Of a DNA stretch of 64,000 nucleotides, positions 1-64,000 are shown piece after piece. Under the pieces are notes generated by a model. That model did not search any database and was not told the DNA's origin. It saw only the letters and a program-made list of their open reading frames with translations. This DNA comes from Marinomonas sp. TW1. Lineage in GTDB: Bacteria; Pseudomonadota; Gammaproteobacteria; Pseudomonadales; Marinomonadaceae. The DNA is taken from assembly GCF_001625355.1 (NCBI RefSeq), contig NZ_JSEE01000009.1, forward strand, positions 62,001-126,000. The letters are read 5' to 3'. Position 1 is the first letter of the stretch, and each line of letters begins with the position of its first letter. A program made the translations under genes and the position numbers.

Positions 1-296
1 TGATCACCGTCTAACGGTATGGCTTCTACATCGAGTAAATCGGCTAGGGCTTGAATCGTTGCTTGACCGCCTGGTGGGCAGTGATTAATGGCTTCGCCGT
101 TGGAGATGGCTTCGGCATAAGGTCGACAGCCTGGGTGACCACATTGGCCACACTGAGTTTGGGGAAGCAAAGCATCGATTTGATCAACGATCGGATCGCC
201 TTCCACATGGAAGCGCACATTGGCATAACCTAAAATGCCGCCAAAGACTAAGGCTAATAACACTAGGATGCCGATGGCCAATAATACAGTTGTCAT
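1..296 (-). CDS. rsxB: RsxB/RnfB electron transport subunit, N-terminal part (cut by window edge)
   Basis: Only the first 98 codons are visible; the gene continues past the left edge. The product is the iron-sulfur subunit of the Rsx/Rnf membrane complex, which couples ferredoxin/NADH electron transfer to an ion gradient or keeps SoxR reduced. One N-terminal membrane helix (about residues 4-24) is followed by the 4Fe-4S domain with Cys49, Cys52, Cys57 and Cys73 in the family pattern CGQCGHPGC. The ferredoxin-type domain would lie outside the window. An AGGAG ribosome site precedes the ATG, 10 bp after the rsxA stop, so the two are co-transcribed. Confidence 0.93.
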
Positions 297-306
297 GGTT
301 TGGCTC

Positions 307-888
307 CTAAATCTGTACCAAGGCGGTGAAGCCCATGAAAGCCAAGGCCATTAAACCTGCCGTGATCATGCCGATTGCCGACCCTTTAAACACCACAGGT
401 ACGTCGGCCACATTGATGCGTTCGCGCATGGCGGCAAACAACACCAAGACAAATGAGAAGCCGACCGCGGCACCGAAGCCATATAAAATGGATTCAACAA
501 AGTCGTTTTGTTTGCTGATGTTTTGCAGCGCCACACCCAGTACAGCACAGTTGGTTGTTATCAAGGGTAGGAAAATCCCCAGCACGCGGTACAACAAAGG
601 ACTGGTTTTATGTACCACCATTTCAGTAAATTGCACCACGACAGCAATCACTAATATGAAGGAAATAGTTTGCAGATATTCCAGACCAAATGGCTGCAAT
701 ATGTAGGTAAAAGTGAGATAGCTGCACAGACTGGAAAGAGTCAGTACAAAGGTGGTGGCCATCGCCATACCAATAGATGTCTCTAATTTTCCAGACACAC
801 CCATGAAAGGGCAGAGTCCTAAAAACTGTACCAAGACAAAATTGTTCACCAAAATGGTGCTGACTAGTATCAACAGATATTCAGTCAT
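307..888 (-). CDS. rsxA: RsxA/RnfA electron transport complex membrane subunit
   Basis: Integral membrane subunit of the Rsx/Rnf complex, 193 residues, the usual family length. The sequence is almost entirely hydrophobic with about six membrane segments and the characteristic N-terminal stretch [16 protein letters not shown], followed by [11 protein letters not shown] in the middle, both typical of RnfA/NqrE-type proteins. It works with RsxB, encoded directly downstream on the same strand. The start at 888 gives the canonical [19 protein letters not shown] beginning. Its promoter must lie in the AT-rich 889-1070 stretch. SoxR-reducing versus energy-coupling function cannot be told from this part of the operon. 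Confidence 0.95.
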
Positions 889-1071
889 CTCACGTCCAAA
901 AAAAGGGTAAATTCATCGAAACTAATAGTGCTTGCCCGAGCACTTCCTGCGAGCGTAACTATACCAATCTGCTTATAACTAACAAAGCTAAAAATCCAGT
1001 ATATATAGTCTGATTTAGTATATAGATAATAAGTTTCGATTATATAAGCTGGATTTATGTATCTATTACAA

Positions 1072-1123
1072 TGCTATTGTTTAACCTATTAAGAATCTTT
1101 CTCATCTAGGTTAAACAATAGCA
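1072..1123 (-). terminator. 17-bp perfect inverted repeat after metG
   Basis: Arms 1072-1088 and 1107-1123 are exact reverse complements of each other around an 18-nt loop. It begins 8 bp after the metG stop. The stem is AT-rich and no long U run follows on the minus strand, so an intrinsic terminator is plausible but not certain. It also sits upstream of rsxA and would separate the two minus-strand units. Confidence 0.5.
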
Positions 1124-1131
1124 GATGGTGG

Positions 1132-3186
1132 CTACATGACGCGTTGACCAGGTTTGGCGCCAGCATGTGGTTCCAGTAGGTAAATTTCTTCACCACCAGG
1201 GCCTGCTGCTAATACCATGCCTTCTGATAAGCCAAACTTCATCTTGCGTGGTGCAAGGTTAGCAACCATGACCGTATATTTGCCTTCTAAATCTTCTGGC
1301 TTATAAGCTGACTTAATACCAGAGAAGACAGTGCGTGTTTCACCACCAATATCAAGGGTCAGTTTCAAAAGCTTGTTGGCTTTTTCTACATGCTCTGCTT
1401 TAGCAATTAATGCAATGCGCAAGTCCACTTTCGCGAAATCATCAAAATTGATTTCTGCTTCGAGAGGTTCTTTGCTCAATTCTGTTTCTTGTTGAACGTT
1501 TGTCACGGAAGGTGCTTTCGACGCAGCTTCGGCTGCGGCTTCCACCTTGCCTTCTTCAATCATGTCATCAATCTGTTTTTGCTCAATACGACCCATTAGA
1601 GGCTTGAATTTATTGATGGTATGGCCGAACAATAATTCTGAACGGTTGTCCCACGTTAGCGCTTTATTCAAGAAGGCTTCGGCATCGGCCACCATGTTTG
1701 GCATAACCGGTTTCAAGTAAGTTGCTAACACACTGAATAGATTCAAGGCGACAGTACAGACTTCTTGAACTTTAGGCAGTGTGGCTTCTTCTTTTGCCAA
1801 AACCCAAGGCGCTTGATCGGCAATGTAAGTATTCGCCACGTCAGCCAAACGCATGATTTCACGAACGGCTTTACCGTATTCACGGCTTTCAAAATGCTCG
1901 GCAATCACATCACCAGCATCAATGAAAGATTGAATCATGTCGTTTTCGCTGACCTCAGTAGCCAACTGACCATCAAACTTCTTAGTAATAAAGCTGGCGG
2001 TACGGCTGGCAATATTAACCACTTTACCTACTACGTCAGAATTCACTCGTTGGATGAAATCTTCTAGATTTAAATCAATGTCGTCGACGCTGGCGTTAAG
2101 CTTAGCGGCAAAGTAGTAGCGTAAGTATTGTGGGTCTAAATGGTTTAAGTAAGTACGCGCCTTAATAAAAGTGCCGCGTGACTTAGACATCTTGGTGCCG
2201 TTTACCGTGACATAGCCGTGGGCATTTACTTTCGTGGGGGTGCGGTAACCGGCGCAATCTAACATCGCAGGCCAGAACAAAGCATGGAAGTTGATGATGT
2301 CTTTACCGATGAAGTGGTAAAGCTCGGCGTCTGAGTCTTTTGCCCAGTAATCCTCGAAGTTTAGCCCTTCCGTGCGATCACACAGATTCTGAAAACTCGC
2401 CATGTAACCGATCGGAGCATCTAGCCATACGTAGAAATATTTGCCAGGAGCGTCTGGAATTTCAAAGCCAAAATAAGGTGCGTCACGGCTGATGTCCCAT
2501 TCTTGTAAACCGGAATCCAACCACTCGGCCAGTTTGTTCGCCACTTGGTCTTGTAAGGTGCCACTGCGAGTCCATTTCGCTAAGAAGTCTTGGAAATCGG
2601 GTAATTTAAAGAAGTAATGCTCGGACTCTTTTTCAATGGGTGTCGCACCAGAATACACTGAGCGTGGGTTGATCATTTCCATTGGCGTGTAAGTGGCGGA
2701 ACACACTTCACAGTTGTCGCCGTATTGGTCTTCCGCTTTACACTTAGGGCATGTGCCTTTGATAAAGCGATCTGCTAGGAACATTTCTTTTTCTGGATCG
2801 TAAGCTTGCACGATGGAACGTACTGAGATTTTGCCGTTATCACGCAGCGCTTTATAGATGCTGGTAGAAATGTCACGGTTTTCTTCTGAGTGAGTTGAGT
2901 GGTAGTTATCGTAACCAATCAAGAAATCATTGAAGTCTTTCATGTGCTCTTGGCGCACGCCTTCGATCAACTCTTCAGAGGTGATGCCATTTTGCTCCGC
3001 TTTAATCATAATGGCGGTGCCATGGGCGTCATCGGCACAAACCGCAGTACACACGTGCCCACGCATTTTCTGAAAACGCACCCAGATGTCTGTTTGGATG
3101 TGTTCCAGCATGTGTCCTAAATGGATAGATCCATTTGCATAAGGAAGGGCGCTGGTGACGAGTATTTTGCGTTGCGTTTGTGCCAT
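1132..3186 (-). CDS. metG: Methionyl-tRNA synthetase
   Basis: Charges tRNA-Met with methionine in the cytoplasm. 684 residues, the length of the dimeric E. coli-like form. The class I signature is HLGH at residues 22-25 (in [11 protein letters not shown]), the KMSKS loop follows at about residue 335, and between them is the zinc knuckle with CPKC and CEVC. The C-terminal part from about residue 580 ([15 protein letters not shown]) is the EMAPII/Arc1p-like tRNA-binding and dimerisation domain. The gene is divergent from mrp, with 224 bp between them. Nothing appears missing or unusual. Confidence 0.97.
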
Positions 3187-3410
3187 TTTTGATAAGCCTA
3201 CTGGATTAAAAAAGGTCGAATATTCTATCAGAATTTAGAGGTGGACGACGAAAAAGAGTCTCAGTCTAAATAAGGGATAGCATGTTGAAAGGCGACATTA
3301 TAAGACGCCACTTATTCAGTGCAAGTCTAAGCCTTGCTTTTCCACGATTTGCCCCCACATTGGCATCATCATATCCATTTATTCGCGCCGCTTGTTAATT
3401 AGGAGCCTAC

Positions 3411-4493
3411 ATGCCCACCTTAGACGAACTGCATGCTCAACAGCAGACCATTTTGGCTGAACTGATCGATCCCAATACCCAACAAGCCTATGGTGATGTC
3501 TGGCAATTGACCGGTGATGACGCCCGTTTACATTTGCGTATTACTTTACCTTACCCAGCGCAGCAACAGCAGGCGCAACTAGAGCAAATTGTTCAAACAG
3601 CGCTAAACGATACTCGGGAACTGACGTTAGAGATTGAACACGAAATCAGCCAATACGCTACACAGGGGAATTTACCTGGCCTTAATGGGGTGAAAAATGT
3701 GATTGCCGTGGCGTCGGGTAAAGGTGGGGTTGGTAAATCGACCACTACGGTGAACTTGGCCTTGGCCATGGCACGTGAAGGCGCGCGCGTGGGGATTCTG
3801 GATGCGGATATTTACGGCCCAAGCCAAGGTATGATGCTGGGTTTTGCCGATGGTACTCGACCACAAGTGCGCGATGAAAAGTTCTTTATTCCGCCGAGCG
3901 CTCATGGTGTGCAAGTCATGTCGATGGCCTTTTTGATGACCAAAGATACGCCAGTAGCGTGGCGTGGTCCTATGGTTACTGGGGCTTTGATGCAAATTCT
4001 CACGCAAACCGATTGGGATGACTTGGATTATTTGTTTGTTGATATGCCACCAGGTACTGGCGACATTCAATTGACGTTATCGCAAAAAGTGCCGGTTGCT
4101 GGATCTGTGATCGTTACCACACCGCAAGACATTGCGCTGTTGGACGCTCGTCGTGGCATAGAGATGTTTAATAAAGTGAAGATTCCGGTATTGGGCGTGG
4201 TAGAAAACATGTCAACGCACATTTGTTCTAACTGTGGCCATCATGAAGCCATCTTTGGTGATGAGGGTGGTGCCAGCTTAGCAAAAGAATACGGCGTCAA
4301 TGTCTTGGGTAAGTTGCCGTTGAGTTTGTCGATTCGTGAACAGAGTGATTTAGGGAGGCCGATTGTGGTAAATTCCCCCGATAGTGAGGTGACGGGCATT
4401 TATCAGTCGATTGCTCGTCAGTTGGGTGCTACTCTTGCCCGCCTACAAGAACAGCAATTTGTGATGCCAACCATTGGCATGAGCGACGATTGA
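3411..4493 (+). CDS. apbC: Mrp/ApbC iron-sulfur cluster carrier ATPase
   Basis: Cytosolic P-loop ATPase that binds and transfers Fe-S clusters. Residues 1-75 resemble the MIP18 (DUF59) domain; the ParA-like ATPase domain follows with the deviant Walker A GKGGVGKSTT at about residue 105. The CxxC motif in HICSNCGHH (about residue 270) would hold the bridging cluster. 360 residues, normal for the family. AGGAG precedes the ATG. It is the first gene of a probable operon with dcd (9 bp gap) and the COG0523 GTPase. The metG-mrp-dcd order is common in gammaproteobacteria. Confidence 0.94.
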   Translation: MPTLDELHAQQQTILAELIDPNTQQAYGDVWQLTGDDARLHLRITLPYPAQQQQAQLEQIVQTALNDTRELTLEIEHEISQYATQGNLPGLNGVKNVIAVASGKGGVGKSTTTVNLALAMAREGARVGILDADIYGPSQGMMLGFADGTRPQVRDEKFFIPPSAHGVQVMSMAFLMTKDTPVAWRGPMVTGALMQILTQTDWDDLDYLFVDMPPGTGDIQLTLSQKVPVAGSVIVTTPQDIALLDARRGIEMFNKVKIPVLGVVENMSTHICSNCGHHEAIFGDEGGASLAKEYGVNVLGKLPLSLSIREQSDLGRPIVVNSPDSEVTGIYQSIARQLGATLARLQEQQFVMPTIGMSDD

Positions 4494-4502
4494 GGAAGTA
4501 AC

Positions 4503-5093
4503 ATGCGTTTGTGTGACCGAGATATAATTAAAGCCCTAGACCAAGGCAACATCGTGATTGAGCCACGCCCAGACAACAGCGTGATCAGCGGTGTGTCGGT
4601 GGACTTACGTTTGGGCAACTCATTTCGAGTGTTTCAAGGTCACCCAGCGCCTTATCTTGACCTGAGCAGTTCCAAAGACGATCTGAGTAAAGTCATCGAA
4701 TCTGTGATGAGTGATGAGATCCTAGTCGATGATGGCAAACCTTTCTTTATTCACCCTGGAGAACTGGTATTGGGTGTGACCAAAGAGTCGGTCACGATTC
4801 CTGACGACTTGGTCGGTTGGTTAGACGGCCGTTCTTCTCTGGCTCGTTTGGGGCTCATGGTGCACGTAACGGCTCACCGTATTGATCCCGGTTGGAGTGG
4901 TGGCATCGTTTTGGAATTCCTTAATGGGGGGAAATTACCCATTGCTCTAAGCCCAGGAATGACCATAGGGGCGATTAACTTTGAAACCTTGTCTGGTCCA
5001 GCAGAACGCCCTTATAACAAGCGCGATAACGCCAAATATAAGGATCAAAAATCCGCCGTCGGTAGTCGCATCAGTGGCGATAAATCTCAATAG
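4503..5093 (+). CDS. dcd: dCTP deaminase
   Basis: Deaminates dCTP to dUTP, the main route to dUMP and so to dTMP in this type of bacterium. 196 residues, close to the E. coli enzyme. The active-site block [20 protein letters not shown] is present, along with the conserved start MRLCDRDI and the C-terminal [10 protein letters not shown] that closes over the nucleotide in the trimer. A GAGG ribosome site lies within the end of mrp. No bifunctional dUTPase signature is apparent, so the product should be dUTP. Confidence 0.96.
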
Positions 5094-5116
5094 AGACGAA
5101 TTTTTTAGTAAACACC

Positions 5117-6148
5117 ATGACGTATCATAATATTCCAGTGAACATCATTACCGGATTTTTAGGATCTGGTAAAACGACCCTCATTCGCCAGCTTCTCAGT
5201 AAGGTACCTGCGGGTGAACACTGGGCGGTATTGGTCAATGAGTTTGGTGAAGTGGGCATAGATGGTGCGTTACTGGCAGACAGTGGTGCTAGCATCAAAG
5301 AAGTACCAGGCGGTTGTTTATGTTGTGTGACCTCGGCGGCGTTCAGTACAGGCTTGAATGCACTGATCAAGCAGGTCAATCCAGACCGCATACTCATTGA
5401 GCCCACTGGCATTGGTCACCCCGCGCAAATCATGGCGCAATTGCAAGCCGAACACTACCATGATGTGCTGGATGTCAAAGCGTCTGTGTGCTTGCTGGAC
5501 GTTCGTAATTTACAAGATCCAAGATACCTTGGTCATCCAGCGTTCTTTGACCAGATCGATCAAGCTGATGTGCTGATTGCGTCAAAGGCCGACCAATACT
5601 CGGAAGCCCAGCAAGATCAATTTCTAGCTTTTGTCGCACAACTCAAAGACCCGAAAAAATACGCTTTTTCTTATCATGGCGATATCGCTTTATCTTGGCT
5701 TGATTATTCGAAGAGAGAAGCGACGATTGTGTCACTCCATGACCATTCACACCATCATGATCATTCACACCATCATGACCATTCACATCACCATCACCAT
5801 CACCATCATGATCAAGAGGCCATTCCGCGTCAGCATGACAAGATCACCGTCTTTGAAAAGCGCGATCAAACACTTTGTAGCATTGGTTGGGTGATTGCCG
5901 GAGACATTTTATTTCAACAATCTGCTTTAGAAGACCTCGTACAACAACTCAAACAGCACAAAGGTTTTTGGCGACTCAAAGGCCGACTCAACCTTAATAC
6001 CGAGAGCGCCATTGAGTGCAACATCACCCAAACGGAGCTGGATTTCGCCACGCAAGACAGTGTTCTGCAATCCAAAATTGAGTGTCTTGTCGATGATGAA
6101 CATCAGCTTGCTGAAGTAAAAGGTCTGATAGAAAAGGCGTTGTTTTAG
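5117..6148 (+). CDS. COG0523/CobW-family GTPase with His-rich metal-binding stretch
   Basis: G3E-class P-loop GTPase of the CobW/YeiR/ZigA group, thought to deliver zinc or other metals to client proteins. Walker A is GFLGSGKT at residues 13-20; the metal-binding CxCC motif is in GGCLCC near residue 68; the guanine-specificity motif is SKAD near residue 158. Residues 208-232 are a run of His, Asp and Ser, then the CobW C-terminal domain. It follows dcd by 23 bp and is probably in the same transcript. No Zur box was recognised upstream. YeiR-like is the best fit, but the metal and client are unknown. 343 residues. Confidence 0.85.
   Translation: MTYHNIPVNIITGFLGSGKTTLIRQLLSKVPAGEHWAVLVNEFGEVGIDGALLADSGASIKEVPGGCLCCVTSAAFSTGLNALIKQVNPDRILIEPTGIGHPAQIMAQLQAEHYHDVLDVKASVCLLDVRNLQDPRYLGHPAFFDQIDQADVLIASKADQYSEAQQDQFLAFVAQLKDPKKYAFSYHGDIALSWLDYSKREATIVSLHDHSHHHDHSHHHDHSHHHHHHHHDQEAIPRQHDKITVFEKRDQTLCSIGWVIAGDILFQQSALEDLVQQLKQHKGFWRLKGRLNLNTESAIECNITQTELDFATQDSVLQSKIECLVDDEHQLAEVKGLIEKALF
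5738..5812 (+). repeat. In-frame His/Asp/Ser codon repeat in the GTPase gene
   Basis: Three near-identical 18-bp units (5738-5755, 5756-5773, 5774-5791) each encode HDHSHH or a close variant, then further CAT/CAC codons follow. Units differ only at silent C/T positions. This is seen directly and suggests expansion by slipped replication. Such His-rich loops in the family bind Zn, Ni or Co. Confidence 0.9.
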
Positions 6149-6272
6149 TTTGTCATGCCCTAGGCTTTTTGCATTACGTCTGATTGTCTCTTTTTCACAT
6201 TTTTAAGATGAACGGTTCTAACTTTTCCCTGTTTTATGGTTTATACAAGGAAAAAAGTTAAGAAAGATTAAA

Positions 6273-7526
6273 CTAATCATCTTGTAACTGGGAAGATCTG
6301 ATACAGCAATTTCGACCTTTTGCTTTGGCGTCATATAGAGCATGATCCGCTTGTTTAATAAAGTCATCTGGGTCTTCTTCTGTTGTGAACACTTCCGTTA
6401 TACCTGCACTGATTGAAACCGAAATGGTTTTGTCATCGTAAACTATTTTAAGATTTTGGATGGCGGTACGGATTCGTTCAGCCACATCGAAGGCTTGCTT
6501 TTCATTTGCGTGCGGTAATATTACGATAAATTCTTCGCCACCATAGCGACCGACACAATCTCCTTGTCTAAGGCTTGCTCGAATGGCTTTTGCGGACTGT
6601 TTGAGTACTTCATCACCCGCGGGGTGACCATAGGTATCATTGATTAATTTAAACTTATCTAAGTCCATTAAAATAACGCTGAGCTTGCCACCAAACTGAT
6701 TTAAACGGTCAATTTCTTTATCAAAAAAAGATAAGGTCTGAGTACGGTTATTTATCTGTGTTAAACCGTCTTTGGTTGCCATACTTTGTAATTTGTTATG
6801 GGCTATTTTCAAGGCAGACAGAGGCAGTTTCATTAAGCGGTAAGCAATGAAAAAAATGATCAATAGGTTGGCAAGGACAATGAGTGTGCCGGTGAGCATG
6901 GCGGTGTTCATATCATCGCGGAAGCGAGTGACATTTTGATAAATTTCAATGGCCCCAGCGATCTGCCCTGATTGATTGTAAATGGCTGTGTAAGTCGATA
7001 CTACATCAATATTAAACTGTTTCTCAAAAGCTAAATCCATCTCACTGTCTTTGTAATACATTTTAGAAACAGGTACACCCGTTAGCGCTTTTTCAAGGGA
7101 ATCATTGCCAATATTCAGAGTACCGATAAGCTTTTTATCTGTGCTGTAGGCAATGGTTTTCTCGGGAGTAAAGACCTTTACCTTAATCATATGGAATGGC
7201 TCTAACGTCTGGCGAAAGGCGATGTCTAATGAGTCTTCAGGAATGTTGCTGAGATCAATCATGGCATTTTCATTGGCTAATAATAATTCATGGTAGCTGT
7301 TGGTAAAGGATTGACTGATGCTGATGGCTTCGGCTTCAGCCCGATCAAGAATGTAGGCTTTTGACACCCAGTAAATGGTCAGAGTAGAAAAAATCAAAAT
7401 GGCACTGGCCAAGAGAGATAGTAAGATAAACATGCTGCGAATGAGCTGAGTGGGAGTGTGAATGTCATCCCACTTTTGAGTCATTAAAGGGGGGAGATGA
7501 GATACCTTATAATCCGTCCAAAACAT
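6273..7526 (-). CDS. Membrane-anchored diguanylate cyclase (GGDEF)
   Basis: Predicted to make cyclic di-GMP from two GTP. Residues 30-54 and about 211-233 are membrane helices that bracket a periplasmic sensor domain I cannot assign to a family. The GGDEF domain occupies the last 175 residues with active-site GGEEF near 329-333. An inhibitory I-site RxxD (RQGD) lies exactly five residues before it, so product feedback is expected. 417 residues, no EAL domain. The start at 7526 has an AGGAGG ribosome site 7 nt upstream. Convergent with the GTPase gene; transcribed alone. Confidence 0.9.
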   Translation of the reverse strand: MFWTDYKVSHLPPLMTQKWDDIHTPTQLIRSMFILLSLLASAILIFSTLTIYWVSKAYILDRAEAEAISISQSFTNSYHELLLANENAMIDLSNIPEDSLDIAFRQTLEPFHMIKVKVFTPEKTIAYSTDKKLIGTLNIGNDSLEKALTGVPVSKMYYKDSEMDLAFEKQFNIDVVSTYTAIYNQSGQIAGAIEIYQNVTRFRDDMNTAMLTGTLIVLANLLIIFFIAYRLMKLPLSALKIAHNKLQSMATKDGLTQINNRTQTLSFFDKEIDRLNQFGGKLSVILMDLDKFKLINDTYGHPAGDEVLKQSAKAIRASLRQGDCVGRYGGEEFIVILPHANEKQAFDVAERIRTAIQNLKIVYDDKTISVSISAGITEVFTTEEDPDDFIKQADHALYDAKAKGRNCCIRSSQLQDD

Positions 7527-8138
7527 AAATCCTCCTCAGCTATATCCATGCTTTTATTATTTGGTAAAGGCTTTAAAAAAGTGTCCTGAACGGTGTAGTT
7601 TGTAGTTCTGATTGCCTTCCTGACCAATATTTGATTTAGAGAATGCCTTATATGTCCACTGATACTCTTCACGTTTTCATGAAGCCATTGTTACTGAGTG
7701 TAGTTGATAATTCTTATTTGGATAGGGACTAAGAGCATGTGAAGGCTATGTAGTCGTCTAATAACGTCTGGGAGGTCCAGTTTCCAGTCGACCAGATGAT
7801 ACGAGTAGGGAATCCGTTTAAACATTATAAAATAAGGTTCAATCATCTTGTTTAATGGTATAAAAGTGATGAAACAGCCGTATGGCTGCTTATATTGGGC
7901 TTTTGGGAAAGTTAAGGCGCCTTGCTCGGCTTGATCGTATGTTTCTAAGGTTTAGGAGTCGCTCAAGAATAGGCTGATGTTGTGAATAAACGTGCTCTAT
8001 TCATGCAAAATCATAGTAATATTTATGGAGAAATCGCATAATCACACAGTATTACATTTTGTAATGCTGATAGCATCTTAAGCTGATGTTTTAGTAATAG
8101 TAAATACTTTTAATCGTTTAAACCAGAAAGGATGATCT
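7527..8138. other. 612-bp intergenic region between divergent GGDEF and chemoreceptor genes
   Basis: No convincing gene is seen. Short open frames here lack ribosome sites and resemble nothing I know. It should hold the promoters of the diverging cyclase and chemoreceptor genes. A small perfect dyad ATTACA-TTT-TGTAAT lies at 8051-8065, about 75 bp before the chemoreceptor start, and could be an operator. I found no clear sigma-28 promoter. Confidence 0.5.
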
Positions 8139-9812
8139 ATGTTACGGTCTTTAAAGTTTCAAATATACATGCTTACCTTATTGCCATTGCTTCTAGCGGG
8201 TGTGTTATCGGCTATCGAAATGCTAACTGCGATTCAAGTTGTTCAAGAAAAAACCACACAAACCATTTCTCATTCGGTTTTGGACGTGGAGAAGAAAGGC
8301 TTGATGGCTGTGATGGAGTCGGTGAGAACAATTGTCGAACCCTATGCAAAGAAGCCTAACAAAGAAGGTCTGCCTGAAGCGTTAGCGATTTTAAATTCGA
8401 TAAAATTTAATGATGGTCAAGGCTATATATTTTCTTTTACCTCTGACGGCACCATGCTTCAACATGGCGTAAGTAAAAAAATAGTAGGATCCAATATTCT
8501 TGATCGCACCGATGCTAAAGGAACATTTTTTTTCAAAGAGCTGGTTAAAGCCGCAAAAAATGGTACGCATTTTGTCGAATATTTTCACCTCAAACCCGGT
8601 GCTGAAGAGCCGTCACTAAAATACGCTTATTCCTTATATATCCCTGAATGGGATTTAATGATTAATGCGGGTATTTATCTAGATGAGACACAAAAAATAG
8701 TTGATACGATAACAGCAGAGATTAATGGTTCTAAAAACTCGATACTGCTTCAAAATGCAGTGATCACTATTGTTGTTATGCTGCTTATTATTCTGTTGGT
8801 GTCTTTCGCTGTGTCAATACTATATCGGTCGCTTAATACGCTGCGTCTTTCTGTCGCCGACCTTGCGAATGGTAACGGCGATTTGACGGTAGCGCTACCT
8901 TATAGCTATATCGATTTAATTGATGAGATATCGAAAAACTTTAATCGCTTCCTTGCTTCTCTTAACTCTGATATCACACATTTAAAAGCGACAACTCAAG
9001 AGTTAAATCAGATTGCAAAAACGTCCTCAGAGCATCAGTTACTCTTGGTCGAGTCTGTTAATACTCAAAAAGATGGTGCTTTACAGGTTGCTGCCGCAAT
9101 AGATGAAATGTCCTCTACTGCCAGTGATATCGCTAATAATGCGGAGGTTACTCGCTCATCTGCTGAGTCTGCTAATTCACAAACCAAAGATGTCCTTAAT
9201 CAGGTGGAAACATCAAATGAGCAACTTGAGAACCTCAATATATTGATGACGGATGTTGAGAAGTCTATTAATGAATTAGGACAAAATGTAGAAGATATTA
9301 ATTCTGCATTAAGCGTGATTCAAAGTATCTCTGAACAAACCAATCTACTGGCACTGAACGCCGCTATTGAAGCCGCACGAGCTGGGGAGCAAGGTCGAGG
9401 CTTTGCTGTTGTTGCCGATGAAGTGAGAACGCTTGCTCAGCGCAGCCAAGAGAGTACTGTTGAAATCAGTGGTATTTTGGAGAAGCTGCAAGCCAGCGCT
9501 GCGAACACGGTAAGCGACATGGAGCGTTCTGGCGTGCAACGCAACAAAGTGCTTGAGGCTATGTCAAATATTCGTGCACTCATCAGTAGTAGCACTGAAT
9601 CCATTGAGGGGCTGACGCTGTTGAATATTCAGGTTGCGACCGCCGCAACAGAACAGTCAGCGGTGGCCGATGAGATTGCAGAGAACATCAATGGCATTGT
9701 GGTACAGGCTGATAACATCAGTTCTGGCGCAGAAAAAGCGTCTGAGCAAATGTCTGGTCTGGAGAAACAATCTCAGCTTATTGAAAATATAACGAGCAAA
9801 TTTAAAGTCTAA
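8139..9812 (+). CDS. Methyl-accepting chemotaxis protein with single Cache domain
   Basis: Transmembrane chemoreceptor, 557 residues. Membrane helix 1 is about residues 9-30, a periplasmic sCache_2-like domain follows ([16 protein letters not shown] and a later [16 protein letters not shown] are typical), membrane helix 2 is about 203-226, then HAMP and the cytoplasmic signalling domain. The hairpin tip is recognisable as [20 protein letters not shown]. sCache_2 receptors usually bind small organic acids such as C2/C3 carboxylates; the ligand here is not known. The start has a plausible AAAGGATG site. It lacks the NWETF-like C-terminal pentapeptide, ending TSKFKV. Confidence 0.93.
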
Positions 9813-9819
9813 TAATTAT

Positions 9820-9853
9820 TCCCCTCTGTAAGAGCGTCTTTGTACGGAGGGGA
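9820..9853 (+). terminator. Hairpin after chemoreceptor gene
   Basis: Eleven-pair stem with one G-U pair (arms 9820-9830 and 9843-9853), 8 bp after the stop codon. There is little U tract, so it may terminate weakly or protect the transcript 3' end. Confidence 0.5.
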
Positions 9854-10007
9854 TTCTGCTGTTCTGAGTCACAACGAACAGTTATTTATGAAAATAAATC
9901 ACTGTTCTTAGGCTCACCCCTTATAAAACCCCAAGATACTTTCATGTCCGAGTGGCTTTATTTAATAGCGCTACGTAGGGATCTAGTAATAAAAAGGATG
10001 GAATACT

Positions 10008-11939
10008 ATGTGTAAAACTAGGAAATGGTTATGTACCGCATTCGGGATTGCTTTAACAATGTCTCCTCTTGTGACGCAGGCAAAAGTCACGAATTTTACT
10101 GTTACCAACACCATTCGCCCTGTTTTTGAGGGCACTCGCTTTGGGGATGTCGGTGCCTATGAACGTATTGATGCGATCGCTGAGCTGGCGATTGACCCTA
10201 ATTCCACACGGGGCAAAAAAATTGTTGATCTGGAGTATGCTCCGGTAGGCAAAGACGGACTCGTTCATTACTCAACTAAGGTGTCAATTCTACGTCCTAT
10301 CGATGCGGAAAAAGCGAACGGTACTTTATTTTATGAAGTGTTAAACCGCGGAAGAAATTTATCGCTTGCTTTATTAAACAGGGCAAGCAGCCTTGGTATG
10401 CCTGAAACGGTGAAGGATGCGGGTGATGGTTTTTTGATGGACAACGGCTACACCCTTGTCTGGAGCGGTTGGCAAACCGATTTACCCGAGAATAAACTCA
10501 AGCTGAATGTCCCCGTGTTGCCTTCTGTTACTGGTCTTTCACGGGAAGAATTTATATTTGATAAAGCCGATCAGGTTATGACCGCCAACTTGACCTATCC
10601 GGCGATGGATATGGACAGCAAAAACGCGACACTGAGCGTGCGCCAAAACGCAGATGACCCGCGTTCCACTGTGTCCGGTTTATCTTTTAAATACCTGTCA
10701 CCTACGCAAATCGAGATTACTCGTCCTAAGGGGTTTGATAACGGCGTCATTTATGAATTCATCTATAGGGCGAAAAACGCCGTACCTGCTGGACTGGCTT
10801 TTACCGCCACGGCGGATGTGGTGAGTTTCTTACGCGGTTCTAAGGGCCATGACGTGGCGTCGCCATTGAAAAAGATCGATAACAGCATTGGTCTTGGTCT
10901 TTCTCAATCGGGGCGTTTTTTGCGTGATTTCATCTACCAAGGCTTCAATGCCGATGAGTCCCTTACTAAGGTATTTGATGGGGTGATTACTCATATTGCA
11001 GGGTCCCGTAAGACTTATACGAACTATCGTTTTGCTAAAGTAGGTCGTTACTCTCGCCAACATGAAGACCATGATGTGCAAGGTGACCAATTTCCCTTTG
11101 GCTATGCCTTGTCAACCGATCCTTTGACGGGTCGTACTGATGGTATTTTACAAGCATGCCGTACCAGTAATACCTGCCCTAAAATCATGCAAACGGATAC
11201 CTCGACAGAGTTTTGGCAAGCCAGGGCGGCCCTAATGTCTACTGCGCCAGACGGCACTGAGATTAAGGTTCCGGACGAGGTTCGTTGGTACTTCTTGGCT
11301 GGTGCTCCGCACTTTAATGTTTGGGGGGCGGTGAGTAAAAGTAAGGCGGTATGCCAGTACCCAACGAACCCTATCAGTGCCGCACCGGTAATGCGGGCGT
11401 TAACAAGCGCAATGCAAGGCTGGATCGCGGATGGTACTCAGCCTCCTGCTAGCCAGTATCCAAATACTCGCGATGGCAGCCTTGTTGCCTTGTCTGAACT
11501 GCATCTACCTGATGACAGCTACATGCCGGTTTATAATGTGCTTAAAGTAATGGATCACAGCGTTATCCCTCCTGTTGCCGGTAAAGCCTACCCTGTACTT
11601 GTGCCACAGCTTGATGCAGATGGTATTGCCATGGGAGGCGTAAAAGTGCCCCGTGTCGCTGCGCCCTTAGGGACTTATTGGGGGTGGAACTTGCGCAATG
11701 AAGGTTATGCCAAAGGTAATCTTTGTGGTTTGAATGGCTCTTTTATTGCCTTTGCAAAAGAAAAAGGTGCGATAGAGGCCGATACACGTCCCTCGATATC
11801 TGAACGCTATGGCGATGTGGAAGGCTATGTAAAAGTGGTGAAAGCGAAGGTGAAAAACCTAGTCGATCACGGTTTTATGTTGCCGGGTGATGTGGACTTT
11901 GTGGTTCAACAAGCGAAAAAAGACTTTGAAAACCTTTAA
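10008..11939 (+). CDS. Secreted alpha/beta-hydrolase domain protein (Abhydrolase_10 type)
   Basis: 643 residues with a clear N-terminal signal peptide (cleavage likely after VTQA, residue 25), so exported. The rest matches large alpha/beta-hydrolase-domain proteins of unknown substrate: the opening VTNTIRPVFEGTRFGDVGAY and the nucleophile elbow LSQSGRFLRD near residue 303, where Ser would be the nucleophile. Several Cys residues in the second half (RTSNTCPK, SKAVCQYP) could form disulfides. Stand-alone transcription unit with no helpful neighbours. An esterase or similar activity is inferred from the fold only. A GGATGG stretch before the ATG is a weak ribosome site. Confidence 0.82.
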   Translation: MCKTRKWLCTAFGIALTMSPLVTQAKVTNFTVTNTIRPVFEGTRFGDVGAYERIDAIAELAIDPNSTRGKKIVDLEYAPVGKDGLVHYSTKVSILRPIDAEKANGTLFYEVLNRGRNLSLALLNRASSLGMPETVKDAGDGFLMDNGYTLVWSGWQTDLPENKLKLNVPVLPSVTGLSREEFIFDKADQVMTANLTYPAMDMDSKNATLSVRQNADDPRSTVSGLSFKYLSPTQIEITRPKGFDNGVIYEFIYRAKNAVPAGLAFTATADVVSFLRGSKGHDVASPLKKIDNSIGLGLSQSGRFLRDFIYQGFNADESLTKVFDGVITHIAGSRKTYTNYRFAKVGRYSRQHEDHDVQGDQFPFGYALSTDPLTGRTDGILQACRTSNTCPKIMQTDTSTEFWQARAALMSTAPDGTEIKVPDEVRWYFLAGAPHFNVWGAVSKSKAVCQYPTNPISAAPVMRALTSAMQGWIADGTQPPASQYPNTRDGSLVALSELHLPDDSYMPVYNVLKVMDHSVIPPVAGKAYPVLVPQLDADGIAMGGVKVPRVAAPLGTYWGWNLRNEGYAKGNLCGLNGSFIAFAKEKGAIEADTRPSISERYGDVEGYVKVVKAKVKNLVDHGFMLPGDVDFVVQQAKKDFENL

Positions 11940-11987
11940 AGACGGTGCGAATAAGTCTACTAACCCTCTTCCTTAATAAGTCTATTA

Positions 11988-12016
11988 GGTGTCAGGTGAG
12001 TATAACGTCTGACACC
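11988..12016 (+). terminator. Hairpin after alpha/beta-hydrolase gene
   Basis: Perfect 8-bp stem (11988-11995 with 12009-12016) and a 13-nt loop, 48 bp after the stop. No strong U run follows directly, so termination is a moderate inference. Confidence 0.4.
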
Positions 12017-12133
12017 ACTGTTGCTTATTCATTAAGTATCCTTTTTTTCATTGGTATTTTTAAAAAATAATACGTTTTTGAGTGATGGCGTAGGGAGACT
12101 GTTTAATTCATATCAATTGGTAAAAATGGTTAC

Positions 12134-12171
12134 GGGGCAGATCAGTAACGTTATTCTGCTGATGCTGCCCC
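12134..12171 (-). terminator. Hairpin after nitroreductase gene
   Basis: GC-rich 7-bp stem GGGGCAG/CTGCCCC (12134-12140 with 12165-12171), extended by five more pairs after a one-base bulge. It lies 26 bp past the nitroreductase stop on the minus strand and may serve both converging genes. Confidence 0.5.
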
Positions 12172-12197
12172 GATTATTTCATGCTTTTAAAAAACCG

Positions 12198-12800
12198 CTA
12201 AAATGTGTTTTCAAACACCAGTTCATCCACAGGAAGTTGTCCGCCACGGGGTTGTGCGGGTTTGGTGCCTTTGCCGATGGCCAGCATCATGACGATGACA
12301 TGGTCTTTTGGTAATTTGATGAGGTCAGCGACCTTGTCGAATTCGATGCCGATCATAGGGCTGGTGTTGTAGCCCATTTCTTCTGCGGCCAACATGAGAT
12401 TTTGCCCAGCCATAGCGCCAGAGCGAATGGCTTCATCTCTTTGTAGCCATGTCTTGCCTTGGTAGAAGTTTTCCAGCATGGACACTAGCATGTCTTGCGC
12501 CTCATTCGGGGCATTCTTCCAGTATCTTCTCGGGTTGTCGGACCAAGCTTGGGTATTCGCGACTATGATGACGAGTTCCGACGCGGCGCTGATTTGTTCT
12601 TGGTTCCAGGCGGCATGTTGGATTTTTTGTCGCTGTTGTTCATCGACCACGCGCACAAAACGCCAATGTTGAATATTGAACGAGGTAGGGGCCAGTATCG
12701 CGGCATTGATGAGTTTATGAAACGCTTGGTCCGACATTTTATGGTCGGGATCAAACTGTTTAATTGAACGTCTTTTCTCGATTAGATTGAATACACTCAT
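12198..12800 (-). CDS. Nitroreductase-family FMN oxidoreductase
   Basis: 200-residue flavoprotein of the nitroreductase superfamily, using NAD(P)H to reduce nitroaromatics, quinones or similar electrophiles. The start SVFNLIEKRRSIKQFDP carries the phosphate-binding Arg pair; APTSFNIQHWRFVRV and GAMAGQNLMLAAEEMGY are further family blocks, and the C-terminal GKGTKPAQPRGG closes the FMN site. The natural substrate is not visible. It is transcribed away from a LysR-type gene, 146 bp apart, with a LysR-like dyad in between, so that regulator very likely controls it. Confidence 0.9.
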   Translation of the reverse strand: MSVFNLIEKRRSIKQFDPDHKMSDQAFHKLINAAILAPTSFNIQHWRFVRVVDEQQRQKIQHAAWNQEQISAASELVIIVANTQAWSDNPRRYWKNAPNEAQDMLVSMLENFYQGKTWLQRDEAIRSGAMAGQNLMLAAEEMGYNTSPMIGIEFDKVADLIKLPKDHVIVMMLAIGKGTKPAQPRGGQLPVDELVFENTF

Positions 12801-12886
12801 GATTTACTCCTATGTGTTTAAAGTGAATAGGGACATGGTGCGTTTTTTTTATCAATGCATAAACTGCCTAAGTCGGGTTTCTATTT

Positions 12887-12901
12887 TTGCGTTGTGCGCA
12901 A
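12887..12901. promoter_or_regulatory. Candidate LysR-type operator (T-N11-A dyad)
   Basis: TTGCG-TTGTG-CGCAA, a perfect 5-bp inverted repeat whose inner part fits the T-N11-A LysR box. It is 46 bp before the LysR-ASCH start and 87 bp before the nitroreductase start, the normal place for control of the divergent gene plus autoregulation. Confidence 0.55.
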
Positions 12902-12946
12902 TAATGAGGAATACTGTTTTCCATTAGTAAACAGAGGTTGGATATT

Positions 12947-14341
12947 GTGTTTGAAGCGATGGAGCAATTTGTGCGAGTGGTGGAATTAGGTTCCTTTAGC
13001 GCGGCGGCGGAGTCGTTAGGGAAAAAACCAAGCTCCATCACCAGAAAGGTCAATCAACTTGAACATGAAGTGAAAACCCAATTGCTGATTCGCTCGACTC
13101 GTCGACTTGATCTGACGCCAGATGGCGAACAGTTTTATAATCAATGCAAACAAATCTTGCAGTCCGTCCATGCTGCCAAGCACAGCTTTGTCAAAGATGA
13201 TGCTAAAGTCGATGGCCGTTTGGGTATTGCCACTTTTGATAGCGTAGGGCGGGGCGTTCTTGTGCCGCTCATCGCTCAATTTCGACAGAAGCATCCAGAC
13301 ACTAAGATTGCGATCAGTCTCGATAATAATTTGTCTGATCTTCATAAAGGGCCATTTGATTTGGCCATTCGATACGGGCGTCCTGATGACTCAAGTTTAC
13401 TTTTTCGGCCGTTAAGAAAGATGCCTAATGTGCTGGTTGCCTCTCCGTCTTATCTGCAACAGTCAGCTCCCATTGAATCGCCAGAGGATTTAAAATCTCA
13501 CGCTTGTTTGGCCTTCTATCGATCTCGTCAGCATGCTTGGTGGCATTTTAAAAAGGGAACTGAGTACAGAAAAATCCGCATTGATCCAATGCTCTCGTCA
13601 GAAGGTGGAACGCCCTTGTTGATGTGGGCTAAAGCGCACCAAGGTATTACTTTGGTGAGTAAGCTTTTTATTGAAGAAGATCTAAGAGACGGTCGTTTAG
13701 TTGAGGTATTACCTCATTGGCAAGCCTCACTGACAGAGCAAGATAGCGCCATGTTGTATCTAGTATGGAAACCGTCATCGGGACAAAAGCCCATTGTCAG
13801 AGCCATGATCAACGACATTGTCGCAGCGCTAAGTGACAGACCGAAAGAGTTTGTGATTGCTTTACCTGAGAATATGTCCTCATTATGTCAATCCTACCTA
13901 GCAAGCTATCTAAAACGTTTACCCAAGGCGCAAGCTGAGCAGTACTCTTCATTTAGTGCGGATTACTTTTGTGCCGATGAGGTCAATGCCAATCTTTGCG
14001 CTGAACTGATTTTGCGCGGTGAAAAGCGGGCTTCGTGTAGTATGGCGCATTGGTATCATCACGACGAGGAAGCGTATCCCCAAGTTGGGCATTTGCAAGT
14101 GGTTACCAACTGGCAGGGGCAACCGGTTTGTATCATTGAGACAACCCAAGTTAGCGAATGCCGCTTTAATGAGGTGACGGCCGAGTTTGCTGTGGCCGAG
14201 GGTGAGGGAGATAAGTCACTGGGCTGGTGGCGTGAGGCACACTGGGATTTCTTTTCTAAAGAATGTGAAGAATTAGACATTTCTCCAGCGGAAGATATGA
14301 TGCTGGTGTTGGAACACTTTAAACGCGTTTATCCGTTATGA
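12947..14341 (+). CDS. LysR-type regulator fused to a C-terminal ASCH domain
   Basis: The N-terminal 290 residues are an ordinary LysR regulator: winged helix in the first 60 (FVRVVELGSFSAAAESLG) and a periplasmic-binding-like effector domain. The remaining 150 residues are a complete YhfF-type ASCH domain with the GxK motif in RGEKRASCSM, then VGHLQVVTNWQGQPVCIIET and EGEGDKSLGWWREAHWDFF. One uninterrupted frame of 464 residues, against about 300 for normal LysR. ASCH domains bind RNA or modified nucleosides; E. coli YqfB, in this superfamily, hydrolyses N4-acetylcytidine. GTG at 12947 is preferred because AGAGG lies 9 nt before it; TTG at 12938 is possible. Confidence 0.85.
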   Translation: MFEAMEQFVRVVELGSFSAAAESLGKKPSSITRKVNQLEHEVKTQLLIRSTRRLDLTPDGEQFYNQCKQILQSVHAAKHSFVKDDAKVDGRLGIATFDSVGRGVLVPLIAQFRQKHPDTKIAISLDNNLSDLHKGPFDLAIRYGRPDDSSLLFRPLRKMPNVLVASPSYLQQSAPIESPEDLKSHACLAFYRSRQHAWWHFKKGTEYRKIRIDPMLSSEGGTPLLMWAKAHQGITLVSKLFIEEDLRDGRLVEVLPHWQASLTEQDSAMLYLVWKPSSGQKPIVRAMINDIVAALSDRPKEFVIALPENMSSLCQSYLASYLKRLPKAQAEQYSSFSADYFCADEVNANLCAELILRGEKRASCSMAHWYHHDEEAYPQVGHLQVVTNWQGQPVCIIETTQVSECRFNEVTAEFAVAEGEGDKSLGWWREAHWDFFSKECEELDISPAEDMMLVLEHFKRVYPL

Positions 14342-15338
14342 GCTTTTTAGGCCGCAGAGGTGGCTCTCCAAATATACGCTTATAAGCTCTGGAGAACGCC
14401 GCTTCCGATTGATAGCCCAATTCTTCGGCCAGATCGGCCAAAGTCACTTGAGACTGATTGATTTTGTGTCTCGCCAAATTCATTCGCCATTCAGTAAGGT
14501 AATGTTTCACTGAGGTACCAATGACCTGGGTAAAATGTGCAGAAAACCCTGAGCGCGACATGCCTGCTAATGATGCCAGTTGATCAACCGTCCAAGCGTA
14601 TTGTGGTTGAGTGTGAATGGCTGACAAGGCTTTAGCTAATTTCGGGTTTTGTAGGCCGCTAAGCCATCCATTTGAGGTGTGGTTACTTTGAGTGATCCAG
14701 TTGCGAATGGCTTGAATGACAATAATGTCAGCCAGATGTGTCATGATGGTTTCACCGCCAGGGGCAAGCGTCGAGGCTTCTTGTTCTAAGGTTTGCATCA
14801 TACTTTGCAGAGACAGAGGTAGGTTGTCCTTTGCTTGGCTTAGGTGAATGACGTCAGGAAGCTGTGTAATCAGCTTTTGTCCTGCAATATGGTCAAAGCT
14901 TAGTACCCCGCAGATGAGCCGAGTTACCTGTGCTTCGCTTTGCCCTTCCACTTTTTCTCTTTCTTTTTCACGTCCTTTTCCGCCATAGCGAAGAAATTCA
15001 TAACGTTCTGAGAGTTTGGTGACGGGAATGTCGAAGAAAGGTTCACATGTTTGTCCCTTTTCATGACTAATATTATGGCCCAGACCTTTGGCGACTAAGG
15101 CCAGTTCACCTGGCTGCAAATAGTGGCTTTGACCGTTTTCGAAGCTTAGCCAACTCCCTCCCTCCGTCACGATATGGAACATCATTTTGCCTGCTAAAGG
15201 GGGCATGGCAATGCCCCAAGGCTCAATCAGCTCTGAATTGGCGTAGATCAAACCGTTTAGTCTAAGAGAATAAAGGGTTTCGCCTAACGTATCGGAATGA
15301 GCAGGTATATCACGAGGTGGAAGCATGTTGGTGTCCAT
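14319..15338 (-). CDS. AraC-family regulator with cupin-type sensor
   Basis: N-terminal cupin_6-like sensor half (GKMMFHIVTEGGSWLSFENG, YLQPGELALVAKGLGH) and C-terminal AraC DNA-binding domain with two helix-turn-helices (TVDQLASLAGMSRSGFSAHF, then LADLAEELGYQSEAAFSRAY). It belongs to the group that senses small organic compounds and controls an adjacent dehydrogenase. The ATG at 15338 leaves a normal 339-residue protein; TTG at 15404 and ATG at 15386 are alternatives. The 3' end overlaps the end of the LysR-ASCH gene by 23 bp, converging. It diverges from the NmrA-like gene, its likely target. Confidence 0.88.
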   Translation of the reverse strand: MDTNMLPPRDIPAHSDTLGETLYSLRLNGLIYANSELIEPWGIAMPPLAGKMMFHIVTEGGSWLSFENGQSHYLQPGELALVAKGLGHNISHEKGQTCEPFFDIPVTKLSERYEFLRYGGKGREKEREKVEGQSEAQVTRLICGVLSFDHIAGQKLITQLPDVIHLSQAKDNLPLSLQSMMQTLEQEASTLAPGGETIMTHLADIIVIQAIRNWITQSNHTSNGWLSGLQNPKLAKALSAIHTQPQYAWTVDQLASLAGMSRSGFSAHFTQVIGTSVKHYLTEWRMNLARHKINQSQVTLADLAEELGYQSEAAFSRAYKRIFGEPPLRPKKLITDKRV

Positions 15339-15400
15339 GACTTTATAATCTGTGTTTTTAGACGAACTGCAAAAAAGTATGGACATTAAGGCATTAAATA

Positions 15401-15434
15401 TCAAGTTTTAGCCGATTAAACTGTCATTCAAGTT
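15401..15434. promoter_or_regulatory. Direct repeat, candidate AraC-regulator site
   Basis: TCAAGTT occurs at 15401-15407 and again at 15428-15434, both followed by T/AGC, 27 bp apart in the divergent promoter region. AraC proteins bind direct repeats of about this spacing. Inference only. Confidence 0.35.
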
Positions 15435-15478
15435 AGCAAGTACTGGCTGATGTTTAACATTGAATGAGAGGATTTGAG

Positions 15479-16324
15479 ATGAAAGACAATAGAATGGCAA
15501 TCATTGGTGCCCAGGGTAAAACCGGCGCAAGAGTTATGAATAAGTTGAACGCATTAGGTTTGAATCCCCGTGGCTTATCACGCCACAGTGAAGTGATGTT
15601 TGATTGGGCAAGGCGTGACACTTGGGTGCCCGCTTTGACAGGTGTGAAAGCCCTATATGTGACCTATTATCCTGATTTGGCAGTCCCGCAAGCGGAAGAG
15701 GATATGAGTGCTTTAGTCGCCGTGGCAAAACAAGTCGGAATCGATCATTTAGTGTTGTTATCTGGCCGAGGTGAAGAAGGGGCGCAGCGCGCTGAGCAGG
15801 TGGTCATACACAGTGGACTAAGGTGGAATGTGGTGCGGGCCAGTTGGTTCATGCAAAATTTTAGTGAGAGTTTTATGGCACAGGGCATTGCCGCTGGGAA
15901 CTTAGTATTGCCTGAGCCTAACGCCACAGAACCTTTTATAGACGCAGAAGATATTGCCGATGTGGTGGTAGCGGCGTTCACGCAGCCGCATTTGACCGAT
16001 CAATTATTGGAGGTGACAGGGCCTGAGTTACTGAGTTTTATGGATTGCGTCGAAAAAATCAGTTCAATGATTGGGCGAAAGGTGGAGTTCACCCCTGTAC
16101 CAGTAGAGGCTTATTTAGCGGGTGCTAAGGCGCAAGGTTTGCCCGATGACATGGCCTGGTTGATCAACGAATTATTCGTCAATGTATTGGATGGGCGTAA
16201 CGAATCGACCACGGATACAGTATGGCAAGTTTTAGGTCGACCAGCGCGTCGTTTTGATCAATATCTCGTGGATCAGGCCGAGGCGTCGATATGGTGTCAA
16301 TCACAGGAGAATACAGATGGCTGA
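15479..16324 (+). CDS. NmrA-like NAD(P)-binding oxidoreductase
   Basis: 281-residue atypical short-chain dehydrogenase of the NmrA/YwnB-like group, with the nucleotide-binding GAQGKTGARV at the N terminus and RASWFMQNFSESFM in the middle. Such proteins reduce quinones or act as redox sensors; the classical YxxxK catalytic pair is not evident. ATG at 15479 is chosen over 15464 because GAGAGGA lies 8 nt upstream of it. Its stop overlaps the start of the DUF1772 gene, so both are translated together. The AraC regulator is divergent. Confidence 0.82.
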   Translation: MKDNRMAIIGAQGKTGARVMNKLNALGLNPRGLSRHSEVMFDWARRDTWVPALTGVKALYVTYYPDLAVPQAEEDMSALVAVAKQVGIDHLVLLSGRGEEGAQRAEQVVIHSGLRWNVVRASWFMQNFSESFMAQGIAAGNLVLPEPNATEPFIDAEDIADVVVAAFTQPHLTDQLLEVTGPELLSFMDCVEKISSMIGRKVEFTPVPVEAYLAGAKAQGLPDDMAWLINELFVNVLDGRNESTTDTVWQVLGRPARRFDQYLVDQAEASIWCQSQENTDG

Positions 16325-16766
16325 GTTACTGATTGTCTTATTGGGTATCATGGCTGGAACGTATTTTGCTTTTTCCGCTTTTGTGATGAAAGCATTAAAT
16401 CGTCTTGCTGCCAACGAGGCAATTAACGTCATGAACAGCATAAATCGAGTGATTTTAAACAGCGTATTCATGCCTATTTTCTTTGTTTCAAATGCTTGCT
16501 TGTTGGGGGCTTTTATATGGCATGTGTTTCACTGGCAAGCGGGGTTGTCGGGGCTTTGGGTCGCGTCAGCCTTGATCTATCTGCTGGGTATGTTTGCGGT
16601 AACTTTATTTGGTAATGTGCCATTGAATGAGCGACTGAAACAGGGGGCGAAACATTCAGAATTAAGCCACATTCTTTGGCATGAATATGCTGTTAAGTGG
16701 ACGCGATTGAATCACGTAAGGGCATTAAGTAGTGCTTTAGCCTGTTCTATTTTGACTTACGTATAA
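16317..16766 (+). CDS. DUF1772 membrane protein (anthrone-oxygenase-like)
   Basis: 149-residue membrane protein with four hydrophobic segments. The pattern GTYFAFSAFVMKALNRL and FGNVPLNERL fits DUF1772, a family that includes fungal anthrone oxygenases, though most bacterial members have no known role. The ATG overlaps the preceding gene by 8 bp and has GGAG upstream. Translational coupling with an NmrA-like oxidoreductase suggests a shared redox or detoxification task; this is inference. Confidence 0.8.
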   Translation: MAELLIVLLGIMAGTYFAFSAFVMKALNRLAANEAINVMNSINRVILNSVFMPIFFVSNACLLGAFIWHVFHWQAGLSGLWVASALIYLLGMFAVTLFGNVPLNERLKQGAKHSELSHILWHEYAVKWTRLNHVRALSSALACSILTYV

Positions 16767-16883
16767 TGGCTTTTTCAGAAGCGCGGCGGTTTCTGATGGA
16801 TGGTACACTGTGGTATTGCATCGTTGGTGCAATGAAGCAATACCACCGTAATATTGATGGCTATTTGTAGTAGAGGAATGGAT

Positions 16884-17258
16884 ATGGCAAAACTGGGTAT
16901 TAAAAACGGCCAACTGACGGCTTGTTCAAGCAAGCCAAATTGTGTCTGTAGTCAGGCGCAAGATAGAGAGCATTACATTGATCCATTGTTATTTCATGGC
17001 AATCTGGAGACGGCCCATCAGGCGCTGGTAACGATTTTACAGCAGACTAAACGTGTGAATATCGTTACCATCGAGACAAACTATCTGCATGCTGAATTTA
17101 AGATTGCACTGCTTCGTTTTGTGGATGACGTGGAGTTTTACTTTGTCGAAGAATCATCGAGTTTGACGACCATTCACATTCGCTCAGCTTCTCGAGTAGG
17201 GTATTCCGATTTGGGGGTAAATCGTAAGCGTATGGAGTCGCTTCGAGCCCAATTATGA
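16884..17258 (+). CDS. DUF1499 family protein
   Basis: 124 residues with the DUF1499 hallmarks: an early CSSKPNCVCSQ motif, a central AEFKIALLRFVDDVEFYF strand region and C-terminal SASRVGYSDLGVNRKRME. Function is not established for the family. ATG at 16884 is chosen because AGAGGA lies 6 nt upstream; ATG at 16878 touches that site. The stop overlaps the DUF1294 start. A hairpin (arms 16810-16819 and 16837-16846) lies just before the gene. Confidence 0.85.
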   Translation: MAKLGIKNGQLTACSSKPNCVCSQAQDREHYIDPLLFHGNLETAHQALVTILQQTKRVNIVTIETNYLHAEFKIALLRFVDDVEFYFVEESSSLTTIHIRSASRVGYSDLGVNRKRMESLRAQL

Positions 17259-17539
17259 TGTTCAGCTTGATGTGCGCTTGGTATGCTTTTTTCAGTCTTT
17301 TGGCCATTCTGGCTTACGGTTTTGATAAATACGCGGCGATACGTGGCCAGTGGCGAGTTCGGGAATCTACCTTGCATTTATTGTCTTTGCTGGGCGGCTG
17401 GATTGGGGCGTTAATGGCGCAACGTTTATTTCGTCATAAGCGAAGTAAACAGCGTTTTATGTTGGTGTTTTGGGGAAGTGTGTTTGTCAATTTACTGGGA
17501 TTGGTCTTGGTCTTAAGCCAATGGTCGGCTTTTATGTAA
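17255..17539 (+). CDS. DUF1294 small membrane protein
   Basis: 94 residues, three hydrophobic segments, with the DUF1294 signatures YGFDKYAAIRGQWRVRESTL and LLGGWIGALMAQRLFRHK. Function unknown; some family members carry an N-terminal cold-shock domain, which is absent here. Start ATG overlaps the DUF1499 stop codon (ATGATG), indicating coupled translation. Confidence 0.85.
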   Translation: MMFSLMCAWYAFFSLLAILAYGFDKYAAIRGQWRVRESTLHLLSLLGGWIGALMAQRLFRHKRSKQRFMLVFWGSVFVNLLGLVLVLSQWSAFM

Positions 17540-17636
17540 CCAATATGTCAAAAAATATTGAGTATTTCATTTTATTTTCTTCCTAACCTCAGATTTGCTT
17601 CCTTCAAACTCGGTTCCGTTTTACTATTTATTCATT

Positions 17637-17666
17637 GAATGAGTCCTTTTTTAAAGTGGCTCATTC
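17637..17666 (+). promoter_or_regulatory. Hairpin in the ilvE leader region
   Basis: Perfect 7-bp stem GAATGAG/CTCATTC enclosing a T-rich loop, 33 bp before ilvE. It could be the end of the DUF1499-DUF1294 transcript or a leader structure of ilvE. A 13-codon frame upstream is not rich in Ile, Leu or Val codons, so attenuation is not supported. Confidence 0.35.
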
Positions 17667-17698
17667 TGTCTTTATTAAACTCAATTTAGGAAACAGTA

Positions 17699-18697
17699 AT
17701 GGCGGCTTTTGGTAGCGTTTTTATGCCTAAGATGGCATTAGCGACATTCGAAAATAATCAGTGGAGTGAAGCAAGTATCGTAGCGGCGGACAGCATTCAA
17801 ATGCATCCAGGTGCGCACGTCTTGCATTATTCTAGTACCTGTTTTGAAGGTTTGAAGGCATTCCGCCACGAAGATGGTAGTGTGCATGTGTTTCGAATGG
17901 ACCAAAATATCAAACGTTTGGCGCAAAGCAGTCGTTTGTTGTTTTTGCCAGAATTTGACGAGGCAGCCGTTTCGAAAATGATCTTAGATGTGGTCGCAGA
18001 ATATGCAGAGGATGTACCTACGCCTCCAGGTTCTATGTACATTCGACCAACTCATATTGGTACCGAAGCCGCCATCGGTAAAGCCGCTGCGCCAACGGCT
18101 TCTTCTATGTTGTATGTATTGTTGTCTCCAGTTGGGGATTATTTTACGGGTGGGGCTAAAGCGTTACGTTTGTTGTTGGATGAAAACGGCATGCGTTGTG
18201 CGCCTCATATGGGAATGGTGAAAAGTGGTGGTAACTATGCCAGCGCATTGGGGCCTATCGCCAAAGCACAAAAAGAAGTACAAGCGGATCAAATCCTGTT
18301 TTGTCCAAATGGTGATGTACAAGAGACTGGTGCAGCTAACTTCTTATTGATTGACGGTAACGAAATCATCACTAAAGGATTGGATACTAGTTTCCTACAT
18401 GGTGTGACACGTTCATCCATTTTGACTCTGGCAAACGATTTAGGCATGACGGTATCAGAGCGTGATCTTACCGTTGATGAGCTACTTGAGCGTGCCGCTA
18501 AGCCAGAAGTGGAAGCGGTGTTGTCTGGTACGGCCGCGGTACTGACATCTGTGGGTACTTTTATTCACGATGGTAAAGACTTTAAAGTCGGCAGTGGCGA
18601 ACCTGGCCCTATTGCACAGAAGCTTCGCCAAGCATTGAATGATATTCAATGGGGTAAGGCAGAAGACAAACATAATTGGCTAACGAAAGTCGTATAA
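17699..18697 (+). CDS. ilvE: Branched-chain amino acid aminotransferase
   Basis: Class IV PLP aminotransferase that makes or degrades Leu, Ile and Val by exchange with glutamate and 2-oxoglutarate. 332 residues, cytoplasmic. The PLP lysine lies in GMVKSGGNYASAL near residue 180; the end of the fold shows VQETGAANFLLIDG and LHGVTRSSIL. The N-terminal segment and length fit the BCAT type II subgroup, somewhat longer than E. coli IlvE. AGGAAAC precedes the ATG. Single gene, closed by a strong terminator. Confidence 0.92.
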   Translation: MAAFGSVFMPKMALATFENNQWSEASIVAADSIQMHPGAHVLHYSSTCFEGLKAFRHEDGSVHVFRMDQNIKRLAQSSRLLFLPEFDEAAVSKMILDVVAEYAEDVPTPPGSMYIRPTHIGTEAAIGKAAAPTASSMLYVLLSPVGDYFTGGAKALRLLLDENGMRCAPHMGMVKSGGNYASALGPIAKAQKEVQADQILFCPNGDVQETGAANFLLIDGNEIITKGLDTSFLHGVTRSSILTLANDLGMTVSERDLTVDELLERAAKPEVEAVLSGTAAVLTSVGTFIHDGKDFKVGSGEPGPIAQKLRQALNDIQWGKAEDKHNWLTKVV

Positions 18698-18731
18698 GCC
18701 TTTTGTTTTAGAGAAAAAAGTCTGAAAGACA

Positions 18732-18779
18732 AAAAACGCCTGTTGACACTCACTTAAGTGGATGCCATCAGGCGTTTTT
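18732..18779. terminator. Bidirectional terminator between ilvE and outer-membrane gene
   Basis: Perfect 11-bp arms (18732-18742 and 18769-18779) with an A run before and a T run after, so it can work on both strands for the converging genes. Confidence 0.85.
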
Positions 18780-18817
18780 GTGTTTAGGCATGAAAACCCT
18801 TTTTTTAACGCTTTGGT

Positions 18818-19360
18818 TTAGAAACTTAAGCGTAATGAGGCGAACATGGCATCGTAGTTATAGCCTGCAATTTCTGCCGTGTCGTAGTTGGCTGCAACGG
18901 AAAAGTTTTTTGTGACATAGTAGCGAGCGGCCACAGCAAAGCTGGAATCAGTGTCTGAGAAAACGTCGTCGTATTTGAATTTACCTTCCAATTCCACTCG
19001 ATCTGAAATGGTGGTGCGAACACCTGCTGTGATCCGAAAGCCGGTTTCGTCATTGCGGCCAATATCCACTTGGACATACTGTAACTGACCGAAAATGTTG
19101 GATTGACTGCCTACACCGGAATACATACCGGCACCAACGGCCATCACATCTAGGCTGCCATATTCGGTTGATTCGAATGCGACGTAAGGTCCCGCTGAGG
19201 TTTCAAATGCACCAGAAAGGGAAGTGTAGCCATCATCAGAGGAGCTAACGTCAACTTTACCAAATCCATAATCAAGGTAGGTAAATAATGATTCTGCATA
19301 AGTGCCTGTAGAGAGAGTAACGGCAGCTGTGGCTAAACTCGATAACAAAATCTTTTTCAT
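18818..19360 (-). CDS. Small outer-membrane beta-barrel protein
   Basis: 180 residues with a clear signal peptide (MKKILLSSLATAAVTLSTG, cleavage after TYA). The mature part alternates polar and hydrophobic residues as in a beta-barrel and ends in SLRLSF, the C-terminal Phe signal recognised by BamA. Family is uncertain: it resembles small opacity or YfaZ-like porins. The start at 19360 is chosen because GGAG lies 7 nt upstream; an ATG 12 bp earlier contains that site. Role not known. Confidence 0.72.
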   Translation of the reverse strand: MKKILLSSLATAAVTLSTGTYAESLFTYLDYGFGKVDVSSSDDGYTSLSGAFETSAGPYVAFESTEYGSLDVMAVGAGMYSGVGSQSNIFGQLQYVQVDIGRNDETGFRITAGVRTTISDRVELEGKFKYDDVFSDTDSSFAVAARYYVTKNFSVAANYDTAEIAGYNYDAMFASLRLSF

Positions 19361-19528
19361 TTTTTTCTCCATTATATTAGTAAATGAAAACAGTTTGTCT
19401 GTGTATTTCTATATCGACGATGAGACTGGGAAGTTTAATCACAATTTGGTTTTATTTTAATGACAGTTGGTTTTTTTTGATTAATGATATTAGGCAAAAT
19501 ACATTAATGACGTAATTGGGATCGAGCT

Positions 19529-19807
19529 ATGAAAGTGGTATTGGAAAAGTTGTGTTCACCTATTTTAAACCTCTTTGAGGGTGGTGAAGGGGCGTATGAT
19601 TACAAACCATCCCATCGTAAAGTACTCATCACCTTAGGGATACTGTGTCTGGTCATTGGCGCCATTTCGATTTATGTGGCTTTGGTGACAGGGCAATTCG
19701 CAGGAATGATTCCAATTGTATTATTCTGTGGTACCGGTTTGGTGTGTGAAGTGGTTGGTTTACTTGGTAGTGATCGTGCTGTTGCTCGTATTTGGAAACG
19801 AAACTAA
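19529..19807 (+). CDS. Hypothetical two-helix membrane protein
   Basis: 92 residues. Two hydrophobic segments (about 33-52 and 55-78) are separated by a short turn and flanked by charged ends; the C terminus is basic (RAVARIWKRN). I do not recognise a family. The start has no strong ribosome site (GATCGAGC). It stands alone, closed by a strong hairpin, and is convergent with the Spy/CpxP gene. Confidence 0.65.
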   Translation: MKVVLEKLCSPILNLFEGGEGAYDYKPSHRKVLITLGILCLVIGAISIYVALVTGQFAGMIPIVLFCGTGLVCEVVGLLGSDRAVARIWKRN

Positions 19808-19836
19808 ATAATGGTCATGAGTTAATGATCGAGGTA

Positions 19837-19862
19837 AGAAAGGCAGCGGAAGCTGCCTTTCT
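19837..19862. terminator. Bidirectional terminator, GGAA tetraloop
   Basis: Perfect 11-bp stem AGAAAGGCAGC/GCTGCCTTTCT around GGAA, between converging genes; 29 bp after one stop and 18 bp after the other. Confidence 0.85.
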
Positions 19863-19880
19863 AGTGGCCCAGAAGGAATC

Positions 19881-20390
19881 TTAGTGACGTTTACCTTTAT
19901 GAGGTTTGTCAGCACAGTCTTCAGCGCGCTCTTGTTGAAGTTCGAAGAATTTCGCTTTTTGATCGGCGGTTAAGACGCTTAGCATTTTATGCTGTTGGCT
20001 TAACTTGTGTACTTGACGCTCAATGCGTTTTTCACTCATTTCTTTTACCAGTTCGGTGGCTTTAGCAGGGTTAAAGTTATCGGCCATCATCAGATCTTTG
20101 AGCTGGTTCATATGTGCTTCACGCGCTTGCATGTCAGGTTTTGGAGCCTTATCAAACTCGGCTTTCATTGCTTCTCGGCTGTCTTTGCGCAACTTTTTCA
20201 ATTGTTCTTTTTGGCTGTCTGTTAACGCCAATTCTTTCATTATGCCGCGGTCAAAACCGCCCATACGGCATTCTTGTTGTGGTCCTCGTGGGCCTTTACC
20301 ATCTCTGTCGCCATGAGCAAAACTGCTGGTCGCGCCTAATGTTAAAGGTAGAACAAGGGAAGCGATAATAAGTTGTTTAGTGAATTTCAT
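19881..20390 (-). CDS. cpxP: Spy/CpxP-family periplasmic chaperone
   Basis: 169 residues with a signal peptide ending ATSSFA. Mature protein is helical, Met- and Lys-rich, and carries the two LTxxQ motifs of the family (ELALTDSQKEQ and VLTADQKAK). Spy and CpxP are periplasmic cradle proteins: CpxP inhibits CpxA, Spy holds unfolded proteins. The position divergent from cpxRA favours the CpxP role. GAGG lies 9 nt before the ATG at 20390; a longer upstream frame has no signal-peptide logic. A perfect CpxR box is in the shared promoter region. A His/Lys-rich tail (DKPHKGKRH) might bind metal. Confidence 0.88.
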   Translation of the reverse strand: MKFTKQLIIASLVLPLTLGATSSFAHGDRDGKGPRGPQQECRMGGFDRGIMKELALTDSQKEQLKKLRKDSREAMKAEFDKAPKPDMQAREAHMNQLKDLMMADNFNPAKATELVKEMSEKRIERQVHKLSQQHKMLSVLTADQKAKFFELQQERAEDCADKPHKGKRH

Positions 20391-20468
20391 AGTTTGATCC
20401 TCAATATGATTAAAGGTTGCTCTCTTGGCAGTGCTCGACTGCATGTGAACTAGAATAGGATCTGCTAG

Positions 20469-20504
20469 GTAAAGCGCGGTCTAAGCATGGTAAAGTATCG
20501 TAAA
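20469..20504. promoter_or_regulatory. CpxR box (perfect) plus degenerate second site
   Basis: GTAAA-GTATC-GTAAA at 20490-20504 matches the E. coli CpxR consensus GTAAA-N5-GTAAA exactly. A weaker copy, GTAAA-GCGCG-GTCTA, begins at 20469, 21 bp away, two helical turns on the same face. Both lie between cpxP and cpxR, so coordinated autoregulation is strongly suggested. Confidence 0.82.
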
Positions 20505-20569
20505 GGATAAAATTTCAACGGGGTTTCAACGTAAAATAGATTTTAGGATCAGTAAGGTTTGAGAACGCG

Positions 20570-21259
20570 ATGACACATATTTTAATTATTGATGACGATG
20601 TTGAATTGAGTGATTTGCTTAAAGAGGTGTTGTCATTTGAAAATTTTCAGATATCGACTGCTTACGATGGTTTGGCCGGATTAGCGACCATGAGTGAGTC
20701 AGTGGATTTGGTATTGCTGGATGTCATGATGCCGAAATTAAATGGTTTTGACACCTTGAAGCAGCTGCGTGAAAAATGGTCTGTTCCCGTATTAATGCTT
20801 ACGGCTAAAGGCGACGAGATCGATCGTGTTGTCGGCTTGGAGTTAGGTGCGGACGATTATTTGCCTAAGCCATTTAGTGAACGAGAACTGTTGGCTCGTA
20901 TTCGCGCTATTTTACGACGCACTCAGGTGGTTCCTGATGTTGAAAAAACTCAGGATGGCGTTTTGTTTCATGATTTAAAATTGTTTCCAGGTCGTTTAGA
21001 AGCCTATTGTAATGAGCAGTTGCTGGATCTAACGAGCACCGAATTTGCCTTGTTGCATTATTTTGTGCAACACCCTGGAAAGGTACTTACTAAGGAAGAC
21101 CTGAGTCTTGAGGTGCTAGGTAAACGGCTTGCTGCTTTTGATCGTGCGGTCGACATGCATGTTTCCAATTTACGTAAAAAACTACCTGACTGGGACAATG
21201 GTAAAGCGCGCATTAAAACCTTGCGTGGTCGCGGTTATTTGCTAGTGGAGAGCGCTTAA
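20570..21259 (+). CDS. cpxR: Response regulator CpxR (OmpR family)
   Basis: 229 residues: receiver domain (residues 1-115, acidic pair IDDD, phospho-acceptor in LVLLDVMMPKLNG, conserved Lys in DDYLPKPF) and C-terminal OmpR/PhoB winged helix (LTSTEFALLHYF to LRGRGYLL). Activated by CpxA in response to envelope stress. The KRLAAFDRAVDMHVSNLRKK segment closely resembles E. coli CpxR. Last base overlaps the cpxA start. Confidence 0.93.
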   Translation: MTHILIIDDDVELSDLLKEVLSFENFQISTAYDGLAGLATMSESVDLVLLDVMMPKLNGFDTLKQLREKWSVPVLMLTAKGDEIDRVVGLELGADDYLPKPFSERELLARIRAILRRTQVVPDVEKTQDGVLFHDLKLFPGRLEAYCNEQLLDLTSTEFALLHYFVQHPGKVLTKEDLSLEVLGKRLAAFDRAVDMHVSNLRKKLPDWDNGKARIKTLRGRGYLLVESA

Positions 21260-22644
21260 TGCGGTTGCCAAAAATCACCAGTTTGTATGGCCGAATTTTT
21301 GCCATCTTCTGGTTTACCATGTTTTTAATCGTGATGGCGGTATTGACCCTGCCACATCTTGACCCACGTAAGAGTCGGGCGATATCGCCACCGCATTATG
21401 ACATGATGTTAAAGATGCGTGATCGGCTTGAGCAACGCTATGCAGGCGTCCGCAGTATTGAGCCCATTGTTGCCTTATTGGAAACTCACCCACCGCGTAG
21501 TAAAGACAACGATGACCGCCGTTTGCGCCTATTTTTAACGGATTTAGATGGCCACATCATTACATCGGACAAACGTCCCGAGTTTATGTTTCGGTCGTTA
21601 CGAAACTTTGTTTCCAGCATTGATAACCCAGATGTGCCGCGCCAACGTTTGTATGGCAAAACCATGTTTTCAGGGCCACTGCCCATCCATTTGGCGGGGC
21701 AAGACTACTTCTTAATCATTGCTATAAAATGGAATGAGCCACCACACTTTTTACTGCAACTGTTTGATCACCCAATTCGTCTGTTACTGGTCGTGATGTT
21801 AGTCAGCACACCTTTTCTTCTTTGGTTGGCGTGGGCTTTGAGTCAGCCTGCAAGACGCTTGGAAGAAGCGGCCAAGCGTGTTTCGCAAGGCGTGTTTGAA
21901 ATAGATCCCGAGCTTGAAAAGGGGACCAGTGAATTTCGCCAAGCGGGTGCGAGTTTTAATCAAATGGTAGAAGCCGTGAACATGATGATCAGTCGTCAGC
22001 AACGTTTGTTGTCGGACATTTCTCATGAATTAAGGTCTCCTTTAACTCGATTACGTATGGCGCAGGCGTTGGCATCACGTAAGCAAGGTGAGAGTGTTGA
22101 GTTGGAACGGATTGATATTGAAGCGCAACGACTTGAGCAAATGATAGGTAAATTGTTAGAGCTATCGAGTTTGCAAGTCGACAGCCATCTCACGCGTGAA
22201 CGTCAACCTTTGTCGAGTTTATTGGAGGGCTTATTTGCGGACAGTCAGTTTGAAGCAGAGCAAAGGCACAAGCAAGTTGAGCTACCAGACATTCCAGCCT
22301 GCGATATCATGTGTCATCCACAATTATTGATGAGCGCTTTAGAAAACATTATTCGCAATGCCATTTGTTACAGTCACAGCATTGTTACCGTGTCATTGGT
22401 ATTACAGGAAAAGAACCTCATGGTGTGTGTGGAAGATGATGGCGATGGGGTGCCTGAGGATGAATTGGAATCCATCTTTAGACCTTTTTATCGCGTGTCG
22501 ACTGCGCGTGACCGTCACTCTGGTGGAACTGGGCTGGGCTTGGCGATTACGGAGAGTGCCATTCGTCAACACAATGGTCATATTCAGGCTAAGAAAAGTG
22601 CACTGGGTGGTTTGAAGGTGGAAGTGGTATTGCCTTTATCTTAG
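21259..22644 (+). CDS. cpxA: Sensor histidine kinase CpxA
   Basis: 461 residues, inner membrane. Membrane helices at about 13-32 and 173-195 flank a periplasmic sensor; then HAMP, dimerisation domain with the phospho-acceptor His in SDISHELRSPLTRLRMA, and an ATPase domain with N box (ENIIRNAICYS), G1 box (DDGDGVPEDE) and G2 box (GGTGLGLAI). It phosphorylates CpxR under envelope stress and is restrained by the periplasmic protein encoded divergently. Start codon shares one base with the cpxR stop. Confidence 0.92.
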   Translation: MRLPKITSLYGRIFAIFWFTMFLIVMAVLTLPHLDPRKSRAISPPHYDMMLKMRDRLEQRYAGVRSIEPIVALLETHPPRSKDNDDRRLRLFLTDLDGHIITSDKRPEFMFRSLRNFVSSIDNPDVPRQRLYGKTMFSGPLPIHLAGQDYFLIIAIKWNEPPHFLLQLFDHPIRLLLVVMLVSTPFLLWLAWALSQPARRLEEAAKRVSQGVFEIDPELEKGTSEFRQAGASFNQMVEAVNMMISRQQRLLSDISHELRSPLTRLRMAQALASRKQGESVELERIDIEAQRLEQMIGKLLELSSLQVDSHLTRERQPLSSLLEGLFADSQFEAEQRHKQVELPDIPACDIMCHPQLLMSALENIIRNAICYSHSIVTVSLVLQEKNLMVCVEDDGDGVPEDELESIFRPFYRVSTARDRHSGGTGLGLAITESAIRQHNGHIQAKKSALGGLKVEVVLPLS

Positions 22645-22723
22645 ACGCGTTTTGTTCAATGCTTTCTGATTTATGCCAATAGAACAAGCGTAATAGAGCG
22701 AGAAGAAAAAAGAACGAGATGTA

Positions 22724-22757
22724 AAAAAATGGGAAGCCAATTGGCTTCCCATTTTTT
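22724..22757. terminator. Bidirectional terminator after cpxA
   Basis: A 34-bp perfect palindrome (17-bp arms meeting at 22740/22741) with an A run on the left and a T run on the right, between the converging cpxA and permease genes. Confidence 0.88.
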
Positions 22758-22773
22758 ATGTTTTTCGCCAGCC

Positions 22774-24066
22774 TTATACGAAGATAAAGAACTTAGCGAT
22801 AAACAGCGCTGCCAGAGCATATACTGCTAGGCTGACTTGCTTACCTTGACCGGACAGTAATTTGATGACCGCGTAACTGATGAAAGACAAAGCAATGCCG
22901 TCTGCAATTGAGTAAGTCAAAGGCATAGTGAAAGCGGCGATTAAAACAGGCGCGGCTTCAGAAATGTCGTCCCATTCCACATGCGCTAAGCTGCTGGTCA
23001 TCAACACTGCAACATACATTAATGCACCCGCTGTTGCGTAAGCTGGGATAGAACCTGCTAGTGGTGCAAAGAACAAGCTTAACAAGAACAACGCTGCTAC
23101 CACTACCGCAGTTAGACCTGTGCGGCCTCCAGCGGCCACACCAGAGGCACTTTCAATGTAACTGGTTGTTGATGATGTACCCAATGCAGCACCCGCCACA
23201 GTGGCCGTTGAGTCAGCCAAAAGGGCTTTCTTCAAACGTGGCAGTTTGCCTTCTTTGTTTAGCAGTCCACCGCGTTGACCAACACCAATTAGGGTGCCAG
23301 AAGTATCAAATAGGTCGACGAAGAAGAAAGCAAAAATCACACTTAACATGCTGATCTGGAATGCGCCTTCAATGTCCATTGCTAGGAATGTTGGGGCAAT
23401 GGATGGTGGTGCAGAGATTAATCCACCAAATTCGTTTTGGCCGAACAGCATGGATAAAATGGTGACCAGCAAGATACCAATCATGACCGCGCCAGTGACA
23501 TTTAAATAAGATAAAGCACAAATGACGAAGAAGCCAAGTAGGCCGTAAATCGCTGATGGCGAAGCTAGATCGCCCAGAGCAACCATTGTCGCAGGGTTCT
23601 TGATGATGATGCCGGAGTTTTGCAAGGCAATCATCGCTAGGAATAAACCGATACCTGCTGCAATGCCAAGCTTTAAAGAAGAAGGAATGGCGTTGATCAC
23701 CCATTCACGAATTTGGAATATACTGATGATGATGAACAAAATACCGGATAGGAATACGGCACCCAGTGCTTGTTCCCAAGAGTAGCCCATGCCCAATACA
23801 ACACCATAGGTGAAGAAGGCATTAAGCCCCATTCCCGGCGCCATCGCGATAGGGTAGTTAGCGTAAAGCCCCATGATTAAGCAACCAATCGCTGCCGCTA
23901 GACAGGTCGCAACGAAAACCGCGCCTTGGTCCATGCCTGCTTGCGCTAGAATCGAAGGGTTTACAAAGATAATGTATGCCATGGTTAGGAAGGTCGTAAT
24001 ACCGCCAACGACTTCGTTACGCACGGTTGTATTGTGTGCTTTTAGTTGAAATAAACGTTCAAGCAT
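22774..24066 (-). CDS. NCS2/AzgA-type purine base permease
   Basis: 430-residue inner-membrane permease with about 12 hydrophobic segments, belonging to the AzgA branch of NCS2 transporters (E. coli GhxP/GhxQ, AdeP/AdeQ; Bacillus PbuG). Signature stretches: VGGITTFLTMAYIIFVNP, APGMGLNAFFTYGVV, and LFDTSGTLIGVGQRGG; the conserved TSSTTSYIESASGVAAGGRT follows. It takes up adenine, guanine or hypoxanthine with protons; the specificity cannot be set by eye. Transcribed alone; a 17-bp inverted repeat separates it from the Dabb gene upstream. Confidence 0.9.
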   Translation of the reverse strand: MLERLFQLKAHNTTVRNEVVGGITTFLTMAYIIFVNPSILAQAGMDQGAVFVATCLAAAIGCLIMGLYANYPIAMAPGMGLNAFFTYGVVLGMGYSWEQALGAVFLSGILFIIISIFQIREWVINAIPSSLKLGIAAGIGLFLAMIALQNSGIIIKNPATMVALGDLASPSAIYGLLGFFVICALSYLNVTGAVMIGILLVTILSMLFGQNEFGGLISAPPSIAPTFLAMDIEGAFQISMLSVIFAFFFVDLFDTSGTLIGVGQRGGLLNKEGKLPRLKKALLADSTATVAGAALGTSSTTSYIESASGVAAGGRTGLTAVVVAALFLLSLFFAPLAGSIPAYATAGALMYVAVLMTSSLAHVEWDDISEAAPVLIAAFTMPLTYSIADGIALSFISYAVIKLLSGQGKQVSLAVYALAALFIAKFFIFV

Positions 24067-24137
24067 TGATTTGCCTTAATTGTGGTTTATAGAATTGAGG
24101 GTTTAAAAACGGCGTTAGTATAAAAAAATAAGGCCGA

Positions 24138-24176
24138 TTTGTGCAGTTAATATTGAAAAAATATTAACTGCACAAA
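24138..24176 (-). terminator. 17-bp perfect inverted repeat after the Dabb gene
   Basis: Arms 24138-24154 and 24160-24176 are exact complements around a 5-nt loop, 11 bp after the Dabb stop on the minus strand. A T run appears about 10 bp beyond. Likely terminator of the monooxygenase-Dabb unit; an operator for the permease is the alternative. Confidence 0.6.
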
Positions 24177-24186
24177 AAATATGGGG

Positions 24187-24477
24187 TTATTGGCCGAAAT
24201 CAATGGCGCCAACATCTGCGACATGAGGGTCGTTAAACGCCATGATTGCTTGGTGTTCAGGGTGAACTTGATAACGACGTAAATCTTCAATGGAAGCAAA
24301 CTGCATGTCCAATATGAGATCCCAACTGCGTGCTTCTTTTAATTCATCTCTGCCAATATGCAGCGTTTTAATTTCTTCAATGCGGTCTTTCAATGCTTGC
24401 ATTTTTTCAATAAAAGTGTCGATGTGATCGGCCGGTGTGTGGTCTTGATATTTGATAAAGACATAATGTTGCAGCAT
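24187..24477 (-). CDS. Dabb (stress-responsive A/B barrel) domain protein
   Basis: 96 residues, a single ferredoxin-like Dabb barrel: start MLQHYVFIKYQD, central RSWDLILDMQFASIEDLRRY and HPEHQAIMAF are typical. Members act as small dimeric monooxygenases or cyclases, or are stress-induced with unknown activity. It lies 20 bp after the FAD monooxygenase stop, so they form one operon and probably act on the same compound. The usual conserved His pairs are only partly apparent. Confidence 0.82.
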   Translation of the reverse strand: MLQHYVFIKYQDHTPADHIDTFIEKMQALKDRIEEIKTLHIGRDELKEARSWDLILDMQFASIEDLRRYQVHPEHQAIMAFNDPHVADVGAIDFGQ

Positions 24478-24497
24478 GTTGATTCCTTATTATCAGC

Positions 24498-25808
24498 TTA
24501 AGACGCTGTTTGTTTCGCGCGTTGTTTTTGAGTGTTCACGTTTATGGTGGGAGCGGCATTATTAAGCGCTTCCATCGCATAGCCTGCCGCGGCTTTGTAT
24601 TTCGCCATCAATTCTTGACGTTCTGTCGTTGGAAAGACGGCTTCGATGTCGTCGAAATGGCCTGAGCAACGTTTGTCTAATTCATTGAGGATCACGAATG
24701 GGCCAGCGCCACGATTACGTAAAATGACCTCAGAAATGCCAGCACACAAACGCTCATTGAAATCGGTTACCGCCGCTTGGGTGACGCCAAATTTTAAGAT
24801 GGAAGCACCTAATTCGCGAGCATCGACAATGGCCTGACTAGCACCGTTCGAGCCAGTTGGATACATAATGTGCGCGGCATCGCCCATTAAGCATACATGA
24901 CCGTCTACCCAGCTTGGTACTGGGTCTCTATCTATCATTGGGTATTCGAATACTTCTTGGGCACCTCGAAGTAAGCCTTGAATGTCCACCCAATCGTAAT
25001 TCCAATCTTCAAAATGATGAATAAAGTCTTGCAGTTCCACTTTCTTGTTCCAATCTCCACTGGTCCAACCTTCCGAGTTGTCCATAGTGACTTCGGCAAT
25101 CCAGTTAATGGTCGCTAAGCCAGTGTCAGGATCGGCAGGCGTAATAGGGTAGAACACGATACGATGGTGATGAGTGCCTAAGCCGACAAAAGAAGCCCCT
25201 GTGCGAATCGGTTTTGCTTGGGTGGTGCCGCGCCACATTACCGCACCGCCCCAATGAATGGGCGGTTGTTGCGGATACATTTGGGCACGTACGGCAGAGT
25301 GTAAACCATCGGCGGCGATCAACAAGGCACCTTCAAGTTCAATTTGTTCCCCATTGGTTAAGGTAACCGTCGCGATGACACCGTCCGTTGTATTCTGGTA
25401 ATGAGTTACTTTATGGCCTGTTTTGATGGCGTCTTTACCAAGTCGATCAATTGCGGTGCGATAGAGCAACATTTGTAACTCACCACGATGTACAGAATAT
25501 TGTGGCCAATGATATCCAGCATCTAGCCCACGAGGCTCACTGTAAACCTCTTTGCCATTGAGGCCAACTAAGGCCCATTCTTTGGTTTGGATGCCTATGG
25601 TGTCGAGTAACGTTTGCTCTAACCCCATGTCATATAATTCACGAACGGCATTGGGTTGTATGTTTATGCCGACGCCAAGGGGTTTGAGTTCCGCTACGGA
25701 TTCAAGCACTAAACAAGGTATGCCAATTTGGTGAAGTGTTAGGGCAAGGCTTAAGCCGCCAATTCCGCCCCCAGCGATTAAAACTGGCTTTTTGTTATTG
25801 GATGTCAT
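24498..25808 (-). CDS. FAD-dependent monooxygenase (PhzS/salicylate-hydroxylase type)
   Basis: 436-residue class A flavin hydroxylase. FAD-binding GGGIGGLSLALTL at residues 13-25, the second FAD motif GDAAHIMYPTGSNGASQAI near residue 300, and the intermediate GADGLHSAVR-like AADGLHSAVR near 165. The opening and the NIQPNAVREL region look like PhzS and related flavin-dependent oxidoreductases, which hydroxylate aromatic or heteroaromatic acids using NAD(P)H and O2. Substrate unknown; the co-transcribed Dabb protein may finish the reaction. A separate purine permease lies further downstream. Confidence 0.85.
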   Translation of the reverse strand: MTSNNKKPVLIAGGGIGGLSLALTLHQIGIPCLVLESVAELKPLGVGINIQPNAVRELYDMGLEQTLLDTIGIQTKEWALVGLNGKEVYSEPRGLDAGYHWPQYSVHRGELQMLLYRTAIDRLGKDAIKTGHKVTHYQNTTDGVIATVTLTNGEQIELEGALLIAADGLHSAVRAQMYPQQPPIHWGGAVMWRGTTQAKPIRTGASFVGLGTHHHRIVFYPITPADPDTGLATINWIAEVTMDNSEGWTSGDWNKKVELQDFIHHFEDWNYDWVDIQGLLRGAQEVFEYPMIDRDPVPSWVDGHVCLMGDAAHIMYPTGSNGASQAIVDARELGASILKFGVTQAAVTDFNERLCAGISEVILRNRGAGPFVILNELDKRCSGHFDDIEAVFPTTERQELMAKYKAAAGYAMEALNNAAPTINVNTQKQRAKQTAS

Positions 25809-25898
25809 AGTTGTTGTAGTCCACAGTTTTTGCTTTAAACGGTTATTATCCCTAACCCTGCTGCGGGATACAATCTTATTACATCCTGTAACCGATGG

Positions 25899-26759
25899 TC
25901 AGAGCTGTTCGATCCGATAACCTTTGTTTTTTAAGCTCTGTAATAGGCTATCTGGCCCTGCTAAATGTAAGGCGCCAACCATAATAAATTCGACTTCCGA
26001 TGTACTGATTAGGTGTTCTATTTTAGTGAGCCAATTTTGATTCCGTTCGGTAATCAGGGTGTGATAAATGGCAGGGTAACTTTGTTGAAGTTCGTTTAAC
26101 TCCTGTTTCGCTATCTTATCTAGGTGACCATTGCGCCAATTTTGTTTTAAGGCTTGCAACGATTCAGCCATGCCATGGATGTCTTCAAGGGTGTAGTTGA
26201 TCAGGTCATTTGGGTCAATTTGGTTGAGGCTACGTAAAATGCGAATTTGCTCGTCCGGCGTTTCTAACCATGACTGTGCTTTTTGATCCTGTTTGGCTTT
26301 TTCGGCATAGAAGGCATCGACGCCTAATTGGTCCATACCCAGCTGTTTGAGTGCTTGCATACTGAGTAATAGCGAAAGCCCACTGGGTGTAAAGTGTTCA
26401 ATGGTTTCACTCGCAATGTTTTTAGATTGGAGGTATCGAAAGAGGTTGAGATAGGTTGGTTTGTCTAAAATGTGATGGATTTTGGTGTCATCAGAATAGG
26501 TAATGGTGTGTTGAAACTTTCGCTGGAAATAGGGTTGATTTAGAGCGGCGATATCGGTTTCGAAAACGACTTTATTGGCGGCAGAGTAAGCTTGATCATA
26601 GGCGATTGGTAATGGGTAATCCGAGGCGCTTAGTATATGAATGGTGCCACCTAAGTAGAGACTGTTGGTTTCACTGGATACTTTCCAAACGGAAGCGGCT
26701 TCTGCTTGTAATCCAAGCGTGGCTAACAGGGTTAACACGCTGTGTTTTAGGTTTTGCAT
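25899..26759 (-). CDS. TraB/GumN-family protein, exported
   Basis: 286 residues starting with a signal-like segment (LTLLATLGLQAEA) and then the TraB/GumN fold. The first GxxH motif is YLGGTIHIL and the second glutamate/histidine block is MVGALHLAGPDSL near the C terminus, the two hallmarks of the family, which includes metalloprotease-like proteins such as TIKI. The ATG at 26759 is preferred because the signal peptide starts there; longer frames to 26882 exist. The ribosome site is weak. Function unknown in bacteria. Confidence 0.8.
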   Translation of the reverse strand: MQNLKHSVLTLLATLGLQAEAASVWKVSSETNSLYLGGTIHILSASDYPLPIAYDQAYSAANKVVFETDIAALNQPYFQRKFQHTITYSDDTKIHHILDKPTYLNLFRYLQSKNIASETIEHFTPSGLSLLLSMQALKQLGMDQLGVDAFYAEKAKQDQKAQSWLETPDEQIRILRSLNQIDPNDLINYTLEDIHGMAESLQALKQNWRNGHLDKIAKQELNELQQSYPAIYHTLITERNQNWLTKIEHLISTSEVEFIMVGALHLAGPDSLLQSLKNKGYRIEQL

Positions 26760-27286
26760 AATAAGTGTCAGATCCGCCTTTATTAGTGCCATGTTGCCCA
26801 TCAGTTCGCTCAACTTAAAGTGACGATTTGGTTGCCTTAATAAACGAATATTACAGCATAGGGTGGTGGGGGAAAGCCTCATCCTAGTGTTTTCATATTT
26901 GTTGATTCGCTACTTTTATGAAATGACGAGGGGGATAAGCAATTAAAAAAGCTCGGATGACAGTCAGTGGTGATGGTCAATGTTAGTGTTATCTTCGAGT
27001 TTTTTATGGGTTGCTTCTATCTTGGATAAATCACTTTTTAACGCGTTGTGTTTTTAATAAGTTATTGAAAAAAATGACTTTAATTTGATTTTTCAGGATT
27101 ATTAATTGACTTGGGCGACGAGTTGTTAGAGCTGAGGAAATTAAAAAATTATTGATTGGTGTATTTTGTCATTAACTTTGGCATCTTTTGTTATTGAGAG
27201 AATGGCTGTTATAGACGACTCTTTCTAACATCGAGAGAGTTCATTTTGGAACTGTTTCCAACAAAAACAATAAGAGGTCATAGGCC
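26760..27286. other. Intergenic region upstream of the fatty-acid island
   Basis: No gene is seen; AT-rich. It holds the promoters for the diverging TraB/GumN and acyl-CoA dehydrogenase genes. The 12-mer TTTTGTTATTGA at 27186-27197 recurs exactly before etfB at 32829-32840. No convincing FadR or PsrA operator was found by eye. Confidence 0.5.
27188..27215 (+). promoter_or_regulatory. Candidate sigma-70 promoter for the acyl-CoA dehydrogenase operon
   Basis: TTGTTA and TATAGA separated by 16 bp, about 71 bp before the start codon. The -35 overlaps the 12-mer shared with the etfB promoter region. Moderate consensus match only. Confidence 0.35.
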
Positions 27287-29092
27287 ATGCCTGAATATAA
27301 AGCGCCCTTGCGCGATATCAAATTCGTCACAGAAGAAGTTCTGGATATTTACGGTCATTACGCCAAATTACCTGGCGCAGAAGAAGCAACACCAGATATG
27401 GTGTCTGCAATTCTAGAAGAAGGCGCCAAGTTTGCAGAGCGTGTTCTTTCTCCTTTGAATCGTGTTGGTGACCAGCAAGGTTGTCAGTTCAATGAGGGTG
27501 TTGTTACCACACCTGAAGGTTTTAAAGAAGCTTACCAGCAATACGTTGAAGGTGGTTGGCCATCTTTGTCTCACCCTGAAGATATGGGTGGTCAAGGTTT
27601 ACCAGATTCTCTGGGTATGTTGGTCACAGAAATGATTTCCACGGCAAACTGGTCTTGGGGAATGTACCCAGGCTTGAGTCATGGAGCGATGAATACCATC
27701 GAGCAACACGGTACCGATGAGCAAAAACAGACTTACCTAAGCAAACTCGTATCAGGTGAATGGACTGGCACCATGTGTTTGACAGAGCCTCATTGTGGTA
27801 CTGACTTGGGTATGTTGAAAACCAAAGCCGAACCTCTAGAAGAGGGCGGCTATGCCATTAGCGGTACTAAAATCTTTATTTCAGCGGGTGAGCACGATAT
27901 GGCGGACAACATTGTCCACATCGTCTTGGCTCGCTTGCCCGATGCGCCAGCAGGCACTAAAGGTATCTCATTATTCATCGTGCCAAAATTTAATGTGGAT
28001 GCGTCTGGTGAGAAAGCCGACCGCAACCAAGTTACTTGTGGCTCCATTGAACACAAAATGGGGATTCATGGCAACGCCACTTGTGTGATGAACTTTGACG
28101 GTGCGAAAGGTTTCTTGATCGGGCCACCAAACCGTGGTTTAAACTGTATGTTTACCTTCATGAATGCTGCGCGTTTGGGTACGGCAATGCAAGGTTTGGC
28201 TCACTCTGAGTGGGCATTGCAAAATTCAGTGGCTTACGCCAAAGACCGTCTACAAATGCGTGCTTTGTCTGGTGCAAAAGCGCCTGAAAAAGCCGCCGAT
28301 CCTATTATTGTTCACCCTGATGTGCGTCGTATGTTGCTGACTCAAAAAGCCTTCGCTGAAGGTGGTCGTGCGATGATTCATTATTGTTCTATGCTGGTGG
28401 ATAGTACTAAGCATGGCAGTAAAGAAGAGAAAGAAGAAGCGGAAGAGTTGATGTCTTTGTTGACGCCAATTGCTAAGGCGTTCTTGACAGAAACGGGCTT
28501 TGAAGCGGCTAACCAAGGTCTGCAAGTATTTGGTGGACATGGCTTTATTGCTGAGTGGGGAATGGAGCAAAACGTACGTGATTGCCGTATCGCCATGCTT
28601 TACGAAGGTACCACCGGTATTCAGGCGCTGGATCTGTTGGGTCGAAAAGTATTGATGACTCAAGGGGCAACACTGCGTCGATTTACTAAAATGGTTCATA
28701 AGTTCTGTAAAGAGCACAAGGGCGATAAACGCTTTAAGTCTTACATCACGGCTCTGGATAAACTCAACAGTGAGTGGGGTGATGTGACCATGAAGATTGG
28801 TATGAAGGCGATGCGCAATAAAGAAGAAGTGGGCGCCGCGTCTGTGGATTACCTAATGTTCTCTGGTTACGTTGTATTGGCTTATTTCTGGGCACGCATG
28901 GCAGTTACAGCGAAAACTAAGCTAGAAGAAGGTACTGACGAAGTGGGTTTCTACACTGCTAAGTTGCAAACAGCGACTTTCTATTACGAGCGTATTTTGC
29001 CACGCACCAAAGCGCATGCTGAAGCCATGTTGTCTGGTGCTGATAATTTACTTGCAATGGAAGAAGACAATTTCTTATTTCTAAATGCTTAA
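27287..29092 (+). CDS. Acyl-CoA dehydrogenase (600-residue FadE5/DmdC-like type)
   Basis: FAD enzyme for the first step of beta-oxidation, acyl-CoA to enoyl-CoA, passing electrons to ETF. 601 residues: short N-terminal extension (YKAPLRDIKFV), acyl-CoA dehydrogenase N, M and core domains, and an extra C-terminal helical domain from about 470. MCLTEPHCGTDLG and the catalytic-Glu block MLYEGTTGIQALDL (near 438) are visible. DmdC, acting on methylmercaptopropionyl-CoA, is of the same architecture, but the beta-oxidation neighbours favour fatty acyl substrates. AAGAGGT precedes the ATG. Confidence 0.9.
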   Translation: MPEYKAPLRDIKFVTEEVLDIYGHYAKLPGAEEATPDMVSAILEEGAKFAERVLSPLNRVGDQQGCQFNEGVVTTPEGFKEAYQQYVEGGWPSLSHPEDMGGQGLPDSLGMLVTEMISTANWSWGMYPGLSHGAMNTIEQHGTDEQKQTYLSKLVSGEWTGTMCLTEPHCGTDLGMLKTKAEPLEEGGYAISGTKIFISAGEHDMADNIVHIVLARLPDAPAGTKGISLFIVPKFNVDASGEKADRNQVTCGSIEHKMGIHGNATCVMNFDGAKGFLIGPPNRGLNCMFTFMNAARLGTAMQGLAHSEWALQNSVAYAKDRLQMRALSGAKAPEKAADPIIVHPDVRRMLLTQKAFAEGGRAMIHYCSMLVDSTKHGSKEEKEEAEELMSLLTPIAKAFLTETGFEAANQGLQVFGGHGFIAEWGMEQNVRDCRIAMLYEGTTGIQALDLLGRKVLMTQGATLRRFTKMVHKFCKEHKGDKRFKSYITALDKLNSEWGDVTMKIGMKAMRNKEEVGAASVDYLMFSGYVVLAYFWARMAVTAKTKLEEGTDEVGFYTAKLQTATFYYERILPRTKAHAEAMLSGADNLLAMEEDNFLFLNA

Positions 29093-29101
29093 TGACTAAA
29101 T

Positions 29102-29126
29102 GGCACGCCACGATATGTGGTGTGCC
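29102..29126 (+). other. Intercistronic hairpin without U tract
   Basis: Ten-pair stem with one G-U pair (arms 29102-29111 and 29117-29126) between the dehydrogenase and SCP2 genes. No T run follows, so it is more likely an mRNA stability or processing element than a terminator. Confidence 0.45.
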
Positions 29127-29155
29127 TGATAAATAGAATATTGAAGAGGTATATT

Positions 29156-29470
29156 ATGAGCGAAGCCAAAGCAGTTTTTGATGCGATGTTAGGGCGTTTT
29201 GACGCAGATGAAGCGGATGACATGGAAGCCGTGTTTCAATTTGACTTAGATGATGCGGACAACTATCACTTAAGTATTGAGGATGGGAAATGTGAAATGG
29301 GTGAGGGTGAGCATGATGATCCAACCGTGACCTTAAGCATGGACTTGGAAACCCTTAGAGACGTAATGAGTGGCGAATTAGATGGAATGCAAGCCTTTAT
29401 GCAAGGTAAAATCCGAGCAGATGGAGACATTATGCTAGCCACCAAGTTGACGCAAATTTTTCCTCAGTAA
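29156..29470 (+). CDS. SCP2 sterol-transfer domain protein
   Basis: 104 residues, a stand-alone SCP2-like lipid-binding domain (VFQFDLDDADNYHLSI, DPTVTLSMDLETLRDVMSGE, MQGKIRADGDIMLATKL). These small proteins bind acyl-CoA or other lipids and are often encoded with beta-oxidation genes; a chaperone role for long acyl-CoA is inferred. Start at 29156 has GAAGAGG 7 nt upstream; a longer upstream frame is spurious. It is acidic, and sits between the acyl-CoA dehydrogenase and ligase genes. Confidence 0.88.
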   Translation: MSEAKAVFDAMLGRFDADEADDMEAVFQFDLDDADNYHLSIEDGKCEMGEGEHDDPTVTLSMDLETLRDVMSGELDGMQAFMQGKIRADGDIMLATKLTQIFPQ

Positions 29471-29567
29471 GTCGAAACATTGCGCAACGCTCTTAAGGCT
29501 CAACTGCTAAACTGTAGTTGGGCTTTTGCATTTCTCTCCAACATAAAAAAAACAACTGGAGCATTTT

Positions 29568-31265
29568 ATGACAATGGATACTTCTCTACATAACAACTCA
29601 GAAAACGAGAAAGTGCCAGGTAGTTATTTACCAGACTCGCTTAACCCTAATGGCTATCAAAGCCTCACGGATGTATTGGCCTTGGCGGTGCAAAAATATT
29701 CGGATCTTCCAGCTTTCACCAGTGTTGGTCGAACCATTACTTATCGTGAGTTGGACGAAAAGTCGGATGCGTTTGCCGCGTATCTGCAAAACGAAACCAA
29801 CTTATCTCCTGGTGATCGCATTGCTATTCAATTGCCCAACATCATCCAATACCCGATTGTTCTTTTCGGAGCAATGAAAGCGGGCATGGTCGTGGTTAAT
29901 ACCAACCCTCTTTACACACCAACAGAGTTGGAACATCAATTTAACGATGCTGATGTGAAAGCCTTAGTGGTGTTTGCCAACATGGCGAGCAATGTTGAGA
30001 AAATTCTCGAAAAAACCTCGATCAAGCACGTTATCATCACGGAAATTGCTGATTTGCACTCCCCAGTTAAGCGAGTCTTGGTCAATTCTATTGTTAAATA
30101 CGTCAAGAAAATGGTTCCTGCCTACAACATTCCGTCGGCCATTTCATTGAATGATGTGTTAGCGAAAGGACATGGTAAAGCGGTCTCAAAAGTACAGGCA
30201 ACCCCACAGCAAATTGCCGTTTTACAATACACAGGTGGTACCACTGGGGTAGCAAAAGGGGCGATGTTGACCAACGCCAATCTGATTGCCAACATGTATC
30301 AGCTGTGTTCTCGTCTTGAGTCCATCATAGATGAGCGCACCGAAACTTACATTGCGCCTCTGCCTTTGTACCATATCTATGCCTTTTTGATTCATGGTTT
30401 GACCTTGTTGCAGCGTGGTGCACACAGTATTTTGATTCCAAATCCACGAGACTTACCCGGTTTTGTTTCTGAACTTAAAAAGTGGAAGTTCACCGGTTTT
30501 GTGGGTCTCAACACGCTTTTCGTTGGCTTGTGCAATCGTGAAGACTTCCGAGCGTTGGACTTCTCTAGCCTGAAGCTAACCTGTTCTGGAGGCATGCCTC
30601 TGACGCATGCGGCGGCTGACGAATGGAAACGCATCACCGGTTGCCAAGTAGTAGAAGGTTATGGTTTGACAGAAACGTCTCCCGTTGTGTCATTCAACCC
30701 TATTGGGCAAGAACGCATTGGTACCATTGGTTTGCCTGTCAGTGAGACTGACATCAAGATTCAAGGCGATAATGGTGACGCTTTACCGCAAGGTGAATCT
30801 GGCATGTTGTGCGTGCGTGGACCCCAAGTCATGAAAGGGTATTGGAATCGTGAAGAGGCGACTCGTGACGTCATGACCGAAGACGGTTTCTTGATTACCG
30901 GTGACATTGCCATGCAGCACGAAGATGGTTACTTGCAGATCGTTGATCGTGCTAAGGACATGATCATTGTGTCCGGCTTTAATGTCTACCCGACGGAAGT
31001 GGAAGATTGTATTTCGTCTCATCCTGCCATTCTGGAGTCCGCAGCCATTGGTGTGCCTGACGACAAAACCGGCGAAGCGGTAAAAGCCTTCGTGGTGATG
31101 AAATCCGACGAAGCCATGGATATTAATACTCTGCGCGTATTCTGTAAGGAACATTTGGCTGCTTATAAAGTGCCAAAACACATCGAAGTGCGTACTGAGC
31201 TACCGAAAACAAACGTAGGTAAAGTTCTACGTCGTGCTTTACGTGAAGAAGAGATGGCTAACTAA
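29568..31265 (+). CDS. fadD: Long-chain fatty acyl-CoA ligase
   Basis: 565-residue ANL-superfamily enzyme that activates fatty acids to acyl-CoA with ATP. AMP-binding P-loop YTGGTTGVAKGAML near residue 220, A5 motif GYGLTETSPV near 365, A7/A8 block ITGDIAMQHEDGYLQIVDR with hinge Asp, and the catalytic Lys near the end in LPKTNVGKVLRR. Length and the N-terminal YQSLTDVLALAVQKY resemble E. coli FadD. GGAG lies 8 nt before the ATG. It belongs to the fatty-acid island. Confidence 0.92.
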   Translation: MTMDTSLHNNSENEKVPGSYLPDSLNPNGYQSLTDVLALAVQKYSDLPAFTSVGRTITYRELDEKSDAFAAYLQNETNLSPGDRIAIQLPNIIQYPIVLFGAMKAGMVVVNTNPLYTPTELEHQFNDADVKALVVFANMASNVEKILEKTSIKHVIITEIADLHSPVKRVLVNSIVKYVKKMVPAYNIPSAISLNDVLAKGHGKAVSKVQATPQQIAVLQYTGGTTGVAKGAMLTNANLIANMYQLCSRLESIIDERTETYIAPLPLYHIYAFLIHGLTLLQRGAHSILIPNPRDLPGFVSELKKWKFTGFVGLNTLFVGLCNREDFRALDFSSLKLTCSGGMPLTHAAADEWKRITGCQVVEGYGLTETSPVVSFNPIGQERIGTIGLPVSETDIKIQGDNGDALPQGESGMLCVRGPQVMKGYWNREEATRDVMTEDGFLITGDIAMQHEDGYLQIVDRAKDMIIVSGFNVYPTEVEDCISSHPAILESAAIGVPDDKTGEAVKAFVVMKSDEAMDINTLRVFCKEHLAAYKVPKHIEVRTELPKTNVGKVLRRALREEEMAN

Positions 31266-31349
31266 GGCTGGATCTCAACCCTAAGAGACGACTGGACAAT
31301 AAGGTGGTCTCTTAGGTGTTTTCTTTCTTTACGTCTTTTCTAGGAGAGA

Positions 31350-31916
31350 ATGATGACGCAAGTGAAACGTCAGTTGCTGCATCGGCGTCGCATTGAGTCA
31401 TATGGTTTTTTGCGTGATGACGGCTTGTGGGAAGTCGAAGCCACGATGCAAGACCTTAAGGCCCAAGATGTGCACCGCGAATACGATGGTAGCCTAGTTC
31501 CTAAAGACAGTCCTTTTCATGATATGTATGTGCGCCTCACGCTAGACGATAGCTTCCTAATCAAAGACATTGAAGTGTCTATGGATGCCTTTCCATTTCC
31601 TGGTTGTGGCGGTGCTGTGCCTGCGTTTGATGTTATTAAAGGCACCCGTATTGGGGCTGGCTGGAACCGTTGGTTAAAACAAACTTTTGCTGGTAAGTCT
31701 GGCTGCACCCATATTATGGAGTTATTACCCGTCGCGGCGACAACGGCTTTTCAAACAATGTGGCAGCCGTTGAGTGAAAAGTACCCGCAACAGGTGCCCA
31801 TTGCGATTGGTAAATTAGTGAATACCTGTCAAGGTTGGGCGGATGATGGTCCTATGGTGAGAAAACTGGTGGATGAACAAGTACTAACATTGCCGAATAA
31901 GGAGCATCAGTCATGA
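31350..31916 (+). CDS. DUF2889 protein in the fatty-acid operon
   Basis: 188 residues, cytoplasmic, matching DUF2889: RRIESYGFLRDDGLWEVEAT, SPFHDMYVRLTLDDSFLI, AFPFPGCGGAVPAF and GCTHIMELLPVAAT, with conserved Cys, His and Glu residues that could bind metal or form an active site. No function is established. It starts with AGGAGAG upstream and its stop overlaps the enoyl-CoA hydratase ATG by 4 bp, so the two are translationally coupled. A role in acyl-CoA metabolism is inferred from context. Confidence 0.85.
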   Translation: MMTQVKRQLLHRRRIESYGFLRDDGLWEVEATMQDLKAQDVHREYDGSLVPKDSPFHDMYVRLTLDDSFLIKDIEVSMDAFPFPGCGGAVPAFDVIKGTRIGAGWNRWLKQTFAGKSGCTHIMELLPVAATTAFQTMWQPLSEKYPQQVPIAIGKLVNTCQGWADDGPMVRKLVDEQVLTLPNKEHQS

Positions 31917-32665
31917 GTGAATTTGTTACTGAAAGCATTGAATCTGGTATTCAATACATCTGTCTAAATCGAGTCGAAAAGAAAAACGCCATTACATTAG
32001 AGATGTATCAAGTGCTAACGCAGGCTTTGCAGTCTGCCCAGAACAATGCTGAGGTAAAAGCCAGTATGATCTATGGCGCTGGGCCCGATTTTTCTTCCGG
32101 CAATGACATCAATGAGTTTCTGCAAATTGCTCAAACGCCAGATAAGATGGAAGCCATTATGGCATTTCTGCAAATGTTGACGCGCTATCAAAAGCCTTTG
32201 ATCGCAGGCGTTGAGGGGCGAGCTGTCGGTGTCGGTGCGACCATGTTGTTGCATTGTGATATGGTGGTGGCGTCACGTCATGCTAAATTACAGTTTCCAT
32301 TTGTGCAGTTAGGCTTGGTGCCAGAAGCTGCGTCTAGCCACCTTCTTCCTCAATTAGTAGGACATCAAAAAGCGTTTGAAATTCTGATCTTAGGGGATTT
32401 TGTTGAGTCTGAAGAGGCGAAAAACATGGGGTTGATCAATCACTTGTGTGAACCTGGTGAAGCGTTTCAAGTGGCACAACGATATGTAGAAAAAATCGCT
32501 GCGTTACCTGTGGAGGCCGTTGCCCTCAGTAAAGATCTGCTCAAGCATCGAGCGCAAGATGATGTGCAAATGGCCTTGATGCGAGAAGGACGGATTTTCA
32601 AAGATAGATTAAAATCCAAAGAGGCGTATCAAGCTTTCGCTTCCTTCCTTTCTCGTAATAAATAA
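31913..32665 (+). CDS. Enoyl-CoA hydratase/isomerase family protein
   Basis: 250-residue crotonase. Oxyanion-hole segments are GAGPDFSSGNDINEF (near 60-75) and GVEGRAVGVGATMLLHCDMV (near 100-118). The second catalytic Glu position reads FVQLGLVPEAASSHLLP, keeping one Glu; the first is less clear, so isomerase or other crotonase chemistry is possible. Coupled to the DUF2889 gene. FadB in the same island already has a hydratase, so this enzyme likely handles a special class of acyl-CoA (unsaturated or branched). Followed by a terminator. Confidence 0.88.
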   Translation: MSEFVTESIESGIQYICLNRVEKKNAITLEMYQVLTQALQSAQNNAEVKASMIYGAGPDFSSGNDINEFLQIAQTPDKMEAIMAFLQMLTRYQKPLIAGVEGRAVGVGATMLLHCDMVVASRHAKLQFPFVQLGLVPEAASSHLLPQLVGHQKAFEILILGDFVESEEAKNMGLINHLCEPGEAFQVAQRYVEKIAALPVEAVALSKDLLKHRAQDDVQMALMREGRIFKDRLKSKEAYQAFASFLSRNK

Positions 32666-32684
32666 ACACCTCAATGTGTCTATG

Positions 32685-32711
32685 AGCCTCACCTTTTGGT
32701 GGGGCTTTTTT
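32685..32711 (+). terminator. Rho-independent terminator after the enoyl-CoA hydratase gene
   Basis: Nine-pair stem (32685-32693 with 32698-32706, one mismatch or G-U) with a TTTT loop and a run of six T, 19 bp after the stop. Confidence 0.88.
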
Positions 32712-32897
32712 GTTTGTACGGTATTTGTCATTTGTTTTGTTAAATTCGGTCTAAACTCAAAGGGCATAAACCGCTGGAATTACTTTGGAATTATCCTCTT
32801 GAATATTTTTGTTAGTTAACTGGCGCTTTTTTGTTATTGATGAAAATCGCTCTCAAACTAATATAGACTGCAAGAAAATAATAAATATGAGGGACTT

Positions 32898-33650
32898 ATG
32901 AAAATCCTAGTATCTGTTAAACGAGTTATTGATTATAACGTTAAAGTTCGTGTCAAAGCCGACCATACTGCGGTCGATTTAACGAACGTTAAAATGTCTA
33001 TGAATCCTTTCTGCGAAATCGCTGTGGAAGAGGCTATTCGCCTGAAAGAGAAGGGCGTAGCGTCTGAAGTCGTGGCGGTTTCTATCGGCTCTAAAGCTTG
33101 CCAAGAAACCTTGCGTACCGCCCTTGCTCTGGGTGCTGATCGCGCCATTCAAGTAGAAGCAGAAGACGATGTAGATTCTCTTTCTGTCGCAAAATTGCTA
33201 GCGAAAGTGGCGCAAGAAGAAGCGGCCGATTTGGTCATTATGGGGAAACAAGCGATCGATTCTGACAATAATCAGACGGGTCAAATGTTAGCGGCCTTGT
33301 TGGATTATCCTCAGGCAACGTTTGCTTCTGAAGTGGTGATCGAAAACGGTGAGGCGCAAGTAACACGTGAAATCGATGGTGGTCTGCAAACACTGGCTGT
33401 GACATTACCTGCTGTGGTAACGACTGACCTACGTTTGAACGAGCCTCGTTTTGCGTCTCTGCCAAACATCATGAAAGCAAAAAGAAAGCCTTTGGATGTG
33501 AAAACGCCTGCTGACTTGGGTGTGGAAATTCGCTCTAACGTGAGTGTGGTATCGGTTACACCGCCACCAGAGCGTGCTGGCGGTATCAAAGTAGGCTCAG
33601 TTACTGAGTTGGTAGACAAACTTAAAAATGAAGCGAAGGTGGTGTCATGA
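32898..33650 (+). CDS. etfB: Electron transfer flavoprotein beta subunit
   Basis: 250 residues. Binds AMP and, with EtfA, carries electrons from acyl-CoA dehydrogenases to ETF-ubiquinone oxidoreductase. [20 protein letters not shown] start, the family signature [20 protein letters not shown] near 155-175 and a recognition loop rich in Ala/Leu ([18 protein letters not shown]) are present. GAGGGAC precedes the ATG. The stop overlaps etfA by 4 bp. ETF-QO is not in this window. Confidence 0.95.
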
Positions 33651-34576
33651 GTATTTTAGTCATTGCTGAACACGATAATAAGTCTCTTAAGCCAGCTACT
33701 TTGAACACAATTACTGCGGCGTCACAAATGGGTGGTGATGTTCATTTGTTGGTTGCCGGTTTTGAATGCCAAACGGTTGTTGAACAAGCCGCCGCTGTCA
33801 CCGGCGTGGCAAAAGTATTGGTAGCTGATAACCAAGCTTACGAGCACCAGTTGGCCGAAAACACGTCTAAATTAATTATTGATGTCGCGGAAGGCTACAC
33901 ACACATCTTAGCGCCTGCGACCACAACCGGTAAAAATACCTTGCCTCGTGTGGCCGCTTTGCTGGATGTGGCTCAGCTATCCGATGTTATTAAAGTGGAA
34001 TCCGCGGATACTTTTGTTCGTCCTATCTATGCAGGTAACGCCATTGCCACGGTTAAGTCTTCTGATTCCGTTAAAGTGATGACGGTTCGTGCGACAGGTT
34101 TTGATGCGGCGGCAAGCGAAGGTGGCAGTGCCGAACGTGAAGTCTTGTCGCAAGTTATCGCTGCAGACAAGAGTCGCTTCGTAAAAGAAGCATTGGCAGA
34201 GTCTGATCGTCCAGAATTAACCGCAGCGAAAGTGGTGGTGTCTGGTGGTCGTGGTATGGGGAATGGTGACAACTTCAAACTATTGGAAGGAGTGGCTGAC
34301 AAACTGGGTGCTGCCGTCGGGGCTTCTCGTGCCGCCGTCGACGCTGGTTTTGTACCGAATGATCTACAAGTAGGTCAAACCGGTAAAACCGTTGCTCCTG
34401 ACCTGTATATTGCCGTGGGGATTTCTGGTGCCATTCAGCATTTGGCGGGTATGAAGGATTCCAAGGTGATTGTGGCGATCAACAAAGATGAAGAAGCGCC
34501 CATTTTCCAAGTGGCGGATTACGGTCTGGTAGCGGATTTGTTTGACGCTGTGCCAGAACTGGAAAGCAATCTATAA
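33647..34576 (+). CDS. etfA: Electron transfer flavoprotein alpha subunit
   Basis: 309 residues, FAD-carrying partner of EtfB. Domain II shows the FAD signature [20 protein letters not shown] near 205-220 and the C-terminal block [20 protein letters not shown] with [18 protein letters not shown]. Start overlaps etfB (ATGA). Together they form the heterodimer that serves the dehydrogenase encoded upstream. Confidence 0.95.
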
Positions 34577-34659
34577 GTATTCCCTAGGGAAAACGATTTA
34601 ATCTGGGCCCAGCTCATTCCTGTTGAGCAGGGTCATAATAAAAATAATTGGAGACCAGC

Positions 34660-38012
<3,353 letters not shown>

Positions 38013-38069
38013 TGCTGATAACTTGTCGAATGCTACTTCGATAAGATCTATCTCTAACTTCTGTCTTTT

Positions 38070-38095
38070 GCCCCACCTTGTGTGGGGCTTTTTTT
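38070..38095 (+). terminator. Rho-independent terminator after fadA
   Basis: Perfect stem GCCCCAC/GTGGGGC, 5-nt loop, then seven T, 57 bp after the stop. Confidence 0.9.
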
Positions 38096-38190
38096 GCCTG
38101 CTAGCTTATTCGCCATCGTGACTCTGTGGCGATTCTGTATCATGATAACCAATCGAAAGATCCGTTTAGATGTGTATTAAGGAGTTCTGC

Positions 38191-39159
38191 ATGAAGATTG
38201 CCGTATTGGATGATTATCAAGACAGTGTTAGACATCTGGCCAGCTTCGCCTTGTTAAAAGATCATCAAGTGGTGATTTTCAATGACACTTTCAATGAGGA
38301 CGAATTGGTTGCGAAATTGGGCGATGTGGAGATCTTGGTACTGATCCGTGAACGGACTGTTATCACTGAAACGCTGCTAAAACGACTGCCTAACCTCAAA
38401 CTCATTAGTCAGACTGGTAAAGTCAGTAATCATTTAGACCCAGCATTGTGCCACCAGTATGGCGTGGAAGTAGCGGAAGGCGTCGGCTCTCCTGTGGCAC
38501 CGGCTGAGCTTTGCTGGGCTTTGATTATGGCGGCGAGTCGTCATATCCCAACCTATGTGAATCAGCTTCAGCAAGGTGAGTGGCAATCGTCGCAAACACT
38601 TGGTTTGGGGCGAACACTCAATGGCCAAACCTTGGGCATTTGGGGCTATGGAAAAATCGGCCAGCGCATTGCTCAATTTGCTAAAGTGTTTGGCATGCAG
38701 GTGATGGTATGGGGCCGTGAGGCGTCACGTGAAAAAGCCATGGCGGATGGTTTCTTGGCGGCGGAGTCGAAAGCGCAGTTTTTTCAATGTGCCGACATAG
38801 TATCTCTGCACCTGCGTCTTAACCCGGTTACTCAGTGCTGTGTGACAAAAGTGGATTTGGCGCAAATGAAAGTCGATTCTTTATTTGTGAACACCAGTCG
38901 TGCTGAGTTGGTTGAATCAGGGGCCTTGTATGACGAATTACGTCGAGTGCCAAGCAAGCGAGCCGCTGTGGATGTGTATGAAAATGAGCCAGCGAATGCA
39001 GACAATGAAGCTTTACTAAGTCTGCCAAATGTCTTGTGTACGCCGCATCTTGGCTATGTTGAGCAGAATAGTTACGAGCTGTATTTCAAGGCAGCTTTTG
39101 AAAATGCTGTGGCTTTCGCAGCAGGAAAACCACAGAACTTAGTTGCTCACTCTCAATAA
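38191..39159 (+). CDS. D-2-hydroxyacid dehydrogenase family protein
   Basis: 322 residues. NAD-binding domain with GIWGYGKIGQRIAQFAKVFG near 145-165. Catalytic residues are seen as Arg in NTSRAELVE, Glu in VYENEPA and His in TPHLGYVE. Substrate unknown; related proteins act on glyoxylate, hydroxypyruvate or phosphoglycerate. ATG at 38191 has AAGGAG 7 nt upstream; an upstream in-frame ATG at 38170 lacks one. The stop is only 3 bp from the codA stop on the other strand, with no terminator between. Confidence 0.87.
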   Translation: MKIAVLDDYQDSVRHLASFALLKDHQVVIFNDTFNEDELVAKLGDVEILVLIRERTVITETLLKRLPNLKLISQTGKVSNHLDPALCHQYGVEVAEGVGSPVAPAELCWALIMAASRHIPTYVNQLQQGEWQSSQTLGLGRTLNGQTLGIWGYGKIGQRIAQFAKVFGMQVMVWGREASREKAMADGFLAAESKAQFFQCADIVSLHLRLNPVTQCCVTKVDLAQMKVDSLFVNTSRAELVESGALYDELRRVPSKRAAVDVYENEPANADNEALLSLPNVLCTPHLGYVEQNSYELYFKAAFENAVAFAAGKPQNLVAHSQ

Positions 39160-39162
39160 GCG

Positions 39163-40413
39163 TTAGTTTGTTTGTACGTAGTTTGGCGTGAGAATTTTGG
39201 CTGCTTGACGTTGCATAATGATCTCGCCAGCTCGTATTGACAGTAGCACCTCACCTTGGCGACGAATGACGCTGTAATCGTCTTCGCCGTCCAACAATAT
39301 GCAGTTTGCCGCTTTACCCACCTCGATGCCGTAATCTTCTAAACACAAGGTTTTGGCGCTGTTGTCTGTGATTAGGTCCAGTGCTTGTCGATAGTCTTGA
39401 TAGCCCATCATTTGGCAAATATGCAGCGCAAAGTCTAAGGTTCTCAAAAGTTTGCCATTGCCCAAGGAATACCACGGATCAAAGATAGAATCTTGTCCTA
39501 AGCAGACATTCATTCCCGCTTCTAACAGCTCTTTTACTCGAGTCACCCCACGGCGTTTCGGAAAAGTGTCAAAGCGGCCTTGTAAGTGAATACTCTCTGT
39601 CGGACAAGAAATGAAATGGATGTTTGAATTTTTCAGTAAGCGGAACAGCTTTGAACAATAGGCATTATCATAAGAATGCATAGCGGTCGTGTGACTGGCG
39701 GTGACCTTGTGTCCCATATCGAATCTGAGAGCTTCGTAGGCAAGAAATTCCAAAAAACGCGAGTTGGGATCGTCAATTTCATCGCAGTGAACATCCACCA
39801 AACGATCGTACTTTCGCGCCAATCCGATTAAGGTTTTGACGGACTCTTCGCCGAGTTCTCTGGTGTATTCAAAGTGTGGGATTCCACCCACCACATCGGC
39901 GCCTATTTCCAGCGCTTGTTCCATTAAATTCAGCCCGTTGGGATAAGACAGCATGCCGTCTTGAGGAAAGGCGACCACTTGAATGTCGATTTTGTCTTTC
40001 AATTCATCGCGAATGGCACACAGCGTTTTGATTCCAATCAAACTTGGGTCTGTGGTGTCGGCATGGGTACGAATGGCTTGTACGCCATTTTGTACCAATA
40101 ATTCAATGGTGGAGATGACGCGGCGACGAATGTCGGCTTCGTTGAGCATGGGCTTACGTTGACGCCAGCGTTCGATACCTTCAAATAAAGTGCCGCTCTG
40201 GTTCCACTCAGGTTCCCCTGCCGTCAGTGTGGCGTCTAGATGAATATGGGGTTCTACGAAGGGCGCACAAATAAGGTTGTGTTGTGCATCTATTTGTCCT
40301 TCAGTGACGCTAATCGTTTGTGTCTGCGCTGTGATTTTTGTGAATACACCATGTTCAATATCGAGTGTAAAAAGCTCAGATTGGTGACGTAAACGGGCGT
40401 TGATAATCTGCAT
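39163..40413 (-). CDS. codA: Cytosine deaminase
   Basis: 416 residues, amidohydrolase superfamily. Converts cytosine to uracil for pyrimidine salvage and nitrogen release. Metal ligands lie in PFVEPHIHLDA near residue 55-62, HCDEID near 205, and SHTTAMHSYDN near 238; the Asp ligand is in LGQDSIFDPWYSLGNG near 305. Length and motifs match E. coli CodA. Third gene of the codB-pucR-codA unit, 8 bp after pucR. Confidence 0.93.
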   Translation of the reverse strand: MQIINARLRHQSELFTLDIEHGVFTKITAQTQTISVTEGQIDAQHNLICAPFVEPHIHLDATLTAGEPEWNQSGTLFEGIERWRQRKPMLNEADIRRRVISTIELLVQNGVQAIRTHADTTDPSLIGIKTLCAIRDELKDKIDIQVVAFPQDGMLSYPNGLNLMEQALEIGADVVGGIPHFEYTRELGEESVKTLIGLARKYDRLVDVHCDEIDDPNSRFLEFLAYEALRFDMGHKVTASHTTAMHSYDNAYCSKLFRLLKNSNIHFISCPTESIHLQGRFDTFPKRRGVTRVKELLEAGMNVCLGQDSIFDPWYSLGNGKLLRTLDFALHICQMMGYQDYRQALDLITDNSAKTLCLEDYGIEVGKAANCILLDGEDDYSVIRRQGEVLLSIRAGEIIMQRQAAKILTPNYVQTN

Positions 40414-40421
40414 AAGTGTCC

Positions 40422-41663
40422 TTAATCTTCGGTCAATAATGGGCTTTGATCATCCAAATTATGATGGTGAAATAAAATTTGCTCGATCAACAGAGCGTTT
40501 TGTAAATTCAGTCGACTAAAAGGGTCCTGCAAAGAATAGCCGAGTTTTTGTTCAATGCGTCCCAAACGATAACTTAGGGTATTACGATGAACACCCATAG
40601 CATCGGCGGTCTGCTGCAAATGCCCAAAGTGGTTGAAATAGTGCTCAAGGGTACTTTTCATTTCTAAACTAGTGGCATCTCGTCCAAAGCACAAGTCACC
40701 TAGATGCTGTTTGCAAAAGTCAGCCAACATGTTGCGTTGTGGAATGGCGGCAAACAGTTGTGCAATGCCCAGTTGCTCATAGAAAAACAGTTTTTGATGA
40801 GGGTGCTTTATGGCAAATTGCAAGGCTTGTCTGGCTTCTTCAACGGCCGCAGACAAGTCCTCCAAACCTTGTTTTTGACTGCTGACTCCCATACTCAAAG
40901 CCAAATCTGGAAAGTGAGATTGTAGGCGTTCACGCAATTGCGCAAGGTCTTCATACAGTTCGGTGAGTTCATTTTTCTGAGTAGGCCACACGGCCAGTAA
41001 GCCTTTTTCATCAGACAGGACAGGCCACTCAATATGACGGCGTTTTAATAAGGCTTCTAATGCTTGCTCAATGTGTTGGGATTGCTGAAGTTGTTTGCTG
41101 GTAGACGGTACTTCAACGTCGGCGTTGTGGCGGTAACTTAATGATAAACCAACGAACGCAGATTGACTGCTGATGCCAAGATCTTTGGCTCGGAGGTGAA
41201 TCAATTCAGGGGCTTGTTGGAAACCATTTATCAACTTGCTTAAAAATAAGCGAACAGATTTACCTAATAAGTTATCTTGCACTATGGCGTTACTGATGAT
41301 TTCGGTTACCACCACCATCTTCAAGTTATAGGGTTGTTCAAATAAGGGGATTTGGTAGTGGTTGGCTAATTCCAACACAGATTTGGGGATTTTTTGAATG
41401 AATTCAGGCCCAGTCAGGATGACCACGCCCGCTACTTGGCTTTGTGCGGCTTCACGAATGAGCTGACCGAGGTTTTGTTCGTCTCGAGTGTGATTGATGC
41501 CGGTGACGAACACCAATTCACCACCGCTGACCCAGGCTTGAATGGATTCGTTTTCAGCAACGTAAGGCCAACGCACTATGCGTTGACCTCCGCTGAGCCC
41601 AGCTCGGAAAGAAATGCTTTCTAAACCGGGTAGTTTGGGAATATCAGCACAATTGATGCTCAT
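40422..41663 (-). CDS. PucR-family transcriptional regulator
   Basis: 413 residues. N-terminal PucR-type ligand-binding domain (IVRWPYVAENESIQAWVSGG, GVVILTGPEFIQKIP), a central GGDEF-like/CdaR-type region, and C-terminal HTH_30 (LQQTADAMGVHRNTLSYRLG). Bacillus PucR controls purine catabolism; here the position inside a cytosine operon suggests it senses cytosine, uracil or a related base. The ATG at 41663 overlaps the codB stop (ATGA); longer upstream frames run inside codB and are rejected. Confidence 0.88.
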   Translation of the reverse strand: MSINCADIPKLPGLESISFRAGLSGGQRIVRWPYVAENESIQAWVSGGELVFVTGINHTRDEQNLGQLIREAAQSQVAGVVILTGPEFIQKIPKSVLELANHYQIPLFEQPYNLKMVVVTEIISNAIVQDNLLGKSVRLFLSKLINGFQQAPELIHLRAKDLGISSQSAFVGLSLSYRHNADVEVPSTSKQLQQSQHIEQALEALLKRRHIEWPVLSDEKGLLAVWPTQKNELTELYEDLAQLRERLQSHFPDLALSMGVSSQKQGLEDLSAAVEEARQALQFAIKHPHQKLFFYEQLGIAQLFAAIPQRNMLADFCKQHLGDLCFGRDATSLEMKSTLEHYFNHFGHLQQTADAMGVHRNTLSYRLGRIEQKLGYSLQDPFSRLNLQNALLIEQILFHHHNLDDQSPLLTED

Positions 41664-42916
41664 GAATGCTTCACGGCTGTTCGCGGTTGGTTTTGTGTGA
41701 TCAAGGTGAGCACAGCATAGACCAGAATAGCACTGATCACACCAACGATAGGTGGCAATACCGGTGAGGTGTAAGCCGCAGCGGAAGCAATGACATACGC
41801 CACTAACCCAGGCCAATGAAAGGCGGGTAATTGACTGGATTCAAGACTTGGATACTGACCCTTATGACGAATCCAGAAGTCTGCCATGATAATGCCGCCA
41901 ATGGGGGGGATAAAGGTGCCAAGCAAAACTAAGAAAGGAATTAAGAAATTGTACATACCAAAGACGGCAAGCAAGGTGCCAATGGCTGCGCCTACCAGAG
42001 TCACGGTGCGGCGTTTATCAGTACGCACTAGGTTGCAACCCGCTACGGCAAAGTTGTAAATGGTATTGTCTTGTGTGGTCCATATGTTCATAAACAACAT
42101 CAGTACCGCTAATACCAAAAAGCCTTGCGCTAACATAACATCCACAATGTCGGCTTGTTGATAGATAAGCGTTCCCAACGCCCCAGTGAGTACCATAAGA
42201 CCATTACCAATGAAAAACGCCGCCATGGTGGCGATAATAGCGACCTTGCCACTGCTGGCAAAACGGCTCCAGTTGGTCGCTTGTGTGCCACCACTAATAA
42301 AAGTACCAATCACTATGGTAACGGCCGCCGTGAAGCTGAGGCTTTCTGTGGTTTCAATGTTCAACAACCCCGTCATGCCACCTACATCCACTAGGCCAGT
42401 GTAAAGACTGATTAAAATAAAGATCAGCATCAAAGGCACGGCAAAGCGAGACAAAATATCCATACCTTTGAAGCCAATCATGGCGGTAATGCAAAATGCC
42501 ATTCCGAATAGAATCATTAACGGCGTTTGCCAGCTTTCCGTTATGCCTGTGACTTTTACCAGCACAATGGCTAAGGTTGCGGTTCCCCAAGCGTACCAAC
42601 CAATCTGGGTGAAACCCAATACGAAATCCGACAATTTACTGCCCACTTCGCCAAAACAGTAACGTCCCATCAGAACACTGTTCAAGCCGCTTTTAAAGGC
42701 AATATAAGCCAGCGCTGAGGCGTAGGCACCAAGCAAAAAATTGCCCAATAATATGACCCACAAGAGCTCAGAAAAAGAAAAAGCCTTACCTAATGTTCCT
42801 CCAGCCCACATGGTGGCGGTGAAAAAGGTAAAACCCAACAAGACAAACGCCATAGGCAATAGACCTCGGCGCGCACTTTGCGGAACTTCAGATAACGGAT
42901 AATCAGACTGGTTCAT
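41660..42916 (-). CDS. codB: Cytosine permease
   Basis: 418-residue NCS1 transporter with 12 hydrophobic segments: PLSEVPQSARRGLLPMAFVL start, the cation-binding ATMWAGGTLGKAFSF region, and the substrate segment GGTQATNWSRFASSG near 213-225. Closest in pattern to E. coli CodB, importing cytosine with Na+ or H+. GGAG precedes the ATG. First gene of the unit, overlapped by pucR and followed by codA, so uptake, regulation and deamination are encoded together. Confidence 0.92.
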   Translation of the reverse strand: MNQSDYPLSEVPQSARRGLLPMAFVLLGFTFFTATMWAGGTLGKAFSFSELLWVILLGNFLLGAYASALAYIAFKSGLNSVLMGRYCFGEVGSKLSDFVLGFTQIGWYAWGTATLAIVLVKVTGITESWQTPLMILFGMAFCITAMIGFKGMDILSRFAVPLMLIFILISLYTGLVDVGGMTGLLNIETTESLSFTAAVTIVIGTFISGGTQATNWSRFASSGKVAIIATMAAFFIGNGLMVLTGALGTLIYQQADIVDVMLAQGFLVLAVLMLFMNIWTTQDNTIYNFAVAGCNLVRTDKRRTVTLVGAAIGTLLAVFGMYNFLIPFLVLLGTFIPPIGGIIMADFWIRHKGQYPSLESSQLPAFHWPGLVAYVIASAAAYTSPVLPPIVGVISAILVYAVLTLITQNQPRTAVKHS

Positions 42917-45505
<2,589 letters not shown>

Positions 45506-45568
45506 CTCCTAAGAGAAAAGTGAATGATTCTAATGGATTGATTCTCATTTTCTCGTGTTACCACGCAA

Positions 45569-45600
45569 AGCCCTGCTACTAAAAAGTAGTGGGGCTTTTT
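45569..45600 (+). terminator. Rho-independent terminator after katG
   Basis: Twelve-pair stem with two G-U pairs (45569-45580 with 45585-45596), AAAA loop, then a T run. Confidence 0.88.
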
Positions 45601-45761
45601 ATTTGATGTCTGCTCTGTTCTAAAAAGTGGTTAGCCGTGGCATGGCAGAGTTTTCTCGTCGAGATTTGAATCTTTGCCTTAAAGAACAATTAACTGAATG
45701 AAATTTGTCTGTCATACACTGATGTTCGTTATGAGAATGGCATTTGGGATTTTGTAATAAT

Positions 45762-45790
45762 TTGTCAAAATCTATCCTGTTTAATATAAA
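45762..45790 (+). promoter_or_regulatory. Sigma-70 promoter of the dCache chemoreceptor gene
   Basis: TTGTCA, 17-bp spacer, TATAAA, near-consensus, 61 bp before the start codon. No sigma-28 (flagellar) motif was seen. Confidence 0.6.
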
Positions 45791-45851
45791 GAACAGTAAT
45801 AATCGCGTTTTATTATCTCTTTCTCATCGTATTTTTGTGCAGGGTTAAAAT

Positions 45852-47741
45852 ATGAAAGTATCTCACAAGGTTGTTATGGCGGCGTCACTGGTCGTTGTGT
45901 TTGCCTTTTCACTCTATTCTTTTGTTCAGTATCAAAGTTTAAAGTCCGCTTTGTATGAAAAAACAGAAGTCAGTACGCAAGAAAGCAGTAAGGCTTTGGC
46001 ATTGCAAATTAACAACTGGCTGAACGCTAAGTTGGCGATGATAGATTTAGCTGCGCAAAATATTGATGCGAATTTCAGTAAGCAAAAAATTGTGGATACC
46101 TTTAATTTACCCCTTTATAAAAATGAGTTTTTGCTGCTGTTTGGTGGTTTAGAGTCTGAAAATGGCAAGGCCATAAGTAATGACCCTTCTTGGGTCCCTC
46201 CAACCGATTGGGATGCTCGTAAACGCCCTTGGTATGCCACGGCAAAACCTCATGATCGTGCGGTGTTAACTGCGCCTTATGAAGATGCGGCAACGGGTGA
46301 AGTGTTGATCTCTGTCGTTGCTAGGGTCACTGATAAAGGACAGTTTAAAGGGGCGTTTGGTGGAGACTTAAGCTTAAATGTGGTTTCTGATGCAGTGAAC
46401 TCTTTGAACTTTAACGAAACGGGTTACGCCTTTTTGATCAATAAAGACGGCAAAATCATCAGTCACCCAGATATTGAATTGAATGGCAAATCTGTGTCGG
46501 ATTTACTTCAGGGTGGTAAGCCGAAAATGACGACCGCACTGGTGTCCAAAAAACTGACTGACGGAACGAATGTCTATGTGACGTTCAGTCCGTTAGAAAA
46601 TTTATACGGGGCGAATTGGTATGTTGGTGTGGTGCTAGATGAGAATAAATTATTTGCCGATGTACGTTCGTTCGGTTGGGTTGCATTCTTTAGTACCTTA
46701 ATTGCTGTGTTACTAGTGTCTGTTGTTTTGTATTTGGTTATCACCAAGTTGTTGCAACCGTTACGAGCCTTGCAGAATTCTTTGCAAGAAATCAACGATG
46801 GTAATGGTGATCTCACGAAACGCTTAGAAGTGAATCGTAATGATGAATTTGGTGTGGTGTCGGATGAGTTTAATAAGTTCGTAGCGCATTTGCAGACGTT
46901 AATTACAGAGGTTAAGGGACGCTCTCTAAAAGTCCGTGAGAATACAGATAAAACTGCGGCTTCTGCGAATCAGTCTGCCAATGCTCTTTACACGCAGTTA
47001 AGTGAGTTAGACCAGTTGGCCACCGCCATGCATCAAATGTCAGCCACCGCACACGATGTTGCCGATAATGCTCAAGCTGCGGCTGGACGCGCCAATCAAG
47101 CGGATGTGGCGGCGAAAGATGGTCAGCAAGTGGTCGAGCAGACAACAGCATCGATTGCCCGTTTGACCGAGCGCATGGGTGAGGTAGTCGAGACCATCAA
47201 TGAATTGGTGGGCTACAGTAATAACATCGAGTCTATCTTGACGGTTATCACGGACATTGCGGATCAGACGAACTTATTGGCACTGAATGCGGCGATTGAA
47301 GCGGCGCGTGCGGGAGAGCAGGGGCGTGGTTTTGCGGTGGTAGCGGATGAGGTAAGAACCTTGGCTTCGAAAACGCAAGAATCTACCGAGCAGATTCAGA
47401 CCATGATTCAACAGTTGCAAAATGGTGTACGTTTGGCAGAAAAAGTTATCTTAGAGAATCGTGAAGACGCAACACTGACTCAAGAAGTGTCGACCACAGC
47501 GAAAGCCTCTTTAGAGGTCATACGCAGCAGCATCAATGAAATTAATGATATGACGGTACAAATTGCCGCCGCAGCGGAACAGCAAAGTGCGACGTCCAAT
47601 GAGATTAATCGTAACACTACGAATATTCGTGACATCAGTCAGACCATTTCTGAAGCTGTGGGTGATCAATCTAAACTATGTGAAACCATGGTTGGCATCA
47701 CCACAGAACAAGCTAAGTCATTAGACAAGTTTAAGGTGTAA
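45852..47741 (+). CDS. Methyl-accepting chemotaxis protein with dCache_1 domain
   Basis: 629 residues: membrane helix about 8-25, dCache_1 ligand domain about 35-270, helix about 273-297, HAMP, then signalling domain with tip [20 protein letters not shown]. The ligand domain has [10 protein letters not shown] followed 15 residues later by Tyr in TAPYED and 29 residues after that by Asp in FGGDLS, the spacing of the amino-acid-binding motif known from PctA-type receptors, but the first Tyr is replaced by Trp. Amino acid or amine sensing is therefore inferred. Expressed alone. Confidence 0.93.
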
Positions 47742-47775
47742 CCTCTTAAGCTTTATTTAAAGCCTCATATAGCCA

Positions 47776-47809
47776 AGCCAAACAGAATGTTCTGTTTGGC
47801 TTTTTTTTT
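47776..47809 (+). terminator. Rho-independent terminator after the dCache chemoreceptor gene
   Basis: Twelve complementary positions on each side (47776-47787 and 47790-47801) followed by nine T; a textbook terminator. Confidence 0.93.
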
Positions 47810-47893
47810 GTATAAATCATCCTATCAGCTTGTTTCATCACGCTTTTGTCATCTTCCTTAGTTAGTCTGTCATTTTTAGGATCTGAGACACAA

Positions 47894-48364
47894 ATGAAGT
47901 TTGAAGGTTTGCATGCATTGGCCTTGATAGAAGGTGTCAAAGGGGTAATTGCCTTGACGCTTGCTTTCTTCGTGTACTTTTTATCTGGGCAAGATTTGCA
48001 TGCGATTGTGTTGGAAAGAATGCGCGTTTTGGCTATGTCTGAGCAAAGTCATTACTCCCAATGGCTATTAATGCTTGCTGATAACGTGTCTCGAGGCCGT
48101 TTTCCTATGTTTACGAGTTTGGCATTGTTATACGCCAGTTTTCGTTTTGTTATGGCTTACGGGCTTTGGTTTCACTTACGGTGGACGGAATGGTTTGCCT
48201 TTGTCAGTGGCTGTTTGTATATCCCATTTGAACTCTATGCGATTTATCAAGACGTGAGCAAAGTGAGCAATTGGATGATTTTACTCTTTAATGTCTTGGT
48301 TGTGAGTTATTTGTTTTGGGTGTTGAAACGCGACAAACCTAAACCATTAAGGCAAGCGATCTAG
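47894..48364 (+). CDS. DUF2127 family membrane protein
   Basis: 156 residues with four hydrophobic segments. GLHALALIEGVKGVIAL at the start and the RWTEWFAFVSGCLYIPFELY block fit DUF2127. Function unknown. The ATG at 47894 starts the conserved part; a TTG at 47846 would add 16 poorly supported residues. The ribosome site is weak. It stands alone between the chemoreceptor terminator and the convergent RpiR-type gene. Confidence 0.8.
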   Translation: MKFEGLHALALIEGVKGVIALTLAFFVYFLSGQDLHAIVLERMRVLAMSEQSHYSQWLLMLADNVSRGRFPMFTSLALLYASFRFVMAYGLWFHLRWTEWFAFVSGCLYIPFELYAIYQDVSKVSNWMILLFNVLVVSYLFWVLKRDKPKPLRQAI

Positions 48365-48433
48365 TCAAGTGTTAGCTGTTAGCTAGGAGTGCTTACTCTA
48401 AACAAGCGCTCACTTAATGATGTTAGGTGTGTC

Positions 48434-49300
48434 CTAATGCTTCCACTGTATCTGTTTGGTGTCGCCAATCTGACCATCTGCATTTAATCGGTATGCCAGT
48501 GACACTAATAAGGTTTGTGCCAATGTCATGGAAGAGGTTAGGGAGCGAAATCCCATGACTTCGGCTTCTTTAATGTCAAAACACACATCAGACATGCCGG
48601 CCAAAGGGCTGATTTTGCTGTCGGTAATGGCGATGACTTTCGCCCCTGCAGCATAGGCGTATTCACTGACTGTGACGGTTTCTTGTGCGTAAGGACTGAA
48701 GGTTGTGGCTATGATCACATCATCTTTGCGAATGTTACTGGCTTGCTCTACCAACATGCCGCCGCCGCCGTCGATCAAGTGCGTCGTTTTATTAAGGTGG
48801 CGTAAGCTGTAAGCAAAATAACTGGAAATTGGAAACGCACGACGCAGACCAATCAAATAAATGTTTTGCGCGTGTTCAAGCAAATCGACCGCCGCATTTA
48901 GGGCATCAGGAGAAAACTGATGCGCCATGTGGCTCATTGAAAAGGCATTACTACTGCTAAATTCACTCAGTACATCGCTGGCGCTGATGTTATTGCCAGC
49001 AGTGCTTTTGTTCATTTTTACCCGTTCGCTATAGCTGGCGGTGGACGTTTGTTCCACCAAAGATTGGCGAAACAGATTTTGCATCTCTGTAAAGCCATTA
49101 TATTCAAACGCAGCAGCAAAGCGTACTAAAGTAGAAGGGGGGACCCCACATTGCTGGGCAAGACTGGCAACGGTTTCCAAAGCGACCGTGTTGGGATGTT
49201 CCAATAAAAAGCGTGCGACTTGTTGTAAACGTTTGGACAGATTGTCGTAGTTACGACTAATGGCTTGTTGTAATTGCTCAAGGCTAGAAGGTGCGGCCAA
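48434..49300 (-). CDS. RpiR/MurR-family regulator, probable controller of the iol locus
   Basis: 288 residues: N-terminal RpiR helix-turn-helix (VASLAQQCGVPPSTLVRFAA) and C-terminal SIS sugar-phosphate domain (IYLIGLRRAFPISSYFAYSL, IIATTFSPYAQETVTVSEYA). Such regulators often repress inositol genes in proteobacteria (IolR type) and sense a phosphorylated intermediate. TTG at 49300 is preferred because AAGGAG lies 7 nt upstream; ATG at 49318 and 49348 are alternatives without a good site. Divergent from the inositol operon with clear dyads between. Confidence 0.86.
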   Translation of the reverse strand: MAAPSSLEQLQQAISRNYDNLSKRLQQVARFLLEHPNTVALETVASLAQQCGVPPSTLVRFAAAFEYNGFTEMQNLFRQSLVEQTSTASYSERVKMNKSTAGNNISASDVLSEFSSSNAFSMSHMAHQFSPDALNAAVDLLEHAQNIYLIGLRRAFPISSYFAYSLRHLNKTTHLIDGGGGMLVEQASNIRKDDVIIATTFSPYAQETVTVSEYAYAAGAKVIAITDSKISPLAGMSDVCFDIKEAEVMGFRSLTSSMTLAQTLLVSLAYRLNADGQIGDTKQIQWKH

Positions 49301-49383
49301 AGTAGCTCTCCTTATCATTATTAGAGTTTTATATGGAGATGCTGACAATGGGCATTCCGATTGAGACTGCTATCAAGTGATTT

Positions 49384-49398
49384 CCTCATACTATGAGG
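49384..49398. promoter_or_regulatory. Perfect 15-bp palindrome, candidate operator
   Basis: CCTCATA-C-TATGAGG with 7-bp arms, 84 bp before the regulator start and about 190 bp before the inositol operon promoter. Could serve autoregulation of the RpiR-type gene. Confidence 0.5.
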
Positions 49399-49586
49399 TT
49401 CTGGCATGAAAGCAGCCAATTCTTATGTACAAATGTTAGAACCTACGTTTCAAAAAAGCAAATTAAATGAACGGCTTGTTTTTCTCGTAGGAATTTTCTA
49501 TCCCTCTGTTTTTAAAGTCTTTTATTTTCTTAATTTGATCTGTAATAAGAAAGCGATTAAAAAAATCAAAATATTTTTTTTATTTG

Positions 49587-49633
49587 TTGAAATTTTTGAA
49601 ATAAATATTCTATTATTGTTCTGTTGTTGAAAT
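49587..49633 (+). promoter_or_regulatory. Inositol operon promoter with TTGAAAT repeats
   Basis: TTGAAA (49587) and TATTAT (49611) are 18 bp apart, a fair sigma-70 promoter. TTGAAAT occurs three times, at 49587, 49596 and 49627, so the repeats overlap the promoter as expected for a repressor that binds GAAA elements. Inference. Confidence 0.45.
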
Positions 49634-49751
49634 AAACGATAAATATAAAAACAAACTTTGTTTCGGCGCAGGTAAGCATTCCACCGCTGAACAAGATATG
49701 GATGAAACATGGGACCCCTTTAATGAGGGTTTTGTTTAGAGGTAAAAGTCG

Positions 49752-50909
49752 ATGTCTAAGCAACTTAGAGTAGGTATGGTTGGATCAGGATACATGGGTA
49801 AAGCGCATGCTATTGCCTATCGTAATGCAATGGCGGCGTTCGAGATATCCAATCAATCTCTGATATGTGACATGTTAGCGGATGCGACACCAGAATTGGC
49901 CAAACAGAAAGCGACAGAACTTGGCTTTCATCGCTTCACTGGGGATTGGAAAGAGTTAATTGCTGATCCGCAGATCGATGTGGTTGATATTTGCGCCCCG
50001 AATTTTCTTCACAAAGACATAGCCTTAGCGGCGATTGCGGCAGGCAAGCATGTGTACAGTGAAAAGCCACTGGCGTTGAATGCAGCCGATGCCAAACTCA
50101 TGACGGAAGCCGCCGAGGCGGCAGGCGTGAAAACATTAGTGGGTTTTAATTACATCAAAAACCCAACGGTACAATTTATTAAACAACTTATTGAACGCGA
50201 TGAATTGGGCGACATAGTGCATTTTCGTGGGGTGTTTAATGAGGACTACTTGGCCGATGCTGATCTGCCATTTAGTTGGCGTCTACAGAAAGAATTTGCC
50301 GGAACTGGGGCATTGAACGATTTAGGGTCGCATCTGGTGCAACTGGCTTTGCATTTGGTTGGGCCCATTAGTGAATTGTGTGCGGATTTGAAAATTGTTC
50401 ATCCGCAACGTCCTTTAGAAGCATCAGCTAAGAACAGTACGGCAAAAGGTCTGGTTGAAAATGATGATCAGGCTCACATGATGGTGCGGTTTGCGAACGG
50501 TGCACAAGGCTCTTTAGAAGCCTCTCGTGTGGCATGGGGTAGAAAAAATGGTTTGTCGTTTGAGCTGACCGGTACGAAAGGCAGTGTCCTCTTTGATCAG
50601 GAAAGCTTGTCTGAATTTTCGCTTTATCTGTCTGGTGAACAGCCAGATATACAAGGTTTTAAGCGTGTATTGGTTGGGCCCGAACATCCAGACTATGCGG
50701 CGTTTTGCGTGTCGGCTGGTCACGGTTTGGGCTTCAACGATATGAAAGCAGTTGAAATTCGTGACCTTTATGAGGGCATTGTTCGTGGCCAAACCCTATG
50801 GCCAGATTTTAGAGCGGCTGCACAGGTCAATGTGATACTCGATGACGTACTTAAGTCATATGAAGGAAATGCTTGGGTCAAGGTTGAACAATATGATGGG
50901 GATCGATAA
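49752..50909 (+). CDS. Gfo/Idh/MocA oxidoreductase, second inositol-type dehydrogenase
   Basis: 385 residues. Rossmann motif MVGSGYMGKAHAIAY at residues 9-23 and the catalytic Lys in HVYSEKPLAL near 97, with NYIKNPTVQF and GTGALNDLGSHLVQLAL marking the substrate domain. Family members oxidise sugars or inositols; with iolG at the operon end, this one may act on scyllo-inositol or another stereoisomer. First gene of the operon; AGAGG upstream; shares one base with iolC. Confidence 0.87.
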   Translation: MSKQLRVGMVGSGYMGKAHAIAYRNAMAAFEISNQSLICDMLADATPELAKQKATELGFHRFTGDWKELIADPQIDVVDICAPNFLHKDIALAAIAAGKHVYSEKPLALNAADAKLMTEAAEAAGVKTLVGFNYIKNPTVQFIKQLIERDELGDIVHFRGVFNEDYLADADLPFSWRLQKEFAGTGALNDLGSHLVQLALHLVGPISELCADLKIVHPQRPLEASAKNSTAKGLVENDDQAHMMVRFANGAQGSLEASRVAWGRKNGLSFELTGTKGSVLFDQESLSEFSLYLSGEQPDIQGFKRVLVGPEHPDYAAFCVSAGHGLGFNDMKAVEIRDLYEGIVRGQTLWPDFRAAAQVNVILDDVLKSYEGNAWVKVEQYDGDR

Positions 50910-52852
50910 TGAAAAATAAGAATCTGGATGTCATCTGTTTAGGTCGTGCGGCAGTGGATTTGTATTCCGAACAAATCGGCGCGCCGCTAGAAGATGTCAG
51001 TAGCTTTAAAAAGTATTTGGGTGGCTCGTCAGCGAATATCGCATTTGGTACGGCTCGCATGGGGTTAAAGTCTGCCATGTTGACTCGTGTTGGTGATGAG
51101 CACATGGGACGTTTTGTACGCAATGAGTTAGCTCGCGCTGGCGTTGACGTGTCCCATACGGTGACGGATCAGGACCGTTTAACGGGTTTGGTACTACTGG
51201 GCATCAAAGATCAGGATACCTTCCCGCTTATTTTTTATCGTGAAAATTGCGCCGACATGGCGATTTCAGAAGAGGATTTTGATGAGGACTTTATTGCTTC
51301 ATCAAAAGCGTTATTGATCACGGGAACCCATTTTTCGACAGAGTCGACTGACAAAACAGCCCGTAAAGCCATTGAATACGCAAGAGCGAATGATACTAAA
51401 GTCATCATCGACATCGACTATCGTCCTGTTCTTTGGGGGCTGACAGGTCGTGGTGAAGGAGAAAATCGTTTTGTTTCTGATGATGCGGTTACGCAACACA
51501 TTATGTCGATTTTACCGTTGTGCGATTTGATTGTTGGTACGGAAGAAGAATTCCACATAGCTGGAGGCAGCGAAGATACCATCGAGTGCCTAAAACGTAT
51601 CCGTAAGGTGTCGTCTGCTGAGCTAGTGGTGAAGCGTGGTGCATTGGGATGTTCCGTGTTTAAAGGTGACATTCCTGACACCTTGGATGAAGGCATTACC
51701 CGCTATGGTGTAACGGTTGATGTGCTCAATGTGTTGGGGGCAGGAGATGCTTTCTTGAGTGGTTATTTACGTGGTTGGATCAATCAAGAAAGTACCGAAA
51801 ATGCCTGTGATTATGCCAATGCTTGTGGCGCCATCGTGGTGTCACGTCATGGTTGTTCGCCTGCCATGCCTAGCTTGGAAGAGCTAGATTATTACCTGAT
51901 TCACCGCGATGAAATTCCACGCCCAGACTTGGATCCGGTGTTGAATTATCTACACCGAGTGACTACCCAGCGTATCGAGCGTGAAGGGGAAGGCAAAGAA
52001 TGGCAAGACATGTGTATTCTGGCTTTTGATCACAGACGCCAGTTTGTTGATATGTGCCGTGAAGCCGGTGCGCCTATTTCACAAATTAGTAAAGCGAAAA
52101 GACTGATTTTGCAAGCCGCTTACGAAGGTGCACAGACTTTAGGCGATAGCGTTGGCGGAACCGGTATCTTAGCGGATGGCACCTTTGCGCAAAATGTCCT
52201 AAATGACATTACGGGCAAAGATCATTGGATTGCCCGTCCGGTAGAAATGCCAAGCAGTCGTCCTTTGCGTTTTGAACTGGGCAATAATGTGGGACAAGCC
52301 ATTGCGACTTGGCCCGCCAACCATATAGTCAAATGCTTGGTGTTCTATCATCCAGATGACGAAGTAAATTTGCGCAGTGAGCAAGAGCAGAAAGTCATGG
52401 ACCTTTATCGTGCTTGCTGTACCACAGGGCATGAATTGTTGTTGGAAATCATTCCCCCTGCAGGTTCAGAGGTGGATGATGAAACCTTGTCGCGTTCTAT
52501 TGAGCGTTTCTACAATCTTGGTGTGTTCCCAGATTGGTGGAAGCTACCGCCTTCTAGCAAAGCGTCTTGGCGGAGCATAAAGGCGGTTATTAAGGCACGT
52601 GCACCGCATTGTCGTGGCGTTGTGTTATTGGGCTTGGATGCGCCAGTGGATGAACTGAAGGCAGGTTTCGAAGCAGCAGATACTGATTTATGTAAAGGCT
52701 TTGCGATTGGTCGTACTATTTTCTCTACACCAACCAAAGCATGGCTAAGACACGATATTAATGATGCCGAGTTCGTGGCTCAGGTGAAGAGCAACTACCT
52801 TGAGATGAGTGAACACTGGCGTCAGCGTAACCAAGCGGGTAAGTCCCTTTAA
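50909..52852 (+). CDS. iolC: Bifunctional 5-dehydro-2-deoxygluconokinase / aldolase (IolC-IolJ)
   Basis: 647 residues, twice a normal IolC. Residues 1-330 are a PfkB sugar kinase (GRAAVDLYSEQIGAPLED, FKKYLGGSSANIAFGTAR, anion hole VLNVLGAGDAFLSGYLRG) that phosphorylates 5-dehydro-2-deoxygluconate. Residues about 345-640 are a DUF2090 domain (CILAFDHRRQFVDMCREAGA, GTGILADGTFAQNVL, CKGFAIGRTIF) thought to be the aldolase giving dihydroxyacetone phosphate and malonate semialdehyde. No separate iolJ is in the locus, which agrees. Fused form is known in other proteobacteria. Confidence 0.93.
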   Translation: MKNKNLDVICLGRAAVDLYSEQIGAPLEDVSSFKKYLGGSSANIAFGTARMGLKSAMLTRVGDEHMGRFVRNELARAGVDVSHTVTDQDRLTGLVLLGIKDQDTFPLIFYRENCADMAISEEDFDEDFIASSKALLITGTHFSTESTDKTARKAIEYARANDTKVIIDIDYRPVLWGLTGRGEGENRFVSDDAVTQHIMSILPLCDLIVGTEEEFHIAGGSEDTIECLKRIRKVSSAELVVKRGALGCSVFKGDIPDTLDEGITRYGVTVDVLNVLGAGDAFLSGYLRGWINQESTENACDYANACGAIVVSRHGCSPAMPSLEELDYYLIHRDEIPRPDLDPVLNYLHRVTTQRIEREGEGKEWQDMCILAFDHRRQFVDMCREAGAPISQISKAKRLILQAAYEGAQTLGDSVGGTGILADGTFAQNVLNDITGKDHWIARPVEMPSSRPLRFELGNNVGQAIATWPANHIVKCLVFYHPDDEVNLRSEQEQKVMDLYRACCTTGHELLLEIIPPAGSEVDDETLSRSIERFYNLGVFPDWWKLPPSSKASWRSIKAVIKARAPHCRGVVLLGLDAPVDELKAGFEAADTDLCKGFAIGRTIFSTPTKAWLRHDINDAEFVAQVKSNYLEMSEHWRQRNQAGKSL

Positions 52853-52874
52853 TCGCCCGCTAACGGAGGCAAAA

Positions 52875-54737
52875 ATGGAAACAATTCGTTTGACCATGGC
52901 ACAGGCCTTGGTAAAGCATTTGCAAGCACAATACACCTTGATAGATGGTAAAGAAGAGCCGTTATTTGGTGGTGCTTGGGCGATTTTTGGTCACGGTAAT
53001 GTGGCTGGGATCGGTGAAGCGTTAGCGCAAGTGAAAGAGGAATTTACTACCTTTCGTGCGCACAACGAACAAGGGATGGCGCTGGCAGCTTGTGCCTTTG
53101 CAAAACAGCACAGACGTCAACGTATTATGGCTTGTACTAGTTCGATCGGACCGGGTGCGTTGAACATGGTAACGGCAGCGGGTTTGGCCATGGCTAACCG
53201 TCTACCTGTGTTGTTCTTACCAGGTGATGTATTTGCTTCGCGAACGCCAGACCCTGTGCTTCAGCAAGTAGAGCATTTCAATGATCCAAGTATGTCGGTA
53301 AACGACAGTTTCCGCCCGGTGTCACGTTACTTCGATCGCATTAATCGTCCTGAACAGTTAATTACCAGCTTGCCCGTTGCGATCAACACTATGTTGGATC
53401 CTATTTCTTGTGGTCCAGCCACCTTGGCTTTGCCACAAGACGTGCAAGCCATGGCATACGATTATCCCGTTAGCTTCTTCGCTAAAAAGGTACATGGATT
53501 ACGTCGCAATCGTGCTGACTTACAACAATTGTCTGAGGCAGTTGACGCGATTAAGCAAGCTAAGAAACCCTTGATGATATTAGGTGGTGGCGCCCATTAC
53601 AGCCAAGCGTTGCCAGAAATTAAAGCCTTTGTAGAAAAGCATGGTGTGCCGGCATGTGAAACCCAAGCCGGTAAGGGGGCTTTGCCTTGGGATCATCAAT
53701 GGAATTTGGGTTCAGTCGGTGTGACGGGCTCCAGTGCGGCGAATGCGGCTGCTCAGGATGCGGATTTAGTCATCGCTGTAGGGACTCGTTTGCAAGATTT
53801 TACCTCGGCATCACGTACCTTGTTTGCCAATCCAGACTGCACCTTGTTGAGTCTCAATACCGCGCCTTTTGATGCGGAAAAGCACAATGCTTTGCCATTG
53901 GTGGCGGACGCGAAAACCAGCTTACAAGAGATGCAAGCGGATTTGTCTACTTGGCAGAGTGATCAGGCATGGCAAACGCAAGTTATGGAATGGAATAAAG
54001 CCTGGTTGGCTGCGGTAGACAAGGCTACGGCACTGCCACAACAGGCGAGTGATACCGCTTATTTGCCTACTGATGCCAACGTCATTGGCGTCATCAATCG
54101 TCAGGCACAAGCCAATACCACCATAGTGCAAGCGGCAGGCGGCCTGCCAGGAGAGTTGCATAAATTGTGGCGTACTTCGGACGACTTGGGTTACCACGTG
54201 GAATATGGCTTCTCTTGCATGGGTTACGAAATTGCGGGTGGCATGGGCGTGAAAATGGCCACGCCTGAGCGTGACGTGATTGTGATGGTCGGCGATGGTA
54301 GCTATTTAATGCTCAATTCAGAGATTGCTACCTCGGTTATGTTGGGTTTGAAACTTATCATAGTGGTGTTGGATAACCGTGGTTATGCCTGCATAAACCG
54401 TTTGCAAAATGCTTGTGGTGGAGAACCGTTCAACAACCTATTACAAGATTGTCATACGGTTGAAACAGGGGCGCCAAAAACGGATTTTGCCGCCCATGCC
54501 AAAGCGTTGGGGGCGGAGTCCGAGCAAGTGGCTTGTTTGGCCGAATTAGAGGCCGCACTAGAGCGAGCCCGAGCCAGTGATAAAACTTATGTTATCGCCA
54601 TTGATACTGACCCAATGCCAAGTACGCAAGAGGGGGGAGCATGGTGGGATGTGGCCGTGCCAGAAGTATCGAGCAGACAGCAAGTAGTGGATGCTGAGCG
54701 TCACTATCAAGCTGCGAAACAAAAACAGCCTTATTAA
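52875..54737 (+). CDS. iolD: 3D-(3,5/4)-trihydroxycyclohexane-1,2-dione hydrolase
   Basis: 620 residues, thiamine diphosphate enzyme that opens the ring of the inositol intermediate to 5-deoxyglucuronate. Catalytic Glu in TFRAHNEQGMALAAC near 64, central domain with GGGAHYSQALPEI, and ThDP/Mg motif VGDGSYLMLNSEIATSV to DNRGYACINRLQ. ATG at 52875 is chosen because GGAGG lies 6 nt before it; an upstream frame inside iolC is not real. 22 bp after iolC. Confidence 0.95.
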   Translation: METIRLTMAQALVKHLQAQYTLIDGKEEPLFGGAWAIFGHGNVAGIGEALAQVKEEFTTFRAHNEQGMALAACAFAKQHRRQRIMACTSSIGPGALNMVTAAGLAMANRLPVLFLPGDVFASRTPDPVLQQVEHFNDPSMSVNDSFRPVSRYFDRINRPEQLITSLPVAINTMLDPISCGPATLALPQDVQAMAYDYPVSFFAKKVHGLRRNRADLQQLSEAVDAIKQAKKPLMILGGGAHYSQALPEIKAFVEKHGVPACETQAGKGALPWDHQWNLGSVGVTGSSAANAAAQDADLVIAVGTRLQDFTSASRTLFANPDCTLLSLNTAPFDAEKHNALPLVADAKTSLQEMQADLSTWQSDQAWQTQVMEWNKAWLAAVDKATALPQQASDTAYLPTDANVIGVINRQAQANTTIVQAAGGLPGELHKLWRTSDDLGYHVEYGFSCMGYEIAGGMGVKMATPERDVIVMVGDGSYLMLNSEIATSVMLGLKLIIVVLDNRGYACINRLQNACGGEPFNNLLQDCHTVETGAPKTDFAAHAKALGAESEQVACLAELEAALERARASDKTYVIAIDTDPMPSTQEGGAWWDVAVPEVSSRQQVVDAERHYQAAKQKQPY

Positions 54738-54765
54738 TCATTGAAACGATTTAGGATGCAATCAG

Positions 54766-55689
54766 ATGAACAAAAATAACAACGCAGTAGCTGCTTCTAA
54801 CGTTCGAATTGGCATTAATCCGCTGACTTGGACAAATGATGATTTGCCTTCATTGGGGGCTGATACGCCTTTGGAAGTGTGTTTGAGTGAAGCCCGCCAA
54901 GCCGGCTACAGTGGCATCGAATTAGGTAATAAATTCCCACGTGACCCAGCGGTACTTGGGCCAATTTTGCAAGAACACGATTTGTCTTTGGTATCAGGCT
55001 GGTACAGCGCGCGTTTAATGGAACGCAGTGCGGAACAAGAAATTACGGCCATGCAAGATCATTTAAACCTGCTTAAAGCATTAGGGTCTGATGTCATGGT
55101 GTTTGCCGAAGTCACCAATTGCATTCACGGGGATCTGTCTGCTCCTTTGTCACAGCGTCCTGGTATGACTGAGGAGCAATGGGTTGAGTACGCCAAACGT
55201 ATTACCCAAGTAGCGGATTACATGGCCGAGCAAGGTGTTAAATTGGCCTACCATCATCATATGGGAACCGTGATTGAAACGGCTAAAGAAGTGGACAAAT
55301 TAATGGCCATGACGGGCGACAATGTCGGACTTTTACTCGACACAGGTCACATCACCTTTGCTGGTGGTGATCCTCTGGAAATGGCGAAGAAACACGCTAA
55401 GCGTATTGTTCATGTGCATTGTAAGGACATTCGTCCAAGCATCCTTAAGGAAAACCTAAACCGTGACAGCGCATTTTTAAATGCCGTTCTAGACGGTGTT
55501 TATACCGTGCCAGGTGACGGAAGTATTGATTATGCTCCGATTTTTGATGTGTTAAAAAGCGTCGATTATCAAGGCTGGATCGTCGTGGAAGCAGAGCAAG
55601 ACCCAGCCATTGCGCATCCATTAACCTACGCCACCATGGGCTATGAATACTTGTCGAGCAACTTGCAACAAGCCGGGTTTGCAATTTAG
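54766..55689 (+). CDS. iolE: Inosose dehydratase
   Basis: 307-residue TIM-barrel of the xylose-isomerase-like superfamily. Dehydrates 2-keto-myo-inositol. Typical start IGINPLTWTNDDLPSLGADT; metal-ligand regions ELGNKFP, KLAYHHHMGTVIET, LLLDTGHITFAGGDP and VHVHCKDIRP; the C-terminal GWIVVEAEQDPAIAHPL ends the barrel. 28 bp after iolD in the operon. Confidence 0.95.
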   Translation: MNKNNNAVAASNVRIGINPLTWTNDDLPSLGADTPLEVCLSEARQAGYSGIELGNKFPRDPAVLGPILQEHDLSLVSGWYSARLMERSAEQEITAMQDHLNLLKALGSDVMVFAEVTNCIHGDLSAPLSQRPGMTEEQWVEYAKRITQVADYMAEQGVKLAYHHHMGTVIETAKEVDKLMAMTGDNVGLLLDTGHITFAGGDPLEMAKKHAKRIVHVHCKDIRPSILKENLNRDSAFLNAVLDGVYTVPGDGSIDYAPIFDVLKSVDYQGWIVVEAEQDPAIAHPLTYATMGYEYLSSNLQQAGFAI

Positions 55690-55777
55690 CACAAGCCGAT
55701 AACAAGATTGATAACAACAGGGAGCACCAAAGAAGGTGTTCTGTTTACCGAATTGATGAATGAAAGAGAGAAGGTTT

Positions 55778-57304
55778 ATGTCTAGTTCAAACACACTGAT
55801 GGGTAATTTTATTGATAATCAGTTGGTAACGAGTGCATCAGCTCGTCAGGCGAATGTATTCAATCCCGCCACTGGTGATGTGTCGTTGCAGGTGTCGTTA
55901 AGTACGGTTGCGGAGACGGAAGCGGCCATTGCCTCTGCACAAACGGCCTTTGAAACTTGGTCACAGGTGACCCCGTTGAATCGTGCCCGAGTGCTGTTTA
56001 AGTTTAAAGCCTTGGTGGAAGCGAACAGCCGTGAATTGGCGGAATTGATTTCCAGTGAACACGGCAAAGTATATTCCGATGCCTTAGGGGAATTGACTCG
56101 TGGTCTGGAAGTGGTGGAATTTGCTTGTGGTATTCCTCATTTGCAAAAAGGTGAACACAGCCTAAACGTCGGTCGTGGTGTGGACAGCTACAGTTTGATG
56201 CAACCACTGGGTGTGTGTGCGGGTATCAGCCCATTTAACTTCCCAGCCATGGTACCAATGTGGATGTTTCCTGTGGCGATTGCTTGCGGCAATACGTTTG
56301 TGATGAAACCATCGGAAAAAGACCCAAGTACTATTATGCGTTTGGCGGAATTGTTGAAAGAAGCCGGTTTACCAGATGGTGTGTTTAACGTGGTGAACGG
56401 CGATAAAGAGTCGGTTGATGTCTTGCTAACAGACGAACGTGTTCAATCGGTGAGCTTTGTAGGGTCTACACCAATCGCAGAGTACATCTATGCAACCGCC
56501 AGTGCTCATGGTAAGCGTGTTCAAGCCCTTGGTGGTGCAAAAAATCATATGTTGGTGATGCCTGATGCGGACCCAAATCAAGTGGTGAATTCCTTGATGG
56601 GCGCGGCTTATGGCTCTGCTGGTGAGCGTTGTATGGCGATCTCTGTGGCGGTTTGTGTTGGGGATGAAGTGGCGGATAACTTGATTGCGAAATTGCAGCA
56701 AGAGATTTCGACTATGACGGTAGGCCCTGGTCTTTACGAACAGTTTGGTCTGGAAGAAGAACCTCACATGGGGCCTTTGATCAGTAAAGAGCATGCTCAG
56801 AAAGTACGTGATTACATCACATCAGGAGAAGCCGAAGGTGCGACCTTGGTCGTGGATGGTCGTCAGTTTGTGCGTAAAAACCATGAACAAGGTTACTTTG
56901 TAGGACCAACCTTGTTTGACCATGTGAAAGAGAATATGCGAATTTACAAAGAAGAGATTTTTGGCCCAGTGTTGTCTGTGGTTCGCGTCGATTCTTACGA
57001 AGAAGGTTTGGCTTTAATCAACCAACACGAATATGGCAATGGTACGGCGATCTTTACTCGCGATGGTGATACCGCTCGCCAATTTACTGAGAAGGTACAA
57101 GTGGGCATGGTTGGGGTCAATGTACCGATTCCTGTGCCAATGGCTTTCCACAGTTTTGGTGGTTGGAAGCGTTCTTTGTTTGGTCCTTTGCACATGCATG
57201 GTCCAGATGGCGTACGTTTTTACACTCGTATGAAGACCGTCACGGCACGTTGGCCAACAGGGCTCCGTGCGGGTCCAGAATTCTCTATGCCAACCATGAA
57301 ATAA
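55778..57304 (+). CDS. mmsA: Methylmalonate-semialdehyde dehydrogenase, CoA-acylating (IolA)
   Basis: 508-residue aldehyde dehydrogenase that converts malonate or methylmalonate semialdehyde to acetyl- or propionyl-CoA, the last step of inositol breakdown. NAD-binding FNFPAMVPMWMFPVAIACGN near 150, VSFVGSTPIAEYIY, and the catalytic Cys in GSAGERCMAISVAV near 285 are visible; the CoA-type sequence around FHSFGGWKRSLFG is present near 465. ATG at 55778 has an AGAAGG site; an earlier in-frame ATG at 55760 has a poorer one. Confidence 0.93.
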   Translation: MSSSNTLMGNFIDNQLVTSASARQANVFNPATGDVSLQVSLSTVAETEAAIASAQTAFETWSQVTPLNRARVLFKFKALVEANSRELAELISSEHGKVYSDALGELTRGLEVVEFACGIPHLQKGEHSLNVGRGVDSYSLMQPLGVCAGISPFNFPAMVPMWMFPVAIACGNTFVMKPSEKDPSTIMRLAELLKEAGLPDGVFNVVNGDKESVDVLLTDERVQSVSFVGSTPIAEYIYATASAHGKRVQALGGAKNHMLVMPDADPNQVVNSLMGAAYGSAGERCMAISVAVCVGDEVADNLIAKLQQEISTMTVGPGLYEQFGLEEEPHMGPLISKEHAQKVRDYITSGEAEGATLVVDGRQFVRKNHEQGYFVGPTLFDHVKENMRIYKEEIFGPVLSVVRVDSYEEGLALINQHEYGNGTAIFTRDGDTARQFTEKVQVGMVGVNVPIPVPMAFHSFGGWKRSLFGPLHMHGPDGVRFYTRMKTVTARWPTGLRAGPEFSMPTMK

Positions 57305-57325
57305 TGTTTTATGAGGGGAAGCTCT

Positions 57326-58150
57326 ATGTCTCGTTTACTCAGTAAAAAACGTCAACAGGCTGGGCAGTCACAAACTCAGCTGGTGACGCCAGCCAGTGCC
57401 AATTGGCAATATGTTGGCTTTGAAGCACATCAGTTAAAAGCGGGGGAGTCGGTTAGTCTTGCGACCGGTGGCGACGAAGTTTGCGCGGTCATTTTGAGTG
57501 GCAAAGCCAATGCGAAGACTCAACAAGCGTCTTGGGATGATATTGGCGATCGTATGAGTGTTTTTGATCAAAAAGCCCCTTATGCAGTGTATGCGCCGGC
57601 TCAAGATGAAATTCGTATTGAGGCGTTGACTGATGTGGAAGTGGCGTTTTGTAAAGCGCCAGGCAAAGGTGGCCATGCGGCTAAGTTGATTCGTCCTGAA
57701 CAGTGTCAGTATGAGACTCGTGGTGTCGCCAGCAATACTCGTCATGTGTGCAATATTTTGTTTGGTAATGAGCCCGCTGACAGTTTGTTGGTATGTGAAG
57801 TGATCACGCCAAGTGGTGGTTGGTCTAGCTACCCGCCTCACAAGCATGATACTGACGCAGCGCCAGCGGAAACACAGTTGGAAGAAACCTATTATCATAA
57901 AATAGATCCGCCTCAGGGATTTGCTTTCCAGCGTGTCTACACGGACGACCGCAGCATTGATGAGACCATGGCGGTGGAAGATGGTGACTTGGTAATGGTG
58001 CCAGAGGGCTACCATCCTGTGGGCGTTCCTCATGGTTATCAGTCTTACTATCTGAATGTCATGGCAGGACCCAGTCGTAACTGGATCTTTCATAATGACC
58101 CCGATCATGAATGGATCATAGAACGCGATAAAAAAGTAAGTAATGCTTGA
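57326..58150 (+). CDS. iolB: 5-deoxy-glucuronate isomerase
   Basis: 274-residue bicupin. Isomerises 5-deoxyglucuronate to 5-dehydro-2-deoxygluconate, feeding IolC. Conserved metal-site block YPPHKHDTDAAPAETQLEET near 175-190, and MVPEGYHPVGVPHGYQSYYL near 230-245. ATG at 57326 has GAGGGG upstream; the frame from 57311 is an extension without a site. Gap to mmsA is 21 bp. Confidence 0.94.
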   Translation: MSRLLSKKRQQAGQSQTQLVTPASANWQYVGFEAHQLKAGESVSLATGGDEVCAVILSGKANAKTQQASWDDIGDRMSVFDQKAPYAVYAPAQDEIRIEALTDVEVAFCKAPGKGGHAAKLIRPEQCQYETRGVASNTRHVCNILFGNEPADSLLVCEVITPSGGWSSYPPHKHDTDAAPAETQLEETYYHKIDPPQGFAFQRVYTDDRSIDETMAVEDGDLVMVPEGYHPVGVPHGYQSYYLNVMAGPSRNWIFHNDPDHEWIIERDKKVSNA

Positions 58151-58179
58151 TTGAATAAAAATAACTTAAGGATTTCACT

Positions 58180-59178
58180 ATGTTGAATTTTGCTTTATTT
58201 GGTGCGGGTCGTATTGGCAAGATGCATGCGCAAAACCTTCAGGCGTTCGCGCATTCAAATTTGAAATACGTTTATGATGTGTATGCACCAGCCGCACAAG
58301 AAGTAGCAAAAGCCACAGGTGCAAAAGTGGCGGTCAGTGTTGATGACGTTTTAGCGGATCCAGAAGTGGATGCGGTATTGATCGCGACCAGTACAGACAC
58401 GCACGTGGATTTGATCATCAAAGCGGCGAAAGCGGGTAAAGCGATTCTGTGTGAGAAACCGATTGATCTGGATACCGCGACCGTTAATGCTTGTATGGAA
58501 GAGATCAAAGATTGCAATGTGCCAATACAAATTGGTTTCAACCGTCGTTTCGATCCAAGCCATGACGCCGCAGCCAAAGCCGCTCATGATGGTAGTATTG
58601 GTAAACTAGAGCAAGTCATTATTAGTAGTCGTGATCCAGGTATGGCACCAGTGGAGTATTTGACGTCCTCAGGTGGTATTTTCCGTGACATGATTATCCA
58701 TGACTTTGACATGGCACGTTTCATTTTGGCTGAAGAAGTGATTGAAATCCAAGCCTTTGGTAGTGCCTTGGTGGACGAAAAAATCACTGAAATTGGTGAC
58801 GTCGATAGTGTCATGGTGATTATGAAGAGCCAATCTGGTCGCTTGATTCACATTAATGGATCGCGTCGTGCTGCTTACGGTTATGACCAGCGGGTTGAAG
58901 TGTTTGGTTCGGAAGGTATGGTGATTTCGGAGAATCAAACACCAACCTCTGTTGTGCGCTACAACACGGATACAACTGGTGTGAAAGATCCACTGTTTAA
59001 CTTCTTTATTGATCGCTACGGTGCGGCGTATAACCTACAACTAACTTCGTTCATAGAGAATGTGTTGGCGAAGCGTCCTGTCTCTCCAAGTTTTGAGGAC
59101 GGTCGTCGTGCTCAGATTTTGGCTGACGCGGCGCAGAAGTCATTTGATACCGGCGAGAAAGTGACCCTCTCTTGGTAG
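58180..59178 (+). CDS. iolG: Inositol 2-dehydrogenase
   Basis: 332 residues, Gfo/Idh/MocA family. Oxidises myo-inositol to 2-keto-myo-inositol with NAD, the first step. Rossmann motif LFGAGRIGKMHAQNL at 6-20, catalytic EKP in ILCEKPIDLDT near 95, and the IolG-type FNRRFDPSHDAA and GGIFRDMIIHDFDMARF (catalytic Asp and His) near 125-180. Last gene of the operon, followed by a terminator. Confidence 0.94.
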   Translation: MLNFALFGAGRIGKMHAQNLQAFAHSNLKYVYDVYAPAAQEVAKATGAKVAVSVDDVLADPEVDAVLIATSTDTHVDLIIKAAKAGKAILCEKPIDLDTATVNACMEEIKDCNVPIQIGFNRRFDPSHDAAAKAAHDGSIGKLEQVIISSRDPGMAPVEYLTSSGGIFRDMIIHDFDMARFILAEEVIEIQAFGSALVDEKITEIGDVDSVMVIMKSQSGRLIHINGSRRAAYGYDQRVEVFGSEGMVISENQTPTSVVRYNTDTTGVKDPLFNFFIDRYGAAYNLQLTSFIENVLAKRPVSPSFEDGRRAQILADAAQKSFDTGEKVTLSW

Positions 59179-59211
59179 TGGGTTTGTTTAGCTATTTATT
59201 CTTTTAACGAC

Positions 59212-59245
59212 AAAGCCCCTTTGCATTGCTTCACAGGGGCTTTTT
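59212..59245 (+). terminator. Terminator of the inositol operon
   Basis: Stem AAAGCCCCT/AGGGGCTTT (59212-59220 with 59235-59243) followed by T residues, 34 bp after iolG. Confidence 0.87.
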
Positions 59246-59285
59246 ATTAAAAAACTGTCTAAAACAAGAGGACTCGATCGCTGAT

Positions 59286-59414
59286 TTAGGCCAACCAGTT
59301 TGTTGTCTCAACACCGCTCCAATTGACATAGGAGGCTGGGCTGTTTGGATTTGGGAATCGTTCAAGCTTGGCTTCGGTAAAGAGAAATTTGTACGCTTTA
59401 TTTAGTAGTTTCAT
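59286..59414 (-). CDS. Possible small hypothetical protein, 42 residues
   Basis: Open frame starting MKLLNKAYKFLFTEAKLERF and ending in a Trp-containing tail. AAGG lies 12 nt before the ATG, a weak site. No family recognised. It stands alone between the inositol operon terminator and the thioesterase gene, and could equally be chance. Confidence 0.35.
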   Translation of the reverse strand: MKLLNKAYKFLFTEAKLERFPNPNSPASYVNWSGVETTNWLA

Positions 59415-59615
59415 GGTGTCTTTTAACCTTCTTGTGAACAGCTGGATTATCATGATTTCACCCCTACTGGGTGACGAATTAGGCAAGCTTAAAAGGCGGC
59501 TCTGATGAGCACAACTGATGTGTTCTCAGGTGAATGGTGAGCTTATTTCAACTATCTGATTTGGAATGTGTTTTTCGCTGAATTTGGTCGGTTTCATGCT
59601 TAATTGAGGAGGATA

Positions 59616-59649
59616 AAGGCCCAATTGTGCACAATGCTTTATGGGCCTT
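59616..59649 (-). terminator. Hairpin after the thioesterase gene
   Basis: Stem AAGGCCCA/TGGGCCTT (59616-59623 with 59642-59649) enclosing a further 12-bp palindrome ATTGTGCACAAT, 20 bp after the stop on the minus strand; short T run. Confidence 0.5.
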
Positions 59650-59669
59650 AATATGAAGTTTGAAAAGCT

Positions 59670-60074
59670 TCAAACAATCGCCTGTTCGATTTTTTGGCGA
59701 TAGTCTTCTGGCAGAGGAATGGCCGCTTGGTGTTCTTTTGAAAAACACACATAAGTGACGTCTGCTTCCACCACCAGTTTTTTGTTGTTGGCATTCACGA
59801 TACGTTGTTTCATGGTGATACTACGGTTGCTTAATTTGGCAAATTGAGTTTCGACTTCCAGCACATCTCCAAATCCTGCCTCCGCTTTGAAGTCGATATT
59901 AATATTCACCACCGCCCACACAATGCCTTGTTTTAGCATGTCATCGCCGACATCGAATTCATCAAAAAAGGCCCAGCGACCTTCTTCTAAAAACTCCAAA
60001 TAGCGGGCATTGTTAACATGTTGAAAAATATCGAGATGATAGCCTCTGACTTTGATTTGCACTTTACCTTGCAT
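59670..60074 (-). CDS. fadM: Acyl-CoA thioesterase, FadM type
   Basis: 134-residue hotdog-fold thioesterase. The N-terminal RGYHLDIFQHVNNARYLEFL, with the catalytic Asp, is nearly that of E. coli FadM, which releases awkward long-chain acyl-CoA intermediates during unsaturated fatty acid breakdown. IVWAVVNINIDFKAEAGFGD follows as in the family. AGGAGG precedes the ATG. It lies 20 kb from the beta-oxidation island, so a shared regulator would be needed for coordination. Alone on the minus strand. Confidence 0.9.
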   Translation of the reverse strand: MQGKVQIKVRGYHLDIFQHVNNARYLEFLEEGRWAFFDEFDVGDDMLKQGIVWAVVNINIDFKAEAGFGDVLEVETQFAKLSNRSITMKQRIVNANNKKLVVEADVTYVCFSKEHQAAIPLPEDYRQKIEQAIV

Positions 60075-60178
60075 GCAGTCCTCCTATTATTTTTATTCAT
60101 AGCAAGGTTAAAGCGACACGCCGTGCAAGCAAATAACAAAATCGCCTGATTTTAATGACAGTATGGCAGTGCAAGGAA

Positions 60179-60793
60179 TTAGGGGGTCATGCTTTGTAAA
60201 TGCTTGGCCATCGACGCGGCCTGTTCAGCGGCGTGAATCAAAGCCGGTTTTGGGGTTTCATGCCATTCATCTGGGTGTAATGCTCGTTTGTCACGGATTA
60301 AATCAATGGCTGATTGCAGATTGGGGTAGGTCTGTGGGTATTCTAGATGTAAAAATAGCGCCAGTAGGGCCACAGAGCGGCTTCTTCCACCTCGACAGTG
60401 GATCAAGAGGTTGCCTTGCTCTTTAACTGGGTATGAGGCTTTTTCCGGCATGCGTTGGCGTAATGCAGCACGCAGTAAATAGTATCCAGACAGTAGCATT
60501 TCTGGCGGATTTCCAGGGCCATCGATTAAGCCAATTTTATAGTAACGTACATGACCAGTACCAAAGTTCAGCAAAGGTGGCTGATGTTTTTGGTCGGTGG
60601 TGCTGGCAAAGTCGATGTCGAGATTGACGGCGCAGTTGAAAATAACCTTAATGTTGTGTTGCTGATGAAGCTGATGATCCGCTGCACCAACAGATCCTCC
60701 CAAATAAACGTCGACATGATATCCATCAATATTCTGCACAATTAAGCTCATTGGGGGACGAGGGTAGCGTTTTTTAGCGTGACTGTTGGTCAT
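60179..60793 (-). CDS. Dual-specificity protein phosphatase-like protein
   Basis: 204 residues. The Cys-phosphatase signature HCRGGRSRS is complete, with nucleophile Cys133 and Arg139, and a possible general-acid Asp in LIDGPGNPPE near residue 91. The fold resembles eukaryotic-type DSP/tyrosine phosphatases, which in bacteria have few known targets. Start at 60793 has a GGATT site; ATG at residue 15 (MSLIVQNIDGY) is an alternative. 104 bp upstream of fadM on the same strand. Confidence 0.83.
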   Translation of the reverse strand: MTNSHAKKRYPRPPMSLIVQNIDGYHVDVYLGGSVGAADHQLHQQHNIKVIFNCAVNLDIDFASTTDQKHQPPLLNFGTGHVRYYKIGLIDGPGNPPEMLLSGYYLLRAALRQRMPEKASYPVKEQGNLLIHCRGGRSRSVALLALFLHLEYPQTYPNLQSAIDLIRDKRALHPDEWHETPKPALIHAAEQAASMAKHLQSMTP

Positions 60794-61213
60794 AATCCGT
60801 TGTGCCTTGTCAGTGTTTAGGGAGTGTGGTGCTTAGGTCAGTTTAACATGAGCGCTAAGGCCTGACCCTTTTTAGTCTTGATTAACGTTTCGTAGCGAAG
60901 CTAAGTCTGCTTTGGTGAATGTTGCGTCACGAATGTTTCATTTATGTTAATGAACTGGGTAAGAAAAAGTTAAATGCTTGTGTTTAAAACAAGTTTTCGT
61001 CATTTCGGTCATTTTTTGTCACGCTTGGTGGTAGGATCCTGCACCAAATTTTGATACTGCAAGTGCCAAAAGTCGTGTCATATTTTCCTGAGGAAAAGTG
61101 CCGTGAATTTTTGGTATTTGAGCATCATTATCAATGTCTGACAGCTGCAGAATACCTTATGTTGTTCTGGTGACAGTCTGTCTTCTAACTATAAATATAG
61201 ATGTTGTTGCTTT
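60794..61213. other. Intergenic region upstream of the FucP-like gene
   Basis: 420 bp with no gene seen. It must hold the promoters of the diverging phosphatase and permease genes and includes a perfect 15-bp palindrome at 61083-61097. A second imperfect dyad, CTTGTGTTTAAAACAAG, lies near 60977. Confidence 0.5.
61083..61097. promoter_or_regulatory. Perfect 15-bp palindrome, candidate operator
   Basis: TTTTCCT-G-AGGAAAA, 7-bp arms, 117 bp before the FucP-like start codon. Likely binding site of a sugar-responsive repressor not encoded in the window, or of the RpiR-type regulator. Confidence 0.45.
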
Positions 61214-62518
61214 ATGAAAAATCAAAACTCAGCGATCCAAGAAAATGCTTCTAACCAGTTTGTTTATGGCAATATGAAACTGGCCTTTATTTTATTGATT
61301 ACCTGCTTTGCAGCTTGGGGAGTAGCGGCCAATATGACCGATCCTCTGGTAAAAGTGTTCAGTAAAATTTTCACTATGAGTACGTTTGAATCTGCCTTAG
61401 TGCAGTTTGCTTATTATGGCGCGTATTTCTGCTTAGCCATTCCTGCCGCCTTCATCAATGCGCGTTATTCATACAAAGCAGGTGTGCTAAGTGGTCTTGG
61501 CTTAGCGATTTTGGGCGCGTTGGCTTTTTATCCTGCTAGTGCTTCCATGACCTATGGATTTTTCTTAGCAGCCTTATTCATTATGGCTGCGGGCATGTCT
61601 ATTTTGGAAACTTCGGCCAATCCTTTCGTTATGGCGATGGGCCCTGAAGCGACCGCAACACGTCGTTTGAATTTAGCGCAAGCCTTTAACCCAGTCGGTA
61701 CCAATATCGGTGTTTTTCTTGCTGCAACCTTGATCCTTCCTAAGCTGAACACTGCGTCAGCAGACGAGCGTGCCAGTATGGCGCCTGAAATGCTAAAGAG
61801 CATTCAAGCGGAAGAGCTGACAGGGGTCATGACGCCATATGTTGGTATGGCTTTTGTTCTGATGTTGATTTGGGTCTTGGTATTCTTTATTCGCGTACCA
61901 AAAGCAAATACGTCTGGGGCAGGCTATCGTGAAGAAGCGACTAAGATTGATTTCTTTGCAACCTTGGGACGCTTGTTTGGTAATGCTCAATACCGTTGGG
62001 GTGTGGTTGCTCAATTCTTTAACGTTGCAGCCCAGACTTGTACTTGGACTTTCACTATCCAATATGTTCAAGAAGCGATTGGCGGTACGGAAGCCAGTGC
62101 GGCGGATTACTTACAATACAGTTTGATCATCTTCCTAATCTCGCGTTTTGTGATGACTTGGTTGATGGGGTTCTGTCGTCCGGCTTTGTTGCTTAGCTTA
62201 CTGGCAGCCGCAGGGACGGTATTGTGCTTGTATGCGGTATTAACGCCAGATGTATCCGGTGTGTGGGCTATTGTGTCTATTTCAGCTTGTTTGTCACTTA
62301 TGTTTCCAACCATTTATGGTGTGGCTTTGAATGGTCTAGGTAGCGATACGAAATTCGGTTCGGCTGGATTGGTTATGGCGATTCTGGGTGGTGCGATTAT
62401 GCCATTGGTACAAGGTGCGACGATTGACGCTTACAGTGCAACCGTATCCTATGTGGTGCCGGCGGTTTGTTTCCTAATGGTTGCGGCTTACGGTTTGTTC
62501 GCAATGAAGCGTACTTAA
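61214..62518 (+). CDS. FucP-like sugar:proton symporter (MFS)
   Basis: 434 residues, 12 membrane segments, clearly of the FucP family: FESALVQFAYYGAYFCLAIP, the acidic ILETSANPFVMAMGPE, RRLNLAQAFNPVGTNIG and NVAAQTCTWTFTIQY all parallel E. coli FucP, the L-fucose permease. FucP relatives also carry glucose, galactose, N-acetylglucosamine or other sugars, so the substrate is open. No fucose genes are near; the inositol operon 2 kb away lacks a transporter, making inositol a candidate. The ribosome site is weak. Closed by a strong terminator. Confidence 0.88.
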   Translation: MKNQNSAIQENASNQFVYGNMKLAFILLITCFAAWGVAANMTDPLVKVFSKIFTMSTFESALVQFAYYGAYFCLAIPAAFINARYSYKAGVLSGLGLAILGALAFYPASASMTYGFFLAALFIMAAGMSILETSANPFVMAMGPEATATRRLNLAQAFNPVGTNIGVFLAATLILPKLNTASADERASMAPEMLKSIQAEELTGVMTPYVGMAFVLMLIWVLVFFIRVPKANTSGAGYREEATKIDFFATLGRLFGNAQYRWGVVAQFFNVAAQTCTWTFTIQYVQEAIGGTEASAADYLQYSLIIFLISRFVMTWLMGFCRPALLLSLLAAAGTVLCLYAVLTPDVSGVWAIVSISACLSLMFPTIYGVALNGLGSDTKFGSAGLVMAILGGAIMPLVQGATIDAYSATVSYVVPAVCFLMVAAYGLFAMKRT

Positions 62519-62538
62519 TCGCTTATCCGACTTGTTGA

Positions 62539-62566
62539 AAAAAGCCTCGCTTATGCGGGGCTTTTT
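62539..62566 (+). terminator. Rho-independent terminator after the FucP-like gene
   Basis: Twelve-pair stem with one G-U pair (62539-62550 with 62555-62566), TTAT loop, ending in five T; 21 bp after the stop. Confidence 0.88.
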
Positions 62567-62606
62567 AATGTCTGTAAAATAATTCATACTATGTTTTTAT
62601 AAGGAA

Positions 62607-62936
62607 GTGAATGTGTTTGCAAATGATTTTTTTACTCGTCGATCTGTGGTCTTTGCCTCAGCGGTTATTTGTACGTTTCTTTGGGGCAGTTCTTATCCAG
62701 GCATTAAGACGGGTTACTTGTTATGGCAAATTGAGGCAGACGATATTGCGTCGCAAATGGTGTTTGCTGGCCTGAGGTTTTTACTCGCAGGGGTATTTTT
62801 GCTGATCTTGATGGAAGTGATTGGGCGAAAAAAAGAGACCTTTCAATGGTTCAAATTCCGTCAGGTCTGTTTGCTTGGAATCACACAAACCAGCTTTCAA
62901 TACGTATTTTTTTATATTGGAATAGCCATGCATTAA
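62607..62936 (+). pseudogene. Truncated EamA/DMT-family transporter remnant
   Basis: About 109 codons. The start matches EamA exporters (FLWGSSYPGIKTGYLL, MVFAGLRFLLAGVFLLILME, TSFQYVFFYIGIA) with four hydrophobic segments, but it stops after the fourth, when about 190 more residues and the second EamA repeat are expected. No continuation is found in any frame before the convergent MFS gene begins 53 bp later. The start is GTG at 62607 or, with better AAGGA spacing, GTG at 62613. Deletion is the simplest explanation; a functional half-size transporter is unlikely. Confidence 0.78.
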
Positions 62937-62989
62937 TAATGAGAAGGTTTTACATTTTAATGACAGGTAATTTCCCTGTTTTGAAGTAT

Positions 62990-64000
62990 TTAAGTCTTCA
63001 ATGGCTGTTTAACCTGCCAAAACAGCAAGCTACCAGAAAGTAGGCCACAACAGGCCAAACCAGTCCAGATATAGGTATGAGAAATATCACTTGATGAGAG
63101 AAGCCAACCTATGGTGATGTTGCCGGTAAAGGCATAGAGGCCGCCTATACAAGAGTACAAACCATAATGGCTGCCAAGTGTTTTAGCTTCACAGAAAGTA
63201 GGGACATGTGCGCCCAATAAAGGAAATACCAGCATGGATCCTAAGCTAAAAAACAATGCACAAAATATAAACGGTATGGCTGGGAAGGTGTCGAAATGCA
63301 GGTTCAACCATAAATAACTGCTGCCCATAATCGACATGCCTAATCCCATGCCCAGTGCGGTGCCAAGTCGATGCTCAACAAAACGACTAACTGGCATCTG
63401 CATGAGGACGCCGGTAATGGATGACGTAGCAAACACCCAAGTAATGATGGTGACATCTTGAGTCACGACTCTTACTTCATGGGGAATGGCGACGTAAAGC
63501 TGGTGGAATAGCAGGTGATAAACAGAAGAACAAAGCACAAAGGCCATAAAAGCTTTGTGCCTGATCATACTGAGCCATTGTTGCCAAAAGGGCGGTTGGG
63601 GGTCTCTCAATGTGTTTTTCTGAGTGTCTAATTCTGGCAAAAAGCGCCACTGAATCACCAGAAGAATGCTGAATAATCCAGCTGAGAATAGACCCACTAG
63701 AGCAAAATCCACTACCAGTAAACTCAGACCAACTAATGGCCCCAATAACATACCGGCTTCAGAGGTCAGGTTTTGTAAAGCAAACACTTTTTGTCGCTGA
63801 TTTCGATGAGGGTATTCTGACGCTAAATAAGCTTGGCTACTAGGCGTAAATAAGGCACCGGCAAAACCGGAACAAAAAGCCCCAAGTAAAAGTACAGGGA
63901 TGCTTTGACCTAACCCCAGTAAAGCAAAACCAATAATGCGTATGGCGCAGCCCATTAAAATCAGCTTCTTATAGCCAAATAGATCCCCCAGTGTGCCACC
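62990..64000 (-). CDS. MFS multidrug-type transporter, 3' part (cut by window edge)
   Basis: 337 codons are visible; the 5' end lies past the right edge. At the edge is the MFS motif A region (GGTLGDLFGYKKLIL), then nine to ten membrane segments. The pattern resembles MdtH-like drug exporters (FCSGFAGALFTPSSQAYLAS, QNLTSEAGMLLGPLVGLSLL). Substrate unknown. It converges on the truncated EamA gene, and whatever removed that gene's end may have happened at this junction; the MFS C terminus itself looks complete. Confidence 0.85.
   Translation of the reverse strand, partial: GGTLGDLFGYKKLILMGCAIRIIGFALLGLGQSIPVLLLGAFCSGFAGALFTPSSQAYLASEYPHRNQRQKVFALQNLTSEAGMLLGPLVGLSLLVVDFALVGLFSAGLFSILLVIQWRFLPELDTQKNTLRDPQPPFWQQWLSMIRHKAFMAFVLCSSVYHLLFHQLYVAIPHEVRVVTQDVTIITWVFATSSITGVLMQMPVSRFVEHRLGTALGMGLGMSIMGSSYLWLNLHFDTFPAIPFIFCALFFSLGSMLVFPLLGAHVPTFCEAKTLGSHYGLYSCIGGLYAFTGNITIGWLLSSSDISHTYIWTGLACCGLLSGSLLFWQVKQPLKT

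Follow-up and report, generated by a model that had tools for sequence, protein, structure and literature searches.

The single open reading frame at 12947 to 14341 of the 64,000-nucleotide stretch of Marinomonas sp. TW1 DNA analysed here (the window) joins a LysR-type transcriptional regulator to an ASCH domain, and raises the question of whether the combination is a new sensing device or two neighbouring genes that have merged. An initial annotation, made from the sequence alone, described an unbroken frame from a full LysR protein into a full-length ASCH domain, a dyad upstream, and a fusion that might link the control of transcription with a nucleoside signal or with RNA. The domain identities, the frame and the operator-like dyad stand; the joint nucleoside or RNA function finds no support in what follows. 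The features of the locus are these:

12198 to 12800, minus strand: nitroreductase gene, divergent from the LysR gene (Pfam Nitroreductase, E 5.4e-31)
12887 to 12901, no strand: operator-like dyad TTGCG-N5-CGCAA (alignment of eight intergenic regions)
12947 to 13855, plus strand: LysR half, residues 1-303, wHTH and substrate-binding domain (Pfam; 95% identity to the LysR of locus L003)
13855 to 13873, plus strand: junction (alignments to the L003 LysR and the L037 ASCH)
13874 to 14341, plus strand: ASCH half (YhfF type), starting with the ATG that corresponds to the unfused L003 start and ending with the stop (86% to L003, 82% to L037)
14018 to 14041, plus strand: ASCH octapeptide GEKRASCS (consensus from PMC9599836)
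14319 to 15404, minus strand: convergent regulator of the Cupin_6/AraC type that shares 23 bp with the 3' end of the fused gene (Pfam)

The frame is a genuine fused open frame in the assembly. It has no internal stop from 12947 to 14341 on the plus strand, and its product of 464 residues is a complete LysR protein followed by a complete ASCH domain of what we take to be the YhfF type. Pfam finds HTH_1 (PF00126) at residues 3-61 (E 7.7e-18, 64.6 bits against a gathering cut-off of 26.6), LysR_substrate (PF03466) at residues 88-291 (E 1.1e-37, 130 bits against 28), and ASCH (PF04266) at residues 351-461 (E 5.7e-26, 91.7 bits against 21.2, spanning positions 7-102 of the 103-position profile). 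With both LysR domains above their gathering scores, the protein belongs among the LysR-type transcriptional regulators, and the full-length ASCH match, with 3S9X and 1T62 as relatives, assigns the second half to the ASCH domain, YhfF type. The initial annotation had named a stop near 13810 to 13860, or the lack of a profile match to ASCH after residue 300, as findings that would undo the fusion; the assembly sequence has no stop there, and the match lies where it was expected. Compared with the unfused LysR of L003, only the last residues are missing. As start codon, GTG at 12947 is better than the mechanical ORF start, TTG at 12938 (anti-SD energy -7.7 against 0), and the aligned GTG also begins the orthologue ORFs in L036 and L037.

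By sequence, the ASCH half matches PDB entry 3S9X with an E-value of 3.8e-66, with 1T62 also matched, and its model superposes on 3S9X with a target TM of 0.88. The LysR half matches 3HHG (CrgA; E 1.1e-32) and 3SZP and 3T1B (AphB; about 5e-30), while its modelled structure reaches a target TM of 0.31-0.39 to the CrgA and AphB chains; because that part of the model is poor, the fold of the LysR half rests on sequence. Across the whole model (mean pLDDT 64.9, pTM 0.36), the wHTH and ASCH domains are of fair quality and the LysR substrate domain of poor quality, so no reading is given of how the two halves are placed relative to each other; linker residues 297-309 have pLDDT below 50. The best NCBIfam match of the LysR half is YafC, and its score, 186 against a cut-off of 470, means that the protein is no YafC equivalog.

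Several known systems resemble the fused protein in part. The LysR-type regulators, with CrgA and AphB as the nearest solved relatives, share with it the wHTH and substrate domain, and the divergent neighbour gene and putative T-N11-A-like site found here fit that group; the window protein has an extra C-terminal ASCH domain. The YhfF-type ASCH proteins represented by 3S9X and 1T62 are alike in having the full-length domain, and GEKRASCS itself also occurs in 3S9X; this ASCH is a stand-alone gene in the 20 other rows compared, whereas in the window it is the C-terminal part of a regulator. The available text of PMC7641849 describes fusions of XRE-family HTH domains to ASCH in (PIN)-GNAT-EVE operons, thought to bind modified DNA. 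These likewise join a DNA-binding domain to ASCH; the window fusion differs in having another HTH family and other neighbours, in occurring in one genome only, and in having no PADLOC match. The domain families are known and a DNA-binding domain with ASCH has precedent in these XRE fusions; LysR-ASCH was seen once in these searches. LysR regulators with other companion domains are also on record, 24 kinds in 761 genomes according to the accessible part of PMC5882156.

The origin of the fusion is best seen in its relatives. Marinomonas aquiplantarum (genome G005, locus L003, NZ_QNRF01000003.1) is the closest found, with 95% identity in the LysR half and 86% in the ASCH half. There the LysR gene (308 aa, with its own stop) and the ASCH gene (155 aa) are separate, on the same strand and in the same order, 783 bp apart; many stops lie between them, and the spacer (L003 5919-6701) holds ORFs of 66 and 67 aa that by eye are lipoprotein-like. 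In a second genome, G040 (locus L037; LysR 83%, ASCH 82%), the genes are also separate, about 2.8 kb apart, with genes of 612 aa and 139 aa between them, which from their sequences we take to be nucleotidase-like and GNAT-like, respectively. The window, G005 and G040 are the three genomes with both genes among the matches listed; they share the LysR-ASCH order, the AraC gene after it, and the gene after that, presumably NmrA-like. G028, with a LysR 92% identical, has other genes after LysR, and its whole genome yields no ASCH match. The DNA after the LysR gene differs in gene content among L003 (5919-6701), L036 and L037, and so looks like a variable site.

At the junction itself, homology to the L003 LysR runs gap-free to 13854 and then ends. 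Homology to the L037 ASCH, taken codon by codon, starts at 13862 and continues with no gaps, 71 of 99 bases being equal over 13862-13960 (14 of 25 in 13862-13886), which leaves about seven bases between the two homologies. These observations make it likely that two neighbouring genes merged in a lineage-specific fusion, with the LysR half acting as the unfused regulator does and ASCH carried as a passenger. Because the closest relatives keep the pair apart, the fusion probably arose by accident in a single lineage rather than as a new sensing device. In the ancestor, a LysR gene and a YhfF-type ASCH gene would have shared a strand, separated by variable DNA, an arrangement still seen in M. aquiplantarum and G040; in the window lineage the intervening DNA and the LysR stop codon would have been lost, and the two frames would have met in phase. 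The simplest reading of the junction is that the spacer and the LysR stop were lost in one step, probably by deletion rather than by some other rearrangement.

The same junction bears on whether the joining occurs in the assembly only, a one-base error there hiding the LysR stop of what are truly two genes a few bases apart. TGA stands at 13854 and 13867 in the other two frames, with the ATG at 13874 right after, so that a single indel would split the gene into a tidy pair; the fusion rests on one assembly, and when the ASCH side is aligned locally to L037 with gaps allowed, the alignment, which starts at 13861, contains three one-base gaps, one base net. Such an error is nevertheless unlikely. 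The gap-free alignment to L003 up to 13854 speaks against it on the LysR side, and on the ASCH side the gap-free codon alignment makes the gaps of the local alignment unneeded. No run of four equal bases occurs in 13830-13890, and the junction is well within a contig of 188,984 bases.

The census of domain architectures called for in the initial annotation found the fusion in the window only, among the matches listed in four samples: 48 genomes for the genus (the family-level sample is the same 48), 390 for the order, 398 for the phylum and 369 for the class, with one genome per species and with partial overlap between the samples. Among the matches listed in the genus, a LysR orthologue with at least 57% identity is present in 8 genomes including the window, the next LysR rows falling to about 36% identity or less, and one of the 8, the window's own, is fused. 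A YhfF-type ASCH with at least 61% identity is found among the listed matches in 19 of the 48, the window included, and in none of the 18 others is a LysR joined to it. The order sample, in which about four candidates were scored per genome, gives a match covering both halves in the window only among the matches listed for its 390 genomes; a further orthologue there, the LysR of G302 (58%), likewise ends with the LysR part. ASCH matches occur in 69 of the 398 phylum genomes (89 matches listed, 9 of them with a frame of at least 300 aa, including the window), and in the other 8 long frames Pfam finds no match to LysR. In the class sample, 24 of 369 genomes have a match (28 rows listed), and the frame is at least 300 aa in 2, the window and G1033. 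A recurrent LysR-ASCH family was therefore not found among the listed matches of the four samples, and no LysR-ASCH fusion in print was found in the open-licence literature searched.

Candidates for further fusions were examined individually. Five of the long ASCH frames (L042, L043, L045, L047, L048) have no second Pfam domain, and the remainder is read as stop-free DNA beside an ASCH gene. L049 has EVE and ASCH matches that are both below the Pfam cut-off, and no LysR. The frame of G1033 (L050, 1764-3416, 551 aa) is by eye a RuBisCO-like protein with no LysR; its ASCH match, at the start of the frame, is partial and weak (24.3 bits). A wide LysR match in G001 (query 5-380) has three TGA codons inside and belongs to an ordinary 310-aa LysR frame ending in a stop, and a weak one in G010 that runs past the LysR part (query 2-342) contains six stops. 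The other order LysR matches with frames above 400 aa end by query residue 325, among the matches listed. Listed open-frame values, such as 726 for G005 and 747 for G015, are not always stop-to-stop: G005 has stops between its two genes, and the LysR frame of G015 is 336 aa.

Two of the long frames do combine ASCH with another complete and unrelated domain. In L044 (G643; frame at about 1322-2332, plus strand) Pfam finds a GNAT acetyltransferase joined to ASCH, and in L046 (G775, minus strand) it finds ASCH and a PrmC-like methyltransferase in one frame. They resemble the window fusion in this respect; their ASCH partners are enzymes, whereas the partner in the window is a LysR regulator.

A divergent nitroreductase gene is present at all 8 LysR orthologue loci, the window included. 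The dyad noted in the initial annotation (TTGCGTTGTGCGCAA, 12887-12901) is present, and the comparison of loci supports it. The dyad block aligns at the same place in the 8 intergenic regions, where the block around TTTTGCGT..CAA is the best conserved; the strict pattern TTGCG-N5-YGCAA occurs at 6 of the 8 loci, the exceptions being L038 and L041. LysR regulators bind the pattern T-N11-A, which TTGCG-N5-CGCAA fits, and they usually control a divergent gene and their own. The dyad and the divergent nitroreductase point to predicted control of the nitroreductase gene and of the LysR gene itself. Since the nitroreductase and the operator-like site recur, the LysR half most likely still does its unfused job with ASCH tethered to it. 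The fused product would bind the TTGCG-N5-CGCAA site and control the divergent nitroreductase gene and itself, and ASCH would be a C-terminal passenger now expressed from the promoter of the regulator. PADLOC, run for signs of a defence system on the fused protein and on the nitroreductase and AraC genes, matched none of the three.

Both halves look functional from their patterns of substitution, or else the fusion is recent, this being a single fused sequence. The ASCH comparison uses 20 other rows, equal to 19 loci (L004 and L023 are the same locus; L029 is partial). At invariant ASCH columns the window keeps 57 of 57, with 2 changes in 59 for L003 and none in 57 for L037; at columns invariant among the 7 LysR orthologues it keeps 135 of 137, with 135 of 135 for L003 and 135 of 138 for L037. 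Measured pairwise against L003, dN/dS is 0.046 in LysR, 0.126 in ASCH and 0.081 in the nitroreductase. When L037 serves as outgroup, 8 LysR and 6 ASCH changes fall on the window branch and 3 LysR and 11 ASCH changes on the L003 branch, with 4 unassigned in each half. An ASCH half that keeps all 57 columns and changes less than that of L003 is unlike a decaying passenger; under a very recent fusion an intact ASCH half would look the same. The extra LysR change on the window branch (8 against 3, and 2 of the 137 columns) could be adaptation or chance.

The octapeptide of the ASCH half bears on its possible activity. The consensus given in PMC9599836 is G-X-K-X-X-[ETS]-X-R. In the GEKRASCS of the window the Lys is present, Ser replaces Thr, and Ser also stands at the place of the consensus Arg. 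The available text of PMC6972931 reports N4-acetylcytidine hydrolysis by YqfB, for which Lys21, Thr24 and Glu74 are the proposed triad; in that enzyme an Arg26Ala variant is inactive while Thr24Ser is still active. By motif comparison, then, the fused ASCH departs from the YqfB-type amidohydrolase pattern (Lys21, Thr24 and the essential Arg26) in lacking the Arg, and it is this missing residue, needed by YqfB, that weakens the nucleoside idea. Ser at the Arg place is shared with 3S9X, 1T62 and all 20 other ASCH rows, and thus belongs to the YhfF type rather than to the fusion. When the YhfF set was aligned by profile with the YqfB-like protein encoded in this genome, the result was not significant (probability 1.2) and left the octapeptide uncovered. 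The literature searched, as far as it is openly available, gives YhfF-type proteins no function; for an ASCH protein of Zymomonas, a ribonuclease activity has been reported (PMC5615036, in the part available). The genome of the window has a second ASCH match, stand-alone and YqfB-like, at G000:C41:174430-174726 (locus L002, 1501-1797). Its octapeptide is GKKTITLR, which by motif makes it a better candidate than the fused ASCH for N4-acetylcytidine hydrolysis.

With these results in hand, it is improbable that the fused protein is a two-input regulator, in which ASCH senses a nucleotide, a modified base or RNA, or acts as an enzyme tethered to the promoter. Both halves are intact and conserved, and the XRE HTH-ASCH fusions and the LysR proteins with other companion domains offer parallels for such a device. 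Against it, the orthologues are unfused, none of the other 18 genomes in the genus that have a YhfF-type ASCH joins it to LysR, and the architecture does not recur in the order, phylum and class samples, in each case among the matches listed. By our own reckoning, about one third of junctions would be in phase after loss of DNA of unknown length, so that an open frame by itself does not indicate selection. The coupling to a nucleoside or RNA signal suggested in the initial annotation finds no support: the genes are neighbours but separate in the two other genus genomes with both among the matches listed, the architecture does not recur in those samples, and the octapeptide is without its Arg.

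A gene that works as two, with a separate ASCH protein still made from the ATG at 13874, is quite improbable. The ATG aligned with the unfused start has been retained, and its anti-SD energy of -3.0 equals the median found for 345 ATGs taken at random from the window, whereas the aligned ATG has -4.2 or lower in 17 of the 20 other rows (L004 and L023 counting as the one locus; L017 is without a start codon). The nearest unfused genes are weak too, at 0 for L003 and, for L037, -1.3 for the aligned ATG and -3.2 for the one upstream, so that a weak site at 13874 is compatible with its use and the anti-SD test is a weak one. It is very improbable that selection in this lineage has fixed a novel type of LysR regulator whose PUA-like ASCH domain sets nitroreductase expression by reading a nucleotide, a modified base or RNA.

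The probable merger of two neighbouring genes offers a clear snapshot of a new domain architecture arising, its parent genes still unjoined at the same place in close relatives. Were the ASCH half to take part in regulation, LysR regulators would gain an input of a new kind; nothing here points in that direction. For any domain architecture seen once, sister species deserve a check before a joint function is proposed.

Two minor observations concern the surroundings of ASCH genes. Across the 20 rows, most covering about 1.5 kb on each side, there is no single constant partner gene; the commonest neighbours, leaving out ASCH itself and overlapping frames, recur in 6 of 20 and are, as we name them from sequence, EAL-type and glutaredoxin-like proteins. 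The convergent ASCH and AraC genes overlap by 23 bp in the window (14319-14341), by 23 bp in L003 (7147-7169) and by 29 bp in L037 (11692-11720).
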